Source: Gammaproteobacteria bacterium (GTDB taxonomy: Bacteria > Pseudomonadota > Gammaproteobacteria > Pseudomonadales > Azotimanducaceae). Taken from it: DNA of 64,000 nt. Within the stretch, counting starts at the first letter, position 1. Each line of letters starts with the position of its first letter. The notes below the pieces were generated by a model, which was given only the letters and a program-made list of their open reading frames with translations, was not told the origin of the DNA and made no database searches. The stretch covers positions 1-64,000 of the forward strand of contig JAPPDJ010000057.1 in the NCBI GenBank assembly GCA_028824555.1. Direction: 5' to 3'. Shown piece after piece: positions 1 through 64,000 of this stretch. A program made the translations under genes and the position numbers.

Positions 1-15
1 AGGCCGTCCTCGGCC

Positions 16-133
16 TTTCTCGGAGGGGGGGCCGCCGAAAGGCCAAGCCAACAGGGGTCATCGCAGCCCTTCGGCGGCCCCCCCTCCGAGAAAAGCGAGG
101 ACGCTTTTCTCGACTCCCCCGCGAGGGGGGAGT
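16..133. repeat. Chain of three GC-rich inverted repeats
   Basis: Three hairpins follow each other. Positions 16-39 and 70-93 form a perfect 24-bp inverted repeat with a 30-nt loop. Positions 88-97 and 102-111 form a perfect 10-bp repeat around a 4-nt loop (AGGA), with T-rich arms. Positions 113-120 and 126-133 pair as ACTCCCCC/GGGGGAGT. No gene is visible from 1 to 371. The chain probably includes a terminator for a gene outside the window, but no clean stem plus T-tract settles the direction. Confidence 0.6.
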
Positions 134-235
134 GACGGGGAGAAGCTCCGTTCCAGAATTGCGGCATGCGCGAGGCGGGGATGCGTTCAAGCGCAACGAT
201 GGATTCGGCGACCGACACTGCCGCGTCGGCCTCGT

Positions 236-272
236 AGGGGCGGCGCTTGTCCCAGGGACAAGCCCCGCCCCT
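236..272. repeat. Dispersed hairpin repeat, family B
   Basis: An 18-bp inverted repeat with one mismatch around a single A, carrying the signature GGGACAAGCCCCGCCCC. The same motif recurs in intergenic spaces near 2958-3089, 24408-24605, 33790-33815, 37745-37850 and 51440-51545, always outside genes. It is probably a REP/BIME-like element of this genome. Confidence 0.65.
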
Positions 273-371
273 TACGCGTCCCGTGCCGAGTTCGGCGGTG
301 GGTTCAACACGGGCGGCCTGGAAACTCCGAGCGCGCAAGCGTCGACGGCGTGCATTACACTCGCCGTTCGT

Positions 372-796
372 GGGCCTATAGCTCAGTTGGTTAGAGCAGT
401 GGACTCATCTGGCTTCGGTCCCGGCAGGCATTCGCTTGGCGGGGGCCAGGAAAAAGGTGCGCTTCCGCTGAAAGGCGGAAGATGAACGGGATGAATTCAG
501 GGAACCCGTCAGCGCGCTTGGCGCGACCCGGCAACCCTGAGCCAAGCCGGCGGTACACCGCCGGAAGGTGCAGAGACTACCTGAGGACTGAGGCGGTGAG
601 CGAGGGGCCTCCCCCGCAAAGACGAGCCACCCGAAGTGTCCTTGATGACAGGCTAGAGCGTCCCGCACCCCACCGCATGTTCGTCGGGGCCTCCGAAGAC
701 GTGCGTGCGAGGGTGATGAGATAGTCCGCCCCCGGCAGAAACGCCGGGAACAAGCGAATCCATTGGTCCCAGGTTCGAGTCCTGGTGGGCCCACCA
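372..796 (+). tRNA. ileX: tRNA-Ile(CAU), interrupted by a group I intron
   Basis: The two exons, 372-408 and 757-796, join into a canonical 77-nt tRNA. Acceptor arm GGGCCTA pairs with TGGGCCC. The D arm reads GCTC/GAGC, the anticodon stem GTGGA/TCCAT, the loop CTCATAA with anticodon CAT, and the T arm CCAGG-TTCGAGT-CCTGG. The encoded CCA end is at 794-796. A CAU tRNA with this body resembles the minor isoleucine acceptor (C34 changed to lysidine by TilS to read AUA) more than initiator or elongator Met, but a Met identity cannot be fully excluded. The gene needs intron removal to function. The CAT triplet immediately precedes the 5' splice site. Confidence 0.88.
409..756 (+). ncRNA. Group I self-splicing intron (IC3-like) in the tRNA anticodon loop
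   Basis: This 348-nt insertion follows a U at the 5' exon end and itself ends in G, the two boundary nucleotides of group I introns. Core elements are recognisable. GGCAACCCTGAGCCAA (531-546) matches the P4-P6 core of the cyanobacterial and plastid trnL intron. GGTGCAGAGACTAC (568-581) is the P6/P7 5' strand, and GATAGTCC (719-726) is the P7 3' strand. TTCAGGGAACCC lies upstream as in trnL introns. There is no homing-endonuclease ORF. Group I introns in bacterial anticodon loops are established (Azoarcus tRNA-Ile, cyanobacterial tRNA-Leu). I could not resolve the P1 pairing by eye. Confidence 0.85.
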
Positions 797-872
797 CTCT
801 CCGGAACCCGCGGCGACACCTCCGTCACGCGCGCTAGGCGTGCATCTGCGAACCAAGACACGGGCGGCACGT

Positions 873-900
873 GCGCCATCCCATTTTCTTGGGATGGCGC
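873..900. terminator. Hairpin between the tRNA gene and the rpoD 3' end
   Basis: A perfect 11-bp stem (GCGCCATCCCA / TGGGATGGCGC) encloses a 6-nt loop, TTTTCT. It lies between the 3' ends of the plus-strand tRNA and the minus-strand rpoD, so it is placed to end both transcripts. Neither side has a run of T, so intrinsic termination is only inferred. Confidence 0.4.
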
Positions 901-928
901 TGTTGCTGGCGGTTTCGCCGCCCTCGCG

Positions 929-2794
<1,866 letters not shown>

Positions 2795-2957
2795 TTCGCC
2801 CCTTTTTGGTTGTGCCCACGAGCCGCTTCGCCCGCAGGGAAAGTCTTCGTTGCCGCTTGCTTGCCGCTCGGCGCTATGGAGCTTTTGCGCGACGTCTCAT
2901 GCGTCCGCGCCTATTGCGCGCCGAAAAAACAGGCCACTATAGCATGTCTATCGCGCT

Positions 2958-3089
2958 TGGGACGGGCTTTGTCCCGTCCCGGCGCGCCCTAACGGGCGCG
3001 TTGGCAGTTCGCTTGCGCGAACTGCTGTGCTTCGACGCATTCCTTGTGTCGAATTCAAGACGGGCGGGGACAAGCCCCGCCCCTACGAA
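2958..3089. repeat. Composite intergenic repeat (families A and B)
   Basis: The spacer between dnaG and rpoD (2795-3187) contains a GGGACGGG/CCCGTCCC hairpin. A family A double hairpin follows: CGCGCCCTAACGGGCGCG, then GCAGTTCGC/GCGAACTGC. After a GAATTC-containing stretch comes the family B motif CGGGGACAAGCCCCGCCCC. The same order of blocks occurs in opposite orientation near 24471-24605 and 51515-51622. I see no gene in the remainder of this spacer. Confidence 0.75.
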
Positions 3090-3187
3090 GCCATCGCAAA
3101 CGCGGGGAAGTCGGTGAACTTCAGCTGCGCTCAAGGGCCCTAGTTTCCTCCTTCGCTACCGCAGATATGGCGGCGGTGCGGCGCGAA

Positions 3188-4957
3188 TCAAGACGCCGCC
3201 TTGGCGACATCGCCTCGCGAGAGCCTTCTCGACCTCGCATCGAGCGCCGCAGCTCGCTCAAGCAGACTTTCGGTGGACTCGCTGTCGCCGCCCCGACTGC
3301 CTCGCTCTGCCCGCAGTCGCTCTTGAAGGAGCCGTGCCACGCCGTCCCGGAACTCCGCCACAATCCCTTCGTCGGGCACCGCTAGCGGCTGTGCCGCCAA
3401 CGCCGCCAGCTCTTCGTAGCCAGGATCGCCCAAGAAGCGTGCCAGCAAGGTGGCCGTGTCGGCGTCGGGTTCGCGCAGCAGATAGTCGAGCAGTCGCTGC
3501 AGCAGCGTGCCCTGAACCGCGGCCAGCACGGCCGGTCGCAGATGCTCGTCGAGCTCGTGCGCGCAGGCAGGTTGCCGCAGCAGCATGTGCAGGAGCTTGC
3601 GCATCAACTGCGACATGGCGGCAGCGTCCGTGGGCGGCTCGGTTGCGGCCCGTCGCGCCGCGGCCCGAGGCTGTCCCGCTTGCCCCAGCCGCGCCTCGAG
3701 CTGTCTCGGATCGACTTGCGCTGTCTGGGCCAGCCGCTCGACCATCATGCGACGGAACATGCCGTCGGGCAGGGTGGCGAGGTCTGGGAGGGCGAGGTCG
3801 CAGAGCCGAGCGCGGTCGCCGATTCGATCCAGGTGCAGGCCACGTTCGAGTTCGCCGAAGTAATACTCGGCCACGGGCACGGCCTCGCGCACGCGCTCGT
3901 CGAAACGCTCGGAGCCTTCGCGCGCGACGATGCTGTCCGGGTCCTCGCCGTCCGGCAGCAGGATGAAGCGCAACTGGCGGCCTTCGGCGAGCGCCGGGAA
4001 CGCGGCCAGCACTGCCTTCCAGGCGGCTTGGCGACCCGCTGCGTCGCCATCGAAGCAGCACACCACGTCCTGGGTGTGCCGATACAGCTTGCGAAAGTGC
4101 GTCTCGCCGATGGCGGTACCGAGCGTGGCGACGGCACCGCCAACACCGTGCTGCGCCAGCCCCACCACATCCATGTAGCCCTCGACGACGATGGCCGAAT
4201 CGAGATTGCGGCTGGCGCGACGCGCTTCGAACAGGCCATAGAGCTCCTGTCCCTTGTGGAAGACATCGGTCTCCGGGGAGTTGAGGTATTTCGGCTGTTC
4301 GTCGCCGAGCACCCGGCCGCCAAAACCCACAACGCGACCTCGAGTGTCGTGGATAGGGAACATGATGCGGTCGCGGAAGCGGTCGTAGGTGCGGCCGTTG
4401 TCGTTGCGGACGACGAGACCGGCGTCGACGAGGCGTTCCACGCCGATGTTGGAAAGGGCCGTCTTGATGCCGTCCCACCCCTCTGGCGCGAAGCCGATGC
4501 CGAAGTCCCGCGCCACGGTGCCGGTCAGGCCCCGCCGCTTCAGATAGTCCGTGGCGCGGTGCGCCGTGGCGTGGCGACGCAGCCAGCCTCGATAGGTGCG
4601 GTCGGCATCGGCGAGGACGTCGTAGAGGCCGGTGTCCCGAGGCGGCTCCCGTCCGCGCTCCCGAGGCACTTCCACGCCCATGATGCCGGCAAGCGCCTCC
4701 ACCGACTCCACGAAATCGAGCCGCTCGTATTCGCGCAGAAACGTGAGTGCCGTGCCGCCAGCGCCGCAGCCGAAGCAGTAGTAGAGCTGCTTGTCCGGGT
4801 TGACGTTGAACGAGGGGGTTTTTTCGTCGTGGAAGGGGCACAAGCCCTTGAGACTCTTGCCAGCGCGCTTGAGCTCGACCCTCGTGCCGATCACCGACAC
4901 GATGTCCGCCCGCTCGATCAGGGAATTGATGAACTCCTGAGGAATGCGGCCAGCCAT
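3188..4957 (-). CDS. dnaG: DNA primase
   Basis: DnaG (589 aa) makes RNA primers at the replication fork. The N-terminal CHC2 zinc ribbon is intact, with ligands C40, H43, C61 and C64 (CPFH...CFGC). The TOPRIM catalytic core shows VVEGYMDV (EGYMD) and the acidic motif CFDGDAAGR. The C-terminal third is more divergent, as expected of the DnaB-interacting domain. It lies 133 bp downstream of yqeY, and the gap contains a family C repeat. Confidence 0.98.
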   Translation of the reverse strand: MAGRIPQEFINSLIERADIVSVIGTRVELKRAGKSLKGLCPFHDEKTPSFNVNPDKQLYYCFGCGAGGTALTFLREYERLDFVESVEALAGIMGVEVPRERGREPPRDTGLYDVLADADRTYRGWLRRHATAHRATDYLKRRGLTGTVARDFGIGFAPEGWDGIKTALSNIGVERLVDAGLVVRNDNGRTYDRFRDRIMFPIHDTRGRVVGFGGRVLGDEQPKYLNSPETDVFHKGQELYGLFEARRASRNLDSAIVVEGYMDVVGLAQHGVGGAVATLGTAIGETHFRKLYRHTQDVVCCFDGDAAGRQAAWKAVLAAFPALAEGRQLRFILLPDGEDPDSIVAREGSERFDERVREAVPVAEYYFGELERGLHLDRIGDRARLCDLALPDLATLPDGMFRRMMVERLAQTAQVDPRQLEARLGQAGQPRAAARRAATEPPTDAAAMSQLMRKLLHMLLRQPACAHELDEHLRPAVLAAVQGTLLQRLLDYLLREPDADTATLLARFLGDPGYEELAALAAQPLAVPDEGIVAEFRDGVARLLQERLRAERGSRGGDSESTESLLERAAALDARSRRLSRGDVAKAAS

Positions 4958-4992
4958 GAAGAGATTCTACTCAAGATGGCAAGCGGGCGACC

Positions 4993-5075
4993 CCCTTTGG
5001 CGGGGAAGGCACCTTGCCTTCCCGATGCGTTGCATGCGGGCTGCTGGTGCTGCCCAGGATGCCTTCGCCGAAGGC
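4993..5075. repeat. Family C hairpin repeat between yqeY and dnaG
   Basis: The block GGGGAAGGCACCTTGCCTTCCC is a near-palindrome of the GGAAGGCA-n-TGCCTTCC family. A second small hairpin (GCCTTCGCCGAAGGC) follows. Family members also sit at 16855-16880, 25876-25994, 38972-39069, 45188-45265 and 59625-59655. Confidence 0.6.
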
Positions 5076-5090
5076 CCATCTTTGGGCGGC

Positions 5091-5540
5091 CTAACTGGCG
5101 AGGCGCTCTTTCACCAAACCGCTGACGCGCCCCATGTCCGCACGGCCCTGCAGCGCGCCGCGCAACGCTCCCATCACCTTGCCCATGTCGCGCATGGACG
5201 TGGCGCCGACACTCGCCACCGCCTCGTCGATGGCTTGGACAATGTCTGCATCCGATAGGGCCTCGGGCATGAATTCGTCGATCAGGTCGATCTCGAACTG
5301 TTCTTGATCGGCAAGATCGTCGCGTCCGGCATCGCGATACTGGTGCAGCGAGTCGCGCCGCTGCTTGGTCATCTTGGCGAGCACTTGGAGCACGTCCGCA
5401 TCCTCAAGCTCGCGTCGCTCGTCCACTTCCACCCGCTTGATCTCGGCGTTGACGAGCCGCAGCGCGCCGACGCGCCGGCGGTCCCGTGCCCGCATGGCGG
5501 CCGTGGTGGCAGCACCGATGGTGCTTTTGAGTTCGGACAT
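5091..5540 (-). CDS. yqeY: GatB/YqeY domain protein
   Basis: A 149-residue stand-alone GatB/YqeY domain, the usual length. Family hallmarks include the helical start (MSELKSTIGAATTAAMRARD), the block LRLVNAEIKRVEVD and the C-terminal GKVMGALRGALQGRADMG. The domain is related to the tRNA-binding tail of the GatB amidotransferase subunit. Its exact role as a single-domain protein is not settled. Its place between rpsU and dnaG is conserved in many proteobacteria. Confidence 0.95.
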   Translation of the reverse strand: MSELKSTIGAATTAAMRARDRRRVGALRLVNAEIKRVEVDERRELEDADVLQVLAKMTKQRRDSLHQYRDAGRDDLADQEQFEIDLIDEFMPEALSDADIVQAIDEAVASVGATSMRDMGKVMGALRGALQGRADMGRVSGLVKERLAS

Positions 5541-5687
5541 GGTCGAACCTCGCGGGCGCCTTCTGAAGGCCCGCTAAGAGCCTGCGCCGTAGAAAACCAT
5601 CGAATCGAAGAAAAGGAGCGAGCTTGCTTTCGCAGTTTTTCGCGTAGCGGAAACCTGTAGAGCCCGCCAAAGGCGAGTTAGCGCTCG

Positions 5688-5909
5688 CTAGTGGGTACGC
5701 TCGAATCGCCGGGCTTCGCGCTGAAGCTTCTTGAGGTTGCGCTTCACAGCCGCAGCGGCCTTGCGCTTGCGCACGGCGGTGGGCTTTTCGTAGTACTCGC
5801 GCTTGCGAACCTCGGCAAGGATTCCCGCCTTCTCGCAGGAACGCTTGAATCGCCGCAAGGCGACATCGAACGGCTCGTTCTCCCGGACCTTGACGCTGGG
5901 CATGGACAT
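5688..5909 (-). CDS. rpsU: 30S ribosomal protein S21
   Basis: A 73-residue basic protein with the S21 signature [20 protein letters not shown] followed by [15 protein letters not shown]. It sits on the 30S platform and helps mRNA engagement. It is the promoter-proximal gene of the rpsU-yqeY-dnaG-rpoD operon. The start [11 protein letters not shown] agrees with the family. Confidence 0.97.
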
Positions 5910-6052
5910 CTCGCCAAAAAGGGGCGCGGATTGTACTCGCGTAGGGGCGGTTAAGGAACCTCTACTTGTTTATGTCTGGTTTGATTGCGTCTGTTTCAGT
6001 CGGCGCTCAGCGGTTCGCGCTGCGAACTGCTGAGCGCCCGTCAGGGCGTGCG

Positions 6053-6511
6053 CTAACCCGCTTCTACCATGAACCGCGCCGATGCCTCCGCCACCACCGA
6101 GTCGTCGTCCTGACGGATGATCTTCCCGGACAGCGTCGCCAGCCGCCCCCGTCGCTTTTCCTGCCGCCCCTCAAGCCGCACCGGCGTGCCGATCGGCAGC
6201 GGCTTGCGGTAGCGCACCTCGGCACGGGCCGTGTAGCAGCGCTCGCCGCGCAGGAACACCCAGTTCGCCATCACGTCGTCGAGCAGGCTGAAGAGAATGC
6301 CGCCGTGCGTGACGCCGTCGTAGCCCACGTGCTCGCCCCGGGGCGTGAACTCGGCGCGGCAAACGTCGTCGTCGAGGTGAAACCTCACGTTGAGGCCGAT
6401 GGGATTGCTCGGTCCGCAGACGAAGCACCTGTTGGCAGTGGATTCGAGGCTCAATGGCTTGCGTCCCGTTGCTGCGTGTGTAGAGGCCGCCCACAGTCCG
6501 CAAGTTATCAT
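6053..6511 (-). CDS. PaaI-type hotdog-fold thioesterase
   Basis: A small hotdog-fold acyl-CoA thioesterase. The N-terminal NRCFVCGPSNPIGLNVRF and the catalytic-helix block HGGILFSLLDDVMANW are typical of the PaaI/YbgC-like group that hydrolyses acyl-CoA esters. The ATG at 6511 gives 152 aa. A TTG at 6454 would start just before the conserved part (SLESTANRCF) and avoid placing both divergent starts 6 bp apart. The start is therefore uncertain. It is divergent from a CoA-pyrophosphatase-like NUDIX gene, so both may act on CoA pools. Confidence 0.88.
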   Translation of the reverse strand: MITCGLWAASTHAATGRKPLSLESTANRCFVCGPSNPIGLNVRFHLDDDVCRAEFTPRGEHVGYDGVTHGGILFSLLDDVMANWVFLRGERCYTARAEVRYRKPLPIGTPVRLEGRQEKRRGRLATLSGKIIRQDDDSVVAEASARFMVEAG

Positions 6512-6517
6512 GCGGCA

Positions 6518-7126
6518 ATGCTTGATTTGGCCTCGATTCGCCGCCGCCTGGACGAAACCCGTCCCGCTGCCTTCACCACCACCGAACACACGCGACAAGC
6601 GGCAGTAGCCGTGGTTTTGCGGGAACCGCCGGGCGGCAGCAGCGCCGATGCCGAAGTGCTCTTTATCCAGCGCGCCAAGCGCCCCGGCGATCCGTGGTCC
6701 GGTCACATGGCATTTCCCGGCGGCCATCTCGACCCCACCGATGCCGACCTCTGTGCCGCTGCCGTGCGGGAGACGCAGGAGGAGATCGGCCTCGACATCA
6801 GCGCCGCACCGGTGCTCGGGCAACTCGAGCCGCAGCGACCCCAGGCGGTGCGCCGCGACATGGTCGTGGCGCCGTTCGTCTTTGCCATCGAAGGCGACCC
6901 TGCGTTCGCCCTCAACTACGAAGTGGCCGAGGCAGTGTGGACGCCTTTAGCGCCCATGCATCGCGGCGACAACCACGACGTTGAACGTCGCCCAGTTGCC
7001 ACAGGCGCAATGGGCTTCAACGGGTTTCGACTCGCCGGTGGCCACTTCGTCTGGGGCATGACCTACCGCATGGTGCAGACATTCTTCGCCACCATCGACA
7101 GCGACTACCAGCCGGTCCCGGAGTGA
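6518..7126 (+). CDS. NUDIX hydrolase, CoA pyrophosphatase type
   Basis: This 202-residue NUDIX hydrolase has the box GGHLDPTDADLCAAAVRETQ followed by EEIGL, fitting G-x5-E-x7-REUXEE-x-GU with the first Glu replaced by Asp. Upstream lies LFIQRAKRPGDPWSGHMAFP, characteristic of the CoA/acyl-CoA pyrophosphatases (NudL/YeaB). The start MLDLASIRR is chosen because it precedes the conserved fold. Reading further upstream would run through the opposing thioesterase gene. No strong Shine-Dalgarno is visible. Confidence 0.9.
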   Translation: MLDLASIRRRLDETRPAAFTTTEHTRQAAVAVVLREPPGGSSADAEVLFIQRAKRPGDPWSGHMAFPGGHLDPTDADLCAAAVRETQEEIGLDISAAPVLGQLEPQRPQAVRRDMVVAPFVFAIEGDPAFALNYEVAEAVWTPLAPMHRGDNHDVERRPVATGAMGFNGFRLAGGHFVWGMTYRMVQTFFATIDSDYQPVPE

Positions 7127-7164
7127 CGTCGCGGGGCCCTCGCGAGCGCCGCTGGAGGGAGGGT

Positions 7165-7214
7165 GCCTAGCGCGCTCTGATGGGCGCGTCGGCAGTTCGC
7201 TAACGCGAACTGCT
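7165..7214. repeat. Family A double-hairpin repeat
   Basis: A GCGCGCTCTGATGGGCGCG block is followed by CAGTTCGC/GCGAACTG. This is the architecture seen at 2981-3025 and 17991-18034. It lies between the convergent 3' ends of the NUDIX and NTF2-like genes, a position that would suit transcript termination or protection. Confidence 0.6.
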
Positions 7215-7223
7215 AGCCTTTCC

Positions 7224-7688
7224 TCAAACGCCTTCCCGCTCCCGCAACGCGGCGGCGCGGCGTCCGAGGCTTTTCGCAATCCGTTCAGCGGGGAAGCGGA
7301 GCTGGGCCATCGCCACGCCTGTCTCGAACACCTCGCGATAGCGACGGATCAATTCGCCTTCGAAGGTGAACTGGCTCATGCCCTCGAATACCACCGTCTC
7401 GCCGACGACGCCGGGCAGCTTGGAGCGATAGCTGAATACATAGCGTGCGTAACCGTGCCCGCCATCGCAAACCGGCTCCAACATGCGCCAGCGGAAGCCC
7501 TCGGCGTGGCCCCAAAACTTCGTCTCCAGCATGTCGGCGATTTCTACCCTGCCGGACGATGCGCCATAGAAGCCATCCTCGTACACGCCGTCCTCAGTGA
7601 ACAGGCTCGCGAGCGCAGCGCCGTCTCCCGCCTCAACCGCTGCGGTAAACCGGTCCAGCACCCGCGCGAAGCCCTCGCCCGTCGTCAT
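7224..7688 (-). CDS. NTF2-like / SnoaL-like protein
   Basis: A 154-residue single-domain alpha+beta-barrel protein of the NTF2/SnoaL superfamily. It shows the helical start RVLDRFTAAVEAGDGAALAS, then LFTEDGVYEDGFYG and the strands MLEPVCDGGHGYARYVFSY. The superfamily includes ketosteroid isomerase-like enzymes and small-ligand binding proteins, and the substrate cannot be told. Its ATG overlaps the stop of the Hsp70-like gene (ATGA), so the two are translationally coupled. Confidence 0.85.
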   Translation of the reverse strand: MTTGEGFARVLDRFTAAVEAGDGAALASLFTEDGVYEDGFYGASSGRVEIADMLETKFWGHAEGFRWRMLEPVCDGGHGYARYVFSYRSKLPGVVGETVVFEGMSQFTFEGELIRRYREVFETGVAMAQLRFPAERIAKSLGRRAAALREREGV

Positions 7689-9139
7689 GCTCTACCCCCG
7701 TCCCTCATCTCGTGGAAGTCTGCCACCGCCAGCCCCGCCGCAACGCTCGTGAACGGGTCGTGGTTCACCACCCGGCCGGGGAAACGCTCGTCCAGGATCC
7801 GATGCACGGCCGGGATCAACGACGACCCGCCGGTGCGGAGCACGATGTCGATGGCATCGAACGGCAACCCGGCGCGACGCATGGTCTCCTCCACAGCCTC
7901 CTCCACCTGGCGCAACAGATCGCCGATCAGGCATTCGAATTCGCGTCGCGAAAGCCGCACCTCCACGTCTATCTCGCCGATGTCGAGCACCGCTTCGTCC
8001 CGGCTCGAGAGCTCCGCCTTGAAGTCCTTGATGGCCTGAAAGACGACATAGCCGTAGTTCTGCTGAATCAGCTCGCGCAAGCGGCGGAACTTCAGCCGCG
8101 CAGCGCCGCCCTGCTCGATGCAGTCCTGCACGGCCGTTGTGTAGCGGTTCTGGTTCAACAGGTACGTCACCGGCCAGTTCACCAGCAGCTCTTCATAGCG
8201 GTCGAACGGGAACAGCGTGTCGATCTCTCCGGCCTGGCCCCGTCGGCGCCAGCGCTCGCCCTTACCCAGCAGCGGAAAGAGCAGTTCGCGAAAAAGGCGC
8301 TGGTCGATGTGGTCACCGCCCAAGCCCACGCCGTGCGTCGCGATCACGTCGAAGCGATGCGCGGCCCGCCGTTGCAACACGCAGAAGTCGAGCGTGCCGC
8401 CGCCGAAGTCGACCGTGAGCAAGCGTTCGCCGGACGTCCCGGGGCGTTCATGCAGATAGCTCACGGCGGCGCCGATGGGCTCCGGGCAGAAATGGGCCTT
8501 GCCCACACCAGCGTACCGATAGGCCTCGCCGAGGCGCGCGAGGCCCAACTGGTTGCGGAAGCGGTCGCGGCCCTCGAAGTTCACCGGGTGGCCGATGGTG
8601 GCCGCCGGCAACTTTCCGCCGACGCCAGGCACGCCCGCGTCCATCAAGGTCTTGCGGATGTGCAGCAGGATCGGCGTCACGAGCGCCACGGGGCTGAACG
8701 GGTGGTCGAACACCACCAGGCGACGCACATCCTTGCGCCCAAGCAAGCGCTTCACGCCGCGGAACAGGCGGCCTTCGAGGCCCACGTCAGTGGTGGCGTC
8801 GCCATACACGCTCTGCGTCAGCGTCGCGCCCGGATCGCGGGATTCCTCGCCGCCGTAGCCGACGGCAAGTGTCGCCTTGCCGATCACCTCCGCGGTCAGT
8901 TCCACCTTGCGCCCGGTGTTGTCGGCGATGTAGCGGTCTATGGCCTCGCGCCCGGTGCGGGTGTGCAGGTCGCGGTCGATGTAGGTGGCCGACGGCATGA
9001 TGGGTTCTGGCTGGGCATGCGTTTCAAGGCTGGCCAGGCGAACGTGCTCACCATCGAAGGTGGCAGCCACCGAGTTGGTCGTGCCGAAGTCGATGCCGAC
9101 GCCGATGCGCCGGACGCTGCGCGGAGCTCGAATCGCCAT
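7685..9139 (-). CDS. Hsp70-family ATPase (YegD-like)
   Basis: A 484-residue actin/Hsp70-fold protein. The phosphate-1 motif VGIDFGTTNSVAA is at the N-terminus, the phosphate-2 motif LLTVDFGGGTLDFCV in the middle, and the adenosine motif DIVLRTGGSSLIPAV near the end. It stops before the substrate-binding domain of true DnaK and so resembles YegD-type short Hsp70 homologues. The start MAIRAPRS lies 4 bp after the CoA transferase stop. The operon with a CoA transferase and an NTF2-like protein is unusual for a chaperone. The client is unknown. Confidence 0.88.
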   Translation of the reverse strand: MAIRAPRSVRRIGVGIDFGTTNSVAATFDGEHVRLASLETHAQPEPIMPSATYIDRDLHTRTGREAIDRYIADNTGRKVELTAEVIGKATLAVGYGGEESRDPGATLTQSVYGDATTDVGLEGRLFRGVKRLLGRKDVRRLVVFDHPFSPVALVTPILLHIRKTLMDAGVPGVGGKLPAATIGHPVNFEGRDRFRNQLGLARLGEAYRYAGVGKAHFCPEPIGAAVSYLHERPGTSGERLLTVDFGGGTLDFCVLQRRAAHRFDVIATHGVGLGGDHIDQRLFRELLFPLLGKGERWRRRGQAGEIDTLFPFDRYEELLVNWPVTYLLNQNRYTTAVQDCIEQGGAARLKFRRLRELIQQNYGYVVFQAIKDFKAELSSRDEAVLDIGEIDVEVRLSRREFECLIGDLLRQVEEAVEETMRRAGLPFDAIDIVLRTGGSSLIPAVHRILDERFPGRVVNHDPFTSVAAGLAVADFHEMRDGGRA

Positions 9140-9143
9140 GGGC

Positions 9144-10319
9144 TCAGCTCGCGCCCGGTGCGGCAGCCTCGGCGAGGAGCGCGCCACTCGCAAGCGCCCG
9201 CGCCACGGCCGCGTCATCGAGCTCAAGCCAATCGCGCAACACGTCGGCGTTGTGCTCGCCACGATGCGGAGCGACGCCGCGCACACCGGACTCGGCGGCG
9301 GAGAAACGGTACGGAGACTGGGTGAGGGGACGCGTTCCGCCGGCACGGTCGTCCGCGTCGATGATGGCACCGCGGTGGTTCACGGTGGGGGATTCGCGTG
9401 CGTCCTTGGCGTCGCGCACCAGCCCCCATGCGAGATTCATGCGACGCATTGCGTCGTGAACTGCGTCCATGCTCGTAAGCGAAGCGAAGAACTCGGTCGC
9501 AGCTTCGCGCCGGAGTCGAATCTTGTCGGCCAAGGGCGCGCCCGACGGAGTCGGATCCTCGACTCCCATGCGCCGGTTCAGTTGCCGCCAGATGTGTCGG
9601 AAGTCGCCAGCCGTGAGGACGGAACCAACGCCCGTGCGCCAGATGTCGGACAGCGCCGGCCCCGTGTCGTGGGAATCTTCGAGGTAGTACTGAAGCTGAT
9701 CGTCCGTCGCCAGCATCGCGTCCACCATGGCGATGTCGATGTGCTGGCCGAGCCCTGTGCGTGCCCGCATGAGGAGCGCCGACAGCACTGCCACGAGTCC
9801 GTGCAGAGAGGCGTTCGTGTCCGCCACCGACATCTTGATGTCCGCCGGCTCGCGGCCATCCCGCCCCTGCCGATGCACCAGGCCCGTCTCGGCATGAATG
9901 GCCGCGGCGTAGGCCGCCCGGCCCGACTCCGGGCCGTCCTGGCCAAAGCCAGATATGGAAAGCAGGATGACGTCTTCCTTCAGCTCCTTGAGCGTCTCGT
10001 AGCCGAGCCCAAGCCGCGCCAGCACACCGGGACGGAAGTTCTCGATCACCACATCCGCCACCTTGGCCAGGTCCCGAGCGATGGCGACGCCCTCGTCCCG
10101 ACCAAGATCAATGCACATCCCCCGCTTGCCAGCGTTCTGCTGATGAAAATAGCCGGGCACCCCGCCGATCACCGCCCCCCAAAGCCGCGTCATGTCCCCA
10201 TCTGGCGGCTCTACCTTGACCACGTCCGCGCCGAGATCGCTGAGCATCCGGCCGGCGAACGGCCCCGCCAACACACGCGACAGATCAAGAACGCGGATTC
10301 CTTCGAGCGGACGGGCCAT
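9144..10319 (-). CDS. CaiB/BaiF (class III) CoA transferase
   Basis: This 391-residue enzyme moves CoA between carboxylic acids. The N-terminal signature LEGIRVLDLSRVLAGPFAGR is followed by LGADVVKVEPP and the catalytic region MLSDLGAD...VVIENFRPG. Family members use an Asp nucleophile in the block corresponding to SVADTNASLHGLVAVL, and this Asp is present. The substrate is not predictable. It is the first gene of a three-gene operon with the Hsp70-like and NTF2-like genes. Confidence 0.92.
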   Translation of the reverse strand: MARPLEGIRVLDLSRVLAGPFAGRMLSDLGADVVKVEPPDGDMTRLWGAVIGGVPGYFHQQNAGKRGMCIDLGRDEGVAIARDLAKVADVVIENFRPGVLARLGLGYETLKELKEDVILLSISGFGQDGPESGRAAYAAAIHAETGLVHRQGRDGREPADIKMSVADTNASLHGLVAVLSALLMRARTGLGQHIDIAMVDAMLATDDQLQYYLEDSHDTGPALSDIWRTGVGSVLTAGDFRHIWRQLNRRMGVEDPTPSGAPLADKIRLRREAATEFFASLTSMDAVHDAMRRMNLAWGLVRDAKDARESPTVNHRGAIIDADDRAGGTRPLTQSPYRFSAAESGVRGVAPHRGEHNADVLRDWLELDDAAVARALASGALLAEAAAPGAS

Positions 10320-10437
10320 AGGAGCGCACGGCTGCGGCGAAAGGCGCGCAGTTTGGCCGTGGGATGAGGGGCGCGCAAGCCCTGTGGCGCGAGCCTGGCG
10401 CGACGACGCCGTGGCTGGACGCGCCCGTTAGGGCACG

Positions 10438-11328
10438 CTATTCCGGTTCCCCCCGCAGCCGATGTGCGTTGGCGCTGAACGTATCGGCCAAGAAGCTCAT
10501 GAACTCGTGGACTCGGGAAACGCTGCGCAGGTCCCGGTGGGTGAGGACCCAGATCTGCGGGCCCGGGATTGGGTCGAGGCCGGGCACTCGCACTAGGTCG
10601 TCGTCCGGGTCACCGAGCACGCAGGGAAGCACCGCGAGGCCAAGTCCCGCGCGGACCGCGGCGAGTTGCAGGATGGCGGTGCGGCAGCGTGCGCGGACGG
10701 GTACGTTGGGGAAGAACGTCGGGCGAACGTGACCGCTGGTGCTTTGGCGGGTCTCCCACTCGATCCAGCCGCAGTCCTCGGGGGCACCGAACGGATCGTG
10801 CCGGGCCAAGTACTCGCGACCGGCATACACGGCCAAGGCATAGCGTCCGAGCGGCCTGCCGACGAGATGCTCGGCTGGACGTTCGGTGAACTCGATGGCC
10901 ACGTCCACCTCGCGACGTCCAGGATCGAGCCGTTCCGCGGCCGGTGCGAACTCGATCTCGATATCGGGAAAGCGCTCGCTAAATCCACCGATCTCCGGCA
11001 TCAGAAAGGTGTGGCCGATGGGTTCCGGGATCGACACCAAGAGCCTGCCGGCAAGGCGGCGGTCGCGCCCGCGGACGAGACGCTCGATGTCGTCGATGTC
11101 GCGCCCAACCTGCTCCACCCGTTCGAGCACGTCCGCACCCGCCTCGGTGATGCGCAAGCCACCCGGCGTGCGATTGAACAGCCGCGCATCCAGTCGCCGC
11201 TCGAAATGCTCCAGCCGCCGCGTGACCGTCGAAGCATGAATGCCAAGCTGCTCCCCCGCCCGCCGCACCGACCCCGCCCGCGCCAGCACGGCAAAGAGCC
11301 GCAGATCATCCCAGTCAAGCTCGTCCAT
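10438..11328 (-). CDS. LysR-family transcriptional regulator
   Basis: A 296-residue LTTR. The N-terminal winged helix-turn-helix reads DDLRLFAVLARAGSVRRAGE then LGIHASTVTRRLEHFE. A periplasmic-binding-like effector domain runs from about residue 90 to the end. The start MDELDWDDL is preferred over an upstream ATG (11391) because it begins at the conserved fold. It is transcribed away from two crotonase genes at 11788-13449, its likely regulatory targets. A perfect palindrome 57 bp upstream may be its operator. Confidence 0.92.
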   Translation of the reverse strand: MDELDWDDLRLFAVLARAGSVRRAGEQLGIHASTVTRRLEHFERRLDARLFNRTPGGLRITEAGADVLERVEQVGRDIDDIERLVRGRDRRLAGRLLVSIPEPIGHTFLMPEIGGFSERFPDIEIEFAPAAERLDPGRREVDVAIEFTERPAEHLVGRPLGRYALAVYAGREYLARHDPFGAPEDCGWIEWETRQSTSGHVRPTFFPNVPVRARCRTAILQLAAVRAGLGLAVLPCVLGDPDDDLVRVPGLDPIPGPQIWVLTHRDLRSVSRVHEFMSFLADTFSANAHRLRGEPE

Positions 11329-11385
11329 GGGCGGAGTATGCGCTTGTATGAACGGCAGGACCCAAGGATCGATTTCGACGCAAAA

Positions 11386-11404
11386 ATGCAACAGCGTGTT
11401 GCAT
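11386..11404. promoter_or_regulatory. Palindrome upstream of the LysR gene (putative operator)
   Basis: ATGCAACA-GCG-TGTTGCAT is a perfect 8-bp dyad with a 3-bp spacer. A second short dyad, GTTAC-CGAAA-GTAAC, lies at 11424-11438. Both sit in an AT-richer patch just upstream of the LysR start. LTTRs usually bind such dyads and autoregulate. The assignment is inferred from position and symmetry. Confidence 0.5.
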
Positions 11405-11787
11405 TGTTACTCTTGACCACGGCGTTACCGAAAGTAACATACGCAGCCAAGCAGTGAATGCCGCTGCCCATCAGAGTGCTTCGGCACTTGAGGGAACAGG
11501 GCAGGAAACGGTGCCGGAAGCCCCGAAGGGAGCCAGCGGCATCGGCGAAGGAACCCCTCCCCTCGTAGGCTGCGTTGGGATCACCCCCGGTCCCACCAGC
11601 CTACACCTAATTCTCTCCCCCATGGTGCCGGTGTCACGGCGCGATCAGTCCCGAAGAAGCCGGGGACGGAGTTCCTCGACCCCCCTGGGGATGGGCCGCC
11701 TCCCGTCGGACGGAGCGTCCCAAGGTCACCCGACCATCCAATCCGCTAACATCCACAGCCACTTCAAGCGGTGCCAAGGATTCCGCA
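11405..11787. other. Intergenic region between the LysR gene and the first crotonase
   Basis: No coding region is seen here. A hairpin is formed by GTAGGCTG (11565-11572) and CAGCCTAC (11597-11604), with an inner TTGGGA/TCCCA pairing. It may be a leader structure or the remnant of a repeat. A promoter for the plus-strand crotonase genes must lie here, but I cannot point to one hexamer pair with confidence. Confidence 0.4.
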
Positions 11788-12585
11788 TTGGCCGATTACG
11801 AGCACCTACGGATCGATCGGGACGGGGCTGTCGCGACCGTCACTTTCAACCGGCCGCACAAGGCGAACGCGCTGCACCACGCACATCTCGCCGAGATCGA
11901 GGCAGCGGCGCTGTCCTTTCGGGACGACGGCGACACCCGCGTCGTCATCTTCACCGGTGCTGGCAAGCACTTCTCCTCCGGCGCGGACCTCACCGACAGC
12001 GGCGCTGGCGGCAAGGCCGATCCTCGGCTAGTAATGCGTCGTCGCTCCGCGCGGATCGGCGAACGCGCCACCCTCGCCGTTCACGACATGGATCAGATCA
12101 CCATCGCCGCCTGGAATGGTGCGGCGATGGGCGGCGGTGCGGTGCTCGCTACCGCGATGGACTTCCGCATCGGTGCCGACGACTGCTTCATGCAATACCC
12201 AGAGATCGACATCGGCGTGAACCTCATGTGGAAGGGGCTGCCGCTCCTCATGCATCTGGCCGGGCCTTCCCGCAGCAAGCGCCTCGTCGCCGGGGGCGAG
12301 CGCATCCATGCATCGACGCTGCTCGAATGGGGCGTGATCGACGAACTCGTGCCGGGAGCCGAGCTGATCGACATGGCGCGCGAATGGGCGGCGCGCTACG
12401 CCGCCAAGTCCCCCATCGCCGCCCAGATGATCAAGCAGAGCGTCAACGCGCTCGCCGGCAGCATGGATCGCGCCGTGATGCACATGGACGTGGACCAGAA
12501 CATCCTCTCCGCCGCCACCGAAGACCGCGCCGAAGCCATTCGCGCCTATCTCGCCAAGACAGACCCCTCATTCAACGGCAACTGA
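11788..12585 (+). CDS. Enoyl-CoA hydratase/isomerase (crotonase) family
   Basis: A 265-residue crotonase-fold enzyme acting on enoyl-CoA esters. NRPHKANALHHAHLAEIEAA, the oxyanion strand VVIFTGAGKHFSSGADLTD and AAWNGAAMGGGAVLATAMDF are all recognisable. The start is a TTG, chosen because AAGGA precedes it by 7 nt and the fold begins directly after. It is followed after 33 bp by a second crotonase gene, likely in one transcript. The exact reaction (hydration, isomerisation or hydrolysis) cannot be told. Confidence 0.92.
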   Translation: MADYEHLRIDRDGAVATVTFNRPHKANALHHAHLAEIEAAALSFRDDGDTRVVIFTGAGKHFSSGADLTDSGAGGKADPRLVMRRRSARIGERATLAVHDMDQITIAAWNGAAMGGGAVLATAMDFRIGADDCFMQYPEIDIGVNLMWKGLPLLMHLAGPSRSKRLVAGGERIHASTLLEWGVIDELVPGAELIDMAREWAARYAAKSPIAAQMIKQSVNALAGSMDRAVMHMDVDQNILSAATEDRAEAIRAYLAKTDPSFNGN

Positions 12586-12618
12586 TCCGACGCGCCCAAG
12601 GACTACAAGGAACCCCAA

Positions 12619-13449
12619 GTGACCGCCATCGACACCGGAACCACCGAACTCCTCTGCGACTTGGGCGACGGCGTCGCCACCGTCACGCTGAACAAGCCGC
12701 ACAAGCGCAATGCCTTGGGCGACATCCTGACCCCGGCGCTGCGCGAGATCCTGCTCACGCTCGAAGGCGACCCACGCTGCGGCGCCATCGTCCTCACCGG
12801 CGCCGGGCGCGCCTTTTGCGCCGGCGGCGACGTGTCCGGCATGGGCGGACCCCGCAAGCCGGCCTCGGATGCACCGAAACCTGGCCCCGACGACGCAGTG
12901 CGCACCCTCATCCGCAAGCAGGAAACCCTCACCCTGCGGATGCACGAACTCGCCAAGCCCATCGTTGCGGCGTTGCCGGGCCCAGCCGCCGGCGCCGGCC
13001 TTTCCATTGCCCTCGCCGCCGATATGCGCGTCATGGCCGAGGACACCTTCATCACCACCGCCTTCCGCAACATTGGCCTCTCCGGCGACTACGGCGGTAG
13101 TTGGCTGCTGACGCAGCTTGTGGGGCCGGCCATTGCGAAGGACCTCTACCTCACCGCACGTCGCGTCCCCGCCGCCGAATGCCTCGCTCTCGGCATCGTC
13201 AACCGCCTCGCCCCTTACGAGACCGTGCGCGAAGAGGCGCAGGAGATTGCCCGGCGGATCGCCAATGGCCCCCGCACGGCGCTCAGCTACATGAAGGAGA
13301 ACCTGAACCGCGCACTCACCACGGACTTCCGCACCTGCCTCGCCGCAGAAGCCGACCGCATGGTGCGTGCGTCAGCCCAAGCCGACCACCGCGAGGCCGT
13401 ACGCGCCTTCATGGAGAAGCGCGAGCCGGTGTTCGACTACCCTGGGTGA
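12619..13449 (+). CDS. Enoyl-CoA hydratase/isomerase (crotonase) family
   Basis: A 276-residue crotonase paralogous to its upstream neighbour. It shows TVTLNKPHKRNALGDILTPA, IVLTGAGRAFCAGGDVSGMG and AALPGPAAGAGLSIALAADM. A GTG start follows AAGGA at a sensible distance. A helix inserted after the oxyanion loop (GPRKPASDAPKPGPDDA) is longer than in classical EchA. It is likely co-transcribed with the gene at 11788 for a shared beta-oxidation-like pathway. Confidence 0.92.
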   Translation: MTAIDTGTTELLCDLGDGVATVTLNKPHKRNALGDILTPALREILLTLEGDPRCGAIVLTGAGRAFCAGGDVSGMGGPRKPASDAPKPGPDDAVRTLIRKQETLTLRMHELAKPIVAALPGPAAGAGLSIALAADMRVMAEDTFITTAFRNIGLSGDYGGSWLLTQLVGPAIAKDLYLTARRVPAAECLALGIVNRLAPYETVREEAQEIARRIANGPRTALSYMKENLNRALTTDFRTCLAAEADRMVRASAQADHREAVRAFMEKREPVFDYPG

Positions 13450-13481
13450 GTTTGCCGCACGTCTGTTTGGCAACCTGCCCC

Positions 13482-13566
13482 GGCGCAACCCCTCACCGGC
13501 CCGATCATCGGCTGCATTCACACAACGGCGCAGACGGTGCTAATCGACACCTTTCGGCGCCGAGAT
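13482..13566 (+). pseudogene. Fragment of an S-adenosylhomocysteinase gene
   Basis: This stretch translates to PIIGCIHTTAQTVLIDT. It matches residues about 45-63 of the intact ahcY product downstream ([18 protein letters not shown]) with one codon deleted. The DNA resemblance runs over about 85 bp. Nothing on either side continues the match. It is in the same orientation as ahcY, about 1.9 kb upstream, with the toxin-antitoxin island in between. Confidence 0.75.
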
Positions 13567-13617
13567 GGAACCTTGACGTCGCGCCCACGATAGGTACACA
13601 AGAGCGGGTACGAAAGC

Positions 13618-13905
13618 ATGGACTTCATCAGTGTCAGAGAGCTACGAAGTCGATCGGCTGCGGTTTGGGAGGCTTTGGACGCTCAGCGACACATGGTCGT
13701 CACCTCCAATGGCCGCCCCATTGCGTTTCTGGTGGGCACCTCACCTGAGACATTTGACAGCACGCTTGAGGCGATCCAACAGGCGGAGGCGCTGCAAGCC
13801 CTGGAGTCGATCCGGCAAAGTGCGCGGGAAACCGGCGCGGCCAAGCTGTCCTTGGACGAGATCAACGCGGAAATCGCTGCCGCTCGAGCCGCACGACGTT
13901 CGTGA
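13618..13905 (+). CDS. Phd/YefM-type antitoxin
   Basis: A 95-residue antitoxin. The N-terminus MDFISVRELRSRSAAVWEAL, then VTSNGRPIAFLVG, is the Phd/YefM DNA-binding domain. The C-terminal helical tail would neutralise the toxin. Its stop overlaps the start of the PIN-domain gene, the usual layout of a toxin-antitoxin pair. Such antitoxins normally repress their own promoter. Confidence 0.88.
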   Translation: MDFISVRELRSRSAAVWEALDAQRHMVVTSNGRPIAFLVGTSPETFDSTLEAIQQAEALQALESIRQSARETGAAKLSLDEINAEIAAARAARRS

Positions 13906-14306
13906 GGATCGTCATGGACACGAACGTCCTCGTATCGGGGCTTCTGTCGCCGCATGGCCGGCTTGGAACTGTGGTCGATCTCGTCAGCTCGGGTGCGCAT
14001 CGCATCTGCTTCGACGGGCGAATCCTCGCTGAGTACCGCGATGTCCTCAGTCGGCCTCGACTCGCCCTGCCGCAACAGAGCGTAGAGACGGTACTTGCAC
14101 GGTTGGTACGCAATGGCTTTCGATTGGTGGCAAGCCCTTCGCGGAATCAGCTACCAGATCCGGACGACCAGCCGTTCCTCGAGGTGGGAGTGGCCGCGAG
14201 CGCCGACTATCTGGTCACAGGCAACCAGAAGCACTTTCCCAGGGAACTCTGCCGGGGCATTGCCGTCGTAAGTCCACGCGAATTCTTGGACGCCATCGGA
14301 AACTGA
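13902..14306 (+). CDS. PIN-domain toxin (putative ribonuclease)
   Basis: A 134-residue PIN-domain protein starting at GTG. The acidic residues of the Mg-dependent RNase fold are visible: D6 in VMDTNVLVSGL, the Glu in RILAEYRDVLSRP, and the Asp pair in LPDPDDQPFLEVG. The later motif SADYLVTGNQKHF is typical of the COG1569-like PIN toxins. It is coupled to the upstream Phd-type antitoxin. RNA cleavage is inferred from the family. Confidence 0.88.
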   Translation: MRIVMDTNVLVSGLLSPHGRLGTVVDLVSSGAHRICFDGRILAEYRDVLSRPRLALPQQSVETVLARLVRNGFRLVASPSRNQLPDPDDQPFLEVGVAASADYLVTGNQKHFPRELCRGIAVVSPREFLDAIGN

Positions 14307-14330
14307 AACACGGTCGGCGCTTGGTGCCAT

Positions 14331-14565
14331 GCACCTGACCGAAAGCCGACGATCGGCCGACACCGAGCGACCGTGCAAAAGGACGGCCGCCTCCTCGTCG
14401 AAGCCACGGTCTCGAACAACGCGGACCTGCGCTGGTGGCTCCTCGGCTTCGGGCCGGGCGTTGAAGTGCTGGGTCCACCGTCGCTGCGCAAGGTTTGCAG
14501 AAATGGCCGAGCAAAGCGCCGTGATGTATCGGAAAAACGTCCATCGGTTAGCCAGTAGCACAGAA
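14331..14565 (+). pseudogene. 3' remnant of a WYL-domain regulator, frameshifted
   Basis: One frame reads DGRLLVEATVSNNADLRWWL then LGFGPGVEVLGPPSLRKV. This is the C-terminal block of WYL-domain transcriptional regulators. At about 14493 the frame shifts by +1 and the expected continuation (FAEMAEQSAVMYRK) appears in the next frame. The N-terminal DNA-binding and WYL parts are absent. It is a dead fragment inside the small toxin-antitoxin island. Confidence 0.7.
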
Positions 14566-14597
14566 CTGCCGCACAGTTCCGAGCATCGCTTGACGGC

Positions 14598-14898
14598 ATG
14601 CATATGAACGTACATATTCCGAGCGTGAGCACAAGTTGGAGTCCATCGAAGGCGCGAACGAACCTCGCCAAGCACGGCATCGCATTTGAGGATGCGGAAG
14701 CGGCGCTCAGCGATCCGGCTGGCTTGACGCGAGAAGACCCGGACGCGCGCGGAGAAAGCCGTTTCGTCACTGTCGGTATGGATGCTCTTTGGCCGCATCG
14801 TAACCGTCGTCTACACCCACCGCGGCGACCAAGTCAGACTGATTTCGGCTCGTCGCGCCACCCGCAAGGAGACAGCCATCTATGCGCAAGGAGTATGA
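14598..14898 (+). pseudogene. brnT: BrnT-type toxin gene, frameshifted
   Basis: The first part reads SWSPSKARTNLAKHGIAFED, the BrnT RNase start. The frame then breaks near 14787 (GCTCTTTGG). The second half continues in the +1 frame as FGRIVTVVYTHRGDQVRLIS then ARRATRKETAIYAQGV and a stop at 14898. Both halves are well conserved, so the break is recent, or a sequencing error. The antitoxin gene downstream is intact and overlaps the 3' end by 17 bp, the normal brnTA layout. Confidence 0.8.
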
Positions 14899-15124
14899 CC
14901 TCAGCGACGCTACCCGGGGGCCAGCGGTCGACCAGCCCGGCAAGACGCGCATCACCATCATGCTGGACAACGACGTCGTCGCCGCGTTCCGAGCGCGCGC
15001 CAGCGATACCGGACGCGGCTACCAAACCGCGATCAATCGCGCGCTGCGCGAGCATCTAGCCAGCGAAGGACTGGAGACGACCCTGCGGCGCGTAGTGCGG
15101 GAGGAACTCCGCAACGCCGGCTGA
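14882..15124 (+). CDS. brnA: BrnA-type antitoxin
   Basis: An 80-residue antitoxin of the BrnA/CopG-like group. The ribbon-helix-helix part is KTRITIMLDNDVVAAFRARA then GYQTAINRALREHL. The ATG lies within the end of the damaged brnT. With the toxin broken, this antitoxin may only autoregulate or may be free to decay. Confidence 0.85.
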   Translation: MRKEYDLSDATRGPAVDQPGKTRITIMLDNDVVAAFRARASDTGRGYQTAINRALREHLASEGLETTLRRVVREELRNAG

Positions 15125-15335
15125 CTGCGTCCGCGAGCAAACCATCCACCCCCACGCACCATCGGGAACAGCCGGAGCTCGGAGCGAACGCGAAGGCAAT
15201 CAGTGCCGGCCGGGCCAACGCCCTGACCTCGCGTTCCGACGTGGCCAGCCGTCGCGTCCGCACCGGCGGGTTACGCACAAGCAGGCCATCCGCGTATATT
15301 TGCGCGCTTCGCGTTTAGCACGGACTTGAGAGCCC

Positions 15336-16697
15336 ATGCCCGACTACAAGGTCGCCGACATGTCCCTGGCCGATTTCGGCCGTCGGGAGATCACTCTTGC
15401 CGAGGCGGAAATGCCCGCGCTCATGGCGCTAAGGCGCAAGTATGCCGAGGCGCAGCCGCTGGCCGGTGCCCGCATTATTGGTTGCATTCACATGACGGTG
15501 CAGACCGCCGTGCTTATCGACACGCTGCGCGCGCTGGGTGCCGAGGTGCGTTGGTCGTCCTGCAACATCTTTTCCACGCAAGACCATGCCGCTGCCGCCA
15601 TGGCCGCTTCCGGCGTGCCCGTGTTCGCGTGGAAAGGGGAGACGGAAGCGGAATACGAGTGGTGCATTGAGCAGACCATCCTCGCTGGCGGGGAGCCGTG
15701 GAACGCGAACCTCTTGCTCGACGACGGTGGCGACCTCACCGAGATGATCCACGAACGCTACCCCGAGATGCTCGATGCCATCCATGGCATAAGCGAAGAG
15801 ACCACCACCGGCGTTCACCGCCTGCGCGACATGATCGGCGCGGGCACGCTCAAGACCCCCGCCATCGACGTCAACGCCTCCATCACCAAGTCGAAGAACG
15901 ACAATCGCTACGGCACGCGCCACAGCTTGAACGACGGCATCAAGCGCGCCACCGACATGCTGCTCGCCGGTCGCCGCGCCCTCGTCGTCGGCTATGGCGA
16001 TGTGGGCAAGGGCTCCGCCGCGAGCCTGCGCCAGGAGGGAATGATCGTCCGCATCGTCGAAATCGACCCGATTTGCGCCATGCAGGCGTGCATGGACGGC
16101 TACGAGGTGGTCTCGCCGTACCTCGGCGGCAACAACACGGGCGAAGCGGAGAACATCGACCGCCGCATCATGGGCGACACGGACCTCCTCGTCACCTGCA
16201 CCGGCAACAGCAACGTCTGCGACGCCGCCATGCTGCAAACCATCAAGGCCGGCGCCGTGGTCTGCAACATCGGCCACTTCGACAACGAAATCGACACCGC
16301 CTACATGCGCGAACACTGGCGCTGGCAGGCGGTGAAAGACCAGGTGCATCAGGTGTTCCGCTCCGATGACCCCGGCGACTACCTGATCTTGCTGTCGGAA
16401 GGCCGGCTCGTGAATCTCGGCAACGCCATGGGCCACCCGTCTCGCGTGATGGACGGATCGTTCGCGAATCAGGTGCTGGCGCAGATGCACCTATACGAGG
16501 AGGCCTGGGCCGACCAGCCACCGAACCAGCGCTCGCCCGTGACGGTGGAAGTGCTGCCGAAAAAGCTCGACGAGGAGGTGGCGCAGCTCATGGTGGAGGG
16601 GTTCGGCGGCACGTTGACTCGCCTGACGCACCATCAGGCGGATTACATCAAGGTTCCCGTGGAGGGGCCGTTTAAGCCGGAGTCTTACAAGTACTGA
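15336..16697 (+). CDS. ahcY: Adenosylhomocysteinase
   Basis: This 453-residue NAD-dependent enzyme splits S-adenosylhomocysteine into adenosine and homocysteine and recycles the methylation product. It shows [18 protein letters not shown] at the substrate-binding start, [20 protein letters not shown] and the NAD loop [12 protein letters not shown]. The C-terminal KPESYKY tail, which reaches into the partner subunit, is complete. It appears monocistronic. I could not recognise a SAH riboswitch in the 211 bp upstream. Confidence 0.98.
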
Positions 16698-16908
16698 GCG
16701 AAGGGGCTGCGAACCGCCCTCCCCATGGCGTGTTGCCGCACGAGCGCACGCCGGCGGCCTCCCGGAGAGCACCGGCCTTCTGGCGGAGCCATCCTACCGT
16801 GGCGCCAGCAGGGCTTCCTTGGCAGGAAATCTGGTCAGCGCCTCTCGGCGTGTAGGGAAGGTGGGATGCCTTCCCTACAGGGGCCGTCGGGATCGAGGGC
16901 GGCGTAGA
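16698..16908. repeat. Convergent intergenic region with a family C repeat
   Basis: This lies between the convergent 3' ends of ahcY and the amino acid dehydrogenase. It contains GTAGGGAAGGTGGGATGCC and TTCCCTAC, a family C hairpin near 16853-16879. No gene is seen. Confidence 0.55.
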
Positions 16909-17931
16909 TCAAGCCACCGCCACGGCTGGCGTGGCGTCGTGCGAGCGCCGTGCCGCGACCGCAGCATGGGCCATGCGGTCGGCGATCACGTGGGTGGACT
17001 CGCCGGTGACATTTGACTCGGCGAAGATTGCCGTGAGGCGTGGGCCAATAGCGTCGATCTGGGCCATCGCACCCGACCAGCCGAGGTACTCGTAGCCGGC
17101 GTGAATGATGCCTCCGGCGTTGACGGCATAGTCCGGGGCGTAGCGGATGCCGCGCTGGTGCAGGATGTGGCCGGCCAGGGGTTCGGAAAGCTGGTTGTTG
17201 GCGGAGCCGGCCACCACCTTGGCACGTAAGTGGCGGGCGGTTTCGGGGGTGATGACCGCACCGAGTGCACATGGCGCCAGCACGTCGACTTCGCTCAGCA
17301 GCACTTCCTCCGTTCCCGCGCGCTCCGCGCCGAGCGCCATCGCGCGCTGCACCTTGGCCTCGTCGAGATCGGCCACGATCAGTCGCGCCCCCGCGGCGTG
17401 AAGCAATTCCACGAGAGCCATGCCCACGGCACCCAAGCCCTGCACGGCGATGCGCGTTCCGGTCACCTTGCCTTCGAGCGCCGCCTCGATGCCGACAAAG
17501 ACGCCGTGCGCCGTCTTCGGCCCGGGATGGGCGCCGATGCCGGTGACGAAAGCCGTCTCCCGACGCACTTCCTTCATGTGCTCGACGGTCATGCCCACAT
17601 CCTCGGCGGCGACGTATTCGCCACCGAGTTGGTCCAGCCAGCGGCCAAACGCTCGGAGCTGCGCTCGGGTAACCGGCTTGCCGTCGCTCAAGATGACGGA
17701 CTTGCCGCCGCCGAAGGGTAGGCCGGCCAAGGCGTTCTTGCAGGTCATTCCTTCAGCCAGCCGCATGGCATCGGCCACGGCGTCGTCTTCGCTGTCGTAA
17801 TGCCAGCGGCGTACGCCGCCCGCGGCAGGGCCCAGGGTGAGGTCATGCAGGGCGAACACGGCCTTGAGGCCCGTGGCCCGGTCGGTTCGCACCTCCACGC
17901 GGTGGAAGTCTTGCATTCGGGGACCGCTCAT
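16909..17931 (-). CDS. Leucine/phenylalanine/valine-type amino acid dehydrogenase
   Basis: A 340-residue NAD-dependent oxidative deaminase of the Leu/Phe/Val dehydrogenase family, interconverting amino acids and 2-oxo acids. The catalytic Lys region reads MTCKNALAGLPFGGGKSVIL and the Rossmann motif is VQGLGAVGMALVE. The start MSGPRMQDF follows a clear AAGGAG. A longer frame upstream would consist of repeat sequence only. It is divergent from an lrp-type gene, which probably controls it in response to an amino acid. Confidence 0.93.
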   Translation of the reverse strand: MSGPRMQDFHRVEVRTDRATGLKAVFALHDLTLGPAAGGVRRWHYDSEDDAVADAMRLAEGMTCKNALAGLPFGGGKSVILSDGKPVTRAQLRAFGRWLDQLGGEYVAAEDVGMTVEHMKEVRRETAFVTGIGAHPGPKTAHGVFVGIEAALEGKVTGTRIAVQGLGAVGMALVELLHAAGARLIVADLDEAKVQRAMALGAERAGTEEVLLSEVDVLAPCALGAVITPETARHLRAKVVAGSANNQLSEPLAGHILHQRGIRYAPDYAVNAGGIIHAGYEYLGWSGAMAQIDAIGPRLTAIFAESNVTGESTHVIADRMAHAAVAARRSHDATPAVAVA

Positions 17932-17990
17932 CGGTTCTCTCCTTTGTCGTCGCCTCAAGGGCAGACACTGCAAACGATGGCGGCAGCCTG

Positions 17991-18034
17991 CGCGCCCTAA
18001 CGGGCGCGTCGGCAGTTCGCTACGCGAACTGCTG
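17991..18034. repeat. Family A double-hairpin repeat
   Basis: GCGCGCCCTAACGGGCGCG is followed by GCAGTTCGC and GCGAACTGC. The two stems are nearly identical to those at 2981-3025. It lies in the spacer between the divergent dehydrogenase and Lrp genes, in the region where promoters are expected. Confidence 0.65.
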
Positions 18035-18165
18035 CCTTGGCACCGCATTCGCTTGCAGTCCGCCGCAGGCTAACCCTCGATGCGGGCAAAAGGGTTGCAA
18101 ACTGCACGCTCTTGGCGTTGAGAGGGAATACAATTGCCCAATTGGGGTTGTGAGGAAGATAGATT

Positions 18166-18639
18166 ATGTCGCTCGACGCGATGGACACGCGGATCCTCGA
18201 TCTGTTGCAGCAAGATGCCTCGCTCACCGCCGCCCAGATCGGTGATCGGGTGGGGCTGTCGCAGTCGCCTTGCTGGCGGCGCATCAATCGACTGCAGCAG
18301 GACGGCTACATCCAACGCAAGGTGGCGATCCTGGACCGCCACAAGCTGGGCCTCGACGTGCTGGTGTTCGCGATGGTGAAGCTCACGGCCAACGGGCGCA
18401 GGTCCTTGCCGGAGTTCGCGGACGCGATCCGCCAGTACCCGGAGGTGCAGTCGTGCCACACCCTGATGGGCGAGATGGACTTCATGGTGAAGATCGTCAC
18501 CGAAGACGTGGCCGCCTACGAACGCTTCTTCTTCAACCACCTGTCGCAGTTGCCGGGCGTGCAGGAGGTGCACTCGAACATCGCCATGTCCGAGATCAAG
18601 GCCACCACCGCCTACGGCATTCCGGGCAAGCGCCATTAG
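18166..18639 (+). CDS. Lrp/AsnC-family regulator
   Basis: A 157-residue feast/famine regulator. The N-terminal helix-turn-helix is MDTRILDLLQQDASLTAAQI then GLSQSPCWRRINRLQQDGYI. The RAM ligand-binding domain follows, with VQSCHTLMGEMDFMVKIV as its core. It is transcribed away from the branched-chain or aromatic amino acid dehydrogenase gene. This arrangement is typical of local Lrp-type control of amino acid catabolism. Confidence 0.95.
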   Translation: MSLDAMDTRILDLLQQDASLTAAQIGDRVGLSQSPCWRRINRLQQDGYIQRKVAILDRHKLGLDVLVFAMVKLTANGRRSLPEFADAIRQYPEVQSCHTLMGEMDFMVKIVTEDVAAYERFFFNHLSQLPGVQEVHSNIAMSEIKATTAYGIPGKRH

Positions 18640-18727
18640 CGCCGCTTGGAGTGAAGGTAAGGATGCGTACCCGCAAAGGGGTGCTCAGGCTACGATTCGG
18701 GGCTGGACTCGTGAGGGATGGCAAGCG

Positions 18728-19231
18728 ATGCGAAGTGGTCGGGTGGTGCTCATGACGTGGATGTTGGGCGCTGGAGCGGCGAGTGGCGATGACTGTCGGG
18801 CCATAGAGGACGATGCTGATCGACTCGCCTGCTACGACCGGCTGGCGACGCCGGAAGAGGAGTCGACAGCGCCGCAAGCTGCCGCGGTGTCGGCGGACGC
18901 GGGAGGCGAGGCGCGCACCCAAGCCGGCACCGAAGAGGCAGAGGTTGCCCGCCCCGGCCCCTTAAGGCGCGTGTTCGGTGCCATCAAGCTGCCGAAGCCA
19001 GAGCCCGTGAACGTGGTGGCAAGCGGCAAGATCGTCCGCGTGCGCGAACTGGCGCGGGGCAACTTCGAGCTGGAGTTGGACAGCGGCGAGGTTTGGCGCG
19101 AGAACGAACGCGAACTGCGCACCAACTATCGCATCGGCGACATGGTGGTGATCTCGAGCGGGATGCTTGGCACCTTCAACCTCGACAACGAACGCTCAGG
19201 ACAGCGGACGAAGGCTCGGAAAGTTCGGTAG
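18728..19231 (+). CDS. Secreted hypothetical protein, C-x-I-x(n)-R-x-x-C-Y-D type
   Basis: A 167-residue protein with a short hydrophobic signal-like N-terminus ending at GAGAASG. It is followed by CRAIEDDADRLACYDRL, a two-Cys motif found at the mature start of several small secreted proteins, including VasI-like ones. A low-complexity linker leads to a C-terminal beta-rich part (NVVASGKIVRVRELARGNFE, then GDMVVISSGMLGTFNL). Function unknown. The start could also be the second Met (18752). Confidence 0.7.
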   Translation: MRSGRVVLMTWMLGAGAASGDDCRAIEDDADRLACYDRLATPEEESTAPQAAAVSADAGGEARTQAGTEEAEVARPGPLRRVFGAIKLPKPEPVNVVASGKIVRVRELARGNFELELDSGEVWRENERELRTNYRIGDMVVISSGMLGTFNLDNERSGQRTKARKVR

Positions 19232-19239
19232 CCTCGCCG

Positions 19240-19629
19240 TTCCTCTGGGGAGGGCGGGCGCCGCCAAACCCCTCGCTAACGCTCGGCGTCTGGCCCCAGC
19301 CCCCACCTCTCCACGACCTTGCACCGCATACGCGGCGTACCCGCCGCTCCTGCGGCGCACCCGCCGCTCCTGCGGCGCAAGCTCTTGGGGCCCTCCGTCC
19401 AGAGAGGCCCTCGCATGGCAGGGGCTGGTTTGTTGGTGGCGTCCTTCGAGGCTGGCGCTTCGCTGGCGTTGTCTGGGACGCGGGTGGCGGTGGCCTTGGC
19501 CGGCTCCGCTGCGTGCGTGCCTTCGGCACGCTTGGAGGGCGGGACGCCCTCCGTCCAGAGAGGCCCTCGCATGGCAGGGGTTGTTGCTTCGGCGAGCCGG
19601 ACAGGGCGACGCATGCGTCGCCCTGTCCG
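19240..19629. repeat. Repeat-filled intergenic region ending in a perfect 32-bp palindrome
   Basis: There is no credible gene here. CCGCTCCTGCGGCGCA is tandemly repeated near 19345-19378. A block reading CCCTCCGTCCAGAGAGGCCC then TCGCATGGCAGGGG occurs twice, at about 19391-19424 and 19548-19581. At 19598-19629 lies a gapless perfect 32-bp palindrome centred on GCATGC. The region separates the secreted protein from a convergent crotonase gene, so the palindrome could act as a bidirectional terminator. Confidence 0.75.
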
Positions 19630-19638
19630 ACAGACCTG

Positions 19639-20343
19639 CTAGCCAGCGTGTTGGAGCAGCCAGGCTGCGCCGTGGGGCGAGTTCAGCACCGCGTTTTCGC
19701 CGTAGAGGCGCTCCTTCATCGTGCGGACCGCGTCGCGGTTGCGGGCAAGCGGTGCGAGTTGCCGCGCTCGTTCGAGGGCGCGGTTGCCGAGGTCGTCGAA
19801 GCTGGCCGTGCCCTGAACCACGCCGGCAGCAAGGGCATCGGCACCGCCCCAGCGTCGTGCCAACAGCACGGATTGGTGGAAGGCTGCGGCCGGGAGCTTG
19901 TGGCGGAAGAGGGCCAGCTCGGCGTCGGGAATGGTCATGCCGAGTTCGATTTCGTTGGCGCACAGATAGCCGCGGTCCGCCCGCATGAGGCGTTCGTCGT
20001 GGCAGAGGGCAATCATGAAGCCAGCGCCGAAGCCGTGGCCGTTCACGGCGCACACTGTCGGCACTTCCAGCGTGATGAGGCGGCCGGCGAGGGCCATGAA
20101 CTCGCTGCCGAATGCGTCTCGGTCGCCCGGCGGCTGTTCGCCGTAGCCAACCCAGGCGAGGTCCAGCCCGTTGGAGAAGAACTTGGCATCGGCGGAACGG
20201 GTGAAGAGCGCCGCCGGGCCGGTGGAAGCCGCCACCTGGTCGAGCGCGGCATCGAACTCGCGCACGAAGGTGGTGTTCCAGCGGTTCTCGCCCGCCGCCA
20301 TGGTCAGCACGAAAACCTCGCCGTCCTGCTCAAGTTCGATCAT
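19639..20343 (-). CDS. Enoyl-CoA hydratase/isomerase (crotonase) family
   Basis: A compact 234-residue crotonase. It has KFFSNGLDLAWVGYG at the oxyanion loop and VCAVNGHGFGAGFMIALCHD at the second active-site helix. The pattern resembles delta3,delta2-enoyl-CoA isomerases (peroxisomal ECI-like) more than EchA, with no Asp in the GADL-type position. The start MIELEQDGEVF fits the family. It stands alone on the minus strand. Confidence 0.88.
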   Translation of the reverse strand: MIELEQDGEVFVLTMAAGENRWNTTFVREFDAALDQVAASTGPAALFTRSADAKFFSNGLDLAWVGYGEQPPGDRDAFGSEFMALAGRLITLEVPTVCAVNGHGFGAGFMIALCHDERLMRADRGYLCANEIELGMTIPDAELALFRHKLPAAAFHQSVLLARRWGGADALAAGVVQGTASFDDLGNRALERARQLAPLARNRDAVRTMKERLYGENAVLNSPHGAAWLLQHAG

Positions 20344-20446
20344 CGATTGGCCTCGCTCGACTCGGTAGCGAAGGCATTTTCGCACGGACTGGTGTGTTGA
20401 CCGGCTGCCGCTTCAAGCGAGGATGCTTCGAGGCTGCCGAGTTCCC

Positions 20447-21013
20447 TCACGGGGCCCAAGGGTGGTCTGGGTAGTCGCCGGGCTCCTTGTTGCAATCCAT
20501 CGCCATGAAGTGGGATTGCGGGCGGTTGGCGCGCTTGCAGGTGATGCCTTGGGCCGCCATGCCGTAGCGTTCGATGTAGAACTGCACCTGTTGCTGCACT
20601 ACGTCGCGGTATTCCTCGGGCACGGCACCGATTGCCTTGCGGTACTGGCGGCGCACCGAGCGGTCGCCGGACTCGGCGGCGAGGCCCAAGAGCGCCACGC
20701 CCTTGGCGGGGTGCTTCTGCACGCCCTCGCCGCGCATGTACATGAACGCCATGAGTTGCTGTGCGATCTTCAGGCCATTCGCCGCCGGCGCTTCGAGCTC
20801 CTTGTGGGCGCCTTCGAAATCACCGACTCTGTATAGGTCCATGCCCCGTTCCTGGGCCAGGAACAGCAGCCGGACTTCCTCGTATCGCGGATCCATGCTC
20901 TGTGCCGTGATGCTGTTGCCGGCGAGTTCGGGCATCGCCTCCTGCCCCGAGTCCGCCGCCAGCGCACCCGCTCCCGCGAGCGCCAGCGACGCTGCCAGCC
21001 ATCGTCCTGCCAT
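20447..21013 (-). CDS. Secreted Sel1/TPR-like repeat protein
   Basis: A 188-residue protein with a signal peptide (MAGRWLAASLALAGAGALAA) and one to two Sel1-like helical repeats (RVGDFEGAHKELEAPAANGL, then YMRGEGVQKHPAKGVALLG). The C-terminal block ends in ITCKR...MDC and shares its layout with the protein at 31002-31772, so the two are likely paralogues. The GGAGG before this ATG supports the start. Such proteins often mediate protein contacts in the periplasm. The role is unknown. Confidence 0.78.
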   Translation of the reverse strand: MAGRWLAASLALAGAGALAADSGQEAMPELAGNSITAQSMDPRYEEVRLLFLAQERGMDLYRVGDFEGAHKELEAPAANGLKIAQQLMAFMYMRGEGVQKHPAKGVALLGLAAESGDRSVRRQYRKAIGAVPEEYRDVVQQQVQFYIERYGMAAQGITCKRANRPQSHFMAMDCNKEPGDYPDHPWAP

Positions 21014-21084
21014 GCGTTGCCTCCGCTCCACCATGTGCCCCGCGCGAGTCTGTCCCATCCACAGGGGGCGGGCAATCGGGCGGA

Positions 21085-21112
21085 CAAGAAAGGGCCCGCC
21101 GAAGCGGGCCCT
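21085..21112 (-). terminator. Rho-independent terminator of the TonB-receptor gene
   Basis: Read on the minus strand, AGGGCCCGC-TTCG-GCGGGCCCT is a perfect 9-bp stem with a UUCG tetraloop. It is followed by TTCTTG. It lies about 75 bp after the receptor stop codon. Confidence 0.85.
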
Positions 21113-21186
21113 GCCTAAGGTCTGCGCTTGAGTTCGCGCGTGCCCCGTTAGGAGCGGGGCTTCTAGCGAACCCAGCGCGATGCGCG

Positions 21187-24100
21187 TCAGAGCATGATGT
21201 TCAGGCGCGCGTACAGTTGCCGCATGTACGGGTTGTGGACGGTGGGCTCCCAGCCGTCGAACCGCGCAAACGGCGTCTCCTTGTCGAAGAGGTTGATCGC
21301 GCCCACGGAGGCCGTGTAGCGGTCGCCCTCGCCGAACGTGTAGGAGTACTGCACGTCGACCTCGGTGTGTGCCGCAACCTTGGTCATGCCGCCCCACCAG
21401 TCGTCGTCCATGCCGTCGATGTAGCGGAAGGTCAGGTTGCCGGCCTGCGCTCCGTTCTGCCAGTTCAGGAACAGGTTGGAGCGGATCTGCGGCACGGCAC
21501 TCGCGGGATTGCGCTTGTTGCGCGCCCCGGCGCCGTCGACGATCGCGCCGCCGTCCGAGACCTGAATCTCGAACAGATGGATGTAGCTGGTTTCGCTGCG
21601 AATGGCGAACGCATTGTCACCCATCGTGAAGGAGTACTGCGCGCCGATGTCGGCCCCTGCGACTTCCGTCTGGCCGGAGTTGAAGAAGCCCGTCTCGACG
21701 ATCAGCACGTTGCCGACGTTGTTCGGGCAGGCCGTGGCACCGACGTTGCCGAGCAGCGGGTTCTGGATCGCGTTGGTCGGGTCACGCTGCACCTGCGGGC
21801 CGCAAGGGTCTTCGCGCACCACCTGGTTCGCGTTCTCCGCCCGAACCTGATTCTCGAAGGTAAGCGAGAACCAGTCCACGTCCACTTGGAAGGCGTGGTC
21901 GCCATCGCCCCAAGGCACCTCCGGCGTCAGCGAGAAGCCGAAGTTGTAGTTGGTGGACTCCTCCGGCTCGAGGTCCGGGTTCTTCGACACCAGAATCGTG
22001 CGGAAGGTGCCGGTGCCGGTGTTGAACTCCGCCGGATCCAAGGGGTCCGCGATCTCCGTCACGTAGGCATCGGTGTCGTTGCCCACCACCTGACCGAGCG
22101 AGGGTGCCCGGAACGAAGTGCCGTAGGAGGCTCTGAGCGACAGCCAGTCGGACAGCGCATAGCGCACGCCCACCTTCGGGTCGGTGTTGGACAGGCCAGG
22201 CGTGTACGCCTCGCGGCGAACCGCCACCTGCACTTCCACCTGATCGAGCACCGGCAGCCACAACTCGCCGAACATCGCTTCCACCTGACGGCTGCCGCGA
22301 CCGCCGATGGACGGATCGAGGAAGCCTTGCCAGAAGCCCTGACGGAAGTTGGTGATGAACACGCCCCGCGAGTGGCGACGGTTCTGCAGGCCGAGAGCGA
22401 GGCCAGCGGCACCGCCCGGAAGGTCGAACAGGTCACCGGTGATCACGCCTTCAAGGATCATCAGGCCGCGGTTCGAGTACGACTTCGATTCGGTCTGGAT
22501 GCTGTAGTTCAGCACGTCCATCGTCTCTTGCTCGCTCGCCAGCACCAGGTTGCCGTTCGCATCCACGGAGCCGACCGCGCCGTAGCCCGAGTTCGGATCG
22601 AACGTGCTGCGATAGATGTTGGCGCCGAATGGGCTGAAGTAGAAGCAGTTGCCGACGCCGGCCTGTTCGCTCGGGTGCGGGCCGTCAAAGCGGACGTTGC
22701 AGGCCGGGCCGCCGAAGCCGTCGAGCGCGTACTGCACCATCCTGAGGTCGCTGTCCGGCGCTTCGCCGTCGGTGTGGTGGTGGGAATACTGCGCCGAGAC
22801 GCTGTAGGTCCAGGTCTCGATCCAGCTTCCGCTCAGAAACTCGGCGAAATCACCGGTCAAGGTCACCGAGTAACGTTCCGCAATGCCCTCGCCGCTCACG
22901 CGAACCGGCGGATAGGCGTTGCCCATGGGGCGGCCGGTCCAGATTGCGTCCACGTTGAATGGGTTGAAGGGGCTGTCCGCCGGGACGACGGGCTTGCCTT
23001 GGGTCATCGGGAAGGTGGCGATGAATTCGGTCCAGGAGTTGCGCCGCTGGCCGCTGTATTCGAGCGTCAGGTCAGCGGTTTCGGAGAGGGTGATCTCCCA
23101 CAGCGAGTACATGAGCGCCGTGTTCTCCTGCGGCGCGATGGAGTTGCTTGGCTGATAGGTGAAGCGGCAGGTGCCGAGCGGGAACTCTGAGCCGGTGAAC
23201 TGGCCACCGCCGGGGATCGTCACGTTCGATTCGCCGTTCGGGCCGCGACCGCCGGGAAAATCCGGCACGATGCCGGGTCGGCAATACGGGTCTGCGACTC
23301 GGAAGCTGGCCGGTGGGGATTCCATCGCGGCGAAGTCGTCCCAGATGGACGAGTAGTTCACCGGGCCGTGAAAGCCGTTGTCGATGATGAGGTCGCCGCC
23401 GTCGTCGGCATGGGGACGCCAGGCCGGGTTCACCGCACCAAGGTCTGAATCGAACACGCGCAGGTTGTAGCTTCCTGGCGTGCCGTTGCCGGAGGTGTTG
23501 TTGATGAGCGTGAACGGGCGTTCCCGCTGCAACAGGTGGTCGGTGTGCTCGAAGCTGATCGCGAACATGCCGCGGATGAAGTCGTTGCCGGTGCCGACGA
23601 TGAACTGCGACTCCCACTGGCCGGAGCCGTCGATGGCCTTGCTGCCGATGCGCGCTTCAAAGCCCTCGAAGTTGCGGCGCGGAATGATGTTGACGACGCC
23701 AGCCACCGCGTCGGAGCCGTACAGCGCCGCTCCGCCGTCGAGCAGGGTCTCGATGCGGTCGATGGCGATCACCGGCATCAGCGCCTTGATGTTGGTCATG
23801 TCGGCGCCGTGTCGGCCGGTGCGGGTCGAAGCGACGCGCTTGCCGTTCTGCAACACGAGGGTCGAGGACGAGCCAAGGGCGCGAATCTCGATGCCTCTCG
23901 CGGTGCCGCAGCAGCCGCTGTTGAGGGCCGGGCGGCCCCAGGAACTGGTGTTGAAAGTGAAGGTCTCGGCGACGTCTTCGAGGTCCGTCCAGCCGCTTGC
24001 CTCGATGTCTTCGAGGCCCACGGTGTCGAGCGGCGACGAGAGGTCGGCCTGGTTCTTGCGCTTGATGTAGCTGCCGGTGACGACAACCTCTTCGACGTCT

Positions 24101-24231
24101 TCGCCGGCGGCCACCTCGTCGCTCACGTCCTGTGCATGCGCCCAGCCCTGGGCCAGCACAAAACACGCAACGACGAGGAAGCGCGGCAATAGCGATCCCT
24201 GGGCTTTACGCCCCTTCGTTGGTCTTTGCAA
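21187..24231 (-). CDS. TonB-dependent outer-membrane receptor
   Basis: A 1014-residue TonB-dependent transporter for an unknown ligand. A signal peptide (PRFLVVACFVLAQGWAHA) precedes a TonB-box-like EEVVVTGSYIKRKN. The plug domain carries IRALGSSSTLVLQNGKRVA and ALYGSDAVAGVVNIIPRR. The rest is a 22-strand beta-barrel with long loops, including GTSFRAPSLGQVVG. A TTG start at 24231 is chosen because AGGAGA precedes it. The in-frame ATG at 24348 lacks a Shine-Dalgarno. The barrel ends in RLNIML rather than the usual terminal aromatic. It is a single gene with its own terminator. Confidence 0.94.
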   Translation of the reverse strand: MQRPTKGRKAQGSLLPRFLVVACFVLAQGWAHAQDVSDEVAAGEDVEEVVVTGSYIKRKNQADLSSPLDTVGLEDIEASGWTDLEDVAETFTFNTSSWGRPALNSGCCGTARGIEIRALGSSSTLVLQNGKRVASTRTGRHGADMTNIKALMPVIAIDRIETLLDGGAALYGSDAVAGVVNIIPRRNFEGFEARIGSKAIDGSGQWESQFIVGTGNDFIRGMFAISFEHTDHLLQRERPFTLINNTSGNGTPGSYNLRVFDSDLGAVNPAWRPHADDGGDLIIDNGFHGPVNYSSIWDDFAAMESPPASFRVADPYCRPGIVPDFPGGRGPNGESNVTIPGGGQFTGSEFPLGTCRFTYQPSNSIAPQENTALMYSLWEITLSETADLTLEYSGQRRNSWTEFIATFPMTQGKPVVPADSPFNPFNVDAIWTGRPMGNAYPPVRVSGEGIAERYSVTLTGDFAEFLSGSWIETWTYSVSAQYSHHHTDGEAPDSDLRMVQYALDGFGGPACNVRFDGPHPSEQAGVGNCFYFSPFGANIYRSTFDPNSGYGAVGSVDANGNLVLASEQETMDVLNYSIQTESKSYSNRGLMILEGVITGDLFDLPGGAAGLALGLQNRRHSRGVFITNFRQGFWQGFLDPSIGGRGSRQVEAMFGELWLPVLDQVEVQVAVRREAYTPGLSNTDPKVGVRYALSDWLSLRASYGTSFRAPSLGQVVGNDTDAYVTEIADPLDPAEFNTGTGTFRTILVSKNPDLEPEESTNYNFGFSLTPEVPWGDGDHAFQVDVDWFSLTFENQVRAENANQVVREDPCGPQVQRDPTNAIQNPLLGNVGATACPNNVGNVLIVETGFFNSGQTEVAGADIGAQYSFTMGDNAFAIRSETSYIHLFEIQVSDGGAIVDGAGARNKRNPASAVPQIRSNLFLNWQNGAQAGNLTFRYIDGMDDDWWGGMTKVAAHTEVDVQYSYTFGEGDRYTASVGAINLFDKETPFARFDGWEPTVHNPYMRQLYARLNIML

Positions 24232-24407
24232 AGGTCTCTCCTGATTCCGAACGGTTGGCCGAGCGCTTCTTCTGAAGGTAGGCCGCACATCGGTGCGGCG
24301 GCTCGGTGCCTCAATCGCGCGACGCCGAAACAAGGCCAGGAGGCCCATGCCGGGCGTCAGCGGGCGGCTATCTTACGCAGCAGCATTGGCAAGTCAAAGG
24401 CGTTTAG

Positions 24408-24660
24408 CCCCGTAGCGGCGGGGCCTGTCCCCGCCCGTCTTGGATGAACCGACGGACTCGGCAAGGGACGCGTAGGGGCGGGGCTTGTCCCCACCCGTCT
24501 CGAATTCGACACGAGGAATTGGTCGAAGCGCAGCAGTTCGCGCAAGCGAACTGCCAACCCGCCCGTCAGGGCGCGCCGGGACGGGACAAGCCCGTTCCCC
24601 TACGAGGAATGCGTTGCAAGGCGTCGACGAATACGAGGCGGGACGAGATTGCCAATGCCC
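24408..24660. repeat. Composite repeat cluster (families A and B)
   Basis: This spacer between the receptor and the THX gene is almost all repeat. Several family B motifs (GGGGCGGGGCTTGTCCCC) lie at about 24413-24437, 24471-24495 and 24580-24602. Between them a GAATTCGACACGAGGAA stretch leads into GCAGTTCGC/GCGAACTGC and a CGCCCGTCAGGGCG hairpin. The order matches 51515-51622 and, inverted, 2958-3089. I see no gene in 24232-24663. Confidence 0.75.
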
Positions 24661-24663
24661 CCG

Positions 24664-24777
24664 TTAGGGCGTGCGGCTACCGTCGGCGGGTTTGCCCTCT
24701 TTCTTGCGCCGTCGCGCATTGCCGAACGTGCCTCGGTTGATCTTGCCGCGTCGCGTGCGAACGTCGCCCTTGCCCAT
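24664..24777 (-). CDS. 30S ribosomal protein THX (bTHX)
   Basis: A 37-residue very basic peptide, MGKGDVRTRRGKINRGTFG followed by NARRRKKEG. It matches the THX family, which packs into the top of the 30S head. It is too short for most gene finders. An in-frame ATG further upstream (24906) gives an 80-residue product, but its extra sequence is not THX-like and overlaps the neighbouring gene. The C-terminal KEGKPADGSRTP is longer than usual. Confidence 0.85.
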   Translation of the reverse strand: MGKGDVRTRRGKINRGTFGNARRRKKEGKPADGSRTP

Positions 24778-24866
24778 GTGTGGTGCGCCCGTGTGGATGG
24801 AGAAGTGGAAACTATCGCGCACCGCCTTGGCGCGCGCAAACAGCACCGCCCGGGTGCCGTACACAC

Positions 24867-25850
24867 CTACGGCAGTTCGTCTTCCTTGTCCGGCAACCCC
24901 CAGCACTCGAGCTCATTGGCAAACACCAGCGGCCCCGTGAAGTGCTGCTCGATCGCCTCCCGACTTTGGCTCTCCCGCCCCAGCGTGCGGCTCGTGCGGT
25001 TGCCGAGCACAAGGATGCGTGCCTCGGCGCGGGCGGCGACGCGGCCGAGCTGCGAGGGGATGGCGTGGTATTCCCGGAGTTCGCCTCGCGCCGCTTCCGG
25101 TGCTGCGTGCGACACCACCAAGGCATCGGCGCCCTTGGCGAAGTTCGCGACGCGGTCCCTCTGGTTGCTGAAGCTGCCGGCGAAGACGATCACGTATTCG
25201 CCGATCTCCACCCGCCAGGCGAGGGCCGGAATGCCGCCGTAATGCACCGGAATGGCCGAGAGCTTGAGGACATCGCTGCTGTAGCGGGACCAGCGTCGTT
25301 GCCCTGTCGCGGCCACTTCGCGCACCGACAGCTTGTAGCCGGCGGCGTTGCGGAAGGTCAGGAAGCTCGCGAGTTCGGAATAGGCACCGTTCGCGCCGAT
25401 GAGCCGCTCCACGAAGTCGCCGATGGCGGGGCGCAGGTCATTGCCGGATGGCCCGAACACGGGCAAGAGTCCCTTGCGTCCGGCATCGACGGAGCCTTCG
25501 AGCAGAGCCGGCAAGTCCGCAGTGGTCGCTGCGCCAAGACGGGTGAAGACGATAGCGTCGAGCCCGGCCATGTCCGCGCCGGTTTCGTCGAAGCGCAGCG
25601 CAGAGCCGGAACCGGCATCCACCATCAGACGGGCCGTGTCGTCGATCCAGACCAGATAGCTCGCTGCACTGCGCTGATCGGTGAGTTCACTGCCGCCGGA
25701 GCCGAGGATCTGCAGCCACACCCCCTCGTCGCCGCAATAGCCCTCGTCCTGGGCCGCGGCTGGAAATGCCATCGCGAGCGAAGCGACCAAACCGCCGACC
25801 CAGCGAAGCTGGCGGTTGGCGCGGCGCCGGGCCCTTACGTCGAAAGTCAC
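24867..25850 (-). CDS. Secreted metallo-beta-lactamase-fold protein lacking metal ligands
   Basis: A 327-residue protein with a signal peptide (LVASLAMAFPAAAQ). The fold of arylsulfatase/RNase Z-like MBL proteins is recognisable: LMVDAGSGSALRFDETG, a strand AIVFTRLGAATTADLPAL where HxHxDH is expected, and YVIVFAGSFSNQRDRVANFA where the ligand Asp normally stands. The His/Asp metal ligands are replaced, so hydrolase activity is unlikely. The GTG start follows GAGGAC. It may be a binding or structural protein. Confidence 0.8.
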   Translation of the reverse strand: MTFDVRARRRANRQLRWVGGLVASLAMAFPAAAQDEGYCGDEGVWLQILGSGGSELTDQRSAASYLVWIDDTARLMVDAGSGSALRFDETGADMAGLDAIVFTRLGAATTADLPALLEGSVDAGRKGLLPVFGPSGNDLRPAIGDFVERLIGANGAYSELASFLTFRNAAGYKLSVREVAATGQRRWSRYSSDVLKLSAIPVHYGGIPALAWRVEIGEYVIVFAGSFSNQRDRVANFAKGADALVVSHAAPEAARGELREYHAIPSQLGRVAARAEARILVLGNRTSRTLGRESQSREAIEQHFTGPLVFANELECWGLPDKEDELP

Positions 25851-25875
25851 GTCCTCACGTCTCCTTGTTACCGGA

Positions 25876-25994
25876 GCCTTCGGAGGGAAGGCATTCTGCC
25901 TTCCCTTGCGCACCGTTAGGTGCGCTAGCCGCGCTGCCATCGATGCATGCGCCTGTCGGCGCAAGGGGAGGCAGAATGCCTTCCCTCCGAAGGC
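25876..25994. repeat. Long inverted repeat of family C
   Basis: Two perfect 25-nt arms (25876-25900 and 25970-25994) face each other across about 70 bp. Each arm is itself near-palindromic (GGAAGGCATTCTGCCTTCC). The loop contains a GCGCACC...GGTGCGC hairpin. The element sits immediately upstream of the MBL-fold gene and downstream of nadE, and it repeats at 38972-39069. Confidence 0.8.
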
Positions 25995-25997
25995 ACC

Positions 25998-27938
25998 TCA
26001 TTGTTTGTCCTCGGCGGTCAGGAATGCCGCCACCGAGGCTTCATCCGGCATCCGCCAGTCGCCGCGCGGCGACAGGCTGACGGTGCCCACCTTGGGCCCC
26101 GGCGGCAGGGTCGTGCGCTTGAACTGGGCTGCGAAGAAGCGGCGGAAGAAGACGGCGAGCCAGTGCCGGATTTCCTTCTCGTCGCGTTCGCCCTGAAATG
26201 CGTGCGCCGCGAGGGCCAGTATCTTCGCGGTGCCAGCGCCGTGGCGCATGAAGTGGTACAGGAAAAAGTCGTGCAGTTCATATGGGCCGATGATCGCTTC
26301 GGTGGGTTGCGCCACGGCGTCGCCGGGCGCCGCTGGCACGAGTTCCGGCGTGATGGGCGTGTCGAGCACGCGCCTCAGCACGCTGCCGAGCGGCTTGCTG
26401 GCCATGTGGCGCGCATACCAGCGCACCAGATAGGCCACGAGCGTCTTCGGCACTCCCGCATTGACGTTGTAGCCGGCCATGTGGTCGGCATTGAACGTAC
26501 ACCAGCCAAGGGCGAGTTCGGAAAGATCGCCGGTGCCAACGACGATGCCGTTCACTTGGTTGGCCTTGTTGAACAGGATCTGGGTGCGTTCCCGCGCCTG
26601 GGCGTTCTCGAAGGTCACGTCCGCCTCGCCGCCGTGGCCCAAATCCGCAAGATGGCTGCGCACCGCGTCGTGAATGGGCACTTCCTTGAGTGCAACGCCG
26701 ACGGCGGCGGCAAGGGATTTGGCCGACTCCAGAGTGTGCGGCGTGGTGCCGGGGCCAGGCATCGTCAACGCCACGAGGCGCTCGTTGTCCATCCGCTGTG
26801 CCGCCAGGGCGTCGAGGCAGACAAGGAAGGCGAGTGTGGAGTCGAGACCGCCGGATAGCCCGATGACCAGCCGCTCGGCCCGCGCTGCCATCATGCGGCG
26901 GGCAAGGCCCGTGGACTGGATGGTGAGGATGTCCTGCGCGCGGGCATCGAACTCCGCTTCGTCGCTCGGAACGAAGGGTTGCTTTGGATAGTCGCGCGCG
27001 AGGGCAGCAAGCGCGGGCAAGGCCCCGGTCGGCACGATGCGCACGGCTACAGCGTCGCGCGGCGCTTGCGCAAAGGTGGCATTGCGCTGCCGCGCATGGC
27101 GGAGCCGCAAACAGTCGATGTCCGCCGTCAGTTGCGCGCCTTCGAGCCGGAAGCGCTCCGATTGCCCGAGCAGTTGGCCATCCTCCGCAGCCAGCAAGTG
27201 GCCGCCGAACACGACGTCCTTGGTCGATTCCGTCGGCCCCGCACCGGCATAGACATAGCCCGAGATCGTGCGTGCGCTCTGCATGCGCACGAGATCGCGG
27301 CGATAGTCCGCCTTCGCCACCAACTCGGTGCTGGCGGACGGGTTCAGCACGATCTCGGCACCGCCAAGGGCAAGGTCCGCACTCGGCGGTTTCGGCACCC
27401 AAAGGTCTTCGCAAATCTCGATGCCGAAGCGAAACGCGCCGGTGTTTGGCTCGCCCACCTCCCCCACTTCAAACAGCAGCCGAGCATCGAGCGGAAACGT
27501 CCATTGCCCAAGCCTCGCCTCCTCGGCAACCCCAGCGCCGGAGGCGAACCACCGTTTCTCGTAGAACTCCTCGTAGTTCGGCCGCGACACTTTCGGCACA
27601 GCACCTAGCACCGCACCATCGCGACAGACGAACGCACAATTCAGCAACCGCCCATCCGGCAGCCACCAAGGCACACCCACCACGAGGCAACGATGGTCCG
27701 ACCGCTCGGCCACTTCCACCAAGGCCGTGAGCGTCGCCTGCCTCAGGTCGTCGCCAAGAAACAGGTCCTCACAGGTGTAGCCCGTGATCGCCAGCTCCGG
27801 GAACAGCACGACGGAGGCATCTCCCGGTGCCTCTCCATAGGCACGCAGAATCGCCGCAGCATTGGCGGCAGGATCGGCCACCGCCACCGGCGGCGCCACC
27901 GCCGTCACCCGAACGAAGCCATGCGCACTGAAGTCCAT
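25998..27938 (-). CDS. nadE: Glutamine-dependent NAD+ synthetase
   Basis: This 646-residue two-domain enzyme makes NAD from deamido-NAD using glutamine. The N-terminal nitrilase-like amidase shows its Glu (VVLFPELAITGY), Lys (VPKVSRPNYEEFYE) and Cys (FGIEICEDLW). The C-terminal synthetase has the PP-loop LVIGLSGGLDSTLAFL and GTGDLSELALGW. The start MDFSAHGFVRV is chosen at the fold boundary. It completes the salvage pathway encoded at 57786-59494. Confidence 0.97.
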   Translation of the reverse strand: MDFSAHGFVRVTAVAPPVAVADPAANAAAILRAYGEAPGDASVVLFPELAITGYTCEDLFLGDDLRQATLTALVEVAERSDHRCLVVGVPWWLPDGRLLNCAFVCRDGAVLGAVPKVSRPNYEEFYEKRWFASGAGVAEEARLGQWTFPLDARLLFEVGEVGEPNTGAFRFGIEICEDLWVPKPPSADLALGGAEIVLNPSASTELVAKADYRRDLVRMQSARTISGYVYAGAGPTESTKDVVFGGHLLAAEDGQLLGQSERFRLEGAQLTADIDCLRLRHARQRNATFAQAPRDAVAVRIVPTGALPALAALARDYPKQPFVPSDEAEFDARAQDILTIQSTGLARRMMAARAERLVIGLSGGLDSTLAFLVCLDALAAQRMDNERLVALTMPGPGTTPHTLESAKSLAAAVGVALKEVPIHDAVRSHLADLGHGGEADVTFENAQARERTQILFNKANQVNGIVVGTGDLSELALGWCTFNADHMAGYNVNAGVPKTLVAYLVRWYARHMASKPLGSVLRRVLDTPITPELVPAAPGDAVAQPTEAIIGPYELHDFFLYHFMRHGAGTAKILALAAHAFQGERDEKEIRHWLAVFFRRFFAAQFKRTTLPPGPKVGTVSLSPRGDWRMPDEASVAAFLTAEDKQ

Positions 27939-28057
27939 GCGCGGAGAGCCTAGCAGGCTGCGCCGCAGAAGACGGCGTTGGCTTCTAGCCAAAGGGGGAG
28001 TGGTGCCGCAAGACAGCGGGTTACAATTCTCGGCAAGCCATCGAAAGGCAACAATCC

Positions 28058-29176
28058 GTGAACTTCGAATTCTCCGATGAACAGAACCTATTGCGCGACC
28101 AGGCGCAGGCATTCCTGCGGGACAACTGCCCGCCGAGCGCCGTTCGCACCATTCTCGATGGCGATGCGCCCTATGACGCCGACCTCTGGCAGAAGGTCGC
28201 CGAAATGGGATGGACCGCGACGGTCATCCCGGAACGCTTCGGGGGCCTCGGGCTTTCCTATCTCGAGCTTTGTGTCATTGCCGAGGAACTCGGCCGCGCC
28301 GTGGCACCGATTCCTTTCTCGTCCTCCGTCTATCTCGCCACCGAAGCGCTGCTGGCTGCCGGCAGCGACGCGCAGAAGGAGCGCTGGCTGCCGAAGCTGG
28401 CGACCGGAGAGGCCATCGGCACATTTGCCTTGGGCGAGCGCGCCGGCCAGCCCCGCCCCGACACTCTCGCCACCCGCGCAGCGAACGGACGCCTCACCGG
28501 CTCGAAGATGCCGGTGGCGGATGGCGACGTTGCCGACTTTGCCGTGGTGGTGGCAGCGTGTGACGATGGCGATGGCGCGGCGTTGCATTTGGTGGAAACG
28601 GGCGGCGTGGAACGAAATGCGCTCGCCACGCTCGATCCCACCCGCTCGCACGCCCGGCTCGAGCTGGCGGACACCGAAGCCGAACCCTTGGGCGCCGCCG
28701 GGGAAGGCTGGCAACATACCCAGCGCCTGCTCGACCGTGCCGCAGTGCTTTTCGCCTGGGAACAGGTGGGCGGTGCCCAAGCTGCGCTCGAAATGGCACG
28801 CGAGTACGCCATGGGCCGCTACGCCTTCGGTCGCCCCATCGCCGGCTATCAGGCCATCAAGCACAAGCTCGCCAACGTCTATGTGAAGAACACGCTGGCA
28901 CGCTCGAATTGCTATTACGGCGCATGGGCCCTTTCCACCGACGCCGCCGAGCTGCCATTGGCAGCGGCGACGGCGAGGGTGAGCGCCTGCCAGGCGTATT
29001 ACTTCGCCTCCAAGGAGAACATCCAAACCCACGGCGGCATGGGTTTCACCTGGGAGTTCGACTGCCAGTTCCACTATCGCCGCGCCAAGCTCTTGAGCGT
29101 CAACATCGGCAGCGAGGCGACATGGCAAGACCGATTGATTGCCGCGGTGGAAGCCGCTGAACCTGCGGTCGCCTGA
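28058..29176 (+). CDS. Acyl-CoA dehydrogenase
   Basis: A 372-residue FAD-dependent acyl-CoA dehydrogenase with a GTG start. It shows the helical N-domain (FSDEQNLLRDQAQAFLRD), a beta-domain with FALGERAG, and the C-terminal YAMGRYAFGRPIAGYQAIKH then IQTHGGMGFTWEFDCQFHYR. The middle domain is short and the FAD-binding T/S pattern is weak, which is common in steroid- and aromatic-side-chain FadE subunits that form heterotetramers. A second gene follows 58 bp later, so the two may form one enzyme. Confidence 0.93.
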   Translation: MNFEFSDEQNLLRDQAQAFLRDNCPPSAVRTILDGDAPYDADLWQKVAEMGWTATVIPERFGGLGLSYLELCVIAEELGRAVAPIPFSSSVYLATEALLAAGSDAQKERWLPKLATGEAIGTFALGERAGQPRPDTLATRAANGRLTGSKMPVADGDVADFAVVVAACDDGDGAALHLVETGGVERNALATLDPTRSHARLELADTEAEPLGAAGEGWQHTQRLLDRAAVLFAWEQVGGAQAALEMAREYAMGRYAFGRPIAGYQAIKHKLANVYVKNTLARSNCYYGAWALSTDAAELPLAAATARVSACQAYYFASKENIQTHGGMGFTWEFDCQFHYRRAKLLSVNIGSEATWQDRLIAAVEAAEPAVA

Positions 29177-29234
29177 CGGTAGCGAAGCGCCACGGACACG
29201 GTAAGCGAAGCGCCACGAAAGAGGACACACGAAC

Positions 29235-30443
29235 ATGGATTTCAACGACACCCCCGAAGAGGCCGCGTTCCGCGAGGAGGCGCGCGCCTGGCTCGAAGCC
29301 AATGCACCGAGCCGCGAGGAACTTTCTGGCCTCGACGAGATCGCCGCATCCAAGCTCTGGCAGAAGCGCAAGTACGACGCCGGCTGGGCCTGCATCCGCT
29401 GGCCGGAGGAATACGGCGGGCGCGGGGCGACTGCCATCCAGCAGGTGATCTGGAATCAGGAGGAGTCGAAGTTCTCCGTACCTGGCGGCGTCTTCGGCAT
29501 CGGCCAAGGCATGGCCGCACCGACCATGATGGCGTGGGCGCGGGAGGAGCACAAACGCAAGCACCTGCCGCCCCTGGCTTCCGGCGAGCACATCTGGTGC
29601 CAGCTCTTCAGCGAGCCGGCCGGCGGTTCCGACCTCGCGGCGCTCCGCACCCGGGCCGAGAAGGATGGCGACGAATGGGTCATCAACGGCCAGAAGATCT
29701 GGACGTCCGGCGCCCACTACAGCGACTACGGCATCCTCGTGGTGCGAACCGACCCAACCGTGCCGAAGCACAAGGGCCTTTCGTACTTCTTCCTCGACAT
29801 GAAGTCCCCCGGCGTCGACATCCGCCCGATCAAGCAGATTTCCGGCGGCGCGAACTTCAACGAGGTCTACTTCAACGACGTGCGCATCCCGGACGACCAG
29901 CGCTTGGGCGAAGTGGGCCAAGGCTGGCAGGTGGCCATCACCACGCTGATGAACGAGCGCTTCGCCATCGGCGGCGGAGGCGGCGTCGGCTTCAAGCAGG
30001 TGTTCGATCTTGCGAGGCGCCTCGAGGTGGACGGTGAGCCCGCCATCCGCGACCGCAACGTGCGCTCGAAGCTGGCGACTTGGTATGCCCAAGAGGCGGG
30101 CCTGCGCTTCACCGGCTACCGCTCCATGTCCGCCCTCTCCCGCGGCGACATTCCTGGGCCGGAGAACTCCATCGGCAAGCTGGTCGGCGCCTCCAAAACC
30201 CAGGACATGACCTCCTTCGCCATGGACCTCATGGAGCTTTCCGGCGCAGTCACCGATCCGGAATACGCCGAACGCCACGGCCTCTTCCAAAACGCCTACA
30301 TGGGCTCTCCGGGCGGGCGCATCGCCGGCGGCAGCGACGAGATCATGCTCAACATCCTGGCCGAACGCGTGCTAGGCATGCCTCAGGACGTTCGCCTCGA
30401 CAAGGGCATCCCATTCAACGAAGTGCCAACCGGGGCGAACTGA
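29235..30443 (+). CDS. Acyl-CoA dehydrogenase
   Basis: A 402-residue acyl-CoA dehydrogenase. It shows EEAAFREEARAWLEANAPSR, the flavin/substrate motif WCQLFSEPAGGSDLA, GQKIWTSGAHYSDY and GSPGGRIAGGSDEIMLNILA. The upstream partner is shorter. Paired FadE genes of this kind build alpha2beta2 dehydrogenases for bulky acyl-CoAs such as steroid side chains. The substrate here is not shown by the sequence. Confidence 0.95.
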   Translation: MDFNDTPEEAAFREEARAWLEANAPSREELSGLDEIAASKLWQKRKYDAGWACIRWPEEYGGRGATAIQQVIWNQEESKFSVPGGVFGIGQGMAAPTMMAWAREEHKRKHLPPLASGEHIWCQLFSEPAGGSDLAALRTRAEKDGDEWVINGQKIWTSGAHYSDYGILVVRTDPTVPKHKGLSYFFLDMKSPGVDIRPIKQISGGANFNEVYFNDVRIPDDQRLGEVGQGWQVAITTLMNERFAIGGGGGVGFKQVFDLARRLEVDGEPAIRDRNVRSKLATWYAQEAGLRFTGYRSMSALSRGDIPGPENSIGKLVGASKTQDMTSFAMDLMELSGAVTDPEYAERHGLFQNAYMGSPGGRIAGGSDEIMLNILAERVLGMPQDVRLDKGIPFNEVPTGAN

Positions 30444-30515
30444 AGCGGGGAAGCTGACGCGCCTTGCAGCGCTTAAGGGAGGGCGCGACGCCCTCCGTCC
30501 AACGAGGGGGTCGAG

Positions 30516-30926
30516 ATGGCGGATCGGTTCCATGGCGGTTGCCGGTGCGGGAGGGTGCGCTACGAGTGCTCGGCGGCGCCGATGTTCGTCGGGCACTGCC
30601 ATTGCCGCGATTGCCAATACGCATCTGGCGGCGCGTACTCCACCATCGTCGGCGTGCCCACGGACGCACTGAGCCTCTCGGGTGAACTCAATGGCTTCAC
30701 CGTCGACACCAACAGTGGCAATCAGGTAACCCGCAAGTTCTGCCCCACCTGCGGCTCGCCCATCCTCTCCGAACTCTCGGCCAACGCCGCCATGACGGTG
30801 CTGAAGGCTGCAACGCTGGATGACCCGGGTTGGCTCAAGCCAGCCGTTCACATCTGGACCGCGAGCGGCCAGCCTTGGGCCGAAACCTCCTCCGACGTGC
30901 CGAAGTTCGACCGCAATCCGGGCTGA
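30516..30926 (+). CDS. GFA-domain (CENP-V-type zinc) protein
   Basis: A 136-residue protein with the GFA zinc fold: GGCRCGRVRYEC, then GHCHCRDCQYASGG, and KFCPTCGSPI at the second metal site. The family was named after glutathione-dependent formaldehyde-activating enzyme, but most members have no proven activity. It follows the acyl-CoA dehydrogenase after 72 bp that contain a GGGCGCGACGCCCTCCGTCC repeat. Confidence 0.9.
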   Translation: MADRFHGGCRCGRVRYECSAAPMFVGHCHCRDCQYASGGAYSTIVGVPTDALSLSGELNGFTVDTNSGNQVTRKFCPTCGSPILSELSANAAMTVLKAATLDDPGWLKPAVHIWTASGQPWAETSSDVPKFDRNPG

Positions 30927-31001
30927 GCAAGGCTTCGTCCGACCTTGCGTTGTGGTACGGTGCAACGGCGTGTTTGTGTGTAACCGCCTTGGAGAAGAAC
31001 G

Positions 31002-31772
31002 ATGGCGACACCCCCCGCATTGATGCGCGTTCCGCGCTTCGTCGGGGCCATGCTCCTCACCTGTGGGATGCCCGTAGCCTTCGGCGATGCCGCCGAGGGC
31101 AAGGCTGCAACCGGCGACGTTGAGACGGACCTTCGGCAGCTGACCCTTTCGCACCTAGCACAGACGCAAGATCGGCTTGGGCCATTGCCCCCCGCGGACG
31201 AGACGGTAACCGTGTTCGAGGAACCTCGCGTTGAGACGCAAGAGGACCAGGCGAGGATGATCGAAGACACCCATCGCGCAAATGAACGCGGCCGGCAGCT
31301 CTACCTTCAGCATCGCTACGGCGAGGCCGTGCCGTACCTGCGCGCCGCCGCGAAGCGCGGCTTCAAGATGGCGCAGGCACGCCTCGGCGAGATTCTCGTG
31401 CTGGGCCTTGACGACATCGACCAGAACGTCGGCGACGGCATGGGATGGCTGGGCGTGGCGGCGTCCGGGACGACCATGCCGTCCATCCGCAACCGCTTCA
31501 ACGAACTGCACTCCCATGTGCCGGCGCAGCTACATCCGAAACTGGCGTCCATCGTCGATGCGTACGTCCGGGCATACGGTGCCGATGCCACGGGTGTCGA
31601 CTGTCGGCGTGGCAAGATGGCCGGGACCCACATCAGCAAGATTCGATGCGGCTTCGAAGACGAGCGAAGGTATGCCGTGTACTGGCACCCCGGCTACTTT
31701 GGCGAGATGACGTTTGCGCAGCCGATGATCACGAACCTGTACTACGACGGACCGATGGACGGTTCGAACTGA
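31002..31772 (+). CDS. Secreted Sel1-like repeat protein
   Basis: A 256-residue protein with a signal peptide (VPRFVGAMLLTCGMPVAFG) and a Sel1-like helical repeat (YGEAVPYLRAAAKRGFKMAQ, then RLGEILVLGLDDIDQNVGDG). The C-terminal part ending VDCRRGKMAGTHISKIRCGF parallels the protein at 20447-21013, including the paired Cys. They are likely paralogues of unknown periplasmic function. The start follows GGAGAAG. Confidence 0.78.
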   Translation: MATPPALMRVPRFVGAMLLTCGMPVAFGDAAEGKAATGDVETDLRQLTLSHLAQTQDRLGPLPPADETVTVFEEPRVETQEDQARMIEDTHRANERGRQLYLQHRYGEAVPYLRAAAKRGFKMAQARLGEILVLGLDDIDQNVGDGMGWLGVAASGTTMPSIRNRFNELHSHVPAQLHPKLASIVDAYVRAYGADATGVDCRRGKMAGTHISKIRCGFEDERRYAVYWHPGYFGEMTFAQPMITNLYYDGPMDGSN

Positions 31773-31793
31773 CCATGCCGTAGGGCAACCCTC

Positions 31794-31978
31794 CTAGCCC
31801 GGATTATTCATGAATGCGCGTAGCGAGGGCGACGAGACGCCGCTGTGGCTGGGCGCACGGAGTGAAGGAGCCCGAAGGCATAGCTGTGCACTATGTCGAG
31901 GGGGCCGGAGCGAGTACGCACAGCCACAGCGAGTGGATCGTCGTCCGCAGTAGGGCATTCATGAATAATCCGGGCTAG
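31794..31978. mobile_element. 185-bp MITE-like element with 24-bp terminal inverted repeats
   Basis: Positions 31794-31817 and 31955-31978 are perfect 24-nt inverted repeats that begin CTAGCCCGGATTATTCATG. Further in, CGCTGTGGCTG pairs with CAGCCACAGCG and CGACGA with CGTCG, so the whole 185 bp can fold into one long imperfect hairpin with CATAG/CTATG at the tip. There is no ORF. The AT-richer termini stand out from the GC-rich host. The surrounding gap (31773-32083) holds nothing else. Confidence 0.75.
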
Positions 31979-32083
31979 GGGCGAAGGCATGGTGCCCTCG
32001 CCCACGGACTGCCAACCCTCGAAGCTCCGAACCCGATTGGTGGTATGTTTCGTCACTTGCATTCAAGCAAGCGGGGAAGGGGC

Positions 32084-33790
32084 ATGGCTTTCGATCTCTT
32101 GATACGGAACGGCACCGTAATCGATGGTTCCGGGACGCCGCGCTATCGCGCTGATGTGGGCGTGCGGGACGGCAAGATCGCCTTCGTCGGTCGTGCGGCC
32201 GAAGGCACCAAGGAGACCATCGACGCCGAAGGCCACATCGTCTCGCCCGGATTCGTGGACGGCCACACCCACATGGACGCGCAGGTGTTCTGGGACCCCA
32301 TCGGCTCGTGCTCCTGCTACCACGGCGTCACCAGTGTGGTGATGGGAAACTGCGGCTTCACGCTGGCACCCTGCCGGGAGTCCGAAGCGGACCTCGTGTT
32401 CCGCAATCTCGAACGCGCCGAGGACATCTCCCGCGAGGCGATGCTGGCGGGAATCAACTGGCGCTGGGAGACGTATCCCGAGTATCTCGACGTGCTCGAT
32501 GCCCTGCCGAAGGGCATCAACTACGCCGGCTACATGGGACACTCGGCCCTTCGCACCTACGTCATGGGGCAGCGCGCCTTCGAGGAAGAGGCCAGCGAAG
32601 ACGAAATCCGCACCATGGCGGGCCTCGCGCAGGAAGCGGTTCGCGCCGGCGCGATGGGCTTCACTACCTCGCGCTCACCCAATCACGAGACCTCCGACCG
32701 TCGTCCGGTCGCCAGCCGCCAAGCGTCCTGGCAGGAAGTGCGCGCCATTGTCAACGCGGTGGGCGAAACCGGCGCCGGCATGTTCGAGATCGCCGGCGAA
32801 GCGGTGGGCCGCGACCCGGAGCGCATCCGCGAGTATCACGACCGCCTCAAGGCGCTGGCCGTGGAATCCGGCGTGCCCATCACCTGGGGCATGTTTGCCA
32901 GCCGCAAGGCACCGGAAGTGTGGCGGCGCTACTTCGCGCTTCTCGACGAGGTGGCCGAAGCTGGCGGGCGCATGTTCGCGCAGGTGCATTCCCGCTCGCT
33001 GAACGTGCTGTTCTCGTTCGAGGCGCACCTGCCGTTCGACAGTTGGGACGTGTGGCGGGAACTCAGAAAGCTGCCCATTGAGGAGCAGCGAGCGCAGCTC
33101 AAAGACCCTGACATGCGCGCAAGGCTCGTTGACATCATCAGCCGCCCGAGCGAGCGCCACAAGGCACGCGGAGCGACGGCGAACCCGCCGGACTGGGATT
33201 GGTTCTTCCACATGGATCGCCCGGACGGCAAGGATCGCAGCATCGCCGCCATCGCCGCGGAGCGCGGCGTCTCCCCAGCGCAGGCATTTATGGACCTTGC
33301 GGTCGAAGGCGATCTCAAGACGCTCTTCCGAATGCCCATCAACAACGAGAACGACGCCGACGTGATCGAGATGATGAAGCACCCCCGCTCGGTGGTGACC
33401 TTCTCCGACTCCGGCGCCCATGTCTCGCAGATCATGGACAGTTCGCTGCAGACCAACATCTTCAGCCAGTGGGTGCGCGAGCGCGAGGCGCTTTCCCTGG
33501 AGGAAGCGGTGCGCATGGTGACCTTCGACACGGCGAGCCACTGGGGCCTCAATGATCGCGGCCTCCTGCGCCCTGGCCTGGCCGCCGACATCACGATCTT
33601 CGACCCCGACACCATCGCCCCGAACATGCCGGAGGTGGTGCATGACCTGCCGGCCGGCGCGACGCGCCTCAAGCAAACGGCGCAAGGCATCCTCGCGACG
33701 GTGGTGAACGGCGAAGTGATGCTCAAGCAGAACGAGCACACCGGCGCCGCGCCGGGACGCTTGCTGCGGGGCCGCGCCTACTCTTCGTAG
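32084..33790 (+). CDS. Amidohydrolase, N-acyl-D-amino-acid deacylase type
   Basis: A 568-residue zinc amidohydrolase of the D-aminoacylase/dihydroorotase-like group. It shows LLIRNGTVIDGSGTPRYRAD, the metal motif SPGFVDGHTHMD and FSDSGAHVSQIMD near the end. The start at 32084 follows GGGGAAGGGGC. Enzymes of this kind hydrolyse N-acyl-D-amino acids or cyclic amides. Many close homologues sit in catabolic clusters with CoA enzymes, as here, and their substrates are unknown. Confidence 0.92.
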   Translation: MAFDLLIRNGTVIDGSGTPRYRADVGVRDGKIAFVGRAAEGTKETIDAEGHIVSPGFVDGHTHMDAQVFWDPIGSCSCYHGVTSVVMGNCGFTLAPCRESEADLVFRNLERAEDISREAMLAGINWRWETYPEYLDVLDALPKGINYAGYMGHSALRTYVMGQRAFEEEASEDEIRTMAGLAQEAVRAGAMGFTTSRSPNHETSDRRPVASRQASWQEVRAIVNAVGETGAGMFEIAGEAVGRDPERIREYHDRLKALAVESGVPITWGMFASRKAPEVWRRYFALLDEVAEAGGRMFAQVHSRSLNVLFSFEAHLPFDSWDVWRELRKLPIEEQRAQLKDPDMRARLVDIISRPSERHKARGATANPPDWDWFFHMDRPDGKDRSIAAIAAERGVSPAQAFMDLAVEGDLKTLFRMPINNENDADVIEMMKHPRSVVTFSDSGAHVSQIMDSSLQTNIFSQWVREREALSLEEAVRMVTFDTASHWGLNDRGLLRPGLAADITIFDPDTIAPNMPEVVHDLPAGATRLKQTAQGILATVVNGEVMLKQNEHTGAAPGRLLRGRAYSS

Positions 33791-33922
33791 GGGACGGGCT
33801 TGTCCCGTCCCGCGTTGAGGGCTTCCGAGGACTCGGCACGCGGACAAGCCAGGCCCGTACCACAGAGGAGCCTTCGCTCCAAGGGCCCGTGACCTAAACC
33901 AGAATCCAACCGGAGGAACACC

Positions 33923-34858
33923 GTGACCTACAACAACGTCATCTACGAGACCGACGACCGCCTCGCCTACATCACGCTCAACCGACCGGAGAAGCTCAAC
34001 CCCTTGAGCCACGCCCTGCGCGGCGAGGTCTATGACGCCATGCGTCAGGCCGAAGCCGATCCCGCCATCGGCGTCATCATCCTCAAGGGTGCCGGGCGCG
34101 CCTTCTCGGCCGGCTACGACCTTGCCCCGAACCCGGACGAGACCAGCGACTACGTAAGCGATCGCTCGGGGATGCCGGACACCGGCTCCACCCATCCGCA
34201 GCACTACGACTGGTCGCGCCACGCCCTGATGGGGCACTGGCTGATCTGGGAACTGGCCAAGCCCGTCATCTGCCAAATCCACGGCTATTGCCTGGCCGGC
34301 GGCACCGAACTCGCCTCCATGTGCGACCTGCGCATCGTCGCCGAGGACGCTCGCATCGGCTATCCGCCGGTGCGCGCGATGGGCACGATGGACATGATGT
34401 GGGCGCCGTGGTTCCTGCCGCCGGTGAAGGCGCGCGAGTTCGCCTACACGGGCGACTGGTTCAGCGGCGAGGAGATGGCGCAGTACGGCTGGGCCAACTA
34501 TGCCCTGCCGAAGGAGGACCTGGACGAGTTCGTCGAGAAGTTCGCCCGCCGCATGGGCCACATCGACAACGACCAGCTCAACTACAACAAGCGTGCGGTC
34601 AACCGGCAGTACGAGATCATGGGGATGCGTACGGGCCTCATGTCCGGCACCGACGTGGAGGCGATGTCCAAGCACCGACCGGCCGCCGGCGAGTTCGGTC
34701 GCCGGGTGCGCGAGGAGGGCCTAAAGGCCGCCTTGGAATGGCGCGACGGCCCCTTCGGCGACTTCCGCGCGGAGTACGTCACCAAGCACAAGAATCGTGC
34801 GCTGGCGGGCTCGGAAGGAAAAGAGTCGAAGCCGGGGGACAGCGACTACAGCCGCTGA
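33923..34858 (+). CDS. Enoyl-CoA hydratase/isomerase (crotonase) family
   Basis: A 311-residue crotonase with a GTG start preceded by GGAGGA. It has LNRPEKLNPLSHALRGEVYD, IILKGAGRAFSAGYDLAPN and CQIHGYCLAGGTELASMCDL. A long loop after the first oxyanion motif (DETSDYVSDRSGMPDTGS) and a C-terminal extension make it about 50 residues longer than EchA. It is probably co-transcribed with the MDR oxidoreductase downstream. Confidence 0.92.
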   Translation: MTYNNVIYETDDRLAYITLNRPEKLNPLSHALRGEVYDAMRQAEADPAIGVIILKGAGRAFSAGYDLAPNPDETSDYVSDRSGMPDTGSTHPQHYDWSRHALMGHWLIWELAKPVICQIHGYCLAGGTELASMCDLRIVAEDARIGYPPVRAMGTMDMMWAPWFLPPVKAREFAYTGDWFSGEEMAQYGWANYALPKEDLDEFVEKFARRMGHIDNDQLNYNKRAVNRQYEIMGMRTGLMSGTDVEAMSKHRPAAGEFGRRVREEGLKAALEWRDGPFGDFRAEYVTKHKNRALAGSEGKESKPGDSDYSR

Positions 34859-34967
34859 CATTCGGCGCGACCTTTGCGTGACTCCTGTGGAGGGCGTCCG
34901 CCCTCCTTCGGGCCCGTGCACGAAGTTGAGGGTAAGCTCGCCGCTTCGCTTGCCAACAAGGACCGCT

Positions 34968-35969
34968 ATGCCCAACCGTCGCATCCTCATCGAGTCGCTG
35001 CCAAAAGATCGGCTCGCGCCCGAGAACTTCGCCTTGGACACAGTCGACGTACCCGAAGCCGGCGCCGGCGAGGTCTTGTGCCGCACCTTGGCGCTCACCG
35101 TGGGTGCCGGTCAGCGCGCCGGCCTGCAGGGCAGTGCGAGCTACGCGGCAGCACCGGAAAGCGGGCGGGTGATGAACGGCACGGCGGTGGCGCGGGTCGA
35201 GGAGTCTCGTGCCGACGGCATTGCGGTGGGTGATCTCGTCACCTGCCCTTCCGGTTGGCAGGACTACGCGGTCCATGCCGCCAAGGCGGTAAACCGGGTA
35301 GAGGGTGGTGGCGATCCCGCTCACCATCTCGGCGTGTACGGAACGAACGGGCTCACCGCCTACTTTGGTCTGTTCGACCTTGGCGAACCGAAGGCGGGGC
35401 AAACCCTGGTGGTGTCTGCCGCGGCGGGTTCGGTTGGCCACATCGTCGGCCAAATGGCCAAGATCGTTGGTTGCCGCGTCGTGGGCGTGGCCGGAAGCGA
35501 CGAAAAATGTCGTCTGCTCACCGAAGACCTCGGCTTCGACGCCGCCGTCAACTACCGCGACGCGAACTTTCGCGGTTCCTTCCGCGAGGCTTGCGGCGAC
35601 GGCATCGACATCTACTTCGACAACACCGGCGGCGAAATCCTGGGCGGCGCCTTGCGTCGCATGAAGCCCCACGGCCGCATCGTCTGCTGCGGCGTGGTGT
35701 CGCAGTACGACACCGGCAACCCCGCACCGGGCCCACGCGGCATCCCGGGCCTGCTCGTCAACAACCGCGTGCGCATGGAAGGCTTCCTCGTCTTCGACTA
35801 CGCGGACCGCTATGACGAAGGCAGGGCGCAAATGCGCGAGTGGGTGGAGTCCGGCCGGCTGAGGCCCCTGCAGGACGAGTTCCACGGCCTCGAAGAGGCC
35901 CCCAACGCCTTCATCGACCTTCTCGCCGGCGGCAACACCGGCACTCGGATCATTCGCGTCGCCGACTAG
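34968..35969 (+). CDS. MDR-superfamily NADP-dependent oxidoreductase
   Basis: A 333-residue zinc-independent medium-chain reductase of the curcumin/prostaglandin reductase (CurA-like) type. It shows the nucleotide-binding motif VVSAAAGSVGHIVGQMAKIV, YFDNTGGEILGGALRRM and GRIVCCGVVSQYD. These enzymes reduce C=C bonds of enones with NADPH. ACAAGGA precedes the ATG. It follows a crotonase gene, so reduction of an unsaturated acyl or keto intermediate is plausible. Confidence 0.9.
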   Translation: MPNRRILIESLPKDRLAPENFALDTVDVPEAGAGEVLCRTLALTVGAGQRAGLQGSASYAAAPESGRVMNGTAVARVEESRADGIAVGDLVTCPSGWQDYAVHAAKAVNRVEGGGDPAHHLGVYGTNGLTAYFGLFDLGEPKAGQTLVVSAAAGSVGHIVGQMAKIVGCRVVGVAGSDEKCRLLTEDLGFDAAVNYRDANFRGSFREACGDGIDIYFDNTGGEILGGALRRMKPHGRIVCCGVVSQYDTGNPAPGPRGIPGLLVNNRVRMEGFLVFDYADRYDEGRAQMREWVESGRLRPLQDEFHGLEEAPNAFIDLLAGGNTGTRIIRVAD

Positions 35970-36004
35970 GCATCAAGTCGGTTCCGCTGGTTGGATCGGC
36001 CCGG

Positions 36005-36073
36005 CCCTTGTGGTCGCCCGTGTTTGCCAAGCCAAACGCCATACACGAAAGTGAACACGGGCGACCACAAGGG
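36005..36073. terminator. Strong hairpin between the MDR gene and mrp
   Basis: CCCTTGTGGTCGCCCGTGTT (36005-36024) and its exact complement at 36054-36073 form a perfect 20-bp stem around 29 nt. It lies 35 bp after the MDR stop and 65 bp before the mrp start, so it probably ends the upstream transcript. There is no T-tract. Confidence 0.55.
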
Positions 36074-36138
36074 TCGCCCTACGAGAACTGGTGACCAAGG
36101 CTCGTATAATCGCGTTTCGCTCGCTCACCACCGCGCCT

Positions 36139-37176
36139 ATGCCCAATTCGCTCGACAGTTTCGTGGACCCCGTGGCCGGGGCCCCTTGGGGCGAACTCGG
36201 TGCCGTGCGGCGTGCAGCGCGACTTGACGAGCGTTGGCATGTGGATGCCGTGCTCGGCTATCCGGTCGATGGTCTTGCCGACGACTACAGCAAGGCGCTT
36301 GGCCAGTGGTTGAACGACGACGTCGTGCTCGACCTCACGTTCTCGCCGCCGCAGACCAGCAAGACCCCCGGCGCCGCCAACCTCATCGCGGTGGCATCCG
36401 GCAAGGGCGGTGTCGGCAAGTCCACTACGGCGGTGAATCTTGCGCTGGCTCTCGATCGCGCCGGAGCCAAGGCCGGCATCCTTGATGCAGACATCTACGG
36501 ACCCAGCCAAGGACTGATGCTTGGCGTTGCCGAAGGGCGCAAGCCCGAGGTGAAGGACGGCAAGTTCTTCCTGCCCATCCGCGCCCACGGCATCGAGGCC
36601 ATCTCCATGAGCATGATGGTGACCGACCGAACGCCCATGGTTTGGCGCGGGCCGATGGCGTCCGGTGCCTTGCAGCAGCTCATGGGGCAGACGGCATGGG
36701 GCGACCTCGACTACTTGATCGTGGACATGCCGCCCGGCACCGGCGACATCCAGCTCACCCTTTCCCAAGCCGCCGCCGTTGGCGGTGCCGTAATCGTCAC
36801 CACACCACAGGAAGTGGCGCTGCTCGATGCGCGCAAGGGCATCGAGATGTTCCGCAAGGTGGACATCCCCATCCTTGGCATCGTCGAGAACATGGCCTGG
36901 TTCGAGTGCGACGGCTGCGGCAAGGCGCACCACCTGTTCGGCTCCGGTGGTGGAGAGAGCGTGGCGCGGGAGTACGACGTGAGCCTGCTCGGTTCGTTTC
37001 CACTCGATCCCGCCATCCGCGAACAGACCGACGGTGGCACGCCGCCGGTGGCTGCGGATCGGGAAGGCAGCGTGGCCGCGCTCTACATCGACTGCGCTCG
37101 CCGCGCAGCCAGTGCCCTCTGGCGGGCCAGCGCCCAGGCAGCGCCAGCGCCAAGCATCTCCATCGACAGTCAATGA
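36139..37176 (+). CDS. apbC: Mrp/ApbC-type iron-sulfur cluster carrier ATPase
   Basis: A 345-residue P-loop ATPase that carries Fe-S clusters to apoproteins. It shows the deviant Walker [36 protein letters not shown] and the C-x-x-C cluster site [11 protein letters not shown]. The N-terminal MIP18/DUF59-like domain is short and divergent. The ATG at 36139 marks the start of the conserved fold. It overlaps dcd by 4 bp (ATGA). Confidence 0.95.
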
Positions 37177-37739
37177 CCATCAAGTCCGACCGCTGGATTC
37201 GCGACATGGCGCGTCGCGAACGCATGATCGAGCCGTTCGAGCCGCAGCAGGTTCGGCGCATCGCTGGCGACCGGGTGATCTCCTATGGCGTGTCGAGCTA
37301 CGGCTACGACGTGCGCTGCGCGGCGGAGTTCAAGGTATTCACGAACATCCACTCCGCCATCGTCGATCCAAAGAACTTCGACGAGCGCAGCTTCGTGGAC
37401 ATCACGGGCGACACCTGCATCGTCCCGCCCAACTCCTTCGCGCTCGCGAGCACGGTGGAGTATTTCCGCATCCCTCGCGACGTGCTGACGCTGTGCGTCG
37501 GCAAGTCCACCTACGCCCGCTGCGGCATCATCGTCAACGTCACGCCGCTCGAACCGGAGTGGGAGGGCCACGTGACCCTGGAGTTCTCCAACACCACCAA
37601 CCTGCCGGCCAAGATCTACGCCAACGAGGGCGTCGCGCAGCTAGTGTTCTTCCAGAGCGACGAGGTGTGCGAGACGACCTACCTGGACCGGGGCGGCAAG
37701 TACCAAGGCCAGAAGGGCGTGACGCCACCGAAGGTGTAA
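37173..37739 (+). CDS. dcd: dCTP deaminase
   Basis: A 188-residue dCTP deaminase supplying dUTP for dTMP synthesis. The family core is [19 protein letters not shown], followed by [20 protein letters not shown] and [14 protein letters not shown] with the catalytic Glu. The trimeric C-terminal tail [14 protein letters not shown] is complete. It is translationally coupled to apbC. Confidence 0.97.
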
Positions 37740-37744
37740 ACCAC

Positions 37745-37850
37745 CGTGCCCCGTAGAGGCAGGGCTTGTCCCCCGCCCGCGCAGAACACACCGACAGATT
37801 CGCCGTGCCCTCCGTAGGGGTGGGGCTTGTCCCCGCCCGTGTTGGCTGCA
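37745..37850. repeat. Tandem family B repeats between dcd and purM
   Basis: Two copies of a motif reading CCGTAGRGGNRGGGCTTGTC then CCCGCCCG lie head to tail, each followed by a CACCGACRRATTCG-like tail. They separate the convergent 3' ends of dcd and purM. Confidence 0.65.
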
Positions 37851-37875
37851 CCGACGAATTCGGCGCGGGGCGGCG

Positions 37876-38889
37876 CTAGCGCAGCAGCAAATGTCCCGGC
37901 GGCACGCTCGCCCCGGCGGCAACCACCGTGCCGATGCGAGTCGCCGTCTCGCCGGCCGCCTCTACCTCCGCGACAACCTGCGTCGCATCCTCCCGCGCCA
38001 CGCAGAGGATGAAGCCGATGCCGAGGTTGAAGGTGCGGAGCATTTCCTGCTCCGCGACGTTCCCGGCCTGCTGCAGAAAGTGGAACACGTCCGGCCGCTG
38101 CCAGGCATCGAGGTCGATGTCAGCGGCCAAGTCCGAGCGCTCGCCAAACATGCGCGGCACGTTCTCTACAAAGCCGCCGCCGGTGATGTGGCACATGCCT
38201 CGGATGCGCGGCGTCACCGCCCGCACCGCCTCGACATAGATGCGGGTGGGTGCGAGCAAGTTTTCGATCAGCCCCGCATCGCTTGCGCCACGATCGTCCA
38301 AGATACGGCGAATGAGCGAGTAGCCGTTGGAGTGCGGGCCGCTGGACGCAAGGCCAACAAGCACGTCGCCGACCTCAATGGCCGCACCCGTGACCAGCTC
38401 CTCCTTCTCCACCACGCCGACGCAGAAGCCAGCAAGGTCGTATTCACCGTCGGCATAGAACCCCGGCATTTCCGCCGTCTCGCCCCCGGCAAGCGAGCAG
38501 CCCGCCATCTCGCAACCCCGGGCGATGCCGCGAATCACCCGTTCGGCGACATCGACATCGAGCGCCCCGGTGGCGTAGTAGTCGAGGAACACAAACGGCT
38601 CCGCGCCGCTCACGAGGACATCGTTGGCACACATGGCGACGAGGTCTTGCCCCACCGTGTCATGCCGGCCGTGTTCGATGGCGAGCTTGAGCTTGGTCCC
38701 CACCCCATCCGTGCCCGAAACCAGGAGCGGCTCTCGGTAGCCCGCCGGCAAGGCTGTGACCGCGGCAAACCCGCCGAAGCCGCCCTGCATCTCCGGTCGG
38801 TGCGTCGCCCGGACCGTGCCGGCAATGCGACGCACAAGGTCGTTGCCAGCATCCACATCGACCCCAGCATCCCGATATGTGAGCGCCAT
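37876..38889 (-). CDS. purM: Phosphoribosylformylglycinamidine cyclo-ligase (AIR synthetase)
   Basis: A 337-residue enzyme of purine synthesis that closes the imidazole ring of AIR with ATP. It shows [67 protein letters not shown] and the glycine-rich [17 protein letters not shown]. The start [10 protein letters not shown] is typical. purN is not adjacent, although it often is in proteobacteria. Confidence 0.97.
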
Positions 38890-38971
38890 AGCCCCCGCCA
38901 AAGAAAAAGTGACCGAAAATTGTGTGCGCTTCGCGGGATTGCGGCAACCCCGCACAGGCAAGCAGGACTTT

Positions 38972-39069
38972 GGAGGGAAGGCATTCTGCCTTCCCTACGC
39001 GATAGGCGTTTCCAGCCAACGCCGACAGCGCGCCTGACGGCGCGAGGGAAGGCAGAATGCCTTCCCTCC
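38972..39069. repeat. Long inverted repeat of family C
   Basis: Perfect 25-nt arms at 38972-38996 and 39045-39069 are built on GGAAGGCATTCTGCCTTCC. They enclose a GCGCGCCTGACGGCGCG hairpin. It is a second copy of the 25876-25994 element and sits upstream of the diiron gene cluster. Confidence 0.8.
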
Positions 39070-39190
39070 GAAGGCCCGTCCGCCGCCGAGTTCCGACACG
39101 CCCCAAAACGAGATATACGAAGAAATCGCTTGCCTTACCGAGGCGTCAGCGGGTTATAGTTGCCCGCTAGGCAGAAAAGGACCTTACCCA

Positions 39191-40258
39191 ATGAGCGAGG
39201 CGGTGGACACCAGCGGCGAGCACGAGCTCGATCTCAGCTGGATGGATCAGAAAGGCCCTTGGGACACGAAGGCCGAGGAGAGCCGCTACGGCCTCACCTT
39301 GGCCGACATCCAGATCGGCGAGTACGGCGAAACGCCGGACGTGAGCGACAACCTCACCGGTCGCCCGCGTGGCTCTGCACCCCGCCCCGGCAGCTATCGC
39401 ATCGGCAACTACGCCGTGCGCACCAAGAACGAAATCTGGCTCGACAACGCCTCGTTCCTCTACGAGGAAGCGCTGCAGCGGCAGTGGAGCTCTGCCACGG
39501 ACGTCCCCTGGCACACCATCGAGCCGTTGCCCGACGACATCGAGCAGGCCGAATGCCAGCTCGCCACCTTCTTCACCGAGGTGGAGTTTGTCGCTGGCGA
39601 CGTACCCGCCCGCTGGGTGTCCGAGACGACGCCCGACTTCTTCGAAGCTCGCCAGGTGCTACTCGCCCAGGTGATGGACGAATCCCGCCACATGGACGTC
39701 TTCCGCAAGCGTGCCATGGCCAATGGCGGTGGCCTGATGCAGGCCACTGGCGCCACTTCCGGCTTCGTCGGCAGCATCGACCTCTCGCGCGATTTCACCG
39801 AGATGTCCTCCCGCCTGCACCTCTCCGGCGAGGGCGCGGTGCTCACCATGTTCCGCATGGGCGAACTGATGGCACAGAACGAGGCCGAGAAGGCCATGTA
39901 TCGCCTCTGCGCCCAGGACGAAGCTCGACACGTGGCGTTCGGCGTGATGCACATGCGCTACATGTCCGCCGCAGCCCCAGAACGCCGGGAGGAGATCCAC
40001 TGCTATCTCGACGAGGCAGAAGGGCAGATTGTCTCTGGCGTCGGCAATCCGGCCGCCCGCGGCGGTCCAGTGGGGGAATCCCTCGCCATCCTGCTCGGTG
40101 GCGGCAAGGACAAGTTCGACGAGGGCATGAACATGCTCACGGCCATCCGCCGGCGCCAGTTCCGCGAATACAAAAAGCGCATCGTTTCCGCCGGCTTTGG
40201 CGAGCGCTTCGAGAACGGCCGTTCGCGCCTGATGGAGATGTTCGAGGAGGCCGCCTGA
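39191..40258 (+). CDS. Ferritin-like diiron protein, putative catalytic subunit
   Basis: A 355-residue helical protein with the carboxylate-bridged diiron pattern: E130/E132 (FFTEVEF), E164-x-x-H167 (VMDESRHMDVF), E225/E231 (GELMAQNEAE) and E244-x-x-H247 (AQDEARHVAFG). A roughly 90-residue N-terminal extension precedes the bundle. The two ExxH motifs in four helices are those of R2-like oxygenases and N-oxygenases, so O2-dependent oxidation is inferred. The substrate and exact family are unknown. It is the first of four or five genes, with a degenerate paralogue next to it. Confidence 0.85.
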   Translation: MSEAVDTSGEHELDLSWMDQKGPWDTKAEESRYGLTLADIQIGEYGETPDVSDNLTGRPRGSAPRPGSYRIGNYAVRTKNEIWLDNASFLYEEALQRQWSSATDVPWHTIEPLPDDIEQAECQLATFFTEVEFVAGDVPARWVSETTPDFFEARQVLLAQVMDESRHMDVFRKRAMANGGGLMQATGATSGFVGSIDLSRDFTEMSSRLHLSGEGAVLTMFRMGELMAQNEAEKAMYRLCAQDEARHVAFGVMHMRYMSAAAPERREEIHCYLDEAEGQIVSGVGNPAARGGPVGESLAILLGGGKDKFDEGMNMLTAIRRRQFREYKKRIVSAGFGERFENGRSRLMEMFEEAA

Positions 40259-40322
40259 CCGAAGGCGGCCCTCACACCCCCAACTTCCAGCCCTGTCGGC
40301 ACAAGACGGAGCCGTAATCCCT

Positions 40323-41510
40323 ATGGCCAAGAGTTCCAAGGCGAGCAAAGCCAAGACGGCCAAAAAGGCCCCTGCCGCGTCGGCAAAGCCCTCCGCTGCG
40401 AGCGACCCCGCCATCGCTGCGACCCCGACGCTGGTGTCTTCACAAGCCCAAGGCAAGGCGGATTCGGGCCAGCCGGAAAAGCAGGGGCCCGTACTCGACT
40501 GGATGAACAAGACCCGCCAATGGGGTGTGCGCGTCAAGCCCGGCAAGGCGGGCCTTCGCTTGGGCGACCTGAACGTCGGCATCTACGGCGAGATTCCGAT
40601 GCAGTGGAGCGATCAGAGCCGCAACCCCCGTGGCGCCGTGCCGCGCAAGGGCATGCCGCCTGTGGGCTACGCGGTGCGCGAGAAGGTGGGCATGTGGGCC
40701 GATTCCGCCGCCGACCTCTACGAAGAAGCCATCCAGCGCCGCTGGGCGCCGGCCACCGACGTGCCGTGGAACACCGTCGAAAAGCTCCCGAGCGACATCG
40801 AGCGCGCCATCTGCCAGGTCTGCACCGAGCTTTCGCAGTTCGCCAACGTCGAGATCGAGACCATCGCCGGCTGGCAGCACCAGATGGTCTATGGCTACCA
40901 CGAGGTGAAGCAGTATCTCGCCACCGCCAGCTTCGACGCCGCCAGACACTACGAGTGCTTCCGCAAGCGCGCGCTGGTGAACGGCGGCGGTCTCGGCGTC
41001 GAAGGGCCGGGGCAAGTCAACCGCATGATCCTGGAAAGCAGCGGCGGCTGGTCCGCTACCGTCGCCTATCTCGTCCTGGTGCGAGCCGTCTTCACCATGA
41101 CAATCCTCAAATACCTCGCCCGCCACGCCTACAACGATGCCGAACGCTTCATCTACGAGCACGTGCTGCAAGACAAGGCGCGGCTGCTCACCTATGGCCT
41201 AGACCACCTCCACTTCGCCGTCGCCCACGACGACGAACAACCGGCGGTGCTCGCCACGGTGCTCGCCATCGGCGACCGCGTGCTCACCCGTGACCTGCGC
41301 GACCCGGCATTGCGCGAGGCCCTCGCCATCATCTTCGGCCGCGGCATTCGCGGCGCCCGGAGGCAAGGCATGGAGATGTATGAAGAAATGATGGCGGACT
41401 TCATGCAGACGCATCTCGGCTACTGCCGTTGGCTCGGCATCGCCCGCGCCCCGGCGGAAGCGATGCCGCCCCCGCTCAACCGTCACGCCGGCGCGAGCGT
41501 CGCCGCCTGA
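40323..41510 (+). CDS. Ferritin-like paralogue with destroyed diiron site
   Basis: A 395-residue homologue of the upstream protein. Shared blocks include DLYEEAIQRRWAPATDVPWN (versus LYEEALQRQWSSATDVPWH) and CFRKRALVNGGGL (versus VFRKRAMANGGGL). The first ExxH has become A206-A-R-H209 (FDAARHYECF) and the second K285-A-R-L288 (QDKARLLTYG), so it cannot bind two irons. A Lys/Ala-rich 50-residue N-terminus (KASKAKTAKKAPAASAKPS) is extra. It is likely a structural partner of the catalytic subunit, like PaaC to PaaA or the beta subunits of bacterial multicomponent monooxygenases. Confidence 0.82.
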   Translation: MAKSSKASKAKTAKKAPAASAKPSAASDPAIAATPTLVSSQAQGKADSGQPEKQGPVLDWMNKTRQWGVRVKPGKAGLRLGDLNVGIYGEIPMQWSDQSRNPRGAVPRKGMPPVGYAVREKVGMWADSAADLYEEAIQRRWAPATDVPWNTVEKLPSDIERAICQVCTELSQFANVEIETIAGWQHQMVYGYHEVKQYLATASFDAARHYECFRKRALVNGGGLGVEGPGQVNRMILESSGGWSATVAYLVLVRAVFTMTILKYLARHAYNDAERFIYEHVLQDKARLLTYGLDHLHFAVAHDDEQPAVLATVLAIGDRVLTRDLRDPALREALAIIFGRGIRGARRQGMEMYEEMMADFMQTHLGYCRWLGIARAPAEAMPPPLNRHAGASVAA

Positions 41511-41561
41511 CGCCTAGGCCAGTCGCTCGCACCGATCAACAGACGTAAGGCACCGTCCGCA

Positions 41562-41993
41562 ATGGCGAAATTCCCCTCCGTGCGCTGGTTCGACGCCGTC
41601 CGCGAAGTGTTCAACGGCGACGAGTCCGTGCAGGGCGGCGGTGGCGGCTACTGCAACTGCATCGCCGGCATGAAGGTGGGCAAGGACGTGTTCGTTCTCA
41701 CGTTCGAGGGCGTCGAGTGCACTGAAGCGGTCAAGGCTGACGACGCGGCGCTAGACGACGTGGACTTCTACCTCGACATGGCCCCCGCCGACTGGCGCGA
41801 GATGATCTCCAACATCCACAGCAACAACGGCGCCGACCGGCACCACACCCTCAACACGCTCGACCTCGAACGCGAAGACGGCCTCGCCACCTCCCACCAC
41901 GGCGACCAATACCGCGAAGACCTATTCTTCCGCTACAACCAGACCTTCCAGTATTTCTTCAACGCCTCGGCCCGCATCCGAACCGACTTCTGA
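41562..41993 (+). CDS. Small SCP2-like (putative lipid-binding) protein
   Basis: A 143-residue alpha/beta protein. The sequence VFVLTFEGVECTEAVKADDA then VDFYLDMAPADWREMISNIH resembles the SCP2 (sterol carrier) fold, where a beta strand is followed by a W-x-x-(M/L)I helix. The end (FRYNQTFQYFFNASARI) is aromatic-rich. A Gly-rich stretch (VQGGGGGYCNC) lies near the start. The gene follows the degenerate diiron paralogue after 51 bp. It may present a hydrophobic substrate to the diiron enzyme. The fold call is tentative. Confidence 0.6.
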   Translation: MAKFPSVRWFDAVREVFNGDESVQGGGGGYCNCIAGMKVGKDVFVLTFEGVECTEAVKADDAALDDVDFYLDMAPADWREMISNIHSNNGADRHHTLNTLDLEREDGLATSHHGDQYREDLFFRYNQTFQYFFNASARIRTDF

Positions 41994-42053
41994 CGGACCG
42001 GCCAGACCCTTTTTCCACTTCCCGACCACCCGAAGCGGAGGCGACGAACGAAC

Positions 42054-42461
42054 ATGGCGCACCTCGACTGGCTGGACCGAGCCGCAAAGGCCGTCAACTC
42101 CGACCCGGCCTTTCGCAAGCTCGGCTCCACCGACATGCGAATCGCCTTCAAGGCCGGCACCGTGGCCCGCGGCGTCACTTTCGAGGCCTTCGAGGTGACG
42201 AAGGTGCAGGACGTGGACGAAAACGACCTGCGCGACTGGGAACTCGTCATCGACATGCCCGCCCGCAACTGGACCAACTACCTGCGCCAACGCGCCGACG
42301 GCCGCGGCCCGTCCTTGGTCAGCCTCGATATCGACCGCAACATCGTCCAGGCGCCAGACCCCCTCGCCCGCCTCAAGTTCGAACGCTTCCACCTTTCCCT
42401 GCAGGCCCTTGTCGACAAGGGCGCGAGGTGGGCCGCGCGACCAAGGGCAGCAAGCCGCTAG
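42054..42461 (+). CDS. Second small SCP2-like protein
   Basis: A 135-residue protein with a similar layout to its upstream neighbour: MRIAFKAGTVARGVTFEAFE, then DWELVIDMPARNWTNYLRQR and a hydrophobic C-terminal helix (RFHLSLQALVDKGARW). The DWELVIDMPARNW block is the SCP2-like strand-helix unit. It lies in the same operon, 60 bp downstream. Two small, related proteins next to two related large ones suggest a four-component complex. Function is inferred from context. Confidence 0.6.
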   Translation: MAHLDWLDRAAKAVNSDPAFRKLGSTDMRIAFKAGTVARGVTFEAFEVTKVQDVDENDLRDWELVIDMPARNWTNYLRQRADGRGPSLVSLDIDRNIVQAPDPLARLKFERFHLSLQALVDKGARWAARPRAASR

Positions 42462-42510
42462 GGCATTCTCGGCTGGTGCCGGCAAGCCACGTTCCAACAA
42501 GGCCGCCGAG

Positions 42511-42795
42511 GTGCCAATCTACGAATACCGCTGCGAATCCTGCAACGCAGTGAGCACGGCGCTCGCCTCCATCTCCGCCATCCCAACCGAAGTCCCCTGC
42601 GAGACCTGCGGCAAACCCTCCCCGCGCATCCTCTCCCGCCCCTCCGTCCACCTCTCCGCCCGCTCCAAAACCGCCCGCCTGGACCCCAAGTACGACAAGC
42701 GCGTGGATCAAGCCATGCGCAACACCCCCATGGCCGACCCGGACCGGCTGATCAACCGGCGGGGAGACAGCACGAAGGGCCGACCTGACGGCTAA
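42511..42795 (+). CDS. FmdB-type zinc-ribbon protein
   Basis: A 94-residue protein with the FmdB/CxxC zinc ribbon VPIYEYRCESCNAVSTALAS then PCETCGKPSPRIL, starting at GTG. The C-terminal tail (RLDPKYDKRVDQAMRNTPM) is typical of the family. FmdB-like ribbons are often encoded next to amide hydrolases and oxygenases, with no proven role. It lies 50 bp after the second SCP2-like gene and probably belongs to the same operon. Confidence 0.85.
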   Translation: MPIYEYRCESCNAVSTALASISAIPTEVPCETCGKPSPRILSRPSVHLSARSKTARLDPKYDKRVDQAMRNTPMADPDRLINRRGDSTKGRPDG

Positions 42796-42902
42796 AGGCG
42801 TCCTCGGGCTTTCGCAATTGCACGGCCCTCGAAGGGAAGGCGGATGCCCCTTCTCCGAAGGGCCAGCACCGCGCCAGTTACCGCTATCCGCGAAGCTCGT
42901 CC

Positions 42903-44603
42903 TTAGTCGAAGCGAAGGCTTTCGACGATGCGTGCCGCAGAGGCTACTCCGGCAGAATTTTCGAGGGGATGCGCGGCTACGGTCGCGACTTGGCCACGGC
43001 GAACCGCGAACACGGCCTGGGTGGCAAGGCGGACGCCGGCGGGCAGGTAGAGCCAGCGGATCTCCGCTCGGAACGCCGGCGTGCCGTCAGCTAGCGTCAT
43101 GGCCTGATTCTTGGTCACCTCGAAGTCCGCGCCGATACCAGTGGCCTCTGCGCCGCTTGCCCAAGCCGCCGCCGTGTCCTCAAGCGGTACTTCGGATTCC
43201 GGCGTGACGCTGACGCGGAAGGTGAAGCCGTCGGGTGTCGAGGCGGAGAACACCTGATCTTCAGCGTCCGGCGCCACCGGCCGCGACCCCTCGGGGAAGG
43301 CGATTCTGAAGCCGGGATCGCCATCGTGGTTGTACTCAGCGAGCGCTTGCACGCGAGGTGCCACGTCCGCCTGCAGCGCAATGCGCGGATGCTCGTTTGG
43401 GGCAGTGAGAGCGTTCAGCACCTCAAACTCAAGCCGCACCTTATCCGCCGCCTGCGCCGGCCTCAAGATTAGTTGCGTGCGACTATGCGGGTCGATGTCC
43501 ACGAGGTTCGCCTGCCCGGTGAAAGACTGACTGGCGGTGGTCAAGTGCCGCAGCCGCATGGGCGACTCCGTGTGGTTGACCAGGGTCACCGAGACGACAT
43601 CGCGGCTCGGGTGCCAGTGAACGTCATCCAGCGTCAGCCCCGCCTGAAGCAGGGCTTGGAGTTGCGGCGGTTCGCCGATGAGCAGGTCCTTGAACCACAC
43701 CACCGTGCGGCCCTCGAACAGGGCGCTCCTCAACGCCTCGGGCGAGCGCTCGTCGGCCAACACCAGCGTTACCGGCCGGTGGCCGCCACCCGCGACGTTG
43801 TAGTCCCAGTCCACCAGATTGTGAACGTCGGAGGTGCCGATCAGGACGAGCCCATATTCCAAGGCGATCCGGTGCGACTCCTCGCTGTAGGTGCCGCCGT
43901 TGACGACCTCGATGCCATGCAACTGGTCGCTCGCGATGAGTTCTCGTTGGATGGCAGTGAGCTTGGTTCTGAGGTCCGGTGTGGCGGGAGAACTCCATGA
44001 GTGATTCCAGAACACGAAGGCACCCTGTCGGTTTGCCGCCGCCACGGCCTCTTCCACCGGGAAGGAGGCTACCTCGTCGCGGTTCGCCATGGGGAGGAGT
44101 TCGTTGGTATCGTCGACGAAGACCGCATTCATGTGCCCGGCCGGCGCACTGCGGGTGATCTCCGAGCCATTGATGACGATGAGATCCGTCGCGGCGGCCG
44201 CAAGCTGTGCCTCGTGGAAGGCGCTGTTGCGATCGGGATGCGGCAGGTGCATCCGGTGTGGTTGGTACTCGAGATGTTCGGTGACGGCGAGGGCATCGAG
44301 CCCGTCCCGCACCGCCTCGGCGACGCGGATGTAGGGCCAGACGTGGCCATCGGAAAAGACGCTGTGGGTGTGCAGATCGACCACCAAGGTGACGTGATCT
44401 GCGGTGTCCGGAAACTCAATTGCGCGGCCATCCTCGCGGATGTCGCCAGACACGCCGCCATGACCCCACGACGAAGCCGCAATCGCGACGAGGCCGGCAG
44501 CGAGAACGGGCCGCAGCGGGCCCGGCGGCACGCGGCGAAGGTACGCAAAAGGCAATGACCGACCGTACGCATTGTGAGCGGCGGGCAGATTGACGAGTTG
44601 CAT
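42903..44603 (-). CDS. Secreted PHP-domain phosphoesterase-like protein
   Basis: A 566-residue protein with a signal-like segment (RPVLAAGLVAIAASSWG), then a PHP domain. Metal ligands are visible in LVVDLHTHSVFSDGHVW, ALAVTEHLEY and IGTSDVHNL. Downstream is a region unlike DNA-polymerase or histidinol-phosphatase PHP proteins: an immunoglobulin-like stretch (VVSVTLVNHTESPMRLRHLT) and a C-terminal beta domain. Predicted extracytoplasmic phosphoesterase of unknown substrate. Two ATGs (44636, 44603) are possible, and neither has a good Shine-Dalgarno. Confidence 0.82.
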   Translation of the reverse strand: MQLVNLPAAHNAYGRSLPFAYLRRVPPGPLRPVLAAGLVAIAASSWGHGGVSGDIREDGRAIEFPDTADHVTLVVDLHTHSVFSDGHVWPYIRVAEAVRDGLDALAVTEHLEYQPHRMHLPHPDRNSAFHEAQLAAAATDLIVINGSEITRSAPAGHMNAVFVDDTNELLPMANRDEVASFPVEEAVAAANRQGAFVFWNHSWSSPATPDLRTKLTAIQRELIASDQLHGIEVVNGGTYSEESHRIALEYGLVLIGTSDVHNLVDWDYNVAGGGHRPVTLVLADERSPEALRSALFEGRTVVWFKDLLIGEPPQLQALLQAGLTLDDVHWHPSRDVVSVTLVNHTESPMRLRHLTTASQSFTGQANLVDIDPHSRTQLILRPAQAADKVRLEFEVLNALTAPNEHPRIALQADVAPRVQALAEYNHDGDPGFRIAFPEGSRPVAPDAEDQVFSASTPDGFTFRVSVTPESEVPLEDTAAAWASGAEATGIGADFEVTKNQAMTLADGTPAFRAEIRWLYLPAGVRLATQAVFAVRRGQVATVAAHPLENSAGVASAARIVESLRFD

Positions 44604-44636
44604 GGTCGTCACCGGCGGCGAAAGGGTGGGGACCAT

Positions 44637-44930
44637 ACGGGATTCCGCGGCCCAAGACGCAAGGCTCTTAAGCGAAAGACACCTTGTGTGTCGGCTTGCT
44701 CAAGGGTGCGCGCTTGTTGCGTCGTCTCGGCAAGCAGGAAATGTTCGTCTTGACGCGTATTGGTGGCACGCTTGGAGGGCGAGACGCCCCTGGTGGAAGG
44801 CGCCGTAGGGAGCGGCGACCGGAATCGGATGTTCCACCAAGGACGGCGCGGCCGGGCCGGCTAGCGACGCTCCCTCCGGCGAAGCCTTGATGGCTGGGCA
44901 AACTCGGAGCAGCGGCGTTATGCTGATCGC
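44637..44930. other. Intergenic region
   Basis: This lies between the divergent PHP and small membrane protein genes. It contains a CTTGGAGGGCGAGACGCCCC repeat related to those at 19540 and 30475, and CGCCGTAGGGAGCGGCGACC. No gene is recognisable. Confidence 0.4.
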
Positions 44931-45146
44931 ATGCGTCTCGTGCTTCAGTTCGTGCTTCCAGCGCTGGTGTTCGGCCTCGCGCTGGGTTGGGCGCTGCATA
45001 GCCGGCGAAAGTCGATGCCGGACGAGACGGAGAGCAAGGATCCCGCGGACGAGATCATGACGACACGAGCCTTCATCGGCGTGATGGTGGCCGGCGGGCT
45101 GCTCACACTGGGGGCGATGGTGGGGGTTGGGTACTTGCTGGAGTAA
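44931..45146 (+). CDS. Small two-helix membrane protein
   Basis: A 71-residue product with two hydrophobic segments (VLQFVLPALVFGLALGWAL and FIGVMVAGGLLTLGAMVGVG) joined by a charged loop (RRKSMPDETESKDPADE). The composition and lack of overlap with another gene support coding. I do not recognise a family. It is flanked by repeats on both sides. Confidence 0.55.
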   Translation: MRLVLQFVLPALVFGLALGWALHSRRKSMPDETESKDPADEIMTTRAFIGVMVAGGLLTLGAMVGVGYLLE

Positions 45147-45187
45147 GTCGGGCTTCGCCGACACGCTGGGAACTGGCACCGTCTCTG

Positions 45188-45265
45188 TGGGAAAGGCATC
45201 CTGCCTCGTGGCAGGTGGAAAAGCGCCTGTCGACGCTTAGGGAAGGCAGGATGCTTCCCTCCGAG
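45188..45265. repeat. Family C inverted repeat
   Basis: GGGAAAGGCATCCTGCC and GGAAGGCAGGATGCTTCC are imperfect inverted arms with a CCTCGTGGCAGG hairpin between. It is the same class as 25876-25994 and marks the left edge of the defence-island region. Confidence 0.6.
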
Positions 45266-45353
45266 GCCCTTCAAGCCTGTTGCTCGCGCGTCGGCGAACC
45301 GGCGTCCCCGGCGGGCTGGAAACTACGAACTGCGTTCTACGGGGCAGGCTCCT

Positions 45354-45925
45354 AGGTAGCCGCAGCCTCGGGCGGTGGGACGTAGTTCTCGATCGGGCCA
45401 CTCCACCAGTTGCAGGGGCGGCCGTCGGCGTAGGTCGTTGGGATCTGGGCCTTGAACCGGGCCATCCGCGCCTGCTTGTCGGTTTCGGGGCCGTGGATGG
45501 GTTGCATGCGGACTTCGATGGTTGTGCGCATGGGGGCGTCGTCCCCCGTGTTGGGGTCGGCTACTGCCGTGTGGAAGACGGTGCGCAGGTTCCTTGCGGG
45601 TGTCGTATTGCCGCAAGAGCAGCACTTCATCGGGGGTCATGTCCGGGAAGTAGTACCAGCGCTGGTGCGGGCCGTGGATCAAGCGCTGGTCCACCACCTT
45701 CATGTACTGGCGGATGTTGCCGGTGTTCTGGCCGTCGCCGAAGACGATGTCGGCGGGCTTCACGGACGGGCTGGCGCATACGGCGAGCGGCATCATGCGG
45801 ATGGTCTCGCCGTTGGCGCTGCGCCAGATGTTGATGCTCTCGAAGTGGCGCTCGTCCCCGATGAGCTTGGCGAAGCGGTCTTCCACAGCCGCGCTCATAT
45901 CGCTGTGAATGTCCAGGCGTAGGCA
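45354..45925 (-). pseudogene. 5'-truncated, frameshifted copy of the CmcJ-type oxidoreductase gene
   Basis: The copy matches the intact gene at 50043-51017 over its last roughly 190 codons (MSAAVEDRFAKLIGDERHFE, SINIWRSANGETIRMMPL, YYFPDMTPDEVLLLRQYDTR). It starts abruptly near 45925, where the N-terminal third is missing. An 8-bp deletion at about 45596-45600 removes CAAGGCTT relative to the intact copy. After it the product (LRTVFHTAVADPNTGDDAPM) continues in another frame. It is in direct orientation to the intact gene, with the CBASS locus between them. Confidence 0.9.
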
Positions 45926-45962
45926 CGTCCGCCTGCACGAGCGATCACGTCATCGACGGCGA

Positions 45963-46394
45963 CTAGCTCTCAAGCTGAGGATGTTCTCCGCCGCCCAGCC
46001 ATTCGCCCGTCGCATGCCAAATCTCGTAGAAGAACAGCCACTCCGCTGTCCAAAGGAGTACCGAGTCAACGACCCACATGCTGGCTGACCATTCTTGTCG
46101 GCCTGGAACCCATAAGCAGAGCTTCGCCCGTTTACGGTCGTACAGGTGCGGGACAATCCCATCCGATCGGTCGCGCAGCTTAGGTGACTCGACGTATACG
46201 TGCGGAACCATGTCGCCCGATCGTCTGACGTCAATGCGTACACGGTACTGGTCGCTCAGCGGCGTGGGTTTAAGGTATCCAATCCAGACCAGCCGATTGC
46301 CTTGGTGGAAATGAACCTTGGAGCCTGGTTGGGCCGTCCGGAGCCTCTTCGCCTGTTGCGCCAGCGTCGGGGTCTTCGAGCGTCGGCGTCGCAT
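45963..46394 (-). CDS. Stand-alone E2-like protein of a CBASS operon (Cap2-E2 type)
   Basis: A 143-residue protein. The block with C93 (RAKLCLWVPGRQEW), then WTAEWLFFYEIWHATGEW and GGGEHP, is the pattern of bacterial E2-like proteins found as the only ligase-like gene in short type II CBASS operons. C93 would be the catalytic Cys that conjugates the CD-NTase C-terminus to a target and primes it. Its ATG directly follows the CD-NTase stop (TAAATG). No E1 or JAB protease is present. The family call rests on memory of the motif. Confidence 0.75.
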   Translation of the reverse strand: MRRRRSKTPTLAQQAKRLRTAQPGSKVHFHQGNRLVWIGYLKPTPLSDQYRVRIDVRRSGDMVPHVYVESPKLRDRSDGIVPHLYDRKRAKLCLWVPGRQEWSASMWVVDSVLLWTAEWLFFYEIWHATGEWLGGGEHPQLES

Positions 46395-47510
46395 TTACCG
46401 GCCAAAAAACGTGTGGTTCGGGCTCCGCGCCGCACGAGGCGACGTGCTGGCCACCGCGCCGGTCGCTGCAGACACATTGAGGCCGGTGCTCCGCAGTCGC
46501 TGAATCGCTTCGCCATAGTCCTTAATCGCTCCCGTCGCGGCGCGTTCTCCGACCCACACACCAAGCGCCTTTTCCATGTCCGGGAGCCGTGCCGTGCGAA
46601 GGCGCTCCAGATCCTGCCGTGCCCTAGCTAGCCACTCATAGAAGCATCGCTCGCGACTCGGATGCGTCCCCCATTTGTCCGCGAAATTCTCATCAGGATT
46701 GACGGGATTCTCGACGAGCGCATCGCCAGTGCTGGATTGACCGATGTAGGAAGGCATCCGTTCGAGCACACTCGACAATGCGCTGAATGGGGACCGCGAA
46801 CCATCGTACGCGCGTGCCGCAAGCGTCGTGAGAATAATGGAGATCGGCGCGTCTGGGTTGCCCGCGAACATCAGATCCCGGTGCCGCTTGAGGAGCTGAA
46901 CGACGACTTGCAGCGCGAACTTTCGCCGCTTGTCGGGGGATGGCGGCGCCGGCTCCACTTCCGCACGCATCGCTTCCTTTAGAACGGTAGTGATCTGGGC
47001 TCGGTTAAGGAACCACTCAGTGTAACCTTTGGGATCCGTCTCCTTCCAGCACTGCAAGTCCCTGTCTGGGACTAGAAGCGCCGTCCCGTTGGTTCGTTGC
47101 GGGTCGGGGATACCAGGGATGATGTCCATGTGGAACTCGCCCGCGTACACCAGCCGCCAGCAGCGGTTCTTCTCACGCAGCATGCCGCAGTATGTCTGGT
47201 GGTCCTTCAGACGATCACCGATGATGCGTTTCACAACGGAGGGGTCTGCATCGGAACGAATCCGCATCTGACACATGCTGTCGAGATCAAACTCATCTCG
47301 GCCGACCGGTTTCGTGGCCGTGCCGATGGCGATGGACCCTTGCGCGAACACGACGGGTGAGAAGCGCTCCAGCGGCCCCGATTCCGCAAGGTACTCGCCA
47401 ACTGCTTCGTAGTGCCCAACCGCTCGCTCATACTGCGTCGGGGTGAGGTCCAGCGCATCCGCACCCGCTTCAATCAGGCGACTTAGGAGATTGTGGTCGG
47501 TGTCATCCAT
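46395..47510 (-). CDS. CD-NTase (cGAS/DncV-like nucleotidyltransferase)
   Basis: A 371-residue nucleotidyltransferase that should make a cyclic oligonucleotide signal after phage infection. The active site shows G58-S59 (VFAQGSIAIGT), D75-x-D77 (RDEFDLDSM) and a third acidic residue, D129 (GEFHMDIIPG). The ATG at 47510 follows AAGGATG and overlaps the capV end by 8 bp. An upstream in-frame ATG (47519) is possible. The C-terminus ends HTFFGR. Type II CD-NTases usually end in Gly, so the terminal Arg is notable. Product nucleotide not predictable. Confidence 0.92.
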   Translation of the reverse strand: MDDTDHNLLSRLIEAGADALDLTPTQYERAVGHYEAVGEYLAESGPLERFSPVVFAQGSIAIGTATKPVGRDEFDLDSMCQMRIRSDADPSVVKRIIGDRLKDHQTYCGMLREKNRCWRLVYAGEFHMDIIPGIPDPQRTNGTALLVPDRDLQCWKETDPKGYTEWFLNRAQITTVLKEAMRAEVEPAPPSPDKRRKFALQVVVQLLKRHRDLMFAGNPDAPISIILTTLAARAYDGSRSPFSALSSVLERMPSYIGQSSTGDALVENPVNPDENFADKWGTHPSRERCFYEWLARARQDLERLRTARLPDMEKALGVWVGERAATGAIKDYGEAIQRLRSTGLNVSAATGAVASTSPRAARSPNHTFFGR

Positions 47511-48492
47511 GTGAAACATCCTTGTTGTCTGTGTGGCAAGGAGAGAACCCCCCTGCCCGGTGGTCGAGAAAACCTTTGTCGCCCAGTTCGGAAACGGTCT
47601 TGCGGAAAGTGGCTTTGGCCATCCCGATGAGGTCTTGAGACAGCCGATCGATACGATAGTCGCCCGGTGCCACCACGGGATCGACTTCGACGAAGCGGTT
47701 CGTGCCGAGCAGTTGCTGCACGCCACCACTAGCGGCCTGTGACTGCCCGCGCATCATGACGCTGGCGAACAGTGCCACCGCATTGAGTCCAACGCCTCCG
47801 GGGTCGTCAGGATAGCCGCCTTTCGGGAGGACCTCGGTCGTCGCGCCGACCCGCAGCGCAGCGATCTGGTCCTGCCGTTGGTCGAGATAGCCGAGCGCTT
47901 CGGTAACGGCGATCTGCACGGGGTTGTTAGCCCAGACAGCGCCGTCGACCATCCGCAGCCCTTGGTCGAGCACCAATGGCGGCAAGAAGGTCGGAGCAGC
48001 GCTCGTTGCTCGCGCGACCACAGCCATCCGCTCCCGCCAATCGAGGCGCAAACGTGGATGGTGCGACGTCTTGAACAGGTGTATGCCGGACTCGGCATGG
48101 TACGCAGGCACGATGAGCCGCACAGAGCTGTCGCCGAGGCGGCGATCGCCGAAGTATTCGTCCAGAACCGCCTCCAACGGCTCCGGCCCGTAGCGGCTGC
48201 TCAGAGCCTGGCGTGCATAACCCGTCGCCTCAATCCGCTCTGCCGGAAAGATCGCCTGGCCATGTTTGGTGAAGAAGCTGACCAGGTCTTGAGCGCAATA
48301 GCCTGCACCGAGGCCGAGGGCAACGATGCCGCCCGCGCTGGTCCCCGCGATTAGGTCCATGGAATCGACCACAGGCCGCCCGGCGTGTGCCTCCCATTCG
48401 GCGAGGTATGCGGCCGTGAACAGGCTCTTCAAGCCACCGCCATCGAGGCTCAGGATCTGAAAGCGAGGCGGCGCCGCCGGTAACCTTTGCAT
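47503..48492 (-). CDS. capV: Patatin-like phospholipase effector (CapV type)
   Basis: A 329-residue patatin-like phospholipase. It shows the oxyanion Gly-rich loop LSLDGGGLKSLF, the nucleophile elbow AGTSAGG (S52) and the Asp dyad MVDGAVWANNP (D183). In CBASS such an enzyme is activated by the cyclic nucleotide made by the CD-NTase and degrades membrane phospholipids, killing the infected cell. It is the first gene of the capV-CD-NTase-E2 operon and is divergent from the HTH/metallopeptidase pair. The start MQRLPAAPP is chosen because the longer reading would run into the opposing gene. Confidence 0.92.
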   Translation of the reverse strand: MQRLPAAPPRFQILSLDGGGLKSLFTAAYLAEWEAHAGRPVVDSMDLIAGTSAGGIVALGLGAGYCAQDLVSFFTKHGQAIFPAERIEATGYARQALSSRYGPEPLEAVLDEYFGDRRLGDSSVRLIVPAYHAESGIHLFKTSHHPRLRLDWRERMAVVARATSAAPTFLPPLVLDQGLRMVDGAVWANNPVQIAVTEALGYLDQRQDQIAALRVGATTEVLPKGGYPDDPGGVGLNAVALFASVMMRGQSQAASGGVQQLLGTNRFVEVDPVVAPGDYRIDRLSQDLIGMAKATFRKTVSELGDKGFLDHRAGGFSPCHTDNKDVSHG

Positions 48493-48534
48493 TTGTCGCT
48501 CCCGCCAGCCATACTTGCCATCAGTTGGGAGAGA

Positions 48535-48560
48535 TTGACTTGTCGATTTCGCTAAGTCAA
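48535..48560. promoter_or_regulatory. Dyad between divergent capV and HTH genes, putative operator
   Basis: TTGACTT (48535-48541) and AAGTCAA (48554-48560) form a 7-bp dyad with a 12-bp spacer, midway between the two divergent starts. Each half also contains TTGACT, a good -35 hexamer, for its own strand. A second small dyad, GTCG-GAAA-CGAC, follows at 48564-48575. A repressor here could silence both transcripts. Inferred from symmetry and position. Confidence 0.5.
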
Positions 48561-48582
48561 GCTGTCGGAAACGACTTTTCGG

Positions 48583-48927
48583 ATGGGGGACATGTCGCAG
48601 CCGGACGCCGCGGAACCTTTCTCTAGGAGGCTTCGCGAGACCCGCAAGCAAATCGGGCTCGAACAGGCGCAGCTTTCTGCCATTTCGGGCATACCCGCTA
48701 CATCGCTATCGCATTTCGAGGCGGGCCGTCGAAAGCCTAGCCTCGTCAACCTACGCAACTTGGCGGATGCGCTCGGGGTGAGCGTCGACTTCCTCCTCGG
48801 GCGCACCGATAACCCCGTTGCACACGTTGACGCCGCCGCGTTTCGAGACGAGCACCTGTACTCCGCAAGAGACCGTGAGCTTCTTGAGGATTTCAAGGCC
48901 TTGTTGGCCAAAAGGGCGAAGGAGTAG
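48583..48927 (+). CDS. XRE-family HTH regulator (CapH-like)
   Basis: A 114-residue protein with an XRE helix-turn-helix (LRETRKQIGLEQAQLSAISG then IPATSLSHFEAGRRKP) and a helical tail (DRELLEDFKALLAKRAKE). It is followed 8 bp later by an ImmA/IrrE metallopeptidase gene. In studied CBASS loci, CapH represses the operon and is cleaved by CapP. This pair, divergent from the CBASS operon, fits that role. The ATG at 48592 is an alternative start. Confidence 0.85.
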   Translation: MGDMSQPDAAEPFSRRLRETRKQIGLEQAQLSAISGIPATSLSHFEAGRRKPSLVNLRNLADALGVSVDFLLGRTDNPVAHVDAAAFRDEHLYSARDRELLEDFKALLAKRAKE

Positions 48928-48934
48928 CCCGGCA

Positions 48935-49801
48935 TTGAGCACCCTTTCCCGCCGCAGGGCTGCGGCTGCGGCGGAAGAATTGCTCGGTAACCTGCGTGTG
49001 GACCGACTGCCGGTGGACGTCCTCAATATCGCCAAGCTGATCGACGTGCCCGTGTTGGAGAAACCGGACGTGAGTGCGGGTGTCTCCGGTGCGCTCGTTA
49101 AGGTTGGCAACAGCTTTGCGATTGCATACGCAACGCATATCGGCTCCCAAGGATTCCGGCGATTCAGCATTGGCCACGAGCTCGGCCATCTGCACATTCC
49201 TGGCCATGCTGCGGCGCTCCTACCCGCCGGCGAGGCCATGCACGAGTCGCGGGCTGGATATCGGTCGGACAACATCTACGAGCGTGAAGCCGACGAGTTC
49301 TCGGCCAATCTCCTAATGCCCAAGGGCCTCTTCGGAGCGGCGATGCGCCGTGCCGGTGATGGCCTTTCCGCTGTGTTGGAACTCGCCGACCTATGCGAAA
49401 CCTCTAGGCTCGCTACGGCGATCCGTTACGTGAAGCTGACCAGCGACGCAATGGCGGTTGTCGTGTCGGAGGGTCCGACGCTCCGTTACGCGTTCCTCTC
49501 GGATGAGCTGAAGGAGTTTCGTGACGTAGGCTGGCCGCGACGGAATTCGCCTCTGCCGGTCGTTCCTACCGCTGCGTTCAACCGCGATTCAGCAAACGTG
49601 CTCCAACGCCGGCAAGCCGCGTTCGAGACACCGATGAGCGATTGGTTCGGCGGTGCTCATTCGGTGCCCCTGACCGAGGAAATAGTGGGCTTGGGGCGAT
49701 ACGGTCGAACGCTCACCGTTCTATCGACTGCGTACTCGGCAGACGAGTATTTGGCCGAGCGGGAAATCGAGGATAGCTGGAAGCCGCGAATGGGCCGCTA
49801 G
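48935..49801 (+). CDS. ImmA/IrrE-family zinc metallopeptidase (CapP-like)
   Basis: A 288-residue protein with the zinc-protease motif H81-E-L-G-H85 in FSIGHELGHLHIPG and the third ligand region YEREADEFSANLLMP. A C-terminal GAF-like or IrrE-like sensor half follows. The TTG start at 48935 is chosen because AAGGAG precedes it and it lies just after the HTH stop. By family precedent it would cleave its partner HTH repressor upon DNA damage or phage infection and derepress capV. Confidence 0.87.
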   Translation: MSTLSRRRAAAAAEELLGNLRVDRLPVDVLNIAKLIDVPVLEKPDVSAGVSGALVKVGNSFAIAYATHIGSQGFRRFSIGHELGHLHIPGHAAALLPAGEAMHESRAGYRSDNIYEREADEFSANLLMPKGLFGAAMRRAGDGLSAVLELADLCETSRLATAIRYVKLTSDAMAVVVSEGPTLRYAFLSDELKEFRDVGWPRRNSPLPVVPTAAFNRDSANVLQRRQAAFETPMSDWFGGAHSVPLTEEIVGLGRYGRTLTVLSTAYSADEYLAEREIEDSWKPRMGR

Positions 49802-50042
49802 CGCCAAAGGCGCGGATGTGTGGCTCAGAGAGGTCAAGCTCGCGGGTGTTCCGTTGCGGAGACGGTGGACTAACGGCTACCCATGCTCGTCCTCATTCGC
49901 CAGTCGCAAGCACCAGCCTCGTTGGCGACACCGGAATCCCGCCCGCCGAGGACGCCGAGCCTTGACGCCTCTCACTGCACTATCCGGCGGGGCAGGTGGA
50001 GTTGACTCGGGCTTCGAGATGAGTCCGCGTCACAACCAGGTG

Positions 50043-51017
50043 TTAGGTTCGGTCGGCCACCTCAGGCGGTGGGACGTAATCCTCGATCGGGCCGCTCCAC
50101 CAATCGCAGGGGCGGCCGTCGGCGTAAATGGTGGGGATTTGGGCCTTGAACCGGGCCATCCGTGCCGGCTTGTCGGTTTCGGGGCCGTGGATGGGTTGCA
50201 TTCGGACTTCGATGGTCGTGCGCATGGGGGCGTCGTCCCCCGTGTTGGGGTCGCCTACTGCCGTGTGGAAGACGGTGCGCAGGTTCAAGGCTTCCTTGCG
50301 GGTGTCGTATTGGCGCAAGAGCAGCACTTCGTCTGGGGTCATGTCCGGGAAGTAGTACCAGCGCTGGTGCGGGCCGTGGATCAGGCGCTGGTCCACCACT
50401 TTCATGTACTGGCGGATGTTGCCGGTGTTCTGGCCGTCGCCGAAGACGATGTCGGCGGGCTTCACGGACGGACTGGCGCACACGGCGAGCGGCATCATGC
50501 GAATGGTCTCGCCGTTGGCGCTGCGCCAGATGTTGATGCTCTCGAAGTGGCGGTCGTCCGGGATGAGCCCCGCGAAGCGGTCTTCCACGGCCGCGCTCAT
50601 GTCGCTGTGGATGCCTTGGGCGTAGGCGCCGCCGCTGCCGTTAGGGGTCGGCTTGACGCCGCGAGGGCCTTTCTCGCCGCCGAAGCCGGTGCGGTACTCG
50701 TGGGCGCCGCCACGCACTTCGCCGGCGCCGGTAACGCAACGCAGAAGGTCGCGGCATTCGTCATAGAACGCACTCTGGACAGCCTCGGTGTCCATCAGAT
50801 CGACCCTCGTCGGTGCCCGCACCAGCTCGAAGCCGTGCGTGGCGAGGGTCGGGGCTGGGTTCAGCAGGCGCGCGTTGTGGACGGTGATGCGCTGCCGGGT
50901 TCCGAGCGTGGCGAGGTCGTCCGGCGTTGCCGCGGAGTAATGATTCGGCACGCGGAAGCCCCGATGGCGCGGATGGGCGAAGTTGGCAGTGGTTTCGATC
51001 GCCGTGGGCGTTCGCAT
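50043..51017 (-). CDS. CmcJ/NvfI-family oxidoreductase
   Basis: A 324-residue protein of the CmcJ/NvfI (AsaB-like) group. It shows HSDMSAAVEDR, ESINIWRSANGETIRMMPLA, RWYYFPDMTPDEVLLLRQYD and a C-terminal TTIEVRMQPIHGPE. Members are thought to be Fe(II)/2-oxoglutarate-related enzymes of secondary metabolism or small-molecule hydroxylation. The start follows GAGGAGACTGAGGCG. A decayed partial copy lies 4.1 kb to the left across the CBASS locus. A cytochrome c gene is 13 bp upstream on the same strand. Confidence 0.87.
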   Translation of the reverse strand: MRTPTAIETTANFAHPRHRGFRVPNHYSAATPDDLATLGTRQRITVHNARLLNPAPTLATHGFELVRAPTRVDLMDTEAVQSAFYDECRDLLRCVTGAGEVRGGAHEYRTGFGGEKGPRGVKPTPNGSGGAYAQGIHSDMSAAVEDRFAGLIPDDRHFESINIWRSANGETIRMMPLAVCASPSVKPADIVFGDGQNTGNIRQYMKVVDQRLIHGPHQRWYYFPDMTPDEVLLLRQYDTRKEALNLRTVFHTAVGDPNTGDDAPMRTTIEVRMQPIHGPETDKPARMARFKAQIPTIYADGRPCDWWSGPIEDYVPPPEVADRT

Positions 51018-51030
51018 CGCCTCAGTCTCC

Positions 51031-51357
51031 TCAAGGGCAGGGCGAGAGAGTGGCGTAGTAGGCGGCGATGTCTTCCACGTCCTGGTCGGTGAGGTTGACA
51101 ACGAAGGGCTGCATCGTGGGTTCGACGCGTTCGCCGTCGCGGAAGGCGCGGATTTGCTTGGCGAGATAGACGGGCTGTTGGCCGGCGAGGCTTGGCCAGA
51201 GGGGGTTGATGGAGATGCCGTTGGGGCCGTGGCAGGCGGCGCAGAGGGCGGCCTTGGCCTTGCCGGCTTCGGCGTTGCCGGTTTCCTGGGCGGCGGAGTG
51301 CGTGGCAAAGAGGCTCGCGGCCAGTGCTGCGGCAGCCAGATGGATCGTTGATTTCAA
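51031..51357 (-). CDS. Small periplasmic cytochrome c
   Basis: A 108-residue class I cytochrome c with a signal peptide (HLAAAALAASLFATHSAAQE), the heme motif C39-A-A-C-H43 and a C-terminal Met region (PTMQPFVVNL) for axial ligation. A TTG start after GGAAGCG is chosen, and the in-frame ATG at 51459 lies in repeat sequence. It precedes the CmcJ-type gene on the same strand. It may serve as an electron carrier for nearby NorBC or for the oxidoreductase. Confidence 0.88.
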   Translation of the reverse strand: MKSTIHLAAAALAASLFATHSAAQETGNAEAGKAKAALCAACHGPNGISINPLWPSLAGQQPVYLAKQIRAFRDGERVEPTMQPFVVNLTDQDVEDIAAYYATLSPCP

Positions 51358-51439
51358 GCTCGCTTCCTTCGTCGGTTTCCGTGCGGGCGGCTTGCCCCTC
51401 GTGCAAAGGTACATCGCGCAAGCCGCTGATTGTAAATGC

Positions 51440-51619
51440 GCCTGTCGTAGAGGGGACAAGGCCGTCCCCTACGAGGAATGCGTTGAAACGCACCGATGGA
51501 TCGGCACGTGCCCCGCAGGGGCGGGGCTTGTCCCCGCCCGCCTTGAATTCGACACGAGGAGCTCGTCGAAGCGCAGCAGTTCGCGCAAGCGAACCTGCCA
51601 ACGCGCCCGTTAGGGCGCG
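51440..51619. repeat. Composite repeat (families A and B)
   Basis: AGGGGACAAGGCCGTCCCCT, then GGGGCGGGGCTTGTCCCC, a GAATTCGACACGAGGAG stretch, GCAGTTCGC/GCGAACCTGC and a final GCGCCCGTTAGGGCGC hairpin, up to the norB stop. Block order equals that of 24471-24602. Confidence 0.75.
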
Positions 51620-53113
51620 CTAGCTGCCGGCGGCGGCTTCGGCTAGCTCTTCCGATTGTGCCTCGGGCTCTGGGATCGCTTCGGACGGCACCGCTCGGAT
51701 TGGGCGGTCGTCGCCGGCGCCGATCTTGACGAAGTCCACGAGCAGCAACACGAGGCCGACGGTCATGATGACGCCGAAGATCATGCGCCACCACATTGCC
51801 TGGATGAACCACGGCTGGGTTTGGCCGTCGAAGTATGCCTGCCAGGTGGAGCCGCCCATGGCGCGTTCTATGAACGACTGTTCGTAGCCGGCGATCAGGA
51901 GCGCCATCGACATACCCACCATTCCCACGTGCAGGAGCCCGAGCGACCACTTCCAGCGCCAGCCGCCGTGCAGATCGCCAGACATCCACACGTCACCGCG
52001 CAGCCGTTGGATGGTGAGGTAGATAAAGGCGACGATAATCGTCGTGTAGGCGCCGAAGAAGGCGAGGTGGCCGTGCGAGGAAGACCACTGCGTGCCGTGG
52101 GTGAACATGTTGATCTGCGGCAACGTCTGCATGAAGCCGAACACCCCCGCGCCGATGAAGTTGCCGAAGGCGTGGGCGATCAGCCAGGCGAGGGCGGGGT
52201 GGTTGCTTGAGCGGAAGCTGTGGCGGCCGGCGTCGTACACCGCATGGACCACCATCGCCACTAACGGCACGGGTTCGAGGGCCGAGAAAAAGCCGCCGAT
52301 GCCAAGCCAGTACTCGGGCGTGCCGATCCAGAAGTAGTGGTGGCCGAGGCCCAGGATGCCGGAGCCGAACATCAGCGCCACCTCGACGTAGAGCCATGTC
52401 GTGACGATGCGCCGCCGTGCGCCCAGGGTCTTGATGAGGCCCCAGGCCATGATGCAGCCGACCAGCACTTCCCAGGTGGCTTCCACCCAGAGGTGGATCA
52501 CCCACCACCACCAATACTGGTCCATAGGCAGGTTGGTGGTGTAGAACATGCCGGCGAGATAAAGGCCAGCGAGGGCCACGAGGTCGAGCACGAGAACGCC
52601 GGAGATGCCGCTCCAGCGACCGGCCACGAAGGTGCCGGCGACGTTGTAGAAGAACGCCACCATGCAGATCACGATGCCGATGTCGGCCCAGCGCGGCGCC
52701 TCGATGTATTCGCGGCCCTCGTTGATGAGCCAGAGCGTCCAGGCGTCGCCGGGGCCGCTTTGCACGAAGAGGTAGACCAGCACCACGATGGTCACCGCCA
52801 CCGTCAGCACATAGAAGGTGGCGTTGGCGAGCCATGCGCCGACGAGCGGCACGCCGGATTCGTCCTCCACCAGCCAGAAGATGGCGCCGATGAAGCCGTA
52901 CAGCATCCACACCACCATCGCGTTGATGTGAACCATGCGGTTGACGTTGAAGTCGAGGACTTCGAACAGGAAGTCCGGCGCGAGGAACTGCCAGGCCGCG
53001 ACGAGGCCAAAGATGAGCTGGGCGAGGAAGAGCACCATTGCCACGGTGAAGTACTTCACCGACAGCTTCTGCGCGGTGGAGAGCTCCGAGTAGTTGATCT
53101 TGCCAATCTTCAT
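51620..53113 (-). CDS. norB: Nitric oxide reductase, large subunit
   Basis: A 497-residue heme-copper-superfamily membrane protein with 12 predicted helices that reduces NO to N2O. The non-heme iron ligands are visible in VIHLWVEATWEV (where many cNORs have HxWVEGxWE), GLGHHYFWIG and QWSSSHGHLAFFG. There is no Tyr-His cross-link motif of oxidases. The C-terminal 30 residues (PIRAVPSEAIPEPEAQSEEL) are a hydrophilic extra. It overlaps norC by 4 bp. Confidence 0.95.
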   Translation of the reverse strand: MKIGKINYSELSTAQKLSVKYFTVAMVLFLAQLIFGLVAAWQFLAPDFLFEVLDFNVNRMVHINAMVVWMLYGFIGAIFWLVEDESGVPLVGAWLANATFYVLTVAVTIVVLVYLFVQSGPGDAWTLWLINEGREYIEAPRWADIGIVICMVAFFYNVAGTFVAGRWSGISGVLVLDLVALAGLYLAGMFYTTNLPMDQYWWWWVIHLWVEATWEVLVGCIMAWGLIKTLGARRRIVTTWLYVEVALMFGSGILGLGHHYFWIGTPEYWLGIGGFFSALEPVPLVAMVVHAVYDAGRHSFRSSNHPALAWLIAHAFGNFIGAGVFGFMQTLPQINMFTHGTQWSSSHGHLAFFGAYTTIIVAFIYLTIQRLRGDVWMSGDLHGGWRWKWSLGLLHVGMVGMSMALLIAGYEQSFIERAMGGSTWQAYFDGQTQPWFIQAMWWRMIFGVIMTVGLVLLLVDFVKIGAGDDRPIRAVPSEAIPEPEAQSEELAEAAAGS

Positions 53114-53871
53114 GTTGCACCTCGCATGGAAAGTCCGGCGGCGGGAGCGGAAGCGAGCGGCGGCGGACTTTTTGTGGAGGGGCGGCGGGGCTGGGCCAGA
53201 GGCGGGCTGGTTCCGAGCGCATGCGAGGCACCGGACTGGCTCTGGGGCGCTTCGGTCAGCGGGCCTTGAGGCAGCGGCTTGAAGCCGGACGGGAAGCCGT
53301 TGGTGTCAATGGCGGACATCCACTTGAGATAGGCGATCACGGCGCGCACCTCGGCGTCGGTGAGCTCCTGGTTCGGCATCCGGCGGCCCGTGCCGAAGGT
53401 GCGGGCGTTGGTGGGCGGGTCCTTGAGGAACATGGTCATCAGCAGTTCGCGCGCCTGCTCGTTGCCCCAGCCCGGATCGAGCCATGCCTTGGTGAGGTCT
53501 GGTGCGTAGTAGGCGCCGTTGCCGAGAATGGTGTGGCAGTTCATGCAGTTGCGGGCTTGGACGGTGAGCTTGCCGTGATCCACCAGCGCCATGGCCTCGG
53601 CCTCGGTCAGTTCCTCGCCGAAGAGCGGGGCCTTGGGGCCGATGACGGGCATCATGCGACGCTTTTCGTCGTCCATGACATAGCCGATGCGGTGGTTGAT
53701 GACGGAATAGGCAGGCACACGGCCGGCTTCGCTGCCGGCCTCGATCACGGTGAGGGTGTGGAAGGTAAGCAGCACCAGCACCAGCGCCATGAAGCCGGTG
53801 ACGAAGATGGCGCACTTGCGCCAGAAGTTCTCGCTGGCCCACCACTCGGTGGGGATGCCGGGTTCACTCAT
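53110..53871 (-). CDS. norC: Nitric oxide reductase, cytochrome c subunit
   Basis: A 253-residue protein with one N-terminal anchor (CAIFVTGFMALVLVLLTFHT), a heme c site C109-M-N-C-H113 and an axial Met in GRRMPNQELTD. It delivers electrons to NorB. The C-terminal 50 residues (Pro/Ser/Ala-rich) go beyond the usual NorC length of about 150-200. Its start overlaps the upstream small membrane gene by 8 bp. Confidence 0.95.
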   Translation of the reverse strand: MSEPGIPTEWWASENFWRKCAIFVTGFMALVLVLLTFHTLTVIEAGSEAGRVPAYSVINHRIGYVMDDEKRRMMPVIGPKAPLFGEELTEAEAMALVDHGKLTVQARNCMNCHTILGNGAYYAPDLTKAWLDPGWGNEQARELLMTMFLKDPPTNARTFGTGRRMPNQELTDAEVRAVIAYLKWMSAIDTNGFPSGFKPLPQGPLTEAPQSQSGASHALGTSPPLAQPRRPSTKSPPPLASAPAAGLSMRGAT

Positions 53872-54229
53872 GGCGGCTTGCCTCCATGTCCTTGGCAGTT
53901 GCCTGCCCTGGTGTTTCGTTGTTGATGTGGGAACTCTCTCCGTGAACCGCGAGGGACAGCTTCCAGATGAAGCGCGGCACGACGAAGTAGCCGATCAAGA
54001 GCAGGCCCATGAGGGCAAGCCACCAGTCGGCGAGTTGCAGGAGCGCGGCGAAGCCAACCGCGCAGCAGCACAGCAGGCCGTAACTCAGGATCGACGCTCC
54101 TGCCATGCCGCGAGAACCGGTGAGTCCCGCCAAGGCGTGAAAGATGGCGTAGCCGGCGCCGAACAGCACCATGACGCCCCCAAGCAGGGCGGCCCCCGCG
54201 ACTCGATGGATGACTTCCGGCTCAACCAC
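53864..54229 (-). CDS. Membrane protein in the nor operon
   Basis: Residues from GAALLGGVMVLFGAGYAIFH through SYGLLCCCAVGFAALLQLAD and LALMGLLLIGYFVVPRFIWK form three to four helices. I do not recognise it as NorE or NorF. It overlaps norC by 8 bp and so is translated with it. Two starts are possible: TTG at 54244 or GTG at 54229, which has GCGAGG upstream. A heme- or metal-insertion role is guesswork. Confidence 0.75.
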   Translation of the reverse strand: MVEPEVIHRVAGAALLGGVMVLFGAGYAIFHALAGLTGSRGMAGASILSYGLLCCCAVGFAALLQLADWWLALMGLLLIGYFVVPRFIWKLSLAVHGESSHINNETPGQATAKDMEASRHE

Positions 54230-54415
54230 GAAAGCCTCGCGCAAGCGTCATGTACGAGAGCAGTGTAACGCCGTAGCGCACGGTGCGGGAGCGCTTGCGT
54301 TGGTGTCAGGACGCCCCTTTCTGAAGGGACACCGTGCGGGAGTCGCCAAGCCGCCAACGCTGGCGCTCCGTGCCGCCACTGAAGGAGCCTTCGGCCTTCC
54401 CGGCGGGACCTTGCT

Positions 54416-55627
54416 CTAGTCGTCGTGGTGTTGGCGGGCGATTCCGCGCTCGATCATTTGCTCTCTTTCCTCTGCCGAGAAGCCGATTTCGGCGAGGATT
54501 TCCTGGGTGTGTTGGCCGATGTTGGGGGCTAGGCGCGGCCGACGCTTCTCGGTGTCGGCGACCCATATGGGACTGTTCACCGTGTAGGCATAGAAGTGAC
54601 TGCCTGGTTCGACTTCCGTGAGGATGTCGTTGGCGTGCACCTGTTCGTCGGCGATCACTTCCGACATGCGTTGGGCCAGGGAGTAGGTGATGCCGGCTCG
54701 GTCGAGCTTCTCGCACCATACGTCGGAGTCGTTGCCCAAGAAGGCGGTGGCGATCAGGGCGTGGAGTTCCTCGCGGTGTTCGAAGCGGGCCACCTGGTCC
54801 AGGAACCGAGCGTCTTGCGCCCACTCAGGATGGCCGAGCGCCGCCGCGAACTTCGGCCATTCCTTGGCATGGTTGAGGATGCTGAGGAGGATCGTGCGAC
54901 CGTCGCGAGTCTCGTACACAGTGGCGAGGGGAGTGGCTCGGGTTTCGCCGGTGTCGCGCCTGTCGGAATAGTCGAAGCCGACGATCGCCCCCTGCATCAT
55001 CATGCTGTGCGCCCATGCTCCGTTGGCCAACAGAGACGTATGCACGTGCGCTCCCTCGCCGGTGCGTTCGCGCCGGTAGAGCGCCGCCATGATGCCGCCG
55101 AACAGCGCCATGCTGGTGGGGTGGTCGCCCATGCCGGGTGCAGAGATGGCGTGCGGCGAAAGCGGGCGCCGCACATGATCCATCAGGCCACTGCGCGCCC
55201 ACCACGCCGTGGCGTCGAAGCCGGTGCGGTTGGCATCGGGGCCCTTTAGCCCATACGAGTTCACCTGCCCGTAGATGACCTTCTCGTTCAGTTCACGCAC
55301 GTCGGCATAGGTGAACTTCAACCGCTCCAAGAGCTCCGGCCGGTAGTTGGTGATGACCACATCGGCGCGGCGGATGAGGCGCTCGATGGCATCGCGCCCT
55401 GCGGGCGTCGTGAAGTCGATGGCAAGGCTGCGCTTGTTACGGCCGTCCTGATCCCAGAAGAAATTGGGGTACTCCGCCAGCACGCCGCCAAGCAAGGTTC
55501 TGTAGGGATCGCCCGTCAGCGGCTCAACTTTCACCACGTCGGCACCGAAGTCGGAGAGCACGGTGGCAGTCGCAGGGCCAGCGACGTAGGAGCCCAGATC
55601 CAGCACGCGCAGATGATTCAGGAACAT
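54416..55627 (-). CDS. CaiB/BaiF (class III) CoA transferase
   Basis: A 403-residue enzyme with LRVLDLGSYVAGPATATVLS, FGADVVKVEPLTGDPYR, VVITNYRPELLERL and ALYRRERTGEGAHVHTSLL. The Asp that forms the acyl-enzyme lies in the central conserved helix. It belongs to the same family as the gene at 9144 but is not a recent duplicate. Its substrate is unknown. It lies alone, with about 190 bp before the nor genes. Confidence 0.92.
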   Translation of the reverse strand: MFLNHLRVLDLGSYVAGPATATVLSDFGADVVKVEPLTGDPYRTLLGGVLAEYPNFFWDQDGRNKRSLAIDFTTPAGRDAIERLIRRADVVITNYRPELLERLKFTYADVRELNEKVIYGQVNSYGLKGPDANRTGFDATAWWARSGLMDHVRRPLSPHAISAPGMGDHPTSMALFGGIMAALYRRERTGEGAHVHTSLLANGAWAHSMMMQGAIVGFDYSDRRDTGETRATPLATVYETRDGRTILLSILNHAKEWPKFAAALGHPEWAQDARFLDQVARFEHREELHALIATAFLGNDSDVWCEKLDRAGITYSLAQRMSEVIADEQVHANDILTEVEPGSHFYAYTVNSPIWVADTEKRRPRLAPNIGQHTQEILAEIGFSAEEREQMIERGIARQHHDD

Positions 55628-55872
55628 TGCGGGCTACTCCGGTCGAACACCATGGACGGGGGCGGGAAACGTCATGCGGGGGAGTTTGCTGGTTTCAGAC
55701 GCCGCCGTCGACTGCCCACCGGCGGAACGCTGGCGCCATGTTCCCGCAATGGGTTGCGGCACCAAAGCGGGAAGTGCAACGGCTCCTCCACACGACGACG
55801 CGTAGCGCCCCGCGCGGCAGGCAGCGCCAACTCACAGAAAGATCAGGACAACTTCCGTGATCCTTCGCGCCG
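55628..55872. other. Intergenic region
   Basis: A 245-bp gap between the CoA transferase start and the diheme protein stop. I see no gene, no strong hairpin and no repeat of the main families. Confidence 0.4.
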
Positions 55873-57441
55873 TTACCGGTTCGTCAGGAGGCTCGCCGCC
55901 GGCTCCCGGGCCTCAGATGCGTTCGGTTCGCGCGCCCGCGCCCTCGACGGAATCAACTCCTCGTTGGGGTTGTTGGGCGTGCGCAAACGAAGCAGGAAGC
56001 TGATCAATTGCGCCCGGTCATCGTCAGAAAGCCGCATGAAGGCGTCGCGTGCCTCTTCGGCGGCGCCGCCATGCGCCGTTATGGCCTGCGAGAGCACGCT
56101 GGCTCGACCGTCGTGCAGATACGGTGCCGTGTCGGCAACACCCCACAATCGGGCCGTGGTGAATTCCGAGTTCGATATCTCCCCGCGCGAAAAGGTCTCC
56201 GCGAGTTCCTCACCCATATCGTGACGCTTCAGGTCCGCGAACAATTGCACAAACACGCCGTCCTCCCCGGGAATGGGCTCGAAGCCCACCTCCACCAAGT
56301 CGATCTGCGCGTACACGTTCTGCCACGGATCATGCGGAACTTCCGGAAAGCTCAGCGGCAGAAATCGGGATTCCGTCTTCAGCACCGGAACGTGGCAGGC
56401 ATCGCACCCGGCATCCAGGAAGTGCCTGAACCCCTCCAATCCAGCAGGGCCCAGCCGCTCGACGAACGGCACGGGGTTGGTCACGTCGAACACGTGCAGG
56501 GCGCTCATGTCTGCCAACGATACCTCGTCGTACACCCCGTCGCCGTCTGCGTCCTCGTGTTCCCCAACCACTTCCACCGGCTGCAACCCGAAATGGAACT
56601 GCATGGCGACTCGGTCGAAGTCTCGCATCGAGAAGTTCTCGCCCTTGCGCCCGAATGGCCGCACCACCAAGACATCCTCCGGCCGTCTTCCGGTGTTGTC
56701 CTCGAACCCGATTCCCTCGGTGTGGACTTGCACCGCAGCGTCCTCGAGCGTCTCGATGTGGCCGAAGTCGACTCCATGCGTGGTCAGGGGAGTGACTGTG
56801 CCGGCCTCGGCGGCCCGGGCGGCGGCCAGCGCTTGCTGGAGGTTGCGCGTCATTTCCTTTGCGAGCAGTTCAACACCGCCGCCGCCGAACAGGAAGGGCG
56901 GATTGGCATAGCGACCGTCGAAGTCCGCCACACCGTCGGGCAACAGCGGCAGATCCGGCTCGTGGCCAGACACGTAGTTCACCCGCAGGTCCGAGGAGTC
57001 GGCGACATCGATCAGGCTCGGCATGATGATCGCGTTCTGCACGATTCCGCCCACGCCACCGATGCCGAGCACCGGAGGCCGCGCAGAACGTTTGACGAAC
57101 GAGTGGCATTCGTTGCAGGACTGGGCGTCGAGGCCGTTGATCCGCAACGTCATTCCATTGCCCTGGAGTGTCGGGCGTTGACCCAATGCGATGGCGTCCG
57201 TCGCCTCTGCGAATGGTCCGTCGCCGAATCCGTCGAACGTATTGAAAGATGTAGTGAACATCTCCAATCCCCGGCGCCTGACGCTTTGAAGCGTCACGCT
57301 GCCGTCGGAAAGGCCTTCCGCCAGCTGCTCCATGGTGAGCGGACTCTCCGGCAGCGCGGGACCCTCTTCCTGCGCCAGAACCACTTGCGAAAATACGAAC
57401 GGTAATACTCCCAATACCCACGTTCTTGTGTTACCAAGCAT
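55873..57441 (-). CDS. Diheme oxidoreductase (DHOR family, MauG/CcpA-like)
   Basis: A 522-residue secreted protein. After a signal peptide (WVLGVLPFVFSQVVLAQ) it carries two heme c sites, C109-N-E-C-H113 and C346-D-A-C-H350. The block LWGVADTAPYLHDGRASVLS is shared by di-heme peroxidase-like DHOR proteins. Predicted periplasmic electron-transfer or peroxidase enzyme. MLGNTRTWV is chosen as start because the signal peptide follows directly and AAGG lies upstream. Confidence 0.92.
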   Translation of the reverse strand: MLGNTRTWVLGVLPFVFSQVVLAQEEGPALPESPLTMEQLAEGLSDGSVTLQSVRRRGLEMFTTSFNTFDGFGDGPFAEATDAIALGQRPTLQGNGMTLRINGLDAQSCNECHSFVKRSARPPVLGIGGVGGIVQNAIIMPSLIDVADSSDLRVNYVSGHEPDLPLLPDGVADFDGRYANPPFLFGGGGVELLAKEMTRNLQQALAAARAAEAGTVTPLTTHGVDFGHIETLEDAAVQVHTEGIGFEDNTGRRPEDVLVVRPFGRKGENFSMRDFDRVAMQFHFGLQPVEVVGEHEDADGDGVYDEVSLADMSALHVFDVTNPVPFVERLGPAGLEGFRHFLDAGCDACHVPVLKTESRFLPLSFPEVPHDPWQNVYAQIDLVEVGFEPIPGEDGVFVQLFADLKRHDMGEELAETFSRGEISNSEFTTARLWGVADTAPYLHDGRASVLSQAITAHGGAAEEARDAFMRLSDDDRAQLISFLLRLRTPNNPNEELIPSRARAREPNASEAREPAASLLTNR

Positions 57442-57785
57442 CCTAACCTTATAACCCTCGTTGATCCCTTTGCATGAACCTCGCGACATCGAAATGGTAG
57501 TCGACGGCCGCGCCTTCGCGCTCCCCCAAGATTGGGGAAATCGAGAAACCCGCGGGCCAGCATTGGGTGTTGCAGAACAAAAATGTTCTTTTCGGCTCGT
57601 TTTAGTGACGAGTCAGGGTCTTTGCTACAGAAAGTGGTAGTTTTTTTAGCCTCGTAGAGCCATCGCCGGTCGGCACCGCCGCATCGACCACGCCCAAACG
57701 GGATGCTGCCCACGGTCCTGCGGGCGGAAGCGCATTTCAATGGTGGTGTCGATTCGGGCGCCCATATCCGAGTCACCGGAAACTG
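57442..57785. other. Intergenic region upstream of the diheme oxidoreductase gene
   Basis: The AT-richest stretch nearby. On the minus strand it holds GAACATTTTTGTTC (a dyad near 57570-57583), an AAAAAAACTACC run and TATAAGG just before the ATG. These are plausible promoter and operator elements for the diheme gene. A short frame reading DTTIEMRF occurs at about 57715-57765 but shows no convincing homology. Confidence 0.45.
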
Positions 57786-58418
57786 TCAAGTCGTTATTTG
57801 CGTTGCTTCGGCCGTGGTCGTTAGCGTGACTCCCCGCGCTTTCCAAGCGGCGAGCAGTTCGTCGCGGCGCTGTTCGTCGATGGCGCGCACGGCGTCGGTC
57901 ACGACGGTGACGGCAATGTTGGAGTGGTGTGCGAGCAAGCCTTCCACGGCATAGCGATTGCACACGTCCAGTGCCACACCGTAGAGGGTTACCTGGGTCA
58001 GGCCCAACGCCCCAACGAAGGGTGTGACGCATGGGTTGGTGAAGACGTCGAAGTAGCGTTTGTGGAAGAGGATGTCGCCGGCGTGCCCCTCGAGCAGGGC
58101 GAGGGCCTCGGCGAGATCCGTGTCGGGCTCGACGACGAGGACATCGCGAAGTTGCGTTTCCGGAATGCGCGCTTGCCCCGGCGAGCCCTTCATGCAGTGG
58201 GGCGGGAAGGTGTCCGCGAAGTTGGGATCGTTCGAGAGTTCCTCGTCCGCGAGCTCATGGCAGTCGGAACTGGCGACTATGCGGATGCCACGGTCGTGGG
58301 CGAACGTTGTGAGGCGAGCGAGGTTGGCTCGAATCGTCTCGGATCCGGCCACATAGAGCTTGCCGCCCGGATCGATGAAATCCACTTGGGTATCCACATC
58401 CCAAAACACATGGGTCAT
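57786..58418 (-). CDS. pncA: Isochorismatase-family hydrolase, probable nicotinamidase
   Basis: A 210-residue cysteine hydrolase. The catalytic Asp is in VFWDVDTQVDFID, the cis-peptide/Lys part in DILFHKRYFDVF and the nucleophile Cys in VTLYGVALDVCNRYAVEGLL. Nicotinamidases turn nicotinamide into nicotinate. The overlap with the nicotinate phosphoribosyltransferase gene (ATGA) strongly supports that role. Confidence 0.88.
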   Translation of the reverse strand: MTHVFWDVDTQVDFIDPGGKLYVAGSETIRANLARLTTFAHDRGIRIVASSDCHELADEELSNDPNFADTFPPHCMKGSPGQARIPETQLRDVLVVEPDTDLAEALALLEGHAGDILFHKRYFDVFTNPCVTPFVGALGLTQVTLYGVALDVCNRYAVEGLLAHHSNIAVTVVTDAVRAIDEQRRDELLAAWKARGVTLTTTAEATQITT

Positions 58419-59494
58419 CGCACAAGCTCCAGGCGGGGGTTGGATCGCTCTACCCGTCCGACCTTGGCACTGGCCCTGCCGTCGGTTCGCACGATGTCGG
58501 CGGTGAAGTCGAAATCGCCCTGGTTGGCGACCAGAGACGAGCCGACGCCGTAGGCGTCCACCGGCACCCGCTCCCGCTCGAAGCGGCGGATGCGTTCCTC
58601 GTTGAAGCCGCCGGAGGCGACGATCCGCACCTCCGAGAACCCCGCCTCGTCGAGCGCCGAGCGCACGTTGTGAACCAAGGGCGCGTTCACGCCACGCGGG
58701 TCGAACTGCCCCATCTGCGGGATGACGCTCTTGTCCACCATGCTGCCAGAGGTGTCGAGGCGGACGCCGTAGAGCCGGGGTCCTAATGCCCTCGCCACGG
58801 CCAGAGCGGTGCCGACGCTGTCGTTGTCGAAATCCACCAGTGCCACAATCGGAATGTCCGGCGCCAGATGTTCGGCAAACTTGCGCGCGGCGAGTGCCGT
58901 GTTGCCGCCGTAGGCGGCGATGGCTGCGTGCGGCAGCGTGCCGATGCCCCGTCCGCCCCACCACTTTGCCTGCATGTCCGTGGATACCGAGCTCGCGCCG
59001 GCGACGTGCGCCGCATAGCCATCCCGCGTCTGCAACTGCCAATGATCGTGTCGCGCAGGAAAGAACAGCACTTCCTTTGGCGCCGCCGCCTCTACCACGC
59101 GCTTGGTCTGGGTGGCGATGCGCGTGCCCCGGGCCATGGCGCCAAGACAGAGCGTTTCCAGGTGAGCGAAGGCGTCGTAGGGACCCTCGATGGTCATAAC
59201 CGTTTCCAAGGCTGCGATGGCATCGCCATCATGCAGCGCTCGAACCGTTAGGGCGTCCCGGTCTTCGCTCGCCAACTCGACGATGGCAATTGCCTCGTCC
59301 ATGCCACAGAGCCATCCCTCGCTGCGGCAGAACACCTGCATCAGCACATCGGGGCTGTGCCCGTCGGCCTTCAGCACCTCGCGGGCGTTGACGAAGTAAC
59401 GGTCCGAATACTCCCCCGCGCTCATCGCGTCGACCGGCAGGTCGAATACCGCCGGATGGAGGCGTCCACGGCCGACGGGCCTACCAGCTTTCAT
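58415..59494 (-). CDS. pncB: Nicotinate phosphoribosyltransferase
   Basis: A 359-residue type II phosphoribosyltransferase that makes nicotinate mononucleotide. It shows DAMSAGEYSDRYFVNARE, LETLCLGAMARGTRIATQTK, FFPARHDHWQL, VALVDFDNDSVGTALAVARA and IVASGGFNEERI with GVGSSLV. MKAGRPVGRG is chosen as the start because AAGGAG precedes it. It is coupled to the nicotinamidase. Together with nadE at 25998 the window carries three of the four Preiss-Handler salvage steps; nadD is missing. Confidence 0.93.
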   Translation of the reverse strand: MKAGRPVGRGRLHPAVFDLPVDAMSAGEYSDRYFVNAREVLKADGHSPDVLMQVFCRSEGWLCGMDEAIAIVELASEDRDALTVRALHDGDAIAALETVMTIEGPYDAFAHLETLCLGAMARGTRIATQTKRVVEAAAPKEVLFFPARHDHWQLQTRDGYAAHVAGASSVSTDMQAKWWGGRGIGTLPHAAIAAYGGNTALAARKFAEHLAPDIPIVALVDFDNDSVGTALAVARALGPRLYGVRLDTSGSMVDKSVIPQMGQFDPRGVNAPLVHNVRSALDEAGFSEVRIVASGGFNEERIRRFERERVPVDAYGVGSSLVANQGDFDFTADIVRTDGRASAKVGRVERSNPRLELVR

Positions 59495-59662
59495 TTTCTT
59501 GCTCCTTCGGCTGGACGTGCATGATCGGGCCAGTGGCGAGTCTGCCCCTTGCGGAAAACCGCCAGAAGGCGACGCCATAGGCACGGCGCAGGCACTTAGC
59601 GTCTCAACGCGACGGCCCCGCGGCGAGGGAAGGCATTGTGCCTTTCCTGCCTGTCGCTTCCC
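59495..59662. repeat. Intergenic region with a family C repeat
   Basis: GAGGGAAGGCATTGTGCCTTTCC (about 59627-59650) is a degenerate family C hairpin. The rest of the spacer shows no gene. Confidence 0.45.
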
Positions 59663-60898
59663 TCAAGCCACGGAGCGCGCATCCGGCCGGCCCGTGACGC
59701 CGGAGATCATGTTGCGCGCTTCCTTGCTGGACTTGAGACTGGGCTTGCCACGCGCCGCGAAATTGAAGGGATCGGTGTCGATGTCCTCGAGCTCGATCTC
59801 GCCGGCCAGCACGGCGGCCTTCCAGGCTTCCTGCTCGCCGTGGCGGGCGTGGAACTCCGGCATGACTTCGCGGGCGAAGAGTGCGAGGCTCGAACAGATG
59901 TCCTCGTGCGTGTTCTTGCCGGCTTGGTTGAGCAGGATTACTTGGTCGACGTTGGAGCGTTCAAGCTCCATGAGCCGCTCGCGGATCGTGTCCGGCGAGC
60001 CGATCAGCTCACTGCCGGAGCGTTTCTGCCCGGCCGGCGTCCGCTTCCATTCCTGATAGCGATCCCAGAAATTCATGGTGCCGGGCTCGAACGGGCCTTC
60101 CTTGTTGTATAGCTGCAAGGCGAACTGGAAGAAGGTCCAGCCGTCCGCTTTCTCCCACGCCTCGTCGTCGGTTTCGGCGCACATGAAGCCCGACACGACG
60201 GCGATGTTGGGATTGGTCTGGTAATCGGCCAGCTTTTCGAGGTTGTGGACGTAGTTGTTGTAGTAGGCGTTCACCCAAGCGCGGGCAGCGTCCAGGCTCA
60301 CAAACTTGAAGCACAAAGACCCCATGCCCCGATGCGCCGCATACTTGATGGTGTCGAGCTGCGAGCAGGCCACCCACAGTGGTGGATGCGGCTTCTGCAA
60401 CGGCTTCGGCACCACGGCGCGGAGCGGGAACTTGAAGAACTCGCCCTCGTACTCCCAGCCGTGGTTCCAGAACATCGGCAGCGTGCAGCGCACCGCGTCC
60501 TCCCACACGTCGCGCTTGTCTCGGAAGCGCAGATTGAACGGGTGCAGTTCGGTGACGGACGCGCCTTCGCCGAGGCCGAGTTCCACCCGACCGTCAGACA
60601 CAAGATCGAGCGTCGCAACCTTTTCCGCCACCCGCGCCGGATGGTTGGTGGTCATCTGCACGATGCCGTGTCCCAGGCGGATGTTCTTGGTGCGCTGACT
60701 GGCGGCAGCGAGGAACACTTCCGGGGCGGAGGAATGCGAATACTCCTCGAGGAAATGGTGCTCTACCTCCCACGCGTAGTCGAAGCCGAGCGAATCGGCG
60801 AGTTCAATCTGCTCGAGAGAATTCTTGATGAGCCGATGCTCGCTGTCGGGCGCCCAGTCGCGTGGCAACTGGTGCTCGTAGAAGATGCCGAATTTCAC
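59663..60898 (-). CDS. LLM-class flavin-dependent monooxygenase
   Basis: A 411-residue luciferase-like alpha/beta-barrel. It has MKFGIFYEHQLPR, EVEHHFLEEYSHSSAPEVFL, RLGHGIVQMTTNHPARVAEK and LVSDGRVELGLGEGASVTEL. Family members use FMNH2 and O2, or F420. The reductase partner is not adjacent. The substrate is unknown. Confidence 0.93.
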   Translation of the reverse strand: MKFGIFYEHQLPRDWAPDSEHRLIKNSLEQIELADSLGFDYAWEVEHHFLEEYSHSSAPEVFLAAASQRTKNIRLGHGIVQMTTNHPARVAEKVATLDLVSDGRVELGLGEGASVTELHPFNLRFRDKRDVWEDAVRCTLPMFWNHGWEYEGEFFKFPLRAVVPKPLQKPHPPLWVACSQLDTIKYAAHRGMGSLCFKFVSLDAARAWVNAYYNNYVHNLEKLADYQTNPNIAVVSGFMCAETDDEAWEKADGWTFFQFALQLYNKEGPFEPGTMNFWDRYQEWKRTPAGQKRSGSELIGSPDTIRERLMELERSNVDQVILLNQAGKNTHEDICSSLALFAREVMPEFHARHGEQEAWKAAVLAGEIELEDIDTDPFNFAARGKPSLKSSKEARNMISGVTGRPDARSVA

Positions 60899-61014
60899 GT
60901 GGTAAGCCCCTCGTTTGGTTGCTCACTAATGGTCGCCGTGCCACACGCAAACCGCAAGGGGCGGCGCACGCCTCCGTCGGAGCGTCCCGCCTTCCTTGCC
61001 CGGGGCCCGTCGCT

Positions 61015-61698
61015 TCAGGCCGGCGGTGACTGGTAGGGCTCGTCCATTGGCACGAACTCCGTTTCTTGCCGGGCCGCCGTGGACCACTTCCTCATTCCAT
61101 CGGTAGCGAGCAACGCCTGTTGGTAGGCACGGGCCTCAGCCTCGAGCGGCACGGCATAGGTCTCGAAGCGGGAAGCCACGGGGGCAAAAAACGCGTCTGC
61201 GGCGGTGAAGTCGCCAAACAGGAACGGGCCCTGTGCGCCAAAGGCTTGCCTCGCCTCCCGCCAGCGCGAGCAGAGCCGATCGATGTCTGCCTTCACTTCT
61301 GCGGAGGCGCCCTTGCCGGGCAGGGAACTGCGGATGTTCATGGGCATGGCGTTGCGCAAGGCCGCGTAGCCGGAATGGAACTCCGCCACCAGCGACCGAG
61401 CGCGGGAGCGGGCCCGGGCGCCCTTGGGCCAGATTCCGGCAGCCGGAAACAGCTCATGGAGGCGTTCGAGGATGGCGATAGTGTCGAAGGTGGCGAATCC
61501 CCTGCCCGGCTCGCCCTCCCAAAGCACGGGGACGAGCCGCGTGGGTGACAGGTGCTCGATGTTGCGCTCCCAATCGTCGGAGTCGAACTTCACCATGCGT
61601 TCGGCGAAGGGAATGCCGAGCTCGCTCATGGCAAGCCAGGGCCTCAGCGACCACGACGAGTAGTTCTTGTTCGCAATGACGAGGGTGAGGTCGGTCAT
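61015..61698 (-). CDS. Glutathione S-transferase family protein
   Basis: A 227-residue GST. The thioredoxin-like N-domain has LVIANKNYSSWSLRPWLAMS, with S-S-W-S near the expected catalytic position, and LSPTRLVPVLWEGE. The alpha-helical C-domain ends with LFGDFTAADAFFAPVASRFE. It follows the membrane protein gene after 14 bp on the same strand. Confidence 0.92.
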   Translation of the reverse strand: MTDLTLVIANKNYSSWSLRPWLAMSELGIPFAERMVKFDSDDWERNIEHLSPTRLVPVLWEGEPGRGFATFDTIAILERLHELFPAAGIWPKGARARSRARSLVAEFHSGYAALRNAMPMNIRSSLPGKGASAEVKADIDRLCSRWREARQAFGAQGPFLFGDFTAADAFFAPVASRFETYAVPLEAEARAYQQALLATDGMRKWSTAARQETEFVPMDEPYQSPPA

Positions 61699-61712
61699 GC
61701 TGCCCGGCCCTC

Positions 61713-62231
61713 TCAGCGTCCTCGCCGCGCCCGCAGCATTCGCCGGAACAAGGCAGTCAGGCCGAGGCCAATCACAAGAAGGAAGCTCGCGTTGATGGCC
61801 AGCCACTTGAGCTGTGTGAAGGTGGAGGCGGCGGCGACTTGGGTCGTGGAGATGTCCGGATAGCCCGCGAGCATGGCCATGATCTGGATGTTCTCGCCGA
61901 AGTCGAACACCGCCCCGGCGATGGGCACGAACGCGAGTGTGCCGAGGCGTTCGTTCGGGCGCAGCCGGAAGATGAGCCCAGCCAGGAGACTGCATGCGGC
62001 GATGGGAAACAGCGTGTCGAGGCTGGCGCTGGCCCAGATGTAGACGCGACGCCCCGCGTCGCCATATTGCGCCATCGCTGCCACGACCTCGCCGTGGTCA
62101 TAGCCTTGCCGCACGTCGAGCATCTCGCCGCCGATGGGAAGCGCCTGGAAGGCGGCGCCGAGCAGCACCGCGACCACCAGCAAAACGATGAGAACCGGCG
62201 TCCTCGCAACGAAATCCAGGTAGCGCTGCAT
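61713..62231 (-). CDS. Four-helix membrane protein
   Basis: A 172-residue protein with hydrophobic segments FVARTPVLIVLLVVAVLLGA, LFPIAACSLLAGLIF, GTLAFVPIAGAVFDFGENIQ and LAINASFLLVIGLGLTALF. The acidic FDFGENIQ inside a helix is unusual. I do not recognise the family. The start MQRYLDFVARTP lies just before the first helix. Likely co-transcribed with the GST gene. Confidence 0.78.
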   Translation of the reverse strand: MQRYLDFVARTPVLIVLLVVAVLLGAAFQALPIGGEMLDVRQGYDHGEVVAAMAQYGDAGRRVYIWASASLDTLFPIAACSLLAGLIFRLRPNERLGTLAFVPIAGAVFDFGENIQIMAMLAGYPDISTTQVAAASTFTQLKWLAINASFLLVIGLGLTALFRRMLRARRGR

Positions 62232-62324
62232 GGCACTCACGGGCGGTCCTCCACAAAAAGGGGGAACACTGTACTCCTCGTGCGGGTCGCGCGGTTGCAC
62301 GGGAGAGCCTGAGTTACCTATCGC

Positions 62325-63149
62325 CTACGGCCCCCGTCGGCAGCGGGTGCGGCGTTCGTGGGCCTTGACGATGGCGTCGGCGATGGAGATCAGCATGCCG
62401 TCGTCGCAGGAGGAGCCCTCTTTTTTACGGAGCGTGGATGAGGCCCCTTCGGCGGTGGGGCTCAGAAGTTCCGCGCCAGCGGAACTTCCAACGCGCCCGC
62501 CAGGGCGCGCGAGCGGGAGGGGCTTCCCCTCGCTAGAGGAGCCCTCAGCGCGGGGGAGCACGAGGGGCCTCCCCTCGCTAGAGGAGCCGGGCGGGGAGTC
62601 AGCGACTTGCCATTTGACGGTGGTGCTGCAGGGAGGGGTAGGGGCGACGACGGGCATGTCTTGCAGGGCGGCGTGCAGTTCGGCCTTCTCTTTGCGGCTC
62701 GCCTTGCCGGTGCAGTGCCAGTTGCCGGGGCGGGTTGCGTTGAACTCCAAGCTCGTCGCGTCGAAGGCGAACCGCGACAGGGGCTCGCGCGTTGGATCGA
62801 CGTGGTGAAGCGAGAGCTCGAAGTGCGGCAATGTGGCGTAGTGGGCGTCGAATGCGTTGGCGGCGCGGATGCGTTCGGCGATGTAGTCCTCCACCATGAA
62901 GGCGAGCAGGGCGAAGGACGACGCGCCGAGGGCGAGGGCCAGGGCCAGCAGGCGCCTGCCGGCGAGGAATCGCGCGAGGCCAAGGGTCGCGACAGCGAAG
63001 AGGCTTGCACCGGCGAAACCGCAAGCGAGCAAGGCGACGCCCTCGGTCGTGGAGGCAAGGCGCGCTCCGGCGACGGCACCAACCACGAAGCCAATCGGCG
63101 TGGAGGCGATGGCCGCCAATACGCGGGTTATGCGTTCGCGGTCGGCCAT
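62325..63149 (-). CDS. Membrane protein with repeat-derived C-terminal insertion
   Basis: A 274-residue product. The N-terminus has four hydrophobic helices (IASTPIGFVVGAVAGARLAS, GVALLACGFAGASLFAVATL, LLALALALGASSFALLAFMV), then a soluble part (NWHCTGKASRKEKAELHAAL). From about residue 185 to 245 the sequence is SSSEGRPLVLPRAEG, SSSEGKPLPLARPGG and a Ser/Gly-rich piece, coded by intergenic-type repeats. It ends in DGMLISIADAIVKAHERR, which looks like normal protein. The repeat cluster therefore appears to lie in frame inside the gene. Function unknown. Confidence 0.65.
   Translation of the reverse strand: MADRERITRVLAAIASTPIGFVVGAVAGARLASTTEGVALLACGFAGASLFAVATLGLARFLAGRRLLALALALGASSFALLAFMVEDYIAERIRAANAFDAHYATLPHFELSLHHVDPTREPLSRFAFDATSLEFNATRPGNWHCTGKASRKEKAELHAALQDMPVVAPTPPCSTTVKWQVADSPPGSSSEGRPLVLPRAEGSSSEGKPLPLARPGGRVGSSAGAELLSPTAEGASSTLRKKEGSSCDDGMLISIADAIVKAHERRTRCRRGP
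62461..62592. repeat. Repeat cluster inside a coding region
   Basis: CTTCCCCTCGCTAGAGGAGC occurs at 62521-62543 and again at 62566-62588 (22 of 23 nt identical, 45-bp period, which keeps frame). Beside it lies AAGTTCCGC-GCCA-GCGGAACTT with a CGCGCCCGCCAGGGCGCG hairpin, the family A layout. The repeats are translated as part of the membrane protein gene. Confidence 0.75.
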
Positions 63150-63167
63150 CGGCCGCGCCTTTGGGGT

Positions 63168-64000
63168 TTAGGCGCCAGCCCGCAACTCGCCCGAGAGCAC
63201 GAAATCGTCCGGATTGGGCGCTTGGGACTGTTGCCAGAACTCAAGCATCGTGCCGGGCCAGTTCTGCGTCACGCGACCGTGTTCGTTCTTGTACCAGCTC
63301 TTGACGTTAGGCGAGCCCCATGCCATCGCCAGATTGCCCTCGTCGATCTTTTCGTTGTACGCGTCGTGGACGTCCGTGCGGCAGTTCATGGCGGCCTTCC
63401 CCTCGGTGAGCAGGAGCTTGAGGCAGCCCATGATGTAGCGCACCTCGCACTCGGAGAAGAAGATGATGCTGCCGTTGACGACAATGTTGGTGTTGGGGCC
63501 GTAGCAGAAGAAGAGATTCGGAAAGCCCGGCGCGACCATGCCGAGATAGGCGCGAGGATCGGCACCCCAGTGCTCGCGCAGCTCGACGCCGCCCTCACCG
63601 TAGATCTTCATGGGGAAGAGGATGCGGGAGGCATAGAAGCCGGTGCCGTAGAGGATCACGTCTGCCTCCACCCGGCGCCCGGATTCCGTCTCGATGCCGC
63701 CGGGGACGATGCGGGCGATGGGGTCGGTGACGAGTTCCACGTTGTCGCGCTTGAGCGCCCGGAACCAGTGGCCGTTGTCCACCAGCATGCGCTTGCCGGC
63801 CGGAGGATAGTCCGGCACGCACTTGGCCAGGAGTTCCGGATCGTCCCCCACCATCGCCTGGACGTTGGCGGTGAGCAGCTCGCGCAGTTGATCGTTGGCG
63901 GGGCTGATGGAGCGGTCGGTCTGGTTCCAGGCCGGGTCTCGCCGCACCGACGCAAGCAACCCTTCCGAGGTGGTCCAGAACATCCAGAAGCGGAACCACT
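63168..64000 (-). CDS. Flavin monooxygenase, Baeyer-Villiger type (partial, 5' end outside window)
   Basis: The C-terminal 277 or so residues of a flavin-containing monooxygenase. It shows NGHWFRALKRDNVELVTDPI, the second nucleotide-binding end VEADVILYGTGFYASRI, AYLGMVAPGFPNLFFCYGPN and WYKNEHGRVTQNWPGT, a block typical of Baeyer-Villiger monooxygenases. The reading frame continues beyond 64000, so the FAD and NADP motifs at the N-terminus are out of view. Substrates would be cyclic or linear ketones. Confidence 0.93.
   Translation of the reverse strand, partial: WFRFWMFWTTSEGLLASVRRDPAWNQTDRSISPANDQLRELLTANVQAMVGDDPELLAKCVPDYPPAGKRMLVDNGHWFRALKRDNVELVTDPIARIVPGGIETESGRRVEADVILYGTGFYASRILFPMKIYGEGGVELREHWGADPRAYLGMVAPGFPNLFFCYGPNTNIVVNGSIIFFSECEVRYIMGCLKLLLTEGKAAMNCRTDVHDAYNEKIDEGNLAMAWGSPNVKSWYKNEHGRVTQNWPGTMLEFWQQSQAPNPDDFVLSGELRAGA

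What the first reader, a model, noticed from the sequence alone, without database searches (positions are those of the whole stretch)
39191..42795. Putative new multi-component diiron oxygenase: active and inactive ferritin-like paralogues plus two SCP2-like proteins
The first protein keeps both ExxH pairs of a diiron site (E164/H167, E244/H247). The second, clearly homologous, has A206 and K285/L288 at these places and cannot hold the metal pair. Two small related proteins with SCP2-like strands follow, then a zinc ribbon, all on one strand with 50-70-bp gaps. The catalytic/structural paralogue logic is that of PaaA/PaaC or bacterial multicomponent monooxygenases, but SCP2-like partners would hint at a bulky lipid or sterol substrate. 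No reductase or ferredoxin is nearby. I do not know a named system of this composition.
Basis: partly seen in the sequence, partly recalled or inferred. Interest (0 to 1): 0.82.

Follow-up and report, generated by a model that had tools for sequence, protein, structure and literature searches.

The report
Paired iron oxygenase with lipid-carrier-like partners
A conserved block of five bacterial genes seems to encode an unstudied iron-containing oxygenase made of a working copy, a metal-free twin and two small proteins, at least one shaped like a lipid carrier, which may let uncultured marine bacteria oxidise a greasy substrate.

Summary
At 39191-42792 lie five genes on one strand: A, ferritin-like, with all six ligands of a diiron site; B, its paralogue (34% identity), without them; C and D, two related small proteins; E, an FmdB zinc ribbon. 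All five occur in order in 31 of 51 related loci while flanks vary; 13 of the other 20 are cut by contig ends, 4 truly lack C or E. The six ligands are kept in 49 of 49 A-type proteins; the four carboxylates are lost in 49 of 49 B-type ones, yet B is under purifying selection. No Pfam or NCBIfam model takes A-D over its cut-off. C is modelled with confidence (pLDDT 92.5); its best fold matches are SCP2 domains, but weak (E 0.1). A is a remote relative of AurF/R2lox/VlmB proteins; no match to PaaA. A-type genes occur in 61 of 206 genomes of one Pseudomonadales family. Rare relatives have one active ferritin plus one C-like protein, so A/B and C/D look like duplicates of a two-gene unit. Most likely a heteromeric diiron oxygenase for a hydrophobic or acyl substrate. 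Metal, oxygen chemistry, complex and substrate are inferred, not shown.

The parts
39191..40255 (+). Gene A: ferritin-like protein with six putative diiron ligands E132, E164, H167, E214, E244, H247 (stop codon at 40256-40258)
   Evidence: ligands invariant in 49 of 49 A-type rows; sub-cut-off R2lox match; weak VlmB/ADO fold matches of a low-confidence model
40323..41507 (+). Gene B: paralogue of A without the metal ligands, long low-complexity N-terminus
   Evidence: four carboxylate ligands lost in 49 of 49 B-type rows; dN/dS 0.03-0.11 in 11 pairs
41562..41990 (+). Gene C: small protein, SCP2-type fold likely
   Evidence: Model pLDDT 92.5; Foldseek ranks 1-6 SCP2 domains, E 0.10-0.21
42054..42458 (+). 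Gene D: paralogue of C
   Evidence: not modelled
42511..42792 (+). Gene E: FmdB-family zinc ribbon, GTG start
   Evidence: PF09723 41.3 bits (cut-off 34.4), TIGR02605 42.7 bits (cut-off 31.3); four Cys kept in 40 of 40 rows

Best explanation
A heteromeric, O2-using diiron enzyme. A binds two metal ions and does the chemistry. B is a retained metal-free copy of A that forms a mixed complex with it, in the way PaaC partners PaaA, but evolved separately. C and D, of SCP2-type fold, hold or hand over a hydrophobic substrate (a lipid or acyl-CoA-like molecule). E is a small zinc- or iron-binding accessory, possibly the electron-transfer part. Shown: gene anatomy, ligand pattern, co-inheritance, duplication history in outline, selection on B. 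Likely: fold of C. Inferred: metal binding, oxygen chemistry, complex formation, substrate class, role of E.
For: Six ligands with spacing 32-3-47-30-3, invariant in 49 of 49 A-type rows and kept in the five single-unit relatives, close to PaaA's 30-3-51-29-3 (residues in a passage of PMC4498308). Relatives of A, though remote, are enzymes or putative enzymes of the R2lox/AurF/VlmB kind. B lost the carboxylates in 49 of 49 yet is constrained. Cassette order kept in 31 of 51 loci, flanks not. SCP2 domains are the top six fold matches of C. The ferritin is next to a C-like gene in the single-unit relatives too.
Against: The model of A is poor (pLDDT 49.5) and its matches have E 0.02 or worse with rmsd near 15 A. 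The SCP2 match of C has E 0.1 or worse, with unrelated folds at similar E from rank 7 on, and no sequence match to UbiJ or Pfam SCP2 was found. C is absent in L029 and L043, and E in L042, L046 and the three G630 loci, so neither is needed everywhere. No reductase is known. No substrate evidence.
Confidence: 0.5

Rival explanations
1. A VlmB/AurF-like oxygenase (N-oxygenation or the like) on a small, soluble metabolite; C and D are scaffolds and carry no lipid.
For: VlmB homologue is the best solved-structure match of A by profile (E=0.019) and by fold; AurF-like proteins are the nearest family-level relatives.
Against: All these matches are weak; AurF's extra metal-binding His four residues before the second ExxH Glu (recalled) is Cys240 here, invariant. 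No biosynthetic gene cluster seen around the cassette.
Confidence: 0.2
2. A quinone-ring or isoprenoid hydroxylase: C/D hold the tail as UbiJ is proposed to, A hydroxylates the head. The single-unit form might stand in for COQ7.
For: Top fold matches of C are UbiJ SCP2 domains. All four family genomes with the plain single unit lack COQ7, against 9 lacking of 120. No SCP2 family protein over the Pfam cut-off was found in G000 (best E 0.08).
Against: 34 of 36 genomes with an A-type gene have COQ7, so the five-gene form is no substitute. G411 (single unit) and G619 (pair type) have COQ7. The four genomes are 87-92% complete, lie in three genera, and the test was made after seeing the data. No ubi gene was seen beside the cassette.
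Confidence: 0.12
3. Not an oxygenase: a ferritin-like metal or peroxide-handling complex, with E regulatory.
For: Ferritin-like folds serve such roles too (general knowledge).
Against: The ligand pattern and the nearest families point to R2lox/AurF/VlmB-type proteins; a SCP2-like partner makes little sense for it.
Confidence: 0.08

Closest known systems
Phenylacetyl-CoA epoxidase PaaABCE
   Same: Catalytic ferritin-like subunit plus a related structural one and a small bridging protein; similar ligand spacing (passages of PMC4498308)
   Different: No profile match of A, B or C to E. coli PaaA, PaaC, PaaB; no PaaE-type reductase; SCP2-like small proteins instead; B arose within A's own family
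AurF-like (PF11583), VlmB and R2lox-type ferritin-like proteins
   Same: ExxH pairs, N-terminal LYExxxxxQWxxxxDxxW-like motif shared with AurF-like relatives (read by eye); hhalign 93% to one AurF-like protein, L068
   Different: Far below family cut-offs; these lack the B, C, D, E partners as far as seen; invariant Cys240 where AurF has a His (recalled)
UbiJ and SCP2 lipid-binding domains
   Same: Fold of C; UbiJ's SCP2 domain was proposed to bind the tail of quinone intermediates in an enzyme complex (passages of PMC9499169)
   Different: No sequence match; 6-10% identity in the six top fold alignments; C is 143 aa, E. coli UbiJ 201 aa
FmdB-family zinc ribbons
   Same: E is a member by two curated models
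   Different: Fixed place as last gene of this cassette; role unknown

Membership tests
PaaA/PaaC (phenylacetyl-CoA epoxidase) | Sequence homology of the ferritin-like subunits to PaaA/PaaC | tested here: not met
   No PaaA_PaaC Pfam match at E<=1; hhalign 1.2% and 0.1%. The Paa side was a single sequence each, which limits sensitivity
PaaA/PaaC (phenylacetyl-CoA epoxidase) | Active ferritin-like subunit paired with a metal-free one | tested here: met
   Ligand counts
PaaA/PaaC (phenylacetyl-CoA epoxidase) | PaaE-type reductase in the operon | tested here: not met
   None seen beside the cassette nor among the recurrent neighbours that were annotated
AurF (PF11583) | Match over the Pfam gathering score | tested here: not met
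   No AurF match for A at E<=1; single-unit relatives 10.8-17.2 bits against 29.6
R2-like ligand-binding oxidase | Match over the NCBIfam cut-off | tested here: not met
   22.4 bits against 194
COQ7 | Match to PF03232 | tested here: not met
   No match for A or B at E<=1; COQ7 itself is elsewhere in G000, C27
SCP2 / UbiJ | SCP2 fold | tested here: inconclusive
   C: ranks 1-6 of Foldseek, probability 0.77-0.90 but E 0.10-0.21; D not modelled
SCP2 / UbiJ | Sequence match to PF02036 or UbiJ | tested here: not met
   Only a C-like gene of a single-unit relative (G669) shows up, at E=0.44
FmdB zinc ribbon | Match over curated cut-off and four Cys | tested here: met
   (E)
Diiron oxygenase in general | Two bound metal ions and O2-dependent turnover | not testable with these tools
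   Needs purified protein

The most novel reading that the evidence does not exclude
A separately evolved class of multicomponent diiron oxygenase in which an SCP2-fold protein presents a lipid to the diiron subunit. A two-gene ancestor (active ferritin plus SCP2-like protein), still present in a few genomes and there perhaps standing in for COQ7, was duplicated; one ferritin copy lost its metals and became the structural partner. The second ferritin of L088 has also lost its ligands, so the active/inactive pair may have arisen twice in this one family.
Probability: 0.18. Interest if true: 0.82.

Novelty: new variant of a known kind. Interest (0 to 1): 0.6.

Why it matters
If true, it is a parallel invention of the catalytic/structural pair known from Paa and bacterial multicomponent monooxygenases, with single-unit relatives still alive, so the step from a one-ferritin to a two-ferritin enzyme can be studied directly. 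A diiron protein working with an SCP2-type carrier would be a way for a soluble oxygenase to reach a membrane lipid. No Pfam or NCBIfam model takes A-D over its cut-off, so these genes are probably annotated as hypothetical or only as ferritin-like in public genomes (inference).

Tried and rejected
COQ7 replacement by the five-gene cassette: rejected, 34 of 36 genomes with an A-type gene also have COQ7. A COQ7 link of the single-unit form stays open: the 4 of 4 family genomes with the plain form lack COQ7, but G411 (plain form, another order) and G619 (pair type) have it. UbiH-type hydroxylases over the cut-off in the four: one each in G667, G669 and G698, none in G685, so no extra one was seen to make up for it.

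Substrate from neighbours: a sodium/solute symporter, a family III CoA-transferase and a DUF3604/CehA-type hydrolase recur beside the cassette, within 5 kb in 11, 14 and 11 of 28 loci, which inherited synteny may explain; CoA-transferases number 25-50 in each of four genomes. The symporter follows E by 4-104 nt in 7 loci (L008, L012, L014, L018, L048, L049, L050) and could be co-transcribed there; the window lacks it at that place. The hydrolase downstream of E in the window is not homologous to the recurrent one.

E. coli UbiJ and Paa subunits as sequence relatives: no match. Plasmids: 4 records, 30-54% of the query covered. PHROGs: one weak match of B to a family of unknown function (E=0.005), none for A, C, D. 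Rfam in 38900-43000: none. Promoter and terminator scan: no more than in shuffles. B as a decaying pseudogene: rejected by dN/dS. Literature on the combination: searches gave 0 papers, three unrelated ones; the library holds open-licence PMC papers only.

Structure of A: modelled, too weak to show a metal site.
Full report
WHAT IS THERE. Five open frames on the + strand, A 39191-40255, B 40323-41507, C 41562-41990, D 42054-42458, E 42511-42792 (stop codons not counted), with gaps of 64, 51, 60 and 49 nt. A and B are 34% identical over 316 columns (profiles 100%, E=1e-58). C and D are related. E starts at the GTG of 42511, as its homologues show, and is an FmdB zinc ribbon. No Pfam or NCBIfam model takes A-D over its cut-off. 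Solved structures searched by profile: for A, best is a VlmB homologue (E=0.019); for C and D nothing below E=0.2; for B nothing at E<=10.

CONSERVATION. A scan of one genome per species gave 51 loci, titled as Gammaproteobacteria, Proteobacteria or Pseudomonadales MAGs except one titled Klebsiella (see noticed). The closest, L003, is 99% identical in A. All five genes in order were counted in 31 of 51. Of the other 20, 13 are cut by contig ends (L003, L004, L011, L013, L017, L024, L026, L034, L047, L048, L050, L052, L053), in 2 my filter dropped a gene that is present (L023, L040), L018 has D split over two frames, L029 and L043 lack C, and L042 and L046 lack E. Flanks vary: among 28 loci with at least 3 kb on both sides, the commonest flanking family lies within 5 kb in 14. 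In the window the likely neighbouring genes on both sides lie on the other strand; the upstream one looks like PurM by eye, which I did not test.

RANGE. A-type genes, some cut by contig ends, were found in 61 of the 206 genomes of the window's family (65 with a match at E<=1e-30, less G619, G667, G685, G698, which have other types). In 390 genomes of the order, 8 have a match and all 8 are of that family. The C profile in 321 genomes of the class matched only the window's genome and G411. P0001 in 299 genomes of the phylum matched its own genome strongly and nine others weakly, best E 7e-30 in G196. Other phyla were not sampled by genome, only by the scan, which uses near-exact peptide patterns.

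ACTIVE AND INACTIVE TWIN. In 49 A-type rows (window included; L042 and L091 appear to be the same contig; copies cut short were left out by length) E132, E164, H167, E214, E244 and H247 are invariant. In 49 B-type rows the four carboxylates are gone in all (E132 is Ala in 49), while the two His remain in 29 and 27. The spacing 32-3-47-30-3 resembles PaaA's 30-3-51-29-3 (residues in a passage of PMC4498308). B is not decaying: dN/dS 0.03-0.11 in 11 pairs, against 0.01-0.05 for A; C, D and E run mostly below 0.25, with one D pair at 0.47 on few changes and some values not computable.

HISTORY. L074, L085, L086, L087 and L089 hold one ferritin with all six ligands, one C-like gene and no E. L088 holds an active ferritin, a second that has lost all six, and one C-like gene. 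L094 holds a B-like and a D-like gene only, placed inside the B and D clades with long branches, which looks like a remnant. In the ferritin tree A and B together form one supported clade (99/95) among the single-unit proteins; the base is unresolved. In the C/D tree one branch (100/99) parts D from C plus the single-unit C-like proteins; the root is at the midpoint, so the timing of the C/D split is not settled and the two trees need not agree. The simplest reading is duplication of a two-gene unit, then loss of the metal site in B. L088's inactive copy has an unresolved place, so a second loss is possible but not shown.

FOLD. C: pLDDT 92.5. Foldseek against the PDB has SCP2 domains (UbiJ, AF1534) at ranks 1-6, probability 0.77-0.90, TM (query) 0.39-0.50, E 0.10-0.21; from rank 7 unrelated folds follow at similar E but lower probability. 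Profile comparison with E. coli UbiJ gives nothing. I take the SCP2 fold of C as likely, not proved; D is assumed to share it. A: pLDDT 49.5, helical, with the ligands on helices 115-132, 153-186, 198-226 and 231-261; best matches VlmB and aldehyde deformylating oxygenases, probability near 1 but E 0.02 or worse and rmsd near 15 A.

WHAT IT WORKS LIKE, AND MEMBERSHIP. The anatomy is that of a heteromeric diiron oxygenase with a structural twin, as in PaaA/PaaC, where PaaA is catalytic and PaaC is thought to be structural (passages). It is not shown to be a Paa member: no match of A, B or C to E. coli PaaA, PaaC or PaaB. A is nearer to AurF-like proteins but below their cut-offs. An SCP2-like partner suggests a hydrophobic substrate; UbiJ's SCP2 domain was proposed to bind quinone tails (passages of PMC9499169). 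The electron source is unknown; E could be it, but nothing here tests that, and E is missing in L042, L046 and the G630 loci.

COQ7 LEAD. COQ7 is in 111 of 120 genomes of the family. Of 36 with an A-type gene, 34 have it, so the cassette is no substitute. The four with the plain single unit (G667, G669, G685, G698) lack it. But G411 and G619 have it, the four are 87-92% complete and lie in three genera, and the test was made after seeing the data. G669 also carries the five-gene form. It is a lead only.

VERDICT. A real, conserved, uncharacterised five-gene system; a new variant of the multicomponent diiron kind by gene logic; function inferred. Papers: passages of two were seen, otherwise search listings only; five searches for the combination found nothing on it.

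Noticed in passing
window 38975-38995 and 39046-39066; also 5003, 16855, 25885, 25965, 59627: REP-like palindrome GGGAAGGCANNNTGCCTTCCC, 7 copies with up to 2 mismatches in the window against 0.00 expected, twice as close pairs, one pair just upstream of A.
   Followed up: partly
L042 (record CAMAVY010000008.1) and L091: The record titled Klebsiella pneumoniae appears to be the same 46084-base contig as G630:C8, a genome of the window's family, so the title is probably wrong.
   Followed up: no
L091, L092, L093 (genome G630): Three A-type loci in one genome: two with A-B-C-D and no E, one (L092) with A alone.
   Followed up: partly
L094 (G700): B-like and D-like genes on long branches without A, C or E, as if a cassette were in decay.
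   Followed up: partly
L088 (G619): Active plus inactive ferritin with a single C-like gene; the inactive copy may have lost its site separately.
   Followed up: partly
G000, G640, G642, G681: 25-50 family III CoA-transferase matches in each genome, two of them in the window at 9249-10307 and 54506-55621, both on the - strand.
   Followed up: no
window 42906-44636 (-): PHP-type metallohydrolase next to E, best named match CehA/McbA (67.3 bits, below the cut-off of 80).
   Followed up: partly
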